Source: an uncultured Acidimicrobiales bacterium
GTDB taxonomy: Bacteria; Actinomycetota; Acidimicrobiia; Acidimicrobiales; Poriferisodalaceae
Direction of reading: 5' to 3'
DNA length: 35,708 bases
Assembly (NCBI GenBank): GCA_905477545.1
Contig: CAJQGN010000042.1
Coordinates: 1 to 35,708 of the forward strand
Position 1 is the stretch's first letter. Each line of letters starts with the position of its first letter. The translations under genes and the position numbers were made by a program. The notes beneath the pieces were generated by a model. That model worked only from the letters and a program-made list of their open reading frames with translations, had not been told where the DNA came from and made no database searches. Shown piece by piece: positions 1-35,708 of the stretch.

Positions 1-173
1 TATTAAAAGTAACAGAATTTACAACCGCGGCGCGTTCGAGAATCGCGGACGCTGACTTCGCCGCAGAAACTGCAAGACTGGCAAAAGCTCAAGTGCTTCA
101 ACAAGCTGGCGCCTCAATGCTTTCCCAAGCAAATGCCTCAACAGACACCGTCTTGCAATTACTAAGAGGATAA
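1..173 (+). CDS. fliC: Flagellin, C-terminal end only (partial)
   Basis: Open reading frame entering from the left edge (codons start at base 3) and stopping at TAA 171-173. The visible residues are the flagellin C-terminal D0/D1 helix: an [15 protein letters not shown] block followed by [14 protein letters not shown] and [16 protein letters not shown]. In the family this helix pairs with the N-terminal helix to line the filament core and carries the export/FliS-binding end. It is a different protein from the flagellin at 21085-22863, whose end reads QANQLTQLVLDLLR, so this strain has at least two flagellins. flaG begins 16 bases downstream, so the two are probably co-transcribed. The promoter and most of the gene lie outside the window. 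Confidence 0.95.
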
Positions 174-189
174 AAAATTAAGGTAAATC

Positions 190-582
190 ATGGCTATTAA
201 CGCTATTCCATCCGTACCCCAAAGCTCGGTGCCCATACCAGGCACCGGTTCCGTTGAGAGGGCTCCGGCTACGCCGGAGTCCTCTTCTTCACCTGCGGTA
301 AAAACTTCTGTGACTATCCAAGGCGTAAGCACTCCCGCAATAAAAGGAGATCAGGACCTTAACTCTGAAGTCACCAAAACGATTGAAGCACTCGATCTCA
401 TGATGGAACTGAGAGGTCGATCTGTCCAATTCGAAAGAGATGAGAGCGTAGGCAAAGATGTGATCAAGGTTGTCGATGATCAAACAGGCGAGGTGATCCG
501 GCAAATGCCAGCTGAGGAACTGCTCAACTTCATGCGCAACCTAACAAAAATGCTTGGCAACTTTCTTGATGAAAGGGTGTGA
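190..582 (+). CDS. flaG: FlaG family protein
   Basis: 130-residue protein. The first 50 residues are low-complexity and rich in Pro, Ser and Thr. The conserved FlaG core follows from about residue 65, including a beta-hairpin signature around IKVVDDQTGEVIRQMP and the AEELLNFMRNL helix. FlaG proteins sit beside polar flagellin genes; mutants in Vibrio and Pseudomonas relatives make longer filaments or show altered motility, but the molecular role is unsettled. It lies 16 bases after a flagellin stop and is probably part of that transcript. Normally fliD follows; here fliS comes next after an 84-base gap. Confidence 0.93.
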   Translation: MAINAIPSVPQSSVPIPGTGSVERAPATPESSSSPAVKTSVTIQGVSTPAIKGDQDLNSEVTKTIEALDLMMELRGRSVQFERDESVGKDVIKVVDDQTGEVIRQMPAEELLNFMRNLTKMLGNFLDERV

Positions 583-594
583 ACCCCTATCGGC

Positions 595-621
595 TAAAGG
601 TTCCTCAGTTGTAACCGACAT
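595..621 (+). promoter_or_regulatory. Candidate sigma-28 promoter for fliS
   Basis: TAAA at 595-598, a 15-base spacer, then ACCGACAT at 614-621. The sigma-28 consensus is TAAA-N15-GCCGATAA, so the spacing is exact and CCGA plus one further -10 base match. A start near base 628 would give a leader of about 40 bases before the fliS GTG at 667. The element falls in the flaG-fliS gap. The -10 is imperfect, so this is moderate evidence. Confidence 0.5.
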
Positions 622-666
622 ACTAACTGTGTAAATTAATAAGCTGTCCCCAAGAGGCAGCGAGAC

Positions 667-1068
667 GTGGATAAAAAGGATTTAAAATCTATGTATCGAA
701 CCTCAGCCTTAGAAAGTTACGCGACAGTAGACGTCGAAACAAAAACATCTGAACAAAATCCTCACCGTCTCGTTAGCCTGCTATTTGAAAAAGGCTGCGT
801 ACTCCTTCGTCAATCTGAAGAGCAGCTCAAAAAGGAAGAACTTGAGGGATTTTATCATTCCACCAGTCATGCAATGCAGATTGTTCTAGGATTGCGCGAA
901 ATCCTTGACGTGGAGCAAGGAGGCCAACTAGCCGTTCAGCTGTTTGAAACATACACCGCAATTGCCGCTTCGTTGTCCAAAGCTCGATCAGAAAAAGACT
1001 TAACGTCAATCGGCAAACTGTACACTGCACTCACTGAGTTACGTGAAGGCTGGGAAGCCATCAGCTAA
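667..1068 (+). CDS. fliS: FliS-like flagellin export chaperone
   Basis: 133-residue, all-helical protein resembling FliS: an MYRTSALESYATVDVET start block and a QNPHRLVSLLFEKGCVLLRQ helix. FliS binds the C-terminal D0 helix of flagellin in the cytosol, prevents premature polymerisation and delivers it to FlhA. GTG 667 has a good ribosome site (AAGAGG at 652-657, 9-base spacing). ATG 691 is equally possible (AAGGA at 676-680) and would begin closer to the usual FliS N-terminus, eight residues shorter. A sigma-28-like promoter precedes it. It is convergent with the lipoprotein gene ending at 1082. The identification rests on context and helix pattern, since sequence similarity in this family is low. 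Confidence 0.85.
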   Translation: MDKKDLKSMYRTSALESYATVDVETKTSEQNPHRLVSLLFEKGCVLLRQSEEQLKKEELEGFYHSTSHAMQIVLGLREILDVEQGGQLAVQLFETYTAIAASLSKARSEKDLTSIGKLYTALTELREGWEAIS

Positions 1069-1083
1069 GGAAATTTTTTCCTT
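1067..1083. terminator. Weak AT-rich inverted repeat between convergent genes
   Basis: AAGGAAA (1067-1073), three T, then TTTCCTT (1077-1083): a perfect 7-base inverted repeat spanning the fliS stop and touching the stop of the convergent lipoprotein gene. It could act as a bidirectional terminator, but the stem has only two G-C pairs and a three-base loop, so it is weak. Confidence 0.25.
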
Positions 1084-1597
1084 ACTTACCAAAATCCCTG
1101 ACGATCAACATCGGCCGCTCAAGGTTATCGAATAACCGACATGAGGTCGCGCCCGAGTAGGTGTACATGCCGCACCGAAAGCCCGTATGCGGGCTTTCAT
1201 CACTAGCCCAATAATTTTCAACTAAAATATTGGGAAACACATTCAAATTTACGCTCGGATTGCCGCAACCCTCGACCCTTAAACTCGATAGCTCTTTAAG
1301 TGAAGGCATTCGCCACTGCTCGGCAGCTTTTTCATTCATTTCCTCCAACGTGCTGATGCCAAGCTCCCAGCGCACGAAAAGCGGCTCCCCAAGACACCGA
1401 TTATTAATATATCTCTGACCAACAGAGCATCTAAACCAGTCGATACCAAAGTCGGAATCCCTCGCGATTCCGCGCTCCATCATTTCAAAGCGGTCGTAAT
1501 CACCGCTTTCGAGAACCACGCCACAGTCAGGCGGCAATTTTCTTCCGCAACCACTCACGACACTTGTCACTAATAGGAGGAGAAGAAAGCCTTTCAT
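1082..1597 (-). CDS. DUF1566-like lipoprotein
   Basis: 171 residues with a short signal sequence ending in a lipobox (VVSGC, cysteine at residue 17), so it should be lipidated and exported. The body resembles the DUF1566/Lcl C-terminal domain seen in many secreted bacterial proteins: a WRMPSLKELSSL segment, then VFPNI, YWASDESP and a closing PMLIVRD strand. Eight cysteines follow the lipidated one, so disulfides are likely. Function is unknown for the domain. It lies alone on the minus strand between fliS and the motA operon, divergent from motA, and has no obvious flagellar role. ATG 1597 is the only start that keeps the signal peptide. Confidence 0.8.
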   Translation of the reverse strand: MKGFLLLLLVTSVVSGCGRKLPPDCGVVLESGDYDRFEMMERGIARDSDFGIDWFRCSVGQRYINNRCLGEPLFVRWELGISTLEEMNEKAAEQWRMPSLKELSSLRVEGCGNPSVNLNVFPNILVENYWASDESPHTGFRCGMYTYSGATSCRLFDNLERPMLIVRDFGK

Positions 1598-1648
1598 GCC
1601 CCATTTTTCCTATGTTTTAGCCTCATTCTAGGTTAGGTCAAAATTAAT

Positions 1649-1675
1649 TTAAGAGATAGTGTTTTCATCCGATAC
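1649..1675 (+). promoter_or_regulatory. Candidate sigma-28 promoter for the motA operon
   Basis: TTAA at 1649-1652, a 15-base spacer and TCCGATAC at 1668-1675. This fits TAAA-N15-GCCGATAA in spacing and in the CCGATA core. The predicted transcript would start near 1682, about 50 bases before the motA ATG at 1732. The -10 lies in the left arm of a perfect inverted repeat (1668-1694), so a protein or hairpin there could interfere with initiation. Stator genes are sigma-28-dependent (late class) in several gammaproteobacteria, which agrees. Confidence 0.5.
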
Positions 1676-1694
1676 TCCTTATTCTAGTATCGGA
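1668..1694. repeat. Perfect 9-base inverted repeat upstream of motA
   Basis: TCCGATACT (1668-1676) and AGTATCGGA (1686-1694) are exact reverse complements separated by 9 bases. No T-run follows on either strand, so it does not look like an intrinsic terminator. It overlaps the predicted sigma-28 -10 element of motA and lies in the divergent gap with the lipoprotein gene. An operator is the simplest reading; an RNA hairpin is the alternative. Confidence 0.6.
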
Positions 1695-1731
1695 AATTAA
1701 TCCGAAGTTACGTTGTAATCAGGTCGAAATT

Positions 1732-2505
1732 ATGGATATCGCAACAGTTATTGGTCTCATAGGAACACTCGGCTTGATTGGCTGGTCAATGGACTCCGCA
1801 GCAGGTATCGGGGCTTTTATCGATCCCTCCTCCGTTGTCATCGTATTCGCGGGCTCAATTATGGTCTTGCTCATGCGATCAACACTTCCGGAGTTCATCA
1901 ATGCCTGGGCTAAGGTTTTAATGAAAACCATCCTCAACAAGAACGAAGACCCTGGTGAACTCATCGAGCAGCTTGTGTCTATGGCAAATATTTCACGGAG
2001 AGATGGTGTAATCGCTCTCGAAGGTCAGATGGGGGAAATTAAAAACCCCTTCCTGCAGACAGGCATAGGCATGGTGGTTGATGGCACCGATGCAGAAACA
2101 ATCGAAACAAAACTTAATAATGATGTTGAGCTTATGGCTCATCGCCATGCTGAAGCATCCGGCGTCTTCAAATCGTGGAAAGACATCGCACCCGCCATGG
2201 GCATGATAGGCACCTTGGTTGGTCTTGTCGGTATGCTGCAAAATATGAGCGACCCGAAAGCCATCGGACCTGCAATGGCCATTGCGTTGCTAACGACTCT
2301 GTATGGCGCGCTCATTGCGAACGTCCTTGCAGGACCTTTGGCAGAAAAACTCGATAATTACTCCACTAATGAACAAAACAACTGCGCGCTGATTCTCGAA
2401 GGTGTGATAGAAATTCGAAAAGGTACAATGAATCCCAGAGTTTTAGAGGACGTTTTGAAAAGCCGCTTGAGCCCAGGTGACCGAGAGAAACTCTCAAAAG
2501 CATAG
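1732..2505 (+). CDS. motA: Flagellar stator subunit A, PomA/MotA type
   Basis: 257-residue inner-membrane protein with four predicted helices (about 5-25, 30-50, 150-175 and 185-205) and a cytoplasmic loop between helices 2 and 3 that contacts FliG. The helix 3-4 region, MIGTLVGLVGML through DPKAIGPAMAIALLTTLYG, is very close to Vibrio PomA, so sodium is the likely coupling ion (inference). Length matches PomA (about 253 aa). In the family five A subunits surround two B subunits and conduct ions to drive rotation. It leads a tight gene run: the first motB starts 17 bases downstream and a second one follows. The ribosome site before ATG 1732 is weak (CAGG). Confidence 0.95.
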   Translation: MDIATVIGLIGTLGLIGWSMDSAAGIGAFIDPSSVVIVFAGSIMVLLMRSTLPEFINAWAKVLMKTILNKNEDPGELIEQLVSMANISRRDGVIALEGQMGEIKNPFLQTGIGMVVDGTDAETIETKLNNDVELMAHRHAEASGVFKSWKDIAPAMGMIGTLVGLVGMLQNMSDPKAIGPAMAIALLTTLYGALIANVLAGPLAEKLDNYSTNEQNNCALILEGVIEIRKGTMNPRVLEDVLKSRLSPGDREKLSKA

Positions 2506-2522
2506 ACCTTCGGATTTAAGCC

Positions 2523-3683
2523 ATGTCTGAGATAGATCCAAACGTAGACGAAGAGCTCAACGAGACCGCGATAGAGGGAGAAAACGAGCCACCTCCCTCC
2601 GGCCCGAAAGAAAAAAAGACTAAATGCCCAGAGTGCCCTGGCGGATCGCCACCTTGGATGGCAACGTTCGCAGATATGGCCACCTTACTCATGGCTTTCT
2701 TTGTATTACTGCTTTCTTTTGCCAACGTTAATGTCCCAAAATTTGAACAAGTCAGCGGTTCACTGGCAGTTGCTTTCGGTGTCGCGAGGGTGATACCGAA
2801 AATTGATATTCCAATGGGAGAGACACTGCTCAGCCTTGAGTTTACTCCAACAGATGCAGAAGCCACCTTAATACCGAACAAAAGTCAGAAGGTTGAAGAT
2901 GCAACAAAAGATAACGTCAAGCAGCTTACAGAAGAAAATGAATCGACCTTTTCAAATCAAGATGAATTCGCTGCCGTTTTAGAAACGTTCGAAGAAGAAA
3001 TCGCAGCTGGGTTGGTTCAAGTCAAGACAAAGGGTAACAAAATTGTTGTCGAGGTAACGCAATCAGGTTCTAACGAAGTGTCTCTAGAATCTCAGATCGG
3101 CATGGGCAACATTGTTCCCCAAGAAATGCTAGAGATCGCGAAAAAAATATCAGACCTAAAGACCGACTTCATCAGCCCTCTTGAGGTCAGAAGCCAGAGC
3201 AACTCTGAAGGCGACTCATCGAATAATAGCTCGAGCGGAGAAAACCAAAAATACGACAGAATACGGAGCATTCTATCAGACGAGATCTCTAACGGCCTTG
3301 TGGAGGTCGAACGTAATGGCGATAAGATCATTCTTCGACTCGGCCAACAAGATAGCTTTGACTCTGGTAGAGCTGAGGTTAAAGCATCTTTTGAAGGCAC
3401 ACTACAAAAAGTGGGAATGGCACTCAACGATGTTGGCGGCATAGTAAAGATAGAGGGCCATACAGACAATGTACCGGTCGGCTTTAGTTCTCGCTACAGA
3501 TCTAATTGGGATCTTTCCTCAGCGCGCTCAGCAGCAGTGGCAGATTACATACTTGGATCTACAAACCTTCAACCAGGTAACATCTCTGTAGCCGGTTTCG
3601 CCGACAGCAAACCTATCGCCTCAAACGACACCACGGATGGAAGAGCGAGGAATCGAAGAATAGAGGTCTTGGTCGATGGCTGA
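2523..3683 (+). CDS. motB: Flagellar stator subunit B, PomB/MotB type, copy 1
   Basis: 386 residues. An acidic cytoplasmic N-terminus carries a CPECPGG motif at 35-41. One membrane helix (about 46-66) has the ion-binding aspartate in WMATFADMATLLMAFF (Asp51), followed by a plug-like segment. A long periplasmic linker leads to an OmpA/MotB peptidoglycan-binding domain with GHTDN at 312-316 and an RNRRIEV end. It is about 70 residues longer than Vibrio PomB. The extra length includes a degenerate copy (about 152-184) of the helix-strand unit that opens the OmpA domain (about 249-281). It anchors the stator to the cell wall and forms the ion path with MotA. Its 3' end overlaps the next motB by 8 bases. 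Confidence 0.95.
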   Translation: MSEIDPNVDEELNETAIEGENEPPPSGPKEKKTKCPECPGGSPPWMATFADMATLLMAFFVLLLSFANVNVPKFEQVSGSLAVAFGVARVIPKIDIPMGETLLSLEFTPTDAEATLIPNKSQKVEDATKDNVKQLTEENESTFSNQDEFAAVLETFEEEIAAGLVQVKTKGNKIVVEVTQSGSNEVSLESQIGMGNIVPQEMLEIAKKISDLKTDFISPLEVRSQSNSEGDSSNNSSSGENQKYDRIRSILSDEISNGLVEVERNGDKIILRLGQQDSFDSGRAEVKASFEGTLQKVGMALNDVGGIVKIEGHTDNVPVGFSSRYRSNWDLSSARSAAVADYILGSTNLQPGNISVAGFADSKPIASNDTTDGRARNRRIEVLVDG

Positions 3684-4854
3684 GGAAGAAAAACTTGAAG
3701 GCGAAGAGAACCTTGATAACAACGACGCTTTAGAGGAATTAGAAGAGCCTGTCGAGGCAAAGCCTTCATCAGAAAAGTGCCCAGAGTGTCCAGCCATGGC
3801 CCCTGCCTGGATGGCAACTTTTGCAGACATGGCCACACTTCTGATGGCGTTCTTTGTATTAATTTTATCTTTCGTTGAGATGGAAGACCCTTCTATATTT
3901 AAGGAGGTGTCTGGCTCGATGTCCAATAGCTTCGGTGTGCAGAGAGAAGTACCAAGCGTCGAGCCCCCGATGGGAAAAAATATCATTGCTCAAAATTTCC
4001 GAACCTCAAAAGTTAACCCTTCGTTAATCGTTAACGTGCAAGAAGAAACAACGGACCTTGAACCCGAAGAGAAAGAACTTAAATCAACATCTCAAGCGAG
4101 TAACTTCGACACAAATTCTGACGCTGAAGTTCTTAGGCGTGCTCTAGCAACCGAAATTTCAAAAGGCCAAGTAGAGATAAAAGTAGAAAATGATTCAGTG
4201 GTTGTCGTTACCAAAGAGGACACATTCAAACCGGACATTAATGCTACGGAAACTGGCGAACGGGACACCGGAGAGATACCAACAGAACTACTTGAAATGT
4301 ATGCAAAAGTTGCTGAAGCTCAGTCGCTAGTAGAATCCGAAGTTTTCGTAGCGAGCAACAGCAGCGCCCTTGCGAGCCAAAGGGAAACTCAGCAACAGAG
4401 AGATCAGCAAATCGAGGACCAATTAGAAAAGGTTCGAGCTAATTTAAAATCTCAAATAGATCAGGGCCTAGCAAATGTTGAGCGTATCGGTGACCAGATA
4501 TTAATTCAGCTCTCAGCTCAGGATTCGTTCAGGTCCGGCTATGCGGAACTTAGACCAGACTTTCTTCCGACTTTGTCAGCAGTAGGACAGTCTATTTCAG
4601 ACCTTAATTCAAAAGTAACTGTCTCCGGGCATACGGACAGCATTCCCATCGCTTTCAGTGAGCGTTTTCTCTCCAATTGGGATCTATCCGCCGCCAGAGC
4701 GGCCGCTGTTGCAGATTTTTTTCTTGATAGTAATGCTGTCCCGGATAGCCAAATCGATGTGGTTGGATTCGCTGATACTAAACCCGTTGCTAGCAATGCA
4801 ACCCCGGCAGGAAGGTCTCAGAATCGAAGAATTGAAATCTTAATTGACAGTTAA
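3676..4854 (+). CDS. Flagellar stator subunit B, PomB/MotB type, copy 2
   Basis: 392 residues with the same plan as the preceding gene: acidic N-terminus, CPECP motif, membrane helix with Asp51 in WMATFADMATLLMAFF, plug-like segment, internal helix-strand repeat (about 152-186 and 253-287), and OmpA/MotB domain with GHTDS at 318-322. The membrane helix is nearly identical to copy 1 but the periplasmic linker is quite different and holds a Gln-rich coiled stretch near 235-255. It overlaps copy 1 by 8 bases and has its own ribosome site (GAGGT, 3664-3668), so the two are co-translated with the single motA. All expected catalytic features are intact, so this is not a decayed duplicate. Confidence 0.93.
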   Translation: MAEEEKLEGEENLDNNDALEELEEPVEAKPSSEKCPECPAMAPAWMATFADMATLLMAFFVLILSFVEMEDPSIFKEVSGSMSNSFGVQREVPSVEPPMGKNIIAQNFRTSKVNPSLIVNVQEETTDLEPEEKELKSTSQASNFDTNSDAEVLRRALATEISKGQVEIKVENDSVVVVTKEDTFKPDINATETGERDTGEIPTELLEMYAKVAEAQSLVESEVFVASNSSALASQRETQQQRDQQIEDQLEKVRANLKSQIDQGLANVERIGDQILIQLSAQDSFRSGYAELRPDFLPTLSAVGQSISDLNSKVTVSGHTDSIPIAFSERFLSNWDLSAARAAAVADFFLDSNAVPDSQIDVVGFADTKPVASNATPAGRSQNRRIEILIDS

Positions 4855-4902
4855 TTCTCTTTATTTGTTACTTTAAACTGTTCTCCTACAGAGAGCATCC
4901 AA

Positions 4903-5820
4903 ATGCGCACACGTATCTACAACATATTGGAAATGACCGATCCCCAGGACTTTCTCTCTAGGGCGTTCTCGTTATTCATCGTTACATTAATTTCTTTAAA
5001 CGTCCTATGTATTGTTCTTGAATCCATACCGGAGCTTGATCTTCTTTATCGCACGCAATTCTTTGCCATTGAAATCGTTTCAACCGTAATATTTGCACTC
5101 GAATACTCATTACGTTTGTGGTCTTGTATTGAATCCGAGACTGAGAAGAAGGCGCCACTGAAGAGCAGAATTAAGTACGCTCTTAGCCCTCTCGCAATTG
5201 TCGATTTACTCGCCTTTCTTCCCTCAATTTTGCAGGTTATCTTCCCCGGCATAGACCTCCGCTTCCTTCGGGTGCTCCGTCTATTAAGAGTCTTTAAATT
5301 AACCAGATACTTTACGTCCTTCGAGCTACTGCTGAACGTGCTCCACGAAGAGAGAAAAAACCTAGCTGGAATTTTCTTCTTATTACTCGTCATTCTCACA
5401 CTAGCAGCCTCAGCACTCTACTTAGTCGAGAGAGACATGCAACCGGATAAGTTTGGTTCAATTCCCCAGGCTATGTGGTGGGCGATTGCTGCGCTCACTA
5501 CCGTAGGCTACGGCGACGTATATCCTTTGTCTCCGGCCGGAAAAATTTTAGGATCACTTGTGACAATCGTTGGTATTGGTATGGTCGCATTACCCTCAGG
5601 GATTTTGGCTTCGGCGTTTTCTGAGCAAATGCGACGAAAAAGAGAATCCCTGCAACTCGCAATTGATGACGCCTTAATTGATGGCATGATAGATGAAACC
5701 GAAAAAAAGGCGATAAAGGAACTAGGCGACTCTATAGGCTTATCCGAAGAGCAAATCGGTGATCTGGTCAAACATTCAAGTACGATTATGAAAATCGCTA
5801 GAGAACAGCGCGAAGAATAA
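4903..5820 (+). CDS. Voltage-gated K+ channel, six-helix type
   Basis: 305-residue membrane protein of the voltage-gated ion channel superfamily. S1-S3 occupy about residues 22-115. The S4 sensor (120-135) has positive residues at every third position (R120, R123, R126, R129, K132, R135). The pore helix is followed by the K+ filter TTVGYGD at 199-205, then S6 to about 240. The cytoplasmic tail from 245 contains DALIDGMIDETE (256-267), resembling an EF-hand or TerB-type acidic loop lacking one ligand. It should conduct K+ on depolarisation. It starts 48 bases after motB copy 2 with ribosome site GAGAG (4891-4895), and its stop shares one base with the next start. It is shorter than Kch and lacks an RCK domain. 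Confidence 0.93.
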   Translation: MRTRIYNILEMTDPQDFLSRAFSLFIVTLISLNVLCIVLESIPELDLLYRTQFFAIEIVSTVIFALEYSLRLWSCIESETEKKAPLKSRIKYALSPLAIVDLLAFLPSILQVIFPGIDLRFLRVLRLLRVFKLTRYFTSFELLLNVLHEERKNLAGIFFLLLVILTLAASALYLVERDMQPDKFGSIPQAMWWAIAALTTVGYGDVYPLSPAGKILGSLVTIVGIGMVALPSGILASAFSEQMRRKRESLQLAIDDALIDGMIDETEKKAIKELGDSIGLSEEQIGDLVKHSSTIMKIAREQREE

Positions 5821-6017
5821 TGGAAAACGAAAAAGTTTCTTGCTGGAATTGCACTTTTTTCGCAATAAGTTGGGATCCTAGCTACAGATATGAGTGTAAA
5901 AAGATGAACTTCAAAAGTAATTTTCTACCCTCGCAGCAGGTCAAGGTGATTGACAAAAGAGATTGCCTGGCTTTTGAATCAAAAAAAGAAAAAAATCAAA
6001 GGAACAAAAGCAAATAA
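5820..6017 (+). CDS. Small four-cysteine protein, putative metal-binding
   Basis: 65 residues. CWNC at 8-11 opens the domain, followed by the sequence TFFAISWDPSYRYECK, a third cysteine, a KMNFKSNFLPSQQVKV stretch and a fourth cysteine in RDCLAFE. The last fifteen residues are very basic. The four-cysteine pattern suggests a zinc knuckle. Similar mini-proteins occur across proteobacteria and are sometimes mislabelled as uracil-DNA glycosylase; no enzyme domain fits in this length. The start codon overlaps the K+ channel stop (TAATG), so translation is probably coupled. The CLC channel follows after 16 bases. Function unknown. Confidence 0.8.
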   Translation: MENEKVSCWNCTFFAISWDPSYRYECKKMNFKSNFLPSQQVKVIDKRDCLAFESKKEKNQRNKSK

Positions 6018-6033
6018 TAACTAGAGCCCGCTA

Positions 6034-7713
6034 ATGAAAACAAAAACAGTAACGACTCTATTGATGCAGACACTTTTAGCGGTCATTGTCGGCTTAGTGG
6101 TCTCGATCGTTGCAAATCTATTCATCGAAGGCGCACGGTATTTTCTATCCTTGCAATCCTCTTACAGCACTTTGACGGTACAAGTGAGCGGCTTCGATAT
6201 TAACCTGCTCCCCACATTAGCGATGTTGATATCTGCCGTTTTGATTTTAGTGGTGAGAAAATCTCTTGGCGTCACTAAGTGGTCAGGGCCAGCAGACAGC
6301 ATCTATGCCTTGCATCAGCAAAAGATTGGCGTTGATGTCCGAGTCGGACTTGGATCGACGTTAGCGGCTTTTATTTCTGCAAGTGGTGGAGCTTCCGTCG
6401 GCCAATATGGCCCTTTAGTCCATTTCGGATCAACCGTCTCAACCATTCTCTCCAGGTTCCCTGGCCTCCAGATAAACAGGGACATATTGCTCGCGTGTGG
6501 GGTCTCGGCAGCAATATCTGCTGGCTTCAACGCGCCCATTGCAGGCATTATTTTCGCTCATGAGGCACTCCTACGAAGATTTTCAATCGGAGCCGTTGCG
6601 CCAGTTTCAGTGGCGGCCATCGTTGCTTCGGCATCTAATCAGTATTTTGGTTTTGCCAACCTCGCATTTGCTGTGCCTTCATCTAATCTAGAGCTTGCTG
6701 AGGTAGTCCCTTTTCTAATTATATTTGCACCAATTTGCTCCGCCGTGGCCGTTATTTACATGCTGTCACTTCGACAAGGTATGAAGTTTGCCGCTTCTGG
6801 AAAATACTCGTTCACCACACTAATCTTTTCAACCGCTGTAGCCGTTGGCATCGTTGGAGCCTTCTTACCCGATGTCTTAGGCTTAGGCTCGAGTCAGATT
6901 AACAATATGGTTAACGGACAATACACACTTGCGTTTCTCTCACTTATCTTAATTGCTAAAATTCTAGTCACCGCTGCCTGCATATCGTTTGGTTTTTTCG
7001 GCGGAGTATTTGGACCGGCTTTATTCGTTGGTGGAGCCTTAGGCGGGATACTAGCTGGGCTGCTTATAGAAATCGGCTTACCTGTTGATTACGGGAGCAT
7101 CATCACGATCGCCACTCTGGCAGCTGTTGGATCTTCGGTCATTGGTGCACCTATCTCTGTCGTACTCATTGTCGTTGAGCTTACTGGGTCATACGATTAC
7201 GGACTGATGGCTCTACTTTCAGTAACCTTATGTTCTACCCTTACCTATCGGTTCTTTGGCCTCTCATATTTCGATAGACAACTACTTGATAGAGGTATCG
7301 ATTTAACGCGCGGTAGAGAGCATATCAACATGACACAGATTTATGTTGCAGAGCTACAATTAAGTGACAGCTTGTTTTTCCAAAGAGGTGCGGCGCCGGA
7401 GCATATCCTACAATCAATGCGAGAAAATCAAACCACCGAGGTCTACATCCTCAATGAAGACAAAAGTCTCTTTGGCAAACTGGACCTACATAGTTTGATT
7501 AGCAACATGGACAACTTTGAAGCCGATATTGATCAGTCCCCCACGAAGCTTGATACTACTAATTCTTTAGTTGAGGCTCTCGAAATCGCATCCGAATTTG
7601 TTGGGGAAAGCATCCCCATCATGGATGGGGAAAAATTTCTGGGTGCGATAACAGAAGGTGATCTGTTCAAGAAAGTCTTAGAAATTGAAGATTCTCTTCG
7701 AACTCAGGATTGA
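6034..7713 (+). CDS. CLC-family chloride channel with C-terminal CBS domains
   Basis: 559 residues: a CLC membrane domain (about 10-420) and a cytoplasmic CBS pair (about 430-559). Landmarks are WSGPAD (83-88, position of the GSGIP motif), GQYGP (123-127, position of GREGP), FNAPIAGIIF and GVFGP (324-328, position of GIFAP). Aligned by eye to E. coli ClcA, the gating glutamate E148 is Tyr125, and the internal proton glutamate E203 is Ala178 (the adjacent Glu is kept in AHEALL). From known CLC mechanism this argues for passive Cl- conduction rather than Cl-/H+ exchange. It is tightly spaced in the stator/K+ channel run, 16 bases after the four-cysteine gene and 3 before the Sel1 gene. Confidence 0.92.
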   Translation: MKTKTVTTLLMQTLLAVIVGLVVSIVANLFIEGARYFLSLQSSYSTLTVQVSGFDINLLPTLAMLISAVLILVVRKSLGVTKWSGPADSIYALHQQKIGVDVRVGLGSTLAAFISASGGASVGQYGPLVHFGSTVSTILSRFPGLQINRDILLACGVSAAISAGFNAPIAGIIFAHEALLRRFSIGAVAPVSVAAIVASASNQYFGFANLAFAVPSSNLELAEVVPFLIIFAPICSAVAVIYMLSLRQGMKFAASGKYSFTTLIFSTAVAVGIVGAFLPDVLGLGSSQINNMVNGQYTLAFLSLILIAKILVTAACISFGFFGGVFGPALFVGGALGGILAGLLIEIGLPVDYGSIITIATLAAVGSSVIGAPISVVLIVVELTGSYDYGLMALLSVTLCSTLTYRFFGLSYFDRQLLDRGIDLTRGREHINMTQIYVAELQLSDSLFFQRGAAPEHILQSMRENQTTEVYILNEDKSLFGKLDLHSLISNMDNFEADIDQSPTKLDTTNSLVEALEIASEFVGESIPIMDGEKFLGAITEGDLFKKVLEIEDSLRTQD

Positions 7714-7716
7714 TAA

Positions 7717-8526
7717 ATGAAAGAATTTTCAAAGAGATTAAAGACCGCTCTTAGACTCCTCATTACTGCCTGCCTTTTTTTCACAATATGTTTCAGCAAC
7801 GCCGACATCTTCGTGTCAGGGCTTAATGCTCTGGATAGGAACCACTATGCTTCTGCTTATCGATCATTTAAACCGCTTGCTGAGCAAGGGGCCGCAGAAG
7901 CTCAGAATAACCTAGGCTTCCTTTTCCAAAATGGCTTTGGCGTCAGAAGAAACTACAACACGGCCATCAAATGGTATCAGCGTGCCGCTGATCAAGGCTT
8001 AGCAGAAGCTGAACACAATTTAGGAGTTCTCAACTATCGAGGTCACGGCGTTGCCCAGAGCTACTCTGTGGCAAGACGCTGGTTCAATAAAGCTGCAAAA
8101 AAAGGCTTAAATGACTCTCATTATATGATTGGGTTAATGTTCTATAAGGGCGAGGGCACTGTGGCCTCTTTGGAAAGAGCAAATCAACATTTCTCCATCG
8201 CAGCAAAATCAGGTGACGCAAATAGCCAATATATGCTCGCCCATATGATTCTAACGGGTGATGCGGAAAACCCCTACAAACCAAAATCTAAAGATTCTTC
8301 TCCCTTTGATTTCAGCATTTTTGAGAGCGAGTCTTTGAACGCAATCATTGCATCATTGTCTCTAGCACTGCTTGCAAGTCAAAACGGGCAAGAATTGGCC
8401 GTCCAACTCGTCGATTTTGCGAAGTCACAGCTCGAACCAGAGGAAATTGCCATATCCGAGGAACTAGCAGAGGTGTGTATCTCTAGCGATTACAAAAATT
8501 GTCCAATTTTCTCAATTCCCGGTTAA
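7717..8526 (+). CDS. Secreted Sel1-repeat (TPR-like) protein
   Basis: 269 residues with a signal peptide (hydrophobic stretch about 13-28, likely cut after SNA). About four Sel1-like repeats follow between residues 40 and 185, recognisable by AEAQNNLGFLFQNGFGV, AEAEHNLGVLNYRGHGV and SHYMIGLMFYKGEG. The C-terminal third is not repeated and has two cysteines near the end. Sel1 repeats form helical solenoids for protein-protein contacts, so a periplasmic scaffold role is plausible. Only 3 bases separate it from the CLC gene, placing it in the same transcript. MotX of Vibrio is also a Sel1-containing periplasmic motor protein; the length and context make a MotX-like role worth considering, but I cannot establish it. 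Confidence 0.88.
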   Translation: MKEFSKRLKTALRLLITACLFFTICFSNADIFVSGLNALDRNHYASAYRSFKPLAEQGAAEAQNNLGFLFQNGFGVRRNYNTAIKWYQRAADQGLAEAEHNLGVLNYRGHGVAQSYSVARRWFNKAAKKGLNDSHYMIGLMFYKGEGTVASLERANQHFSIAAKSGDANSQYMLAHMILTGDAENPYKPKSKDSSPFDFSIFESESLNAIIASLSLALLASQNGQELAVQLVDFAKSQLEPEEIAISEELAEVCISSDYKNCPIFSIPG

Positions 8527-8539
8527 AGAAACTAAAGCA

Positions 8540-9004
8540 ATGTCCGATTTATTGTGTATCGGGCCGAGAATTATCATGAGTCAGCTAAAGAAAATAACCA
8601 GACAAATTGAAAGTTTCTTCTCTGATGGCAATCCAGAGCTAGACTTTCTTTTCGACTCGTTATTGCTTAGCTTAAAAACCGCGTCAAAAAATGCCGGTTC
8701 GAGCTCGATCGCCAGAGCAACTCCTTCGATAAAGCACGCACAAACCTTATCCACTTTACTCGAGGCTGCACTCCTAAAATTGCCAGTGCTCAGTCTGCAC
8801 GAGCACATTCAAGATCTCTTTGAATATTTCCAGCGAACGCTGCAAGAAAACCTACATATCCCGATTCACAGTGAACTGGACGATTTGGCCCAACTAACAG
8901 CTGAGCTTCGAAAAGGCATCACGTCTCTCTCCCAGACACCCAACATCAAACCGAACACCCAAAAAAATCTACAGCCTGCGGAATCACATCCAGTATCTAA
9001 CTAG
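8540..9004 (+). CDS. Small helical protein of unknown function
   Basis: 154 residues, no signal peptide, no recognised family. It looks mostly helical (ITRQIESFF, LDFLFDSLLLSL and HIQDLFEYFQ segments) with a hydrophilic tail from about 125. ATG 8540 follows the Sel1 gene by 13 bases; an in-frame ATG at 8576 would remove twelve residues and may be the true start, as the region before either start has only weak ribosome-site matches. It closes the stator/channel run. Its last four bases overlap the 3' end of flgL on the other strand, so the two operons converge without a terminator between them. Confidence 0.6.
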   Translation: MSDLLCIGPRIIMSQLKKITRQIESFFSDGNPELDFLFDSLLLSLKTASKNAGSSSIARATPSIKHAQTLSTLLEAALLKLPVLSLHEHIQDLFEYFQRTLQENLHIPIHSELDDLAQLTAELRKGITSLSQTPNIKPNTQKNLQPAESHPVSN

Positions 9005-10209
9005 ATAAATTGAAATAGTGATAACTGAGCAACTCTAGCGAAGCTCGCTTGGGTAGCCTCTAAACGCACCAATTCTGCATTGAATTGCGTGACCGCCTTT
9101 GCATAATCTAAATCTTCTTCTGAGGAGAGCATTTGATCGAGGCGTAGTCCCAAGTCTGCATTGATATCTTTCTGTCTTTCTAAAGTATTTAGTTTAGAAC
9201 CAATCTCACCGATAGCACCTGCAACCTTTTCTTGAGCAAAGCTCAGCTCACTAACCGCACGATCGATATTGCTCCTTGTGTTCGTAGAAAGAGCATCAGA
9301 GAAATCAGAAAGCATTTTAAAGAAGTCGACACCTTCAACATCTGTGCTTCGAACACTCACTGACAAAGGCGTTGTCCCACCATTATTTTGAGTGGTCTCT
9401 ATGCCGCTAAGAGCCACCCCAGCCTGCCCGGTTAAAGTGAGCGTTACAGCAGCCTTACCATCCACAACCTCAACCTCAACCTTCCCATCGATCGACGACC
9501 GCAGCAGCGCTTCGTTAAGGCTGCCCTCAATTTCTGAGCTTACTAACCGTGACCCTACATCGAATTCTATGACTGAATCACCCACCCGAAAATTATAGCC
9601 GCCCGCGTTTTCTACTCCTGTCAGGTTAAAACTTGTCGTTGTGCGGTTCACAGGGAGAAATATCTCGGTGCCATCCGTATTCGATTGAAGTATTCTGGAA
9701 TCGCTCACGGCAGTGAACAATCTCCGATTATCGCCCTCATAGCTAACTTCTCCGGTCGAACCATTCATTAAAAATGGCTGAGACTCTGTTTTACTACCAG
9801 AAAAGATAAAGTTTCCCTCAACATCTCGGGTATTTGCGATAGACAGCAATTCATCCCTTAAGTTATTCACCTCTGTAGCGATCAAATCTCTATCAGAAGC
9901 GCCCATACTGTCATTTGCCGCCTGAATCGCGAGCTCTTTTAAACGGGTCAAAATATCACTTCCTGATAGGAGCACACTCTCTTCAAGCTGAAACCTGTCA
10001 GTAAGATAGTTCATACCCTTGTCATAGGACTCAACTTTACGCTGTTGCGACTTAAGAACTTCTATACTTCTCAGCTTGCTCGTGTCGTCGCTCGGCCTAA
10101 CAATACTCTTACCACTTGCGATTTGCTCTCGAGATTTTGACACATCACTCTGCGTCGTTTGTATGTTCCTAACGGCTTGATCAAATAAATATGAGTTCGA
10201 TATCTTCAT
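9001..10209 (-). CDS. flgL: Flagellar hook-filament junction protein FlgL (HAP3)
   Basis: 402 residues. Flagellin-like N-terminal helices include SREQIASGKSIVRPSDD, with the MNYLTDRFQLEESVL and GSDILTRLKELAIQAAND blocks following. The C-terminal helix (LDYAKAVTQFNAELVRLEAT to LSLFQFI) is typical of FlgL. The middle, about 190-300, holds a beta-rich insert with an INFRVGD-like and two short repeat-like strands. FlgL joins FlgK to the first filament subunits and is exported through the flagellar secretion system. It is the last gene of the rod-hook operon, 19 bases after flgK. No terminator is visible at its end because it overlaps the convergent unknown gene by four bases. Confidence 0.95.
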   Translation of the reverse strand: MKISNSYLFDQAVRNIQTTQSDVSKSREQIASGKSIVRPSDDTSKLRSIEVLKSQQRKVESYDKGMNYLTDRFQLEESVLLSGSDILTRLKELAIQAANDSMGASDRDLIATEVNNLRDELLSIANTRDVEGNFIFSGSKTESQPFLMNGSTGEVSYEGDNRRLFTAVSDSRILQSNTDGTEIFLPVNRTTTSFNLTGVENAGGYNFRVGDSVIEFDVGSRLVSSEIEGSLNEALLRSSIDGKVEVEVVDGKAAVTLTLTGQAGVALSGIETTQNNGGTTPLSVSVRSTDVEGVDFFKMLSDFSDALSTNTRSNIDRAVSELSFAQEKVAGAIGEIGSKLNTLERQKDINADLGLRLDQMLSSEEDLDYAKAVTQFNAELVRLEATQASFARVAQLSLFQFI

Positions 10210-10228
10210 AGTGATTTCCTGGCTTAAC

Positions 10229-13200
10229 TCAAATTCTCAGAATCGAATCAAATAATTGATTAGCCATTTGCATGACCTTCGCAGAAGCCTGATAAGCCTG
10301 CTGAAAGCGTATGAGTTCAGCCGCTTCTTCATCCAAATTAACTCCCACTTTTGAATCCTTCGCCTGCACTGATTGCTGATAAACAACATCGAGTGCTTCT
10401 CTTGAAACTTCCGCCCGTCGCGCGGAATTGCCAGCCTGTGTCAGAATTGAGAAATAACTTTCCTTCAAAGACTTGCCATCGCTAGTCAAACCCAATCCCT
10501 CTAAATCAGCCACTCTTAGAGCATTCTCATTGCTTGCTACTCCAGATCGATTACCATCTACTGAAAAGACATCACCTACATTGGGCTGACCCTCTATGCT
10601 AAGGGCTATGACTCCATAGCTTATCGGCTCCCCTAAAGACCATGTTCTTTCAGATAAAACCGTCTCAGTCGTTCTATCAACAATTTGATAACTTGAACTA
10701 CTTGTGAAAATAAAGTCGGTTGTTCTTTCCCGTTGATGCAAGAAATCTCTTTCGGAACTCTCGTAGCTTGCGTAAAGGTCCAGCTGATCATTTGATCCGC
10801 CCGTAGTGAAAAGTATGAGGTCTTCGTCGAGGACTCCTCCTAATGACAAGGTCTCAACCAGCCCTAGGACTTCCAAATCATTAACGGTGCTAATTCCAGT
10901 TCTTTCTATGGAGACTTCCTTATCCGAGAAATCTCCACTCGTTCTATTGGCAACAATTTTGATCGCAGCTGTTATATCTCCAGAAATTTTGAGTAAACCC
11001 TCACTTTGGCCAAAAGAGATTGTGCTGGAGGCGGTTTTACCTGCATCTCCTCCTACTACATTTTCGAGGGTAATATTTTGAAGGGCATCAACCACAGCTC
11101 GAACACCAGTCGTACCCGATGCTTCATTTATTTTGTTTGCTATTTCCGAGATTGAACCCAGTGGGCTAGAAATACTCAGCGTTGTACCGTTAATTGTTAA
11201 TGCCGTACTGGTTAGGTCTATATCGTCTCCAGAGAGAACAACGCTAGTTTGAGCCGATGCGGTAAGGTCAAGAGAGTGTGTCGTGATATTGGAATTCAAC
11301 CAAGTCACAACACTATCTGCGCTTAAGGAGCCACCGTCAGCTAATGTTAAAGCAGTCAACGCTTTACCATTTAGTTTCAAGGCACCAGCATCGATCAGAG
11401 TCATTGTGCTCCCCGATTGATTTTCTACCTCAGGAACACTATTGCCTTGTATCTGTGCCTCAATTTTTAGTGCTTGTTCACCCGATTCCGTGGTTCCAAT
11501 AAAGGATTTCCCATTCATCCCCAAGGACCATGGCTTATCAAGATAGGCCCCTGAATCGTTTAAATACCGATCACTATATTGAGCACTGGCCTCAAAGCCA
11601 TTATCTGCTGTTAACATTGCGTCAAGCTGGCTTTGATTCAGTGTGTCAGAACCAAACAGATGAACACCTTCTCGCGTAAAAACCTGAATTTCGCCCCCCG
11701 TCCCACTCAATCTACTACTAGAGAGCGCTAAGTCAGCAGTTCCAGAACCAATGAAAAACGAAGGACTTAGATGACTAGCTTGAAAAGTTTTGGCGGATGA
11801 CGGGTGCGAATTATTAACTAGAAGGTTTTGCAGCGTGTTCTTGCTAGCAAGATCCGAAACAGACGTGGTCAAGACTGAAGCCTTGGTACCACCGGTGTTT
11901 CCACTGCCCAGTGTGATCCCTAAAAGTTCGCCTGCAGCAATTTTTTTAGCATCATCGATAACAACTCTTATATTTGAGGCTTGCGCCTCTATGGTGCTGA
12001 CCTTAACAAGATCGCCATCCATGGGCTTTCCAGAAATAGATATAGCGATTCCGTTAACGCTAAAGTTGTTAGAGTTCCCTGAGGAATAGGTTTGTCCGCT
12101 CGTCAAGTCACTTATTAGCCACCTTTGGTTTGACTGATCGAACATCAATTCAAGTTCGTGTCCATTTTTCGAATCAACAGACGAGACCTGAGCGCTCACA
12201 AATAAATTTGATTTAGCAAAATCAGTATTAACGACTATCTCGGGCAAGATTTCGAAGAGCTGAGATCCTGATTCTCCATACTGATCCATTCCCTTCGCTA
12301 GCGCTCCATTCACTTCCCTCGTTATCGATGCAGCAAGGCTGTTTATTTGTTCAATCGCATTTTTGAGTGTCGTATCGCGAAAAGATAGGTAGCCGCTTAA
12401 TTCGCCGCTAGTAATGCCACTTAAGGATTGCGTTCTGCCTGTTGGGTCTAAAATCAAATCGACTCCGATAGGCAGGGTTCCAGGCTGCCGGTTTAGACCT
12501 ACCTGCGCACTTTTTGACTGATTGACTAGCATTAAGCTGTTCGCATCATCACCCAAACCGACGTTAACTTCTCCATTAGTGAGTTCAGATACTTTTATTC
12601 CTACCAACCCAGAAATCTGTTGAAGCACAAGATCCCTTGTATTGAGTAGATCTGGGGGCTGCGACTCGAGACGCGATTGTCGGCTCAGCTTACGATTCAC
12701 AATACTTAATTGTTCTGCGAGGGAGTTGAGTTCGGTGACTCTGAACTCCAGGGCCTCCATCGTATCCGCGTCAATCGACCTCAGTTGTGAACCCAGTTCG
12801 TTTAATCTACTGGCAAGACCTTGTGATTCAGAAATCACAACGTTCCGCCTTAGTTCCGACGAAGCATCAAGACCCAATTCCCTAAAACTACTAAAAAACT
12901 GATCAAGAGCCGATGTAAGGCTCGCATCTTCGTTACCTAATAAATCAATTACTTGATGAGTGTAGTCAATTACAGGCGCCTGCGACCTCAGATCACTAAA
13001 GCTAGACCTTAGTGAGGATTCGAGCAGAGAGTCGTATGCTCGCTTGACGCCTACAGCGATTGCCCCCGTGCCCAGAACTACTGTTCCAGCTTGGGTTGGC
13101 AAATTCTCCCGGACATCTAATTCTTGTCGGACATAACCCTCAGTGTTGGCATTCGCGATATTGTTTCCAACGATCGCTAATGCGGACTGGTTCGTCTTTA

Positions 13201-13234
13201 CTGAATTCCCAGCGATGGATAGCAAGTCTGCCAT
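10229..13234 (-). CDS. flgK: Flagellar hook-filament junction protein FlgK (HAP1), very large
   Basis: 1001 residues, against roughly 550-700 in most gammaproteobacteria. The ends are canonical: ADLLSIAGNSVKTNQSALAI and VGNNIANANTEGYVRQ at the start, DEEAAELIRFQQAYQASAKV and MQMANQLFDSILRI at the end. The extra length is a beta-rich centre (about 390-900). It contains a Flagellin_IN-like unit at 678-730 (INGTTLSI, SISEIANKINEASGTTGVRA) and two copies of a SIxGxPxxGDxxxV element (about 398-413 and 879-893). FlgK caps the hook and nucleates the junction. The reading frame is continuous with no sign of gene fusion. It begins 6 bases after flgJ. Confidence 0.95.
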   Translation of the reverse strand: MADLLSIAGNSVKTNQSALAIVGNNIANANTEGYVRQELDVRENLPTQAGTVVLGTGAIAVGVKRAYDSLLESSLRSSFSDLRSQAPVIDYTHQVIDLLGNEDASLTSALDQFFSSFRELGLDASSELRRNVVISESQGLASRLNELGSQLRSIDADTMEALEFRVTELNSLAEQLSIVNRKLSRQSRLESQPPDLLNTRDLVLQQISGLVGIKVSELTNGEVNVGLGDDANSLMLVNQSKSAQVGLNRQPGTLPIGVDLILDPTGRTQSLSGITSGELSGYLSFRDTTLKNAIEQINSLAASITREVNGALAKGMDQYGESGSQLFEILPEIVVNTDFAKSNLFVSAQVSSVDSKNGHELELMFDQSNQRWLISDLTSGQTYSSGNSNNFSVNGIAISISGKPMDGDLVKVSTIEAQASNIRVVIDDAKKIAAGELLGITLGSGNTGGTKASVLTTSVSDLASKNTLQNLLVNNSHPSSAKTFQASHLSPSFFIGSGTADLALSSSRLSGTGGEIQVFTREGVHLFGSDTLNQSQLDAMLTADNGFEASAQYSDRYLNDSGAYLDKPWSLGMNGKSFIGTTESGEQALKIEAQIQGNSVPEVENQSGSTMTLIDAGALKLNGKALTALTLADGGSLSADSVVTWLNSNITTHSLDLTASAQTSVVLSGDDIDLTSTALTINGTTLSISSPLGSISEIANKINEASGTTGVRAVVDALQNITLENVVGGDAGKTASSTISFGQSEGLLKISGDITAAIKIVANRTSGDFSDKEVSIERTGISTVNDLEVLGLVETLSLGGVLDEDLILFTTGGSNDQLDLYASYESSERDFLHQRERTTDFIFTSSSSYQIVDRTTETVLSERTWSLGEPISYGVIALSIEGQPNVGDVFSVDGNRSGVASNENALRVADLEGLGLTSDGKSLKESYFSILTQAGNSARRAEVSREALDVVYQQSVQAKDSKVGVNLDEEAAELIRFQQAYQASAKVMQMANQLFDSILRI

Positions 13235-13240
13235 GAGCGT

Positions 13241-13657
13241 TTAAATATCTATGGCTTGCTTTGAATAAAGAGAAAGGGCCTTAGGTCTATTTATCTCTAA
13301 CGCAGGAAGAGCTTTCTCAGTCGGCAGATATAATCTCGCATCATTCGAGGTATGATCAGTAGATGACTCAAGGCCAAGATGCAGCTCGAGACTGTTTTTC
13401 ATGCCAAGCCCTCCGCCCTTTGCGAGTTCTTCTGCAATTTCCTTATCGAAAAGGGACTCGTAGAGCTTTATGCCCTCAGAATCAAACAGCTCTGACCTTA
13501 CGGTCGCTTTCCGCATACTCTGCAGCATTTGGTCAATGAACAAAGCTTCAAATTTTTCCAATACGGCTTTTGAGCTCTCGCGCTGACCCGCCGCATCTTT
13601 GTTCTTAAGAGAGGCTAAAGATGCGAAGTCAAAATATGAGTCTGTATTGGTAATCAT
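13241..13657 (-). CDS. flgJ: FlgJ rod-capping domain protein without peptidoglycan hydrolase
   Basis: Rod-binding domain only: EKFEALFIDQMLQSMRKAT, then YESLFDKEIAEELAKGGGLG. E. coli and Salmonella FlgJ is about 313 residues with a C-terminal muramidase domain; here the protein is about 138 residues and that half is absent. It should cap the growing rod, so another enzyme must open the cell wall. I chose ATG 13657, which has a GAGAG ribosome site just upstream; a TTG at 13675 in the same frame would add six residues and overlap flgI. It lies between flgI and flgK in the operon. Confidence 0.92.
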   Translation of the reverse strand: MITNTDSYFDFASLASLKNKDAAGQRESSKAVLEKFEALFIDQMLQSMRKATVRSELFDSEGIKLYESLFDKEIAEELAKGGGLGMKNSLELHLGLESSTDHTSNDARLYLPTEKALPALEINRPKALSLYSKQAIDI

Positions 13658-13671
13658 GTTCGCTCTCAGTA

Positions 13672-14826
13672 TCAAATGACAATTAACTCTGCCCGCAGAC
13701 TGCCCGAACTGTTTAGAGCGTCTAAAATAGCAATCAAAGAGGATGGCGTAGCACCGACTTGATTCACTGCATCAACAATGTCTCTTAAATTAACCCCAGG
13801 CTGAAACACAAACATTGGTCGGGCTTCTTCTTCAATGGTTATCTCCGCGTTTGCTACCGGAGCTGTTTCCCCTTCGCCACCACCAAGAACCCCTGCATTC
13901 GGCTGACTAATCTCATTTGTTGCAGAAACCTTGACCGTGAGTTGGCCATGAGTAACTGCAGTAGCGGTCACACGAACAGTCCGACTAATGACGACGGTAC
14001 CGGTTCTTGAGTTCACGACAACACGTGCCTTTGGCTCGCCTGGAGTCACTTCAAGATTTTCAATCATGCTCACAAAATTTACGCGGGCGCTGATGTCTTC
14101 CGGCGCTTGAACAGCCACTGAAGTCGCATCAATCGATCTAGCAGTGCCCGCACCAAAGTTTTCATTAATTACGTCCGTAATTGCCGAGGTGGTCGTGAAG
14201 TCAGCTTGGTTCGTGTTCAATATGACAAACTCTGACTGATCAAAAGGTGAAACAACTTCTCTCTCAATAATCGCACCACCAGGGATCCTCCCAGCTGTTG
14301 GCACGCCAATTCTTATCTCTGACCCCTCTGCAGAAACCTCAACACCAGAAACGGTCAATCCACCCTGCGCCAATGCATATATTTGTCCGTCCGTTCCTCG
14401 AAGTTCAGTCAGAATTAAATTTCCGCCCCTCAGACTGCTAGCCAACCCAATCGCAGCAACGTTCACATCTATCGTTTGTCCTGGCTTGGAAAACGGAGGT
14501 AAAGTCGCAGTAACGATCACCGAGGCGACGTTGTCGAGTTTGGTCTTGTCATAAGCAAGGGTCGCGACACCACGCTGATAAAGGTCATAGTTGGAAACTG
14601 GCCCATCAACATCGACACCAAGACGATCGAGCACAGTCTTTAAACTTTGTGCTGTAAAACTTATTTTGTCTCGATCGCCAGTACCGCTAAGACCAACAAC
14701 CAAGCCGTAACCAATGAGCTGATTCGAACGCACACCAGCCACCGAAGTCAGATCCTTAACGCGATCCGCCTCTGCCCAAAATGAAACCACCACTAATAGA
14801 ACTAAAAGAATAATTTTTGGGTACAT
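13672..14826 (-). CDS. flgI: Flagellar P-ring protein FlgI
   Basis: 384 residues with a cleavable signal peptide (YPKIILLVLLVVVSFWAEA). FlgI hallmarks follow directly: DLTSVAGVRSNQLIGYGLVV, GLSGTGDRD, the FSKPGQTIDVNVAAIGLASS stretch and the closing VDAVNQVGATPSSLIAILDA. It forms the periplasmic P ring around the rod, assembled with the chaperone FlgA. Length is in the usual range (about 365-380). The start codon lies one base after the flgH stop (TGATATG), indicating translational coupling. Sequence is unremarkable. Confidence 0.97.
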   Translation of the reverse strand: MYPKIILLVLLVVVSFWAEADRVKDLTSVAGVRSNQLIGYGLVVGLSGTGDRDKISFTAQSLKTVLDRLGVDVDGPVSNYDLYQRGVATLAYDKTKLDNVASVIVTATLPPFSKPGQTIDVNVAAIGLASSLRGGNLILTELRGTDGQIYALAQGGLTVSGVEVSAEGSEIRIGVPTAGRIPGGAIIEREVVSPFDQSEFVILNTNQADFTTTSAITDVINENFGAGTARSIDATSVAVQAPEDISARVNFVSMIENLEVTPGEPKARVVVNSRTGTVVISRTVRVTATAVTHGQLTVKVSATNEISQPNAGVLGGGEGETAPVANAEITIEEEARPMFVFQPGVNLRDIVDAVNQVGATPSSLIAILDALNSSGSLRAELIVI

Positions 14827-14827
14827 A

Positions 14828-15532
14828 TCAAAATGGCCATATCTTATTGAAAACTTTCGTGCCCCAGCTGTTTTTCGCTACATCAGCTAATTCACCTTGT
14901 CCGCGATACGCGATACTTGCTTGTGCAATTCGAGAAGAAAGAACTGTGTCATCCGGTTGAACATCATCGGGCTTGACCAATCCGCTTACATAAACCTCTT
15001 CGCGGCCTTCGCTAAAAACTAAATCCTTCTTACCCTCAACAAATAAAGTGCCATTGGGTAGAACCCTAGTCACGATAATGGCCAGAGCGCCGTTCAGACT
15101 CCCAGCTTGATCTGAGGTACCCACGCCCTTGGTGGATCGGTTTTGATCGAGGTAATCAAGCCCCTTCAACCCTCTTTTTAAGCGCATACCGGTACTAGTA
15201 CCTGCGAGCTCATTCCCAAAAACCGCCTTGAGCTGATTCAAAGGTGAATTTGAAACTTCCTTTACCGTATTGATTCCATTACTTCTCTGAGCCTGAGTGC
15301 TCTCATTCAACACCACAGTAAGAATGTCGCCGACACCAAAGTTCTTTCGGAAACCGAATTTCATGCTTCTGGGCTGGTCTCTATAAATTGACCCTGAAAT
15401 TGATTGCTCTTCGTAATCCAAGAACGGCATCGCTTTTTCAAGCACCTGGGTTGACTCAGCATAATTTCGCTCCACAGAAGCGCATCCAGTCATCAGTGCC
15501 GAAATGAGTAAGATAAGAGCTTTAAATTTCAC
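14828..15532 (-). CDS. flgH: Flagellar L-ring lipoprotein FlgH
   Basis: 234 residues. Signal peptide with lipobox LMTGC (cysteine at 17), so it is an outer-membrane lipoprotein. FlgH signatures: FGVGDILTVVLNESTQAQRS, GSLNGALAIIVTRVLPNGT and LFVEGKKDL, then SGLVKPDDVQPDDTVLSSRI. It forms the L ring in the outer membrane. The start is GTG 15532, supported by a strong AGGAG ribosome site seven bases upstream and the position of the lipobox. FlgG ends 9 bases before it. Confidence 0.97.
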   Translation of the reverse strand: MKFKALILLISALMTGCASVERNYAESTQVLEKAMPFLDYEEQSISGSIYRDQPRSMKFGFRKNFGVGDILTVVLNESTQAQRSNGINTVKEVSNSPLNQLKAVFGNELAGTSTGMRLKRGLKGLDYLDQNRSTKGVGTSDQAGSLNGALAIIVTRVLPNGTLFVEGKKDLVFSEGREEVYVSGLVKPDDVQPDDTVLSSRIAQASIAYRGQGELADVAKNSWGTKVFNKIWPF

Positions 15533-15541
15533 TGGTTACTC

Positions 15542-16327
15542 CTATAGATTCTGATTAAGAAACCTAAGCATTGAGTCGACAGAACTGATTGCCTTCGAAT
15601 TAATTTCATACGCTCGCTGCGTTTCGATCATGTTCACCAGTTCTTCCACAACATTGACGTTTGATGCCTCAAGCATGCCCTGAGCAATTTCTCCCGCCCC
15701 CTGCTCACCAGGTACAAGTACAATGGGCGCACCACTGGAAGTCGTTTCTCGGAAAAGATTTTGCCCCAAGGCTTCAAGACCCGCGCCGTTAATAAAACGA
15801 GCAATCTGAATCTGACCAAGCTGCTGATTACCACCACCGTTAGCCAGCTCAGCGCTGACTGTTCCGTCATTACCGATAGTGACTGAAGCGGCTTCAGGCG
15901 GGACAACAATCTGAGGCTGCAGCAATAGTCCTTGCGGCGTTACTAACTCACCCTCCTGAGACAGCTTGAAGCCGCCGTCGCGGGTATAACCGATGGTTCC
16001 ATCAGCTTGAACTATTTGAAAAAAACCTGGCCCTTCGATCGCTAAATCAAGGGCATTCTCTGTAGACATCATGTTGCCCTGAGCTTGAATTTTTTCAGTC
16101 GCAACAATACGGGTTCCTGTTCCCAGCATGAATCCGGTAGCGGCATTTGTATCAGCCCCGGTTTGTCCTCCAGCTTGTCTTATATTTTGATATAGAAGGT
16201 CTTCAAAGACTGGCCTGTCTCTTTTGAAACCCGTCGTATTAACGTTTGCGAGGTTGTTCGCAATGACAGACATTCGTGTCTGTTGGGCATTTAATCCAGT
16301 CTTAGCGACCCAAAGAGAGGCGTCCAT
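15542..16327 (-). CDS. flgG: Flagellar distal rod protein FlgG
   Basis: 261 residues, standard length. N-terminal rod/hook signature SLWVAKTGLNAQQTRMSVIA and NNLANVNTTGFKRDRPVFED; C-terminal signature MLEASNVNVVEELVNMIETQ and RAYEINSKAISSVDSMLRF. FlgG forms the distal rod through the P and L rings. It is 10 bases downstream of flgF and in operon with flgH. No insert is present, in contrast to the enlarged FlgE and FlgK of the same operon. Confidence 0.97.
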   Translation of the reverse strand: MDASLWVAKTGLNAQQTRMSVIANNLANVNTTGFKRDRPVFEDLLYQNIRQAGGQTGADTNAATGFMLGTGTRIVATEKIQAQGNMMSTENALDLAIEGPGFFQIVQADGTIGYTRDGGFKLSQEGELVTPQGLLLQPQIVVPPEAASVTIGNDGTVSAELANGGGNQQLGQIQIARFINGAGLEALGQNLFRETTSSGAPIVLVPGEQGAGEIAQGMLEASNVNVVEELVNMIETQRAYEINSKAISSVDSMLRFLNQNL

Positions 16328-16337
16328 AACCTATTCC

Positions 16338-17102
16338 TTAATTAAGTTGCATCAGAGATTGAGATTTCTCACCCATATCTCCCAACGCTTTGATAATGTT
16401 AATTTTCATCTCGTATCCGCGTTCGATCTCGATCATGCGAGTTAACACGTCGTATGACTTTACTGACGAACCTTCTAAAGCTTGACTTGTAACTTGCACA
16501 GGTGCGTCAGCACCCTCAAAATCACCAGTCGCCTCTGCACCCAAAACCTTGAAGAGGCCATCCTCCATCTTTTCTAGATCAATGTTTTCTGCGTTGCGTA
16601 ACAGCAATCTTCCTATCTCCACTTCCTCAGCAATTTCTTCGGCGGGATCAGAGGCGTACAACACCCCTTCTGATGAGATCCGGTGAATCAGTGCTGGATC
16701 GAGTTGGATTTCCCCGCCACCTTCAGCAGCCACTGTAAAACCAGCACCATTAGCAAGTATTCCCTCACTATCGACTCGTAAATCACCTCTTCGAGTAAAA
16801 GCTATATCTCCATCCTTGTTGAATACCCCCAAAACCCCATCACCCTCTATATAAATATCAAGAGGATTTTGAGACACAATTCGAGGACCAGCGGTTAGGT
16901 CTACCCTTCCAAGAGCCTCGGCAACCTTATAAAACCGTGAAGAAAGAGAGCTATCACCATCAACGCGATAGGTCGCCTGCGTCATTTGGAACGCTTTCTT
17001 AAAACCTACGGATGAAATGTTGGCCATCTCATGCGCCTGGTTCTGTTGTTTCAACCTGTCCGCATTAATCGAAGAGGCTGCCAGATAAATACCCTTGTCC
17101 AT
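16338..17102 (-). CDS. flgF: Flagellar proximal rod protein FlgF
   Basis: 254 residues. N-terminal IYLAASSINADRLKQQNQAH and EMANISSVGFKKAFQM; a central GDGVLGVFNKDGDIAFTRRG block; C-terminal SVKSYDVLTRMIEIERGYEM. FlgF forms part of the proximal rod with FlgB and FlgC. It lacks the classical NNLANVNT form of the motif (it reads QAHEMANISS), which is normal for FlgF. It lies 41 bases after flgE. Confidence 0.95.
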   Translation of the reverse strand: MDKGIYLAASSINADRLKQQNQAHEMANISSVGFKKAFQMTQATYRVDGDSSLSSRFYKVAEALGRVDLTAGPRIVSQNPLDIYIEGDGVLGVFNKDGDIAFTRRGDLRVDSEGILANGAGFTVAAEGGGEIQLDPALIHRISSEGVLYASDPAEEIAEEVEIGRLLLRNAENIDLEKMEDGLFKVLGAEATGDFEGADAPVQVTSQALEGSSVKSYDVLTRMIEIERGYEMKINIIKALGDMGEKSQSLMQLN

Positions 17103-17143
17103 TTTAGATTCCTGATATTTCTCAGATTACGACTGAATCCCAA

Positions 17144-19921
17144 TTACGCCCGGATGTTGATAATCGTAGATGTGAGTGCAGACGCGGTTTCAATTGCCTT
17201 TGCGTTTGCCTGGAAGTTTCTTTGGGCAGTAATTAGGCCAACGAGCTCAGTCGTCAGATCCACATTCGATCTTTCCCTTGCACCCGCTCTTACCGTTCCA
17301 AAACCAGCAGTGCCGGGCTCACCAAAAGTCGCCTCACCAGACTTAGCGGACGACAAATAAGAACTATCACCGTTCTGTCTCAAGCCTTCATTACTCGCAA
17401 AGTTCACCAGCACGATCTTACCCAAGGAGTTCTGAGAGCCATTCGAGTACGAGGCAACAACAAGTCCATCGTCACCAATATCCAGACCAACCAAGTCACC
17501 CTCAGGTGAGCCATCTTGAGACTGAGATTTCACTGCGAATGCCTGGGAGAACTGAGTCGTTTCGCCGTAATCAATAGTTAGGTTCAAAGCACCTCGACCA
17601 CCCGAGAGGAAGACGGTATCCAACTGAGCACCACCGGATGGTGAAACAAGGTTACCTGACGTGTTGAATGTCAATTCACCTTTATCTAAATATATTGGCG
17701 ACCACTCTGGCAGAGTCGAGAATCCATCCGCACTAGCAGTCTCATTACCAAATTCATCGATATATTTCTGGACTGCAACGCCGTTGACTGTATCCGCCGA
17801 CTGTGTTGGTTTGATCCATGTAGTGGTGGTTCCACGACCCGCTTCGATACTCGCAAGGCCCCAAGTTGCACTTCCTGAAACCTTAATGAAAGAGTCTGTT
17901 CCCGTCGTGCCCGTGGTGAAAACAAGGCCATTAGAATTTGCGTCATACTCAACGGTCACACCTGAGACTGAACTACCAGCTTCCGATGCCAATTGATTAA
18001 TACCCTGCTGAAGCTCCAGAATAAAACTATCGAGTGTATAAGCTGACTGGATCGGAATTTGTAGCGTACCTTTTACATCGTCTACCGAAACAACGAAGGT
18101 ATTGTTCGAAGCATCAACAGAAAACTGGTTATTCACGTTAACCGCAATTGAAGAACCCCTTGTAATAGCGGGCAATGAAGCGACGCCTCGAACAGCATCT
18201 GAACTCTGGCCAACTATGAATGAACTAGAAACGCCTGTGTCAAAACCCATAAATGAGGCTTGATCAGTTCTGAGTGCAGCTGCGTTCTCTGTTCCTGCGA
18301 AGTTGAAATTTACAGATATTTCAGATTGGTCCCCGGTTGACCCCGACCGTATGGAAAATTTTTCCTGCGCGCCGTCATACTCAACAGTGATCCCATAACG
18401 TTGTTGTGATGCCGCTCTTATTTCGGTTCCATTCGGGACAACAGTCACTTGCTGGCCTGCTGCATTATTGTAGCTATAGTCTGTAGGAGAAACGGTGACT
18501 GCTGTAGCGGTCAAACCAAATAACCCATTCGCCCCATTATTTCCTGCTTGTAACGTCACACTCCTAGTTGCATCCGAAGGCTCAAACTTAAAGGCCCTTG
18601 CAGCGTAATCGTAACTGACCGCCACAAAACCGTTAGATACAGCATTTATCTGCGTCTGTATTTCATCAACTATCGTCTCGATAGTTACTTTTGTGTCATC
18701 TCCTCCTCCAGCTGCTATTGAAGCCAGATCAACAGAAGCAGTGTTCGTTCCATCTGATACTATAAATTTCTGGTCGTTAGCGTTGGAAATATCGAAATAA
18801 CGTTCATCACCAAATTTAGTGTTCAACTGATCCTGTATAAAATCAGCGATCTCAACGCCGGTCACTTTGCCTCGCCCAGCCAAAGCAGAGAGATCCACCC
18901 GCGCAGCTAATCCACTGCTATCAACGTCAACTTCCATGAAGTTTTTCAATTGGGCAGCCGTGAAAGCCGCAGTGGTACCTGGAGCATTATCGTTTGTGAA
19001 ATCAAAACCTTGGTCTGAAGATAAATCTAAATCGGTTGGTAAACTGCCACCCTCTACTGTTGCGGGGACCGACGTTCTGACATCAGTTAAATCATCCAGT
19101 GCAAACTTTTGCGTCTTCCTGTTGACTAGAAGATCTTCTACTTCAGATCTCGGCTTTAATTCACCGTATTTGTTTACATACAAAAGTTCTTCATTCGCAT
19201 CCGTCGCTTGTTGAAGTGCGGCGCTCACTGAATCGTCTCCGACGAAAACATATGTCTGCCATTTGTTGAAAGGAGAGTCAGCAGTCGCGTTCGAGGTTTT
19301 TACATAGTAAATCGTTGCCAGATAGGAGTTACCCCCACTATCGTAAACACTTAAAGCCGTCGATTTATTGTAAGTTGCAGGATTGTTGCGATTAAAAACC
19401 GTGGAGATCACATCCGCATCCGAAGGAAGGTTCAGTGACAAATCTACTAAACTCGTTTGCCTTGCTTCGCCTGCGGTCGTCGTTGGAATCTGAAGCTTAT
19501 TTAGCTTAGACAAATCCGCCTTACCACTCGAGTCAACCGCCGCTGCGAGCAACGCCTGTCCCGATGAGTTAATCACACTAAACTGCTCGTCTAGTACAAA
19601 CGAACCATTTCGTGTGTAAATGTCTGTTAAACCATCAGCAGATTTAAGTGGGAAAAATCCTTCCCCCGATATAGCAAGGTCAAGTGTGTTAGAGGAGAAT
19701 TCCACATTGCCCTGACTAAACTCCTGCCTAACTTCTTTAAGAGAAACACCCTGACCAACAATAGCCGTAGATTTCTGTAGTGGTGACGTCGCAAAAATAT
19801 CACCGAATGAAGCTCTGGACTTCTTGAACCCAGAAGTTCCCACGTTAGCAATATTGTTACTTGTAATCGCCAGTTCAGTCGTTGCGGCCTTGAGACCAGT
19901 AAGTGAGGTATAAAAAGACAT
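17144..19921 (-). CDS. flgE: Flagellar hook protein FlgE, very large
   Basis: 925 residues, about twice the usual 400-450. The ends are canonical: SFYTSLTGLKAATTELAITS and NNIANVGTSGFKKSRASFGD at the start, DLTTELVGLITAQRNFQANA and KAIETASALTSTI at the end. Between about 290 and 700 lie four degenerate modules, each with a helix followed by a V-x-YD-type strand pair: about 352-400, 411-478, 505-562 and 585-700 (for example VDEIQTQINA with VAVSYD, and LELQQGINQL with VTVEYD). They resemble Flagellin_IN or hook D2-type units. FlgE polymerises into the hook, so these modules should decorate its surface. AGGAG precedes ATG 19921. Confidence 0.95.
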   Translation of the reverse strand: MSFYTSLTGLKAATTELAITSNNIANVGTSGFKKSRASFGDIFATSPLQKSTAIVGQGVSLKEVRQEFSQGNVEFSSNTLDLAISGEGFFPLKSADGLTDIYTRNGSFVLDEQFSVINSSGQALLAAAVDSSGKADLSKLNKLQIPTTTAGEARQTSLVDLSLNLPSDADVISTVFNRNNPATYNKSTALSVYDSGGNSYLATIYYVKTSNATADSPFNKWQTYVFVGDDSVSAALQQATDANEELLYVNKYGELKPRSEVEDLLVNRKTQKFALDDLTDVRTSVPATVEGGSLPTDLDLSSDQGFDFTNDNAPGTTAAFTAAQLKNFMEVDVDSSGLAARVDLSALAGRGKVTGVEIADFIQDQLNTKFGDERYFDISNANDQKFIVSDGTNTASVDLASIAAGGGDDTKVTIETIVDEIQTQINAVSNGFVAVSYDYAARAFKFEPSDATRSVTLQAGNNGANGLFGLTATAVTVSPTDYSYNNAAGQQVTVVPNGTEIRAASQQRYGITVEYDGAQEKFSIRSGSTGDQSEISVNFNFAGTENAAALRTDQASFMGFDTGVSSSFIVGQSSDAVRGVASLPAITRGSSIAVNVNNQFSVDASNNTFVVSVDDVKGTLQIPIQSAYTLDSFILELQQGINQLASEAGSSVSGVTVEYDANSNGLVFTTGTTGTDSFIKVSGSATWGLASIEAGRGTTTTWIKPTQSADTVNGVAVQKYIDEFGNETASADGFSTLPEWSPIYLDKGELTFNTSGNLVSPSGGAQLDTVFLSGGRGALNLTIDYGETTQFSQAFAVKSQSQDGSPEGDLVGLDIGDDGLVVASYSNGSQNSLGKIVLVNFASNEGLRQNGDSSYLSSAKSGEATFGEPGTAGFGTVRAGARERSNVDLTTELVGLITAQRNFQANAKAIETASALTSTIINIRA

Positions 19922-19941
19922 TTAACAACTTCTCCTTTCGA

Positions 19942-20619
19942 TTAATCTGATATGTGAGAGATTTCGGACAGAGCGATCGTGCGACCGTCTTCTATTTCAA
20001 CGAAGATTTCTCCGAGTGCTTCATCCCATGAAACACCTGTAATTTTTGCCTGCGCCATTGCTGGCAGTTCAAAATTTTCATCACCAATGAAACCGACCGC
20101 TCTAAAAATATAATTCCCTTCTGGAGCCGCATTGCCGTTTCCATCACCGCCATTCCATCCAAATGCAACTTCTCCCGGAATTTGTGGCCCAAGGTCCAGC
20201 TGGTTAACAATTTGATCATTGGCAGCATTGACGACATAAAGCTTTAAGTTATCCACCGACTGCTCTAGCTGAACAACACCGTCGAGGGGCAATCCACCTG
20301 ACTGGTACATGGTCACATCAGGCGCAAACACTTGCTTACCAAGTAAACTAGCGCCTCTTAAAATGCGCTCTTCTTGTTGATTTGAGACAAAATTCTCCAA
20401 AGACGCAGACATCGCAGTAGTCGCTTCTAAAGAAGAGAACTGCGCTAACTGAGCGACAAAGGCTTCGTTTTTCATAGGGTCAAGGGGGTTTTGATTCTGC
20501 AACTGTGTAGTGAACAAACGCAGAAAGGCATTTCGATCCAGTTCTTGTTCTGCCGGACGACTTTGCTCATTTCTAAGCTGATCTATTGTTTTAATACCTT
20601 CAATTGATGGCAAACTCAT
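19942..20619 (-). CDS. flgD: Hook cap / hook assembly protein FlgD
   Basis: 225 residues. The N-terminal FlgD motif LDRNAFLRLFTTQLQNQNPL with DPMKNEAFVAQLAQFSSLEA is clear. A FlgD Ig-like domain with the FGWNGGDGNGNAAPEGNYIF stretch follows near 155-175. FlgD caps the growing hook and is needed for its polymerisation. It lies 16 bases after flgC and 20 before flgE. Length is typical. Confidence 0.97.
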   Translation of the reverse strand: MSLPSIEGIKTIDQLRNEQSRPAEQELDRNAFLRLFTTQLQNQNPLDPMKNEAFVAQLAQFSSLEATTAMSASLENFVSNQQEERILRGASLLGKQVFAPDVTMYQSGGLPLDGVVQLEQSVDNLKLYVVNAANDQIVNQLDLGPQIPGEVAFGWNGGDGNGNAAPEGNYIFRAVGFIGDENFELPAMAQAKITGVSWDEALGEIFVEIEDGRTIALSEISHISD

Positions 20620-20635
20620 CGCGCTTCAACTCTTC

Positions 20636-21061
20636 TTATTTCTGCATCATTTCAATTGTTCGCATCATCAGACGTTTAGCTGTGTTGCTAGCCTCTACCG
20701 CACTTTCAAAGGACCTAGTGGCCGCCTTCATGTCCACCATTTCTGTCATCACGTTTACATTTGACGCAAAAACAAAACCTTCATCGTTAGCGAGCGGATG
20801 ATTCGGTTCATATCTCTGAGGATTTGCAGTGTTGTCTTCCTTGACCCCCGATACCTGTACGCCGCCTTTTACCAAGTTACTTCCAAGATATACTTGATCC
20901 TCCAAAACGGTCTTAAAGACAGCTCGCTTCGCTTTGAATGCTTTTTCTGGCGAGGAATCAACCGTGTCGGCGTTAGCAACATTAGAAGCCGCCAGATTGA
21001 TCCTGGCAGTCTGAGCATCCATTGCCGCGCTCGATATACTCATAATGTTTTCAAAGCTCAT
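20636..21061 (-). CDS. flgC: Flagellar proximal rod protein FlgC
   Basis: 141 residues, normal for FlgC. N-terminal ISSAAMDAQTARINLAASNV with ANADTV; central GVKEDNTANPQRYEPNHPLA; C-terminal SNVNVMTEMVDMKAATRSFE. It forms the proximal rod with FlgB and FlgF. In nearly all flagellar operons flgC directly follows flgB; here a complete flagellin gene (21085-22863) lies between them, ending 23 bases before the flgC start. Confidence 0.97.
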   Translation of the reverse strand: MSFENIMSISSAAMDAQTARINLAASNVANADTVDSSPEKAFKAKRAVFKTVLEDQVYLGSNLVKGGVQVSGVKEDNTANPQRYEPNHPLANDEGFVFASNVNVMTEMVDMKAATRSFESAVEASNTAKRLMMRTIEMMQK

Positions 21062-21084
21062 TGGCTACCTCCAACCCTAAATGG

Positions 21085-22863
21085 TTATCTGAGCAGATCG
21101 AGAACTAACTGCGTAAGCTGGTTAGCCTGAGACAACATTGATGTTCCCGCCTGCTGGATAACTTGAGCTTTTGCTAAGCGTGCTGATTCCAAGGCGAAAT
21201 CCGCATCATCAAGTCGAGATCTAGCATCAGCTGTTTTCTCAGCGATGTTCATTAAATTTGAGATCGTATAGCCAAGACGATTTTCAATCGCACCTAAGTC
21301 AGACCGCATCTGCGCAACCTTGTCTAACGCTGCATCGATAATTGAAATTGAATCCCCTGCTGCAACCATCGTTGAAACTTGAATCTGAGTAAGGTTTTTC
21401 AAAGAGGCCGCGGCGGCGTTTTCAGTGTAATAACCCTTGGAGGCAACACCAGCAGTCGTCGTCGAAATAGCCTCATCAGTCGCACCGGCTGTAACAAAAG
21501 TCGCTGTTGCACCCGGAACGCCGGCTGCTTTCCAGGTGTATGCAAGAGTCGTTGAACTAGCTTTGCTTACAGTAAATAGTAGATCGCCATAATTTGAATC
21601 AGCCTGTATATCGGCTAGCAGCGCGTCAATATCAGCAGGAGCACCACCTGAGTAATCAAGTGAAACAGTCGTCGTTCCATCTCCGACAGTCGTCGTTCCG
21701 TTGTAACTAGCGAGAGTACCAACCGTAACTGTCTCGACCTGGTTGACGGCCTTCTGATCAATTGAAAACGCATTCGGTGAAACCAGCTTCAAAGTTCCAG
21801 AAACACGCGTTGCATCATTAGCGCCAGATACTGCCAGTGAGACCGCCGATCCGACAGTATTGGTAATGACACCGTCTTCACCAATTTTCTGGACTCTTAA
21901 GTCATTGTGACCCGCTAGCGTTTGAGAATTCTCGATCGTGATGTCGTCACCATCGGCGTCGAATAACATTATTTTGTTATCCGATGAACTCGCTGTAACT
22001 CCAGTCGAACCAGATATCTGATTAATGGCATCGACTGCTGACTCAACGTCACCCTCGGCAATAACGAAGTTTCCGGTTTCGTAACCGTTAATCTTTATGC
22101 TGTAAGTTTTTTGCGTCGTAGTGGCTGAGTACAACGAAGCATAGGTTTTAGCATAGGCCTTAACGCCTGTTTGACCTGTTAAATTGTTTACTTTTACTGC
22201 AGTCTCTTTAGCTGAGTCCCCAGGAGAGGCCGCAGTCGTAACTGTTCCCAAGAATCCGAAAATCTCAATGTCGTCATTTGTCGTCGTACTATTCGAAGGA
22301 GGAGTCTGATCGGCTGCAGCTGCACTCTGTCCATTACCCACAAGCGTGTGGGCGCCAATCATCTCAGCAGCAACCGACTCAACTGAGAAAATGATGTTCT
22401 CGCCTTCCTCGATGCCGACCTGGAGAGACTTATTTAGAAAAGTGCCGTCAAGAATCAACTCACCGTTGTAGCGCGTATTAGCCGCAACACGGGAAATCTC
22501 TTGAATCAACAAATTGACTTCCGACTGGAGAAAACTTCTATCAGCCGAACTGTTTGTTCCGTTCGCCGCTTGCAGGGCGAGCTCACGCATTCTCTGAAGC
22601 ATGTCCGAAACTTCACCAAGGGCGCCTTCGACCGACTGAGTCAGAGCTTGACCATCGTTCGCGTTTTTCACGGCCATCGCTAGGCCACGAACTTGCGCGG
22701 TCATCCGTTGCACCATCGCCAACCCCGCAGCATCGTCGGCCGCACTGTTGATTTTAGAGCCGGTTGATAACCGCTCCATGGCGGTCTGCAGTTCAGTATT
22801 AGATTCTGCTAGCGCCCGTTGAGCCGTTAACGATGAAATGTTGGTGTTGATAACTAAAGCCAT
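21085..22863 (-). CDS. Full-length flagellin located between flgB and flgC
   Basis: 592 residues. The N-terminal D0/D1 is classical flagellin (ALVINTNISSLTAQRALAES, MERLSTGSKINSAADDAAGL, LLIQEISRVAANTRYNGELI). The C-terminal D1/D0 reads DSISIIDAALDKVAQMRSDL, GAIENRLGYTISNLMNIAEK and ends QANQLTQLVLDLLR. A variable centre (about 165-500) includes Flagellin_IN-type elements (SIKINGYETG, VDAINQISGSTGVTASSSD). The ribosome site AGGAAAGG precedes ATG 22863. It sits 33 bases after flgB and 23 before flgC, all on the minus strand, so it should be co-transcribed with early rod/hook genes from the sigma-54 promoter at 23353-23368. It is not FlgL, which is separately present. A possible internal sigma-28 -10 lies at 23037-23044. 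Confidence 0.95.
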   Translation of the reverse strand: MALVINTNISSLTAQRALAESNTELQTAMERLSTGSKINSAADDAAGLAMVQRMTAQVRGLAMAVKNANDGQALTQSVEGALGEVSDMLQRMRELALQAANGTNSSADRSFLQSEVNLLIQEISRVAANTRYNGELILDGTFLNKSLQVGIEEGENIIFSVESVAAEMIGAHTLVGNGQSAAAADQTPPSNSTTTNDDIEIFGFLGTVTTAASPGDSAKETAVKVNNLTGQTGVKAYAKTYASLYSATTTQKTYSIKINGYETGNFVIAEGDVESAVDAINQISGSTGVTASSSDNKIMLFDADGDDITIENSQTLAGHNDLRVQKIGEDGVITNTVGSAVSLAVSGANDATRVSGTLKLVSPNAFSIDQKAVNQVETVTVGTLASYNGTTTVGDGTTTVSLDYSGGAPADIDALLADIQADSNYGDLLFTVSKASSTTLAYTWKAAGVPGATATFVTAGATDEAISTTTAGVASKGYYTENAAAASLKNLTQIQVSTMVAAGDSISIIDAALDKVAQMRSDLGAIENRLGYTISNLMNIAEKTADARSRLDDADFALESARLAKAQVIQQAGTSMLSQANQLTQLVLDLLR

Positions 22864-22896
22864 AAGACTACCTTTCCTAGATTAAGCAACTAGTGC

Positions 22897-23283
22897 TCAC
22901 TCTCCTCTGAGTGCTCGACGAATACCGCCGACTCGATTTTCAATGAATTGAACAGTCGCCATGTAGCGACCAGACTCCTTACCAAATTCCGCTTGTTGAT
23001 GATGTAACTCAACCGTGTTGGCGTCCGGGGACGCGTTTATCGGCCTTCGAAAAACTTCATAGTTTCCAAAGCCACCGCGTTGCCCTAAGTGACCTGAATC
23101 AGTTTTTTGAAGATTTAGTTGCTGACTAGACGATGCGGACATCGCAGCCTTAAAATCGATGTCACGAGCTTTATAGTGAGGCGTTTCCACATTGGCGATG
23201 TTCTCGGATAGAACTCTCATGCGATGTTCTCGGAGATAAAGCGCATTTTCGTGAATCCCGAATATGTTGTTAAAACTAGACAC
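22897..23283 (-). CDS. flgB: Flagellar proximal rod protein FlgB
   Basis: 128 residues, normal length. FNNIFGIHENALYLREHRMR, VLSENIANVETPHYKARDID and FKAAM are the FlgB N-terminal signature; the end has KESGRYMATVQFIENRVGGI. It forms the first ring of the rod on MS-ring/FliE. The start is GTG 23283 with AGGA upstream. It is the first gene of the operon and lies about 60 bases downstream of the predicted sigma-54 start site. Confidence 0.96.
   Translation of the reverse strand: MSSFNNIFGIHENALYLREHRMRVLSENIANVETPHYKARDIDFKAAMSASSSQQLNLQKTDSGHLGQRGGFGNYEVFRRPINASPDANTVELHHQQAEFGKESGRYMATVQFIENRVGGIRRALRGE
23037..23044 (-). promoter_or_regulatory. Possible internal sigma-28 -10 element inside flgB
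   Basis: The minus strand reads GCCGATAA exactly, within the flgB coding sequence (Arg-Pro-Ile-Asn codons), about 170 bases upstream of the flagellin start. No TAAA lies at the expected 15-base distance (ACTA instead), so the -35 is poor. It could give late, FliA-dependent transcription of the embedded flagellin; chance occurrence in coding sequence is also possible. Confidence 0.3.
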
Positions 23284-23352
23284 TAATTTTTTTCCTAAAG
23301 TTCTTTTGGTTTCGTCCGATTAACTAATGTGGGTAAAAGTCTGTTTCATATC

Positions 23353-23368
23353 GCAATTGGCATGCCAA
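23353..23368 (-). promoter_or_regulatory. Sigma-54 promoter for the flgB operon
   Basis: On the minus strand: TTGGCATGCCAATTGC, with the invariant GG and GC exactly ten bases apart as in TGGCAC-N5-TTGC. The inferred start site is near 23341, about 58 bases before the flgB GTG. The -24 part is also a palindrome (TTGGCATGCCAA). Rod-hook operons of polar flagellates are sigma-54/FleQ-type class II-III operons, which fits. Confidence 0.75.
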
Positions 23369-23457
23369 CCTTGCTTCTTAGTTTTTTTATAGCCTTTTCA
23401 TATAGTTAAGGGATCGAGGACAATTCAGACCCTCTGTGCTAACGTGATCACGGAATA

Positions 23458-23492
23458 TTTTTGCCGGCACTTATATGCCGGTACGGCAAAAA
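23458..23492. repeat. Nested inverted repeats upstream of flgA
   Basis: Outer arms TTTTTGCCG (23458-23466) and CGGCAAAAA (23484-23492) are a perfect 9-base inverted repeat. Inner arms CCGGCA (23464-23469) and TGCCGG (23476-23481) form a competing 6-base hairpin that shares bases with the outer left arm. No T-run follows on either strand. It lies about 40 bases before flgA and 175 upstream of flgB. Operator or alternative RNA structure are both possible. Confidence 0.5.
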
Positions 23493-23533
23493 TCGTCGAA
23501 AATTATTAGCCGAGTTTGAGGTATTTACCGAGA

Positions 23534-24571
23534 ATGTTGAGCTACCATAATGACCGCACCAAATTCAAAACCTCGGATGCGCTCAACATTAAAAAAAAAC
23601 TTATTACAGTTCTTTTATCTGCCTTCCTTGCCGTTTTTGTCACAACTCATGGGCATGCAAACGACGGCGGCTTATCTCAAAAAGACAGCCACGCACTAGT
23701 TGTTACAACGACCGATCCGAAGCCCAAACAAGCCGAACTGCGTTCAAGTCTCATCTCTTGGCTAAGTCTGCAAACGGAAAATGAGGCCTCTGAAATAGAG
23801 GAGAAACTGACACTCAATCGTAGCCTCGAAAAAAAGCTTTGCCCCGGCACTCTTGTTTTCTCATACGTTGAATCAAACAAACGCTTGATCCTTGCAAACT
23901 GCGAGAACCACTGGCGACGTTTTATAAAACAACCCTCTTGGCTGCAGATCAAAACGAATAAACCCGAGAAAGTAGATGTCGCCGCCCGTGAACTCAGTCA
24001 GGTTTTTTTGCTCAAAAGAAACATCAGCAAAGGAATGTCTATTACTCAGGAAGATCTGCAATCAGATCGTTTGGAACTCCCCGACTTTACGTCTTTCGAC
24101 TTGGTGACAGCTAAGGGAAGCCCTATGATCGCTTCAAGAGACCTAACAAAAGGACAACCCCTTGCTTCGAATGACGTACTCACAGGGGTAAGAGTCGTCG
24201 TTGCAAAAGCCCCTATACCCTCGGGATCAAGTATCACGGAAAAATTGGTCGCATTAGAGTACCGCTATGACGACGTCCCGAAGGATGCCGTCAAAGGAGA
24301 AAAAAGTTGGTCTTATATGGAAACTAATAGAAGGCTGCTAGTCGGAGAAATCATCAGAGAGCGACACCTGCGAAAAGCAAAACTGGTACGACGTAAAGAT
24401 CCTGTTACTTTGATCCACAAAAGTCCCGCACTACAGATAATCACAACCGGCACGGCCCTGCAGGATGGATATTACGGTCAATCTGTAAAGGTGCTCAACA
24501 CGGAGAGCGGCAAAAACGTTATGGGAGTCGTCACGGGTCGTGGAAAAGTCGTTATTGACTCCGAAAGATAA
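23534..24571 (+). CDS. flgA: P-ring assembly chaperone FlgA with two SAF-like modules
   Basis: 345 residues from ATG 23534 (TGAGG at 23518-23522 upstream); a TTG at 23516 would add six. A hydrophobic signal segment (about 22-42) ends at GHA, so it is periplasmic. An N-terminal domain with two cysteines (103, 123) is followed by the FlgA SAF module at about 155-218 (LLKRNISKGMSITQEDL, PMIASRDLTKGQPLASNDV). A second SAF-like module follows at about 219-285 (VVVAKAPIPSGSSITEKLV, NRRLLVGEIIRERHLRKA). The usual C-terminal beta domain ends the protein (GYYGQSVKVLN, MGVVTGRGKV). Salmonella FlgA has one SAF and about 219 residues. FlgA chaperones FlgI for P-ring assembly. It is divergent from flgB. 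Confidence 0.88.
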   Translation: MLSYHNDRTKFKTSDALNIKKKLITVLLSAFLAVFVTTHGHANDGGLSQKDSHALVVTTTDPKPKQAELRSSLISWLSLQTENEASEIEEKLTLNRSLEKKLCPGTLVFSYVESNKRLILANCENHWRRFIKQPSWLQIKTNKPEKVDVAARELSQVFLLKRNISKGMSITQEDLQSDRLELPDFTSFDLVTAKGSPMIASRDLTKGQPLASNDVLTGVRVVVAKAPIPSGSSITEKLVALEYRYDDVPKDAVKGEKSWSYMETNRRLLVGEIIRERHLRKAKLVRRKDPVTLIHKSPALQIITTGTALQDGYYGQSVKVLNTESGKNVMGVVTGRGKVVIDSER

Positions 24572-24596
24572 TGGCAATGACTCAAAGTTATCTTTC
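24563..24596. terminator. Possible bidirectional terminator after flgA
   Basis: GAAAGATAA (24563-24571, including the flgA stop) and TTATCTTTC (24588-24596) form a perfect 9-base inverted repeat with a 16-base loop, between the convergent ends of flgA and the FnIII-like gene. A short T tract follows at about 24603-24607. The stem is AT-rich, so termination strength is doubtful. Confidence 0.35.
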
Positions 24597-24610
24597 CTAA
24601 AATTTTTATT

Positions 24611-25540
24611 CTATTCGATTCGAACTTTCCTTACGTTCGAACCTTTGCTCCGCGTCTCTCCCGAAACCGTAAAAACCCTATACCAATAATCACCCACGCC
24701 TAAATCTTGATCTTCATATTGTAGGTTCGTTATCAACGCTATGCTCGCATACTCACCATCTAAGCTATTCTTCCGAAAAATTTCGAACTGTGCATCGCCC
24801 GATCCGGAGTATTCCCACGACAAGCTAACGCTATTTAGGCTTGTTTCTGTTCGTAAAAACGCGGGAACAGCCAAGACTCCTTCACGACTGAGTTCAATAA
24901 CATTAAACAACCCAAACTTATTGCCCGCGGCATTTTCGATACTGGTGTCGAGTGGTCCAATTGCTAGGCTCCATTCGTTACGGTTATATCTCTTGACGCT
25001 CATCATCACGTGCAAACGACATGCATCTTCGAAGCAACCGCTGCTTGAACCATAGGTAAGAGTATTTTCTGGCCCTAAGCAGACTAGAATCTCCCCACCG
25101 GACAATTCACACAACCAGCTGACAGGGTCGTTAGGTACCAGATAACCAAAGGCAGGATTAAACAAAAAATTATAATTGTCGCTACGTATAGAAACCCTGT
25201 TGGCAGAAACCTCCTCTATGACCCAGGAATCAGAGCGGTTTTGTGAAAACCTTTCATCACGTTCTAAACCCTCCAGTACCACATTGCCATCACACAACCC
25301 TTGGCCCTGAATAGATGCCGAACCACCCAGACAAACCGACTGCTCGGCTTGCCAACCACCTACAAGCTCAGAAATTATAGACTTTGAGGCATTACTAGCG
25401 GCCTCTTCAAAACGCTCCGCCAAAAAATCAGCAGCAATTGTGTCTCCCGGAGAAATTGTCGCTGACGACTCTGCAGCAAAATTACTGTTCATAAAAAATA
25501 TCGAGCATGAAACAAGCAAAAGGCATTGAATGTACTTCAT
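24611..25540 (-). CDS. Secreted protein with C-terminal fibronectin type III-like domain
   Basis: About 309 residues from ATG 25540, which begins a proper signal peptide (KYIQCLLLVSCSIFFMNSNF, cut near AA-ES). An upstream in-frame start at 25630 is unlikely because it would overlap the preceding gene and push the signal sequence inside. The middle is rich in paired cysteines (QSVCLGG, GLCDG, SWLCELSGGEILVC, SGCFEDACRLHV). The last 85 residues look like an FnIII module (VSLSWEYSGSGDAQFEIFRK, DYWYRVFTVSG). I do not recognise the N-terminal part. It lies 34 bases after the cadherin-like lipoprotein gene, probably in one transcript. The pair interrupts the usual flgA-flgM order. Confidence 0.75.
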   Translation of the reverse strand: MKYIQCLLLVSCSIFFMNSNFAAESSATISPGDTIAADFLAERFEEAASNASKSIISELVGGWQAEQSVCLGGSASIQGQGLCDGNVVLEGLERDERFSQNRSDSWVIEEVSANRVSIRSDNYNFLFNPAFGYLVPNDPVSWLCELSGGEILVCLGPENTLTYGSSSGCFEDACRLHVMMSVKRYNRNEWSLAIGPLDTSIENAAGNKFGLFNVIELSREGVLAVPAFLRTETSLNSVSLSWEYSGSGDAQFEIFRKNSLDGEYASIALITNLQYEDQDLGVGDYWYRVFTVSGETRSKGSNVRKVRIE

Positions 25541-25574
25541 GTTATCTCGCGATTTGATATTGCAGCATTCGGTT

Positions 25575-26033
25575 TTATTCCAGAACATCTCTTTCAAACT
25601 CCGCCTCATCAAAGACCACCTCGTCAACATTAAATATTTGTAACTCCAGCGCTCTTGTAGCTGATAAGTCTCCGTCCGATGCAGTGATGTCGAGCAAGTA
25701 AATATTATTTTTATCTAAATCAGTAGGATTTTCGAAGTCAGGTGCAAATTTAAAAAACAAAGTCGTTTGCCTCAACGCAAAGGATGAAGCGTCATCTCCA
25801 CTCAATTCAATACTTATATCATCGTTATCAGGGTCTGAAGCTTGAACTTCTCCTATAACACTCTTGTTTTCAGGGAATGTATCCGCAACATCTAAGGTTA
25901 AGCTCGGACTCCGATTCTCAGATTCGAGATTTGGCTGCGGTTCATCGCTGCCACCACCCCCTCCACAGCTGACAAGCAGATTTAACGAGACCAGAAGTAA
26001 GAGGTTGTATAAATATGGGCAAGAAACTTGCAT
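25575..26033 (-). CDS. Lipoprotein with one cadherin-like repeat
   Basis: 152 residues. Signal peptide with lipobox LLVSC followed by GGGGG, typical of exported surface lipoproteins. The body is a single cadherin-type unit: FPENKSVIGEVQASDPDNDD, ISIELSGDDASSFAL, then NIYLLDITASDGD and a closing strand. The D-x-D and DPDNDD stretches suggest calcium binding, as in the family. The protein ends soon after this unit in an acidic tail, short for such proteins. It is upstream of the FnIII-like gene and divergent from flgM. The two may form a secreted pair; role unknown. Confidence 0.78.
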   Translation of the reverse strand: MQVSCPYLYNLLLLVSLNLLVSCGGGGGSDEPQPNLESENRSPSLTLDVADTFPENKSVIGEVQASDPDNDDISIELSGDDASSFALRQTTLFFKFAPDFENPTDLDKNNIYLLDITASDGDLSATRALELQIFNVDEVVFDEAEFERDVLE

Positions 26034-26057
26034 ACTGTACAGCCTATAATATTTTTC

Positions 26058-26085
26058 CTAAAGTATTTAACTAATTGACCGATTT
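26058..26085 (+). promoter_or_regulatory. Sigma-28 promoter for flgM-flgN
   Basis: CTAAAG at 26058-26063 with TAAA at 26059-26062, a 15-base spacer, then ACCGATTT at 26078-26085; close to TAAA-N15-GCCGATAA with CCGAT intact. The predicted start near 26092 gives a leader of about 30 bases before the flgM ATG. FliA-dependent flgM transcription is the known feedback arrangement in Salmonella and Vibrio. Confidence 0.65.
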
Positions 26086-26122
26086 ATACGTTGGAAAAGA
26101 AAATTATTTCTCATGGTGACTT

Positions 26123-26416
26123 ATGGTAGACGAAATCAGTAGCGTCGGCTCTAAAAGAGCACAACAAATAAACCAAGCTCCAACTCCCAACGAGAGTGCT
26201 CGAGAGGGTAATAGCGCTGTAAGAGCAGAGACCGCACCAGCACCATCTCCTTCTGTCGAAGTGGAACTCAGCGAAAGCATAAAACGATCTGAGGAGCGCG
26301 CGCAATTCGACGAAGCCAGAGTCAAAGAGCTGAAAAGTCAAATTGAGCAAGGAACTTACCCAATAGACACTCAAAAATTAGCAGAAAAGTTCTCTGATTT
26401 AGAGCAACTCCTGTAA
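26123..26416 (+). CDS. flgM: Anti-sigma-28 factor FlgM
   Basis: 97 residues, typical length. The first half is disordered-looking and Pro/Ser/Ala-rich. The C-terminal sigma-binding helices follow from about 47: VELSESIKRSEERAQFDEAR, VKELKSQIEQGTYPIDTQKL and AEKFSDLEQLL, where the G-x-Y-x-I/V-D pattern is diagnostic. FlgM binds FliA until it is exported after hook completion. The cognate fliA is at 34427-35179. A sigma-28 promoter precedes it. The ribosome site is weak. Confidence 0.95.
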   Translation: MVDEISSVGSKRAQQINQAPTPNESAREGNSAVRAETAPAPSPSVEVELSESIKRSEERAQFDEARVKELKSQIEQGTYPIDTQKLAEKFSDLEQLL

Positions 26417-26432
26417 CACACGATCGCGCGAA

Positions 26433-26789
26433 GTGGAAGAATTAAACCTCGCCTCTACCACCTCCTCTGCGCTCAGCCGCCTGCTAAACGAAGAATTCAC
26501 AGCGCTAGAAGCCAAAGACTTCGAAAAAGTTGAGCAAATCCAGGAAGAAAAACTCTCTTTGATGCAAAAGCTTCAATCGTTTTGGGACGCGTTAAAAAAA
26601 TCAGAAACCACCGACGCGCAGCTACTAGATGAACTCACGCAAAAGCTAGAGATCTGCAAAGAGCAGCATCTGAGAAATTCCTTGTTACTAAACAAACAAA
26701 TGGAAATTACTCGCAATCTCCTTGGTGCAATAACCAAAAAAAATAATGCGAATGCTTCGGTGTACGACAAGCTCGGAAAAATGACTTAA
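26433..26789 (+). CDS. flgN: FlgN-like chaperone for FlgK and FlgL
   Basis: 118 residues, helical coiled-coil throughout (ALSRLLNEEFTALEAKDFEK, VEQIQEEKLSLMQKLQSFWD), with N/K-rich C-terminus. Sequence in this family is poorly conserved; the length, pattern and position 16 bases after flgM identify it. FlgN delivers the junction proteins FlgK and FlgL to the export gate. The start is GTG 26433. Its stop codon interlocks with the stop of the convergent FlhB-like gene (26786-26789). Confidence 0.88.
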   Translation: MEELNLASTTSSALSRLLNEEFTALEAKDFEKVEQIQEEKLSLMQKLQSFWDALKKSETTDAQLLDELTQKLEICKEQHLRNSLLLNKQMEITRNLLGAITKKNNANASVYDKLGKMT

Positions 26790-27073
26790 GCATTATCGAC
26801 ATCATCATCCCAAGGGGTCTTCCCCTGAAGACGATAAACCCACGCTAAGACTATCGCCACAGAACGAAACAAACTTTCCGGTATTTCTTGATTCATCTCA
26901 AGCCGCGATAGTGTCTCAGCCAAGAGCTGGTCTTCGGTAACAGGAACTCCAGATTTACTGGCTATATCTACAATGGAGCTGGCTAAATCATCTCGACCTT
27001 TTGCGATTAATTTAGGCGCACGAATCTTGTCATAAAGTAAGGCAACCGCAACCTTCTCTTTATCTTCAAGCAT
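26786..27073 (-). CDS. FlhB C-terminal-domain-like protein (FhlB/EscU type)
   Basis: 95 residues matching the cytoplasmic, post-cleavage part of FlhB/YscU proteins: VAVALLYDKIRAPKLIAKGR, then a GVPVTEDQLLAETLSRLEMN block and EIPESLFRSVAIVLAWVYRL. No membrane helices and no NPTH autocleavage motif. In other bacteria such FhlB proteins can substitute for the FlhB C-terminus in substrate-class switching. The start (ATG 27073) overlaps the FliK-like gene by 8 bases, and these two are a recurrent pair. Full-length flhB is not in the window. Confidence 0.9.
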   Translation of the reverse strand: MLEDKEKVAVALLYDKIRAPKLIAKGRDDLASSIVDIASKSGVPVTEDQLLAETLSRLEMNQEIPESLFRSVAIVLAWVYRLQGKTPWDDDVDNA

Positions 27074-28154
27074 CTCCTAAAAGCCTCTTACCACCTTGAA
27101 ATAAACTATCACGATCATATTGATTAGGCCTTTCCAGCGAGTCTTTCCGGAAAATTTTTAGCTCTCCCATTTGAATTCCATTTTTACGCAATTCACTCTC
27201 AAGCCAAGCGCTGTGAATATTTGCGTCATCCAACAATTCATCGGTAGGCATCGCAAGGTAAAAATTGGCAACATTGTCCCGATCGAAGACTGTCGATACT
27301 TCGATTGTTTCGTTCTCAGCAACCCTTATTTTTATGACCACTTTCCATGCGTAGTCTTGCTCCGAATCTTCATCCTCACTTTCTCCCGGCTCTCCACCAT
27401 ATAACCGGATATCGATTGGCCAGTCGCCTGAGATGGGCAAAAGCCAATGATATTGCGTATTTCTATTAAGCTGCGATGCAAGAGACTCAATTTGACCTGA
27501 CTCTATATCTTCTATGGCCGAAGCAATAAAAAGCATCTCAGCTCTATCAAGCCGGCCACCTCTCAATAGTCTGAGTAAAAGCTCCTTCAAATTTGGTTGA
27601 GGGGCTCCATCCCGAACGGCTTGCTCATGGAACAAGCCACTAAGGCGCAGACTTCGTTCAATTTGTTCATGATTAAAACGCTTAAACCAATCCTGTCCCA
27701 GCGTAAAATTTGAAAGCTGACGGGCGCCTTCTCTGGTCGCATCTGCTTTAGAGCCTAAATTCAGAAACTCCCACAATTTTTCGAACCTTGGAGCTACCGA
27801 GATAAGACGAGCTAAGCGGGAGTCATCTATCTGGAATCCCGCTTTTGGTGGGGCGGCCTTTCTGCCAAATAAAACAGACAATAGCCCACCTGCTATTGAA
27901 TCTAGCCGGACCTGTACATGGCCCCCAGCGGGGTTCGGAACGTAGTTAGGCAGCTTGATCAGAATATTTTTACCCAACAACAAAGCATTGCCATCAGGCC
28001 TGTTTTCAATAACAGCATTTACCACCTGCCCCTCTCGTAACCCCAAGCTTCTTGCATCAGGCGGATTAAGGCGTAAAGAATAGACGCTTCGCGAAGGTTC
28101 AACACTATCCGAGATAGATTTTACTGGTTGGGCGACAACATCAGTGATTATCAA
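27066..28154 (-). CDS. FliK-like hook-length control protein
   Basis: 362 residues. The N-terminal half has a beta-rich LGLREGQVVNAVIENRPDGN domain; a helical centre (LKELLLRLLRGGRLDRAEML) follows. The C-terminal part (about 235-345) resembles the Flg_hook domain of FliK: YHWLLPISGDWPIDIRLYGG, YAWKVVIKIRV, then a helix LLDDANIHSAWLESELRKNG and QMGELKIF. FliK measures the hook and triggers FlhB switching; here the neighbour is an FlhB-C-like protein, supporting the call. It starts with TTG 28154 (AGG eight bases upstream); no ATG is nearby. A second, standard FliK probably exists elsewhere, as is common. Confidence 0.75.
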   Translation of the reverse strand: MIITDVVAQPVKSISDSVEPSRSVYSLRLNPPDARSLGLREGQVVNAVIENRPDGNALLLGKNILIKLPNYVPNPAGGHVQVRLDSIAGGLLSVLFGRKAAPPKAGFQIDDSRLARLISVAPRFEKLWEFLNLGSKADATREGARQLSNFTLGQDWFKRFNHEQIERSLRLSGLFHEQAVRDGAPQPNLKELLLRLLRGGRLDRAEMLFIASAIEDIESGQIESLASQLNRNTQYHWLLPISGDWPIDIRLYGGEPGESEDEDSEQDYAWKVVIKIRVAENETIEVSTVFDRDNVANFYLAMPTDELLDDANIHSAWLESELRKNGIQMGELKIFRKDSLERPNQYDRDSLFQGGKRLLGDA

Positions 28155-28162
28155 GATTTTAC

Positions 28163-28717
28163 CTAAGGATAAGTTATCCAGCCTTTATAGGGATCGCTAT
28201 CCGAGGCAGGATCCACGCTGTCTGGTGTCTCTTTAAAGATCATTCGATGAAAATCTTCGATTCGAGGAAACTTTATTTTTTTGCCCGCCAACATCCAGCT
28301 AGGATTACCGCGGACAAATGCCGATGGATTCACTTTCACAATAGCATTGAGGATAAAATCGGGGTGGATTTCCGTGCCCTTTACCGCCTCGTGGACGATG
28401 TCAGAGAGCGTATCTCCTTCTCTAACAACGTAGACCCCTTCCTCCCAACCACCTTTTTCACGTTCAACTTCACTCGATGAACGAACCAAGCGAGACAAAA
28501 GATTTCTTAGAGCCAACTCCAACTCTTCCGACTCAAAAGCACCATTTGTGCCAGATTGCTCTGCGAGACCCGAGTCTTTGATTATCTCCGCCGAAACATT
28601 CTGAGAACCATTCTCACTATTACCATCTGCGACCGCGCCAGTGTTGAACTCTGACTCTGGCAACGTACTACAACCGCCCACAATAAGAGCCGTTCCTAGA
28701 ATGATTAACTTATTCAT
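28163..28717 (-). CDS. LysM-domain lipoprotein
   Basis: 184 residues. Lipobox VGGC with cysteine at 16, then a polar linker. A LysM domain occupies about 95-165 (VYVVREGDTLSDIVHEAVKG, AIVKVNPSAFVRGNPSWMLA, GKKIKFPRI); the second segment is like the FimV-type LysM. LysM binds peptidoglycan, so the protein should link membrane and wall. Its start overlaps the flgT stop (ATGA). In Vibrio this neighbourhood holds flgO; there is no sequence resemblance to FlgO that I can see, so it may take that place functionally (inference). Confidence 0.83.
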   Translation of the reverse strand: MNKLIILGTALIVGGCSTLPESEFNTGAVADGNSENGSQNVSAEIIKDSGLAEQSGTNGAFESEELELALRNLLSRLVRSSSEVEREKGGWEEGVYVVREGDTLSDIVHEAVKGTEIHPDFILNAIVKVNPSAFVRGNPSWMLAGKKIKFPRIEDFHRMIFKETPDSVDPASDSDPYKGWITYP

Positions 28718-29847
28718 ATTAATTCCAACAAAGGTCTAGCAAAGTATTCAGCGCCATCACCTAAATCAACGCTACCTTCTTCAATTTCAAGCACCGATCG
28801 TAACGCACTTATTTCGCTTATTCGTGCGATCGCTATCCGATTTACTCCTGAGAGTAAGCCTCTCTTCTTAAAGTACTTTGATCTCGGCATGATCAGAAGT
28901 TGATCTCCCTCACTCAGACCTGCATCAGCACCTGCTTCAAGTATCAGCGCTCCTTTAGATGCTACTACAGAATTAGAGTGTGTTATCACGCAGTGTGCTG
29001 TAGACAGGAAATCACTTACGTCTCCTGTTACTTTTTGCAGAAATTTATTGGTATCAGCGCTTTGTGCAACACCCTTTATAGATTTTATATCCGTATCTGA
29101 TAGGTCGTAGTGAGTATCTGACCGTTTTCTGATGACCTCCCCGTCAACAATCATCAAACTGACTTTTATAGATTGTGCCGCTGACACCTTTTTAAATAAA
29201 CGTCTCGGATTAACTTCATTCCACCAGGTCCCGGCCCCTTCAGTCGATTCACTGTATTCCACCATATAAAGCAATTTATGTTTGGAATCTTCAAAATGGC
29301 TGCCTCGAATCAAATTCTCGTAACGGCTGTGGTCGTCAAAAAATGGCGATAACGCGATGTTTTCTTGCGCTAACAGCAAGTCCGCAACAAAATGATCAAC
29401 GAATCCTATGAGGTTATTTTGATCTGAGCCAATGCCTATGTGCTTATAATTATTTTTTAAACTTACGCTTGATAATGAGATACGCGGTTTTTCTCCGAGA
29501 TTACTCTCGCAACTTTCCGTTTGCCTCTGTCCAGTCCTATTCTTTATCTTGCTATCTCCATTGTTACCTCGTTGAGCGCTTGCTTTTTCGACTCGCGCGC
29601 TTCCATCGGGGAATAGCTGGATATCTAGCTCTTCGAATTGCATTGAAGAGATAAAGAAGAGATCTTCGTCTTGGACTACAGAATTACGGAGATGGTTTAT
29701 AGAGTGCAGGTACCCTCTTTCAGAAATACCGAGTTGCGTGACCTCTCGTTTGACATTTTTTAACCAACTTTCTAACTCTTGAGCCCACAAAGAAGCCGGA
29801 AAGATGAAGGTCAATATTAGAACTAAATTGAAAAGAGCGATCTTCAT
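28714..29847 (-). CDS. flgT: FlgT-like flagellar H-ring protein
   Basis: 377 residues with a signal peptide cut after LWA. The C-terminal 80 residues resemble the FlgT C-terminal domain: GALILEAGADAGLSEGDQLL, then RIAIARISEISALRSVLEIE. The middle domain around 125-250 is consistent with the anticodon-like periplasmic domains of FlgT. FlgT forms the H ring around the P/L rings and is needed to recruit MotX/MotY in Vibrio. Neighbours flgP and the stator type support this. The N-terminal domain is divergent, so the assignment is strong by context, moderate by sequence. Confidence 0.8.
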   Translation of the reverse strand: MKIALFNLVLILTFIFPASLWAQELESWLKNVKREVTQLGISERGYLHSINHLRNSVVQDEDLFFISSMQFEELDIQLFPDGSARVEKASAQRGNNGDSKIKNRTGQRQTESCESNLGEKPRISLSSVSLKNNYKHIGIGSDQNNLIGFVDHFVADLLLAQENIALSPFFDDHSRYENLIRGSHFEDSKHKLLYMVEYSESTEGAGTWWNEVNPRRLFKKVSAAQSIKVSLMIVDGEVIRKRSDTHYDLSDTDIKSIKGVAQSADTNKFLQKVTGDVSDFLSTAHCVITHSNSVVASKGALILEAGADAGLSEGDQLLIMPRSKYFKKRGLLSGVNRIAIARISEISALRSVLEIEEGSVDLGDGAEYFARPLLELI

Positions 29848-29921
29848 AGTGTTTGCCGGTAAACAAATCCAAGGCGAGTTTACTTCGCAACGCTAGCCTA
29901 AACGTAGGTACGGTGGCCTTG

Positions 29922-30410
29922 TTACTCAGAACCTTGGTTTGCAGACCACGCTTCCTCCGTATCGCTCGTCATGACCAGGTGATTAATCGCATCAGAACGA
30001 CCAATCTCCAGAACTGTTTCATAGCTGTCATTTGATATCGGTTTGATGCTTAGCACCCTAGCACCAACAATAAGCCCCTCTACCCTGCTGGTAATCTCTT
30101 CATCGCTGAATTTCTGGTTACTCAGTGTGCCTCGAGACTCCAAATACTGCCCATAGATTTGTTCTGCTAGAGATTTGTAGGCTTCCAACTTAGAAGCCTT
30201 TATTGCCATTAACCGCTTCTCCTCGACACTACTACCCGGCTGGACATTGATAACAGCATAGCCAATGCCCACAAGCCGCTCGTCAAAATTTGACGATGTC
30301 GGGTACGGATAATGATTCGATACGCAGCCCGCAACGAGAAAAAGCGCTATTACAAGACAATAGCGCGTGAAGTTTTGAACGAATTTCTCATTGTACACAG
30401 CGGTACTCAC
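29922..30410 (-). CDS. flgP: FlgP / LPP20-family outer-membrane lipoprotein
   Basis: About 162 residues. Signal segment YCLVIALFLVAGC gives a lipidated cysteine. The LPP20/FlgP domain follows: VGIGYAVINVQPGSSVEEKR, LMAIKASKLEAYKSLAEQIY and a VEGLIVGARVLSIKPIS segment. FlgP forms outer-membrane-associated rings in Vibrio and Campylobacter and supports high torque. A GTG at 30425 is also in frame, but the sigma-28 promoter at 30431-30457 would start transcription at about 30424, so I prefer GTG 30410, with GAGGA (30419-30423) eight bases upstream. It heads the minus-strand group with flgT. Confidence 0.88.
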   Translation of the reverse strand: MSTAVYNEKFVQNFTRYCLVIALFLVAGCVSNHYPYPTSSNFDERLVGIGYAVINVQPGSSVEEKRLMAIKASKLEAYKSLAEQIYGQYLESRGTLSNQKFSDEEITSRVEGLIVGARVLSIKPISNDSYETVLEIGRSDAINHLVMTSDTEEAWSANQGSE

Positions 30411-30430
30411 TTTTTTGGTCCTCACGATAG

Positions 30431-30458
30431 TTATCGGCTAATTACAGATATTCTTTAG
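30431..30458 (-). promoter_or_regulatory. Near-perfect sigma-28 promoter for flgP
   Basis: On the minus strand: CTAAAG region at 30458-30453, then TAAA-N15-GCCGATAA with the -10 (30438-30431) matching all eight consensus bases and exact 15-base spacing. Initiation is expected at about 30424. It sits back to back with the flhA sigma-54 promoter, only a few bases away. Confidence 0.85.
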
Positions 30459-30461
30459 AGT

Positions 30462-30477
30462 AGGCACGGAATATGCA
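30462..30477 (+). promoter_or_regulatory. Sigma-54 promoter for the flhA operon
   Basis: AGGCACGGAATATGCA: GG at 30463-30464 and GC at 30475-30476 are ten bases apart, matching TGGCAC-N5-TTGC except for the first base and the first T of TTGC. The inferred start near 30488 gives a leader of about 54 bases. FlhA operons of polar flagellates are commonly sigma-54-dependent. Confidence 0.65.
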
Positions 30478-30541
30478 TTTCACACTTAGGTTTCTCGAAA
30501 AATAACACTCGGATATTTTTATCCATATAAATTAGTAAGTT

Positions 30542-32656
30542 ATGGAATCTATACTTTTTTCACTGACGAATTTCCGACACTTGGTGAGTTCTTTTCCGCT
30601 GAGTTCGTTGGTAACGCCGTTAATCGTTCTGCTGGTACTCACGCTCCTTGTGTTGCCCATTCCGCCTGTCATGCTGGACGTTTTATTCACCTTTAACATC
30701 ATACTGGCACTTTTAATCATCATGGTCGCTATTCACACCGCGACACCGATGGATTTTTCATCTTTTCCTATCATTATTCTTTTCGCGACCGTAATGCGAT
30801 TGGGCCTTAACGTCGCCTCTACGCGAGTGGTTTTAATACAAGGACATGAAGGAGGCGATGCCGCCGGGAAGGTAATTGAGGCATTTGGCCAATTTGTAAT
30901 TGGCGGAAATTACGCAGTAGGGCTAATAGTGTTCTTAATATTAATGATTATAAATTTTATTGTAATCACCAAAGGGGCTGGTCGCGTCTCAGAAGTCATC
31001 GCCAGGTTCACTCTCGATGCCCTACCTGGTAAGCAAATGGCAATCGATGCTGATCTTAATGCGGGCGTGATCGATCAAGAGACCGCAAGGAAAAGGCGTG
31101 CGCAAGTTTCTCAGGAATCTGATTTCTTTGGCTCTATGGATGGAGCATCGAAATTCGTGAGGGGTGACGCGATTGCTGGAATATTGATCCTTCTAATAAA
31201 TTTAGTTGGCGGCCTAGCCATAGGAATGCTGCAACACGATCTGTCTCTAGACGGCGCATCGAAAGCTTATGTTCTTCTTACCATCGGGGATGGTCTAGTC
31301 GCCCAAATACCTGCACTGATACTTTCTCTTGCGACAGCTATTATCGTCTCAAGAGTATCCACAGATGAATCTGCTCCGGAACAAGCCACAAAACAGCTGA
31401 GCAACCCACTTGCATTCGGGGTTGCGGGCGGAACTTTAGTTGCCTTAGGGTTAATACCCGGGATGCCAAATGGCGTTTTCCTCCTACTTGGATCAAGTTC
31501 AATCGCACTGAGTTACTTCCTTCGAAAAAGACAGGCCACTGAACTAGTAGAACAGAACGATGTTGAAGCACATGAAATAGAAAAATCTAGCGAGGAAGTG
31601 CTGGAACTGGACTGGGATGATGCCGGCCAGGTAGACGTTATCAGTGTGGAACTCGGGTATGGCCTTATTCCACTAATCCAAGAAGATCGACACGGACGAC
31701 TGCTTCAAAGAGCAAAAGGAATCCGTAAGAAAATGTCCGGAGAGTTTGGGTTTTTGCTGCCAACTATTAGGATTCGAGATAATCTCGATATCCCTCCTCA
31801 TCAGTACCAATTAGTAATCAACGGATCAACCAGAGGTAGGGGAGATATCGAATTAGGAAAATTCCTAGCGATTAACCCAGGTTCAGTTTTAGAAACCGTT
31901 TCCGGCACACAGACAAAAGAGCCGGCTTTTGGCTTGGAAGCCGTTTGGATCGAGGCCAAGGATAAAGAATACGCTCAAGCAGTGGGCTACACGGTCGTAG
32001 ACACCAGTACCGTCATTGCCACTCATCTTAATAACGTTCTTAGAAACAACGCAGAAGAGCTTCTAACCTACGAAATTACTGAGAGCCTCATCGGCCGGAT
32101 GGAAGAAACTTCTCCTAAACTTGTCGAGGAACTCATCCCAGATAACCTCTCCATGAGCACCGCCCTTAAAGTATTACAGAATCTGCTTTCTGAAGGCGTT
32201 CCAATTAAAGACATGCGGACAATCCTAGAAACACTCTCGGATGCCGCACCATACACGAAAGCACCTGAGGCGTTGACCAGCTACGTTCGGACTCGGCTAG
32301 GACGACTAATCGTGCAGCAGCTTTGTGACCCCCTCAATACTCTTGAAGTCATTACACTAGATCCTAACCTCGAACAGATCCTAACGGACTTAGTCAAGGC
32401 AGCCACTTCCGTCGATGAGGTAACGCTAGAACCCAATCTCGCACAGACCCTTATCGAATCACTATCAGAAGAAGTAAACAAAGCTCAAGAACAGGATCGT
32501 GCGGCAGTTCTCATTGTTTCTCCCACGATACGTCAGTGGTTATCCATCTTCATTGGGAAACTTAAAAAAGAACTTTCTGTTTTGTCCTACAGAGAGGTTC
32601 CTGATGATCAATCTATCAAAATTATACGAACTATCGAATTAAACGAAAAAGATTAG
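30542..32656 (+). CDS. flhA: Flagellar export gate protein FlhA
   Basis: 704 residues, normal length. The N-terminal half has about eight membrane helices with the conserved block KVIEAFGQFVIGGNYAVGLI, VFLILMIINFIVITKGAGRV and TLDALPGKQMAIDADLNAGV. The C-terminal cytoplasmic domain (about 340-704) binds chaperone-substrate complexes such as FliS-flagellin and FlgN-FlgK. FlhA uses the proton motive force and forms the nonameric gate. It is the first gene of flhA-flhF-flhG-fliA, behind a sigma-54 promoter. Nothing unusual in the sequence. Confidence 0.98.
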   Translation: MESILFSLTNFRHLVSSFPLSSLVTPLIVLLVLTLLVLPIPPVMLDVLFTFNIILALLIIMVAIHTATPMDFSSFPIIILFATVMRLGLNVASTRVVLIQGHEGGDAAGKVIEAFGQFVIGGNYAVGLIVFLILMIINFIVITKGAGRVSEVIARFTLDALPGKQMAIDADLNAGVIDQETARKRRAQVSQESDFFGSMDGASKFVRGDAIAGILILLINLVGGLAIGMLQHDLSLDGASKAYVLLTIGDGLVAQIPALILSLATAIIVSRVSTDESAPEQATKQLSNPLAFGVAGGTLVALGLIPGMPNGVFLLLGSSSIALSYFLRKRQATELVEQNDVEAHEIEKSSEEVLELDWDDAGQVDVISVELGYGLIPLIQEDRHGRLLQRAKGIRKKMSGEFGFLLPTIRIRDNLDIPPHQYQLVINGSTRGRGDIELGKFLAINPGSVLETVSGTQTKEPAFGLEAVWIEAKDKEYAQAVGYTVVDTSTVIATHLNNVLRNNAEELLTYEITESLIGRMEETSPKLVEELIPDNLSMSTALKVLQNLLSEGVPIKDMRTILETLSDAAPYTKAPEALTSYVRTRLGRLIVQQLCDPLNTLEVITLDPNLEQILTDLVKAATSVDEVTLEPNLAQTLIESLSEEVNKAQEQDRAAVLIVSPTIRQWLSIFIGKLKKELSVLSYREVPDDQSIKIIRTIELNEKD

Positions 32657-32672
32657 TAAGAAGGAGCGTTTT

Positions 32673-33548
32673 ATGGAACTTCAAAGGTTTGTTGGTAAAG
32701 ACACAAAATCTGTTTTAGATGAAATTCGCGCCGCTCTGGGTGAACAAGCCCTGATTGTTTCCAATACAAAAGTCGGATCAAAGACAGAAATCATCGCCGC
32801 TCGGGTAGCACAAAGTGCTACTGCAGAGACACAGGTCAGTGTAGACGAAGACGCATCAAAACTGGCAGGAAAAAAAGAGGATTTCTCTCAAACAATGGCT
32901 AATCATCAAAGGTTCTCATCGCCAACTTTCACAGAAGATGATCCCTGGGAGCACATTAGGCAAATAAACAACGAAATTTCGTCTATAAAGTCAGCCTTAA
33001 AAGAAAGCTCGGAGCAAACTCGCAACGAAATCCCAACGGATCTCCATGAGGTATCTAAACGAATTGCCGAACGGAAAACTGAGAACTACCTCGAACTTCT
33101 TGATAGCGCTAAAGAAGGTTGCCACATCATTTGGGGGGAGAGAAAGTCAGGGAAGTCACTCCTCATCAAGGAGTTAATAAAAAGAAGAGCTAGCAACCAC
33201 GAAAAAACCATTATTTTAAGACTGCCGCACACCACCAGTTCAGATGACTCACATCTGTGTGCAATCGCAGAGCGGTTTTCAGTTGATGTTATTTTTATCA
33301 ATCAAGTGGAAAGCATCGAGTCTATGATCGCACTACTTGATAGCGACCATTTGATCCTTATCGAAGCAGACCTATCAAAACTAAACAGCCTTGCACTAGA
33401 CACCACAACCTCATGGCTGGAAAAGAGCTTCAACTTTATTATCGACGAGAACGAGAAGCAGACAGATTTGATTTCAGAATTGTTTCAACAAATTAACGCA
33501 AAAATACCTGCGAGAATTCCCTCAATGATCATTGAAGACATCAGATAA
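32673..33548 (+). CDS. flhF: FlhF-like polar placement protein with degenerate GTPase domain
   Basis: 291 residues, shorter than typical FlhF (about 366-500). The N-terminal part is FlhF-like: ELQRFVGKDTKSVLDEIRAA, then LGEQALIVSNTKVGSKTEII. A linker (50-140) precedes a SRP-GTPase-like fold. The P-loop is kept (GERKSGKS, 155-162) but the G3 motif DTAGR is replaced by EADLS (231-235), and no TKLD-type G4 motif is visible before the closing segment. The fold order can still be followed (HLCAIAERFSVDVIF, IESMIALLDSDHLILI). FlhF marks the pole and recruits early components; GTP hydrolysis here is doubtful. It lies 16 bases after flhA and 106 before flhG. Confidence 0.88.
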   Translation: MELQRFVGKDTKSVLDEIRAALGEQALIVSNTKVGSKTEIIAARVAQSATAETQVSVDEDASKLAGKKEDFSQTMANHQRFSSPTFTEDDPWEHIRQINNEISSIKSALKESSEQTRNEIPTDLHEVSKRIAERKTENYLELLDSAKEGCHIIWGERKSGKSLLIKELIKRRASNHEKTIILRLPHTTSSDDSHLCAIAERFSVDVIFINQVESIESMIALLDSDHLILIEADLSKLNSLALDTTTSWLEKSFNFIIDENEKQTDLISELFQQINAKIPARIPSMIIEDIR

Positions 33549-33654
33549 TGGCCACAATTGTGTAAACTCCTTTTGCAAACGCGCGAGACTTCTCTTTACT
33601 CAGTCTTTAGAGTTGAGGACCGACCGCAATAGTATTTTAAAGTGAGGATCTAAT

Positions 33655-34416
33655 TTGTCTCGTCAAGTAGCCATTTGTAGCGGGAAAGGAGGAGTAGGTA
33701 AAACTTTCACCTCAATCAGTCTTGCCTTAGCCCTACGCGATATGGGTAAAGACGTACTACTAGTTGACGCCGACCTAGGCCTTGCTAATGCTCAATTGAT
33801 GCTCGGTGTATCACCCGAGCTTACTATCGCAGATTATATAGAAGGCACAAAAACGCTATCTGAGGTTACTACGGATATTAGTAGTGGCTTAAAGTTGATT
33901 CCGGGCGCCTCCGGCAATGCGAGCTTAGCCAACCTGCCACTGGGCACGCTTACAGACCTTTACGAAGAGATCACCAGAGTATTTCCCGATAGCTTTATAC
34001 TCTTTGATCTCGCCGCCGGAATCTCGGATCAAAATATGCACATGTTAAAACTGTGCGACACAAGAATAGTCTTATTCGTGGACGAGCCAACATCTATAGC
34101 GGATAGTTATGGAGTACTTAAATTGCTTCATCTGAGTGACAAACTTGATGAAACTTACCTGGTACCAAACCAAGTAAAAAGCCTCGACAGCGGCAAAAAA
34201 TTCTATGACAGAATGAATCGTCTCTGCCTTTCATTTCTCGGTAAACCCGTAGGCTTTATTGGAGCAATTCATGAGGATACCGCGGTCAAAGCTTCCATAA
34301 GGAAAAGAACACCGATTGACACCTCGTTCCCTGATTCAAAAGCTTGGTATAATATACGCGCAATCGCAGAGAAAATTGCTGGCGAGCATGGCGACATAGA
34401 GCCCTCCCAAACTTGA
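33655..34416 (+). CDS. flhG: FlhG/FleN MinD-like ATPase, lacking the N-terminal DQAxxLR helix
   Basis: 253 residues. Deviant Walker A SGKGGVGKT at 9-17, then LLVDADLGLANAQLML and a FDLAAGISDQNM switch region. It is a MinD/ParA-type ATPase that limits flagellar number and in Pseudomonas antagonises FleQ. Known FlhG proteins start with a DQAxxLR motif helix that stimulates FlhF GTPase. Here the protein starts at the first beta strand: TTG 33655 has a strong GAGGA site (33644-33648) and an in-frame TGA at 33643-33645 rules out an extension. Fits with the degenerate FlhF next door. fliA starts 10 bases downstream. Confidence 0.93.
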   Translation: MSRQVAICSGKGGVGKTFTSISLALALRDMGKDVLLVDADLGLANAQLMLGVSPELTIADYIEGTKTLSEVTTDISSGLKLIPGASGNASLANLPLGTLTDLYEEITRVFPDSFILFDLAAGISDQNMHMLKLCDTRIVLFVDEPTSIADSYGVLKLLHLSDKLDETYLVPNQVKSLDSGKKFYDRMNRLCLSFLGKPVGFIGAIHEDTAVKASIRKRTPIDTSFPDSKAWYNIRAIAEKIAGEHGDIEPSQT

Positions 34417-34426
34417 AGCACTAACC

Positions 34427-35179
34427 ATGAACACCGATTCCGATTCGAACTCGACGAGTAATAGTAAACCTGAGGCCTATCGCGCTGCAGCCTCATACAC
34501 AGAGGAATCGACAGGTAATATCACTCCAGAATTACTGTCACTTGTAAAACGTATTGCTGTCCATCTAAAAGGCAGGCTTCCCAAGACGGTTGAAGTCGAC
34601 GATTTAATGCAGTCCGGGTTCGAGGGACTTGTCCAGGCTATGAATACCTTCGACAAGACAAGAAACATATCGTTGGAACAATATGCAAACACCCGAATAC
34701 GCGGCGCGATGCTGGATGACGTACGAAGAATGTCACAAGCCACAAGAACCACAATATCATTCAAAAGGGAACACTCAACCGCTATTGAAAAGCTAACAAA
34801 CCGATTCGGTAGAGAACCCACAGGTAAAGAAATTGCAAGCTACCTTGGCAAAGACGTAGAGACTTATCAAAAAGAGCGACTGATTGTTGCCGGGACCGTC
34901 AATTCTGAAAACGACAATGGCATTATGCCAGAAATCCTAGACAACAACGGGGACAGCGAACCTTCCCCAGAAGAAGAATTACAGAAAACAGAGCTACTTT
35001 CCGCGCTCAAAGCATCCATCGATGACTTGCCTGAACGGACCCAACTAATCCTATCTCTGTATTACAAAGATGAGCTAAACTTAAAAGAGATAGCGGCAGT
35101 GATAGATGTCACAGAATCTCGCGTAAGCCAGATCCTAAGTGAAACTGCTGATAAGCTAAGGAAGAAAATAACCCAATAA
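34427..35179 (+). CDS. fliA: Flagellar sigma factor FliA (sigma-28)
   Basis: 250 residues. Sigma region 2: LPKTVEVDDLMQSGFEGLVQ, then LEQYANTRIRGAMLDDVRRM. Region 3: STAIEKLTNRFGREPTGKEI. Region 4: ALKASIDDLPERTQLILSLY, YKDELNLKEIAAVIDVTESR and VSQILSETADKLRKKI. It directs transcription of late flagellar genes; candidate targets in this window precede fliS, motA, flgM and flgP. Its activity is checked by FlgM (26123-26416). It follows flhG closely, in the standard order flhA-flhF-flhG-fliA. Confidence 0.97.
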   Translation: MNTDSDSNSTSNSKPEAYRAAASYTEESTGNITPELLSLVKRIAVHLKGRLPKTVEVDDLMQSGFEGLVQAMNTFDKTRNISLEQYANTRIRGAMLDDVRRMSQATRTTISFKREHSTAIEKLTNRFGREPTGKEIASYLGKDVETYQKERLIVAGTVNSENDNGIMPEILDNNGDSEPSPEEELQKTELLSALKASIDDLPERTQLILSLYYKDELNLKEIAAVIDVTESRVSQILSETADKLRKKITQ

Positions 35180-35207
35180 TAATTTCAAATTACCTAAAAG
35201 GCCGAAC

Positions 35208-35708
35208 ATGAGCATCCTTGGAGGTTTAAAGAAAAAAGCAGAGCAGAAGAAAGCTCTTGCCTTCTACAAGCAGTTGGGGACTATCAAGGGCGATCCAAGG
35301 GATATCCGCAACCTAAAATCCTTAATGAGCGCTCGTCTCACAGCCTTCATTGATGCCACTTTCATCGATGGTGCTAAGAAAACAGAAGCACTTCAAGAAT
35401 CTGGCCAACCAATCTCTTCACTCTCCCCAACCTCCAGCTATAAGGACGTCAAAACGATTAGCGGTATCGTCTGCGTTTATCTACCCGAGAAATATGCCCA
35501 GTTTTTCTTTGAACTAGGCTCCAGATACCAGAGTGCAAGCTTAACGCTCAATCAAGTGGTTGAACTCGCTGATGAAATGGCAGCAGAAATCTCTGCATCG
35601 CTGGTTCTAGACCGACCGATTACACCTCTCAATTTTCTAAGATCAGCCGAGTCAGAGGGTGATGAAGGTGAAGCTGAGTCAACAGAGGGACAAACTGGAA
35701 GCCCTGAG
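35208..35708 (+). CDS. Unknown protein, truncated by the window edge
   Basis: 167 residues visible from ATG 35208 with the frame still open at the end. The start is basic (SILGGLKKKAEQKKALAFYK). A middle alpha/beta part includes KTISGIVCVYLPEKYAQFFF and ELGSRYQSASLTLNQVVELA. The visible end is acidic and low in complexity (SEGDEGEAESTEG). No signal peptide or membrane helix. I do not recognise the family. It is 28 bases after fliA on the same strand and probably in the same transcript. In Vibrio and Pseudomonas cheY and cheZ occupy this position, and it is neither. Confidence 0.75.
   Translation, partial: MSILGGLKKKAEQKKALAFYKQLGTIKGDPRDIRNLKSLMSARLTAFIDATFIDGAKKTEALQESGQPISSLSPTSSYKDVKTISGIVCVYLPEKYAQFFFELGSRYQSASLTLNQVVELADEMAAEISASLVLDRPITPLNFLRSAESEGDEGEAESTEGQTGSPE

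Follow-up and report, generated by a model that had tools for sequence, protein, structure and literature searches.

A flagellar operon encoding a reduced FlhF without G2–G5 motifs and an FlhG without enhancer helix or membrane-targeting sequence

Known FlhF–FlhG systems and the locus

The FlhF proteins of Shewanella putrefaciens, Vibrio and Pseudomonas are SRP-type GTPases of about 380–540 aa that consist of a FliG-interacting domain (FID), a linker and an NG domain. The first 60 residues of the S. putrefaciens protein are enough for FliG binding (PMC11236974). The purpose of the FlhF GTPase cycle is debated because its requirement differs between species. In the FlhF–FlhG activator complex of B. 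subtilis, FlhG provides an enhancer helix with a co-catalytic Gln. The DQAxxLR sequence of this helix is reported to be absent from Pseudomonas FleN, which occurs beside a full FlhF (PMC12713375). FipA, moreover, has been described in polar flagellates using FlhF and FlhG (PMC11236974, PMC11620751). A literature search, with most subscription journals outside its scope, turned up no description of an FlhF that lacks the GTPase motifs.

The window analysed here is a stretch of 35,708 nucleotides that carries the gene order flhA-flhF-flhG-fliA, with flhF located between flhA and flhG-fliA as in Pseudomonas putida (PMC6424431). The relevant features are the following:

30542..32656, + strand: flhA, the upstream neighbour of flhF, used as the species marker for the tree
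32673..33548, + strand: flhF, 291 aa, reduced, without G2, G3, G4 and G5 motifs and with the N domain almost gone
32673..32807, + strand: FlhF residues 1-45, the FID, assigned from conservation and the match to 9en1
32937..33005, + strand: FlhF residues 89-111, a conserved helix, DPWxxI..N.EI..IKSxL
33114..33548, + strand: FlhF residues 148-291, a truncated P-loop (former G) domain
33643..33645, + strand: in-frame TGA 5' of the FlhG start, which excludes the N-terminal enhancer helix
33655..34416, + strand: flhG, 253 aa, TTG start, a MinD/FleN-type ATPase
34427..35179, + strand: fliA (sigma-28), the downstream neighbour of flhG

The window FlhF resembles its described counterparts in FID sequence and fold, in operon order and in a homologous P-loop domain, but it lacks DTAGR, TKLD, G2 and G5, has almost no N domain and is only 291 aa long. 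FlhG resembles Pseudomonas FleN (5j1j) in having the ATPase motifs and no enhancer helix, and differs from it in the absence of the C-terminal membrane-targeting helix (EFFVERL) and in that the domain of its target, FleQ, was not detected in the genomes. Compared with B. subtilis, the same two genes are adjacent, but neither side of the activation interface is present in the window pair.

Other flagellar genes of the window were recognized by reading translations. A flagellin-like gene of 592 aa (21085-22863, - strand) lies within the flg gene run, flanked by flgB-like (22897-23283) and flgC-like (20636-21061) genes, and a tandem pair of OmpA/MotB-like genes (2523-4854, + strand) follows a MotA-like gene. 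A 95-aa protein like the FlhB C-terminal domain (26786-27073, - strand), noticed by reading only, adjoins a FliK-like gene. After fliA, an ORF at 35208-35708 (+ strand) encodes 167 aa up to the window end and has no Pfam match. A homologue lies directly 3' of fliA in 26 of the 28 sub-lineage loci (EAC81, L045-L048, L124-L146), the exceptions being L126, where the contig ends, and L128, and it occurs in none of L147-L163; this ORF is a lineage-specific flagellar-operon gene.

Relatives and host of the window

Over the part compared, an independently assembled contig of UBA4457 (DGOV01000063) is 99.7% identical in DNA to the window. A contig of EAC81 (NZNP01000032) has the same architecture, with 59% identity in FlhF, 81% in FlhG and 91% in FlhA, and the genome G086 (FlhA 83% identical) shows the same short FlhF and FlhG features. 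An assembly or frameshift artefact, to which the metagenomic origin of the contig and its binning problems could point, therefore has next to no probability: the features recur in EAC81 and G086, gene lengths are equal in these two and in UBA4457, and the intergenic frames hold no remnant of G4 or G5. In three genomes, the 106-bp flhF-flhG spacer contains no TKLD or GQ-like trace of an FlhF C-terminus in any frame.

Misbinning of the window contig (C42 of the bin G000) affects at least one MAG, since the G000 and UBA4457 bins share only 44% identity in Ffh and 41% in FtsY despite the 99.7% identity of the contigs. The EAC81 and UBA4457 bins also disagree (FlhA 91%, Ffh 61%, FtsY 46%). No FlhF or FlhG homologues were found in the relatives of G000 that were searched (40 and 38 genomes, the latter being the other sampled members of its family), and in the flagellates of that family, whose FlhA is 35-48% identical to that of the window, flhF and flhG were not found by blastp in the stretches around flhA. 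This lack of homologues is explained by the misbinning of the window contig, whose host is most likely a gammaproteobacterium. Thus, whole-genome statements rest here on a consistent set of relatives and not on G000. A second, canonical flhF, which the initial annotation had named as the counter-evidence to look for, did not turn up in the bin of the window or in six further bins that hold a short FlhF; the only SRP-type proteins beside the short FlhF were FtsY and Ffh, a count to which the binning caveat applies. MAG incompleteness touches this and every other absence reported below.

A reduced FlhF with a conserved FliG-interacting domain

The initial annotation had described an FlhF of 291 residues that keeps the P-loop GERKSGKS, carries EADLS where DTAGR belongs and shows no TKLD, and the alignment against 65+ FlhFs bears this out. 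The P-loop occupies residues 155-162, and the G3 position reads IEADLS instead of the canonical IDTAGM/L, which puts an acidic residue (E231) at the G3/Walker B site. The chain ends inside the beta strand on which G4 (TKLDE) is expected, and nothing aligns to G5. G1 alone is thus kept from the G1–G5 set of an SRP-type G domain, and no match to Pfam SRP54 reaches E 1. The NCBIfam FlhF model (TIGR03499) covers only residues 1-138, with 43.6 bits, below its equivalog cut-off of 174. Most of the N domain is also missing, with about 37 low-confidence residues between the 89-111 helix and the P-loop domain, a reduction that the initial annotation had missed. Judging from these motifs, it is very unlikely that the window FlhF works as a normal SRP-type GTPase.

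The N-terminal part of the protein is far better kept. With Foldseek, the best match of model residues 1-45 is the crystal structure of the S. putrefaciens FlhF FID (9en1, E 4e-4; 36-40% identity, TM to target 0.78-0.91), which is also the sole significant PDB relative of the protein found by phmmer. The predicted structure has a pLDDT of about 80-89 at residues 1-40 and is poor outside the FID (mean 55, pTM 0.39). The FID is 84% identical in EAC81 and G086, the linkers 17-42%, and the 89-111 helix 78% in EAC81 and 52% in G086. Between the window and EAC81, pN/pS is 0.13 for the FID, 0.43 for the linkers and 0.26 for the core, and flhF as a whole evolves fast (0.30 vs 0.07 for flhA), all of these values being a rough guide used in place of dN/dS since synonymous sites are saturated. 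The fast evolution of FlhF could also be compatible with weak selection. In profile–profile comparisons, the short FlhFs matched the G domains of intermediate FlhFs with 98% probability and canonical ones with 88%, against 0.06% for an FlhG control, which identifies the short P-loop domain as a descendant of the FlhF G domain.

FlhG and the sampling of FlhF–FlhG pairs

As had been noted from the sequence, FlhG begins at its first beta strand and an in-frame stop excludes the DQAxxLR segment: the TGA at 33643-33645 lies three codons ahead of the TTG start, which is backed by the conservation of GAGG..T..AA.TTG in the window, EAC81 and G086. The spacer 5' of flhG was also considered as a conserved regulatory element and rejected, only the ribosome-binding site being conserved in the three genomes. 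The deviant Walker A motif SGKGGVGKT, DADLGLAN and FDLAAGI of a MinD-like ATPase are intact. The match to FleN (5j1j; 150 bits) extends over residues 5-241 and ends ahead of the C-terminal 30 residues of FleN, and no membrane-targeting sequence of the EFFVERL type follows, an absence that the initial annotation had overlooked.

The initial annotation had further proposed a matched loss, in which the GTPase motifs of FlhF and the activator helix of FlhG disappear together as one interaction and FlhG is freed to control the transcription master regulator. The window, EAC81 and G086 do indeed lack both features. This proposal was examined by aligning the pairs from 68 flhA-flhF-flhG neighbourhoods (20 from across the class of EAC81, 40 chosen from its order as the closest by FlhA, and relatives of the window for the rest), 65 of which contained an FlhG and provided an flhF-flhG pair. 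A DQAxxLR-like helix was present in 18 of the 20 FlhGs of the wider gammaproteobacterial sample but in none of the 45 from the window's order, 32 of which are nevertheless paired with an FlhF that keeps DTxG (or DNPG). Several of these partners are fully canonical, with DTAGL/M, (S/T)KxDE and a G5 region (e.g., L149, L150, L153, L158-L162), and Pseudomonas FleN likewise lacks the helix. Since the helix is absent beside intact FlhFs, its loss preceded the decay of FlhF and does not predict it. The role in transcription control is weakened as well, since the N-terminal domain of FleQ (PF06490) was undetected in 16/16 tested sub-lineage genomes with a decayed or weakened FlhF, whereas the same search detected it in Pseudomonas-like genomes and the L142-L145 group. 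A matched loss thus appears highly improbable.

The membrane-targeting sequence of FlhG follows a different pattern, being present in all 52 pairs whose FlhF has G3 and absent from all 13 without it, with no mixed pair; the P-loop is kept in each of these 13 FlhFs. The 13 pairs form two clades or one, as the AU test does not reject a single event (p 0.42), and with only one or two independent events no significance can be assigned to the association. The coupling of both losses, in at most two events, is therefore striking but unproven. In L142-L145, which form a second group, DTxG is lost, the FlhG C termini are cut to ...FFSNWG or ...FFQ, and the FleQ domain is kept.

The domain of FipA (DUF2802) was not found in the same 16/16 sub-lineage genomes. 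It scored above the cut-off in six other genomes and was missed in some with a canonical FlhF; thus, single FipA absences mean little, and 16/16 means more. Both the FleQ and the FipA result come from one Pfam model each, applied to MAGs, which divergent forms could escape.

Order of decay in the FlhA tree

The FlhA tree is a rapid reconstruction in which several branches are long. On it, relatives that share 53-59% FlhA identity carry DTSG or DTPG, mostly together with a weak G4 and no G5, and those at 62-64% have lost DTxG and kept LTRLD/LTRFD in FlhFs of 414-425 aa. At about 70% (G061, G063, G071), FlhF is shortened to 305-308 aa and its G3 and G4 positions read IEVDY(T/S) and LTRLDL, and the window clade has the shortest FlhF, from which G4 is gone. 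The score of the canonical FlhF HMM drops along the tree from 171 to about 140, 89, about 65 and about 39 bits. These sequences indicate that the decay of FlhF is graded and later than the loss of the FlhG helix. The FlhG helix would have been lost first, no later than the base of the sampled order; the guanine-recognition motifs of FlhF would then have weakened, in the sub-lineage that also yielded neither FleQ nor FipA; DTxG and the FlhG membrane sequence would have gone together; and the FlhF N domain and C-terminal end would have gone last.

Proposed function and alternatives

The reading that best accommodates these observations, to which a probability of about 0.55 is given, is that the reduced FlhF is a FliG-docking adaptor built on a relic P-loop domain and that FlhG is a soluble FleN-like ATPase. 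The FID, better kept than any other part of the protein, matches 9en1, a domain that suffices for FliG binding, which suggests that FlhF docks FliG. Its FID would thereby nucleate the flagellar base, and the remainder would consist of a linker, one conserved helix and the relic P-loop domain, which may bind nucleotide or some partner at the pole and would not run an SRP-type GTP cycle. From the motifs, we infer a loss of GTP binding or hydrolysis. FlhG would no longer activate FlhF or be anchored to the membrane by its C-terminus, and the FleQ that it could inhibit is probably absent; it is probably a soluble dimer whose most likely targets are other flagellar parts, for instance C-ring proteins. 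The initial suggestion of a nucleotide-binding or structural FlhF thus stands, best when combined with FliG docking, and the matched loss and the master-regulator role proposed with it are not supported.

It could also be that the P-loop domain was repurposed as a new switch for ATP or another nucleotide, which it would bind and perhaps also hydrolyse, E231 serving as the Walker B acid. The Walker A motif in 13/13 decayed FlhFs, the acidic residue at the strand end in six short FlhFs (IEADLS/IEVDYT) and the core pN/pS, which indicates selection, agree with such a switch, as do sub-threshold Pfam AAA matches (AAA_22, 24 bits vs a cut-off of 27). However, these matches fall below curated cut-offs and are centred on the P-loop, as would be expected for any P-loop protein, neither a sensor nor an arginine finger is seen, and the homology of the domain is to FlhF, which makes a repurposed domain rather unlikely. 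That flhF is instead a decaying gene heading for loss, with little present function, is more doubtful still: its divergence is high (59% identity between the window and EAC81 against 91% for flhA) and motifs and domains have been lost, but the open frame is intact in six short-FlhF genomes, the FID is conserved, pN/pS stays well under 1 in both FID and core, and the P-loop and the operon position are retained.

A broader extension of the adaptor reading, possible but decidedly tentative, is that a gammaproteobacterial lineage dismantled the FlhF–FlhG–FleQ–FipA circuit in order (the helix; FleQ and FipA; G3 and the membrane sequence; the N domain and G4/G5) and that FlhF, now a pseudo-GTPase adaptor, continues to build the flagellum via FliG, perhaps with the ORF at 35208 as a new regulator.

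Significance for flagellar biology

Two features that are usually lumped together come apart in these genomes, as a full FlhF can occur beside an FlhG without the helix; the FlhG membrane sequence, by contrast, is lost where FlhF lost G3. A natural series that runs from a full GTPase to an FID with a relic domain reveals what a functional flagellar system can spare, and it predicts that FliG docking would be the core function of FlhF, and that GTP hydrolysis and activation by FlhG would be regulation.
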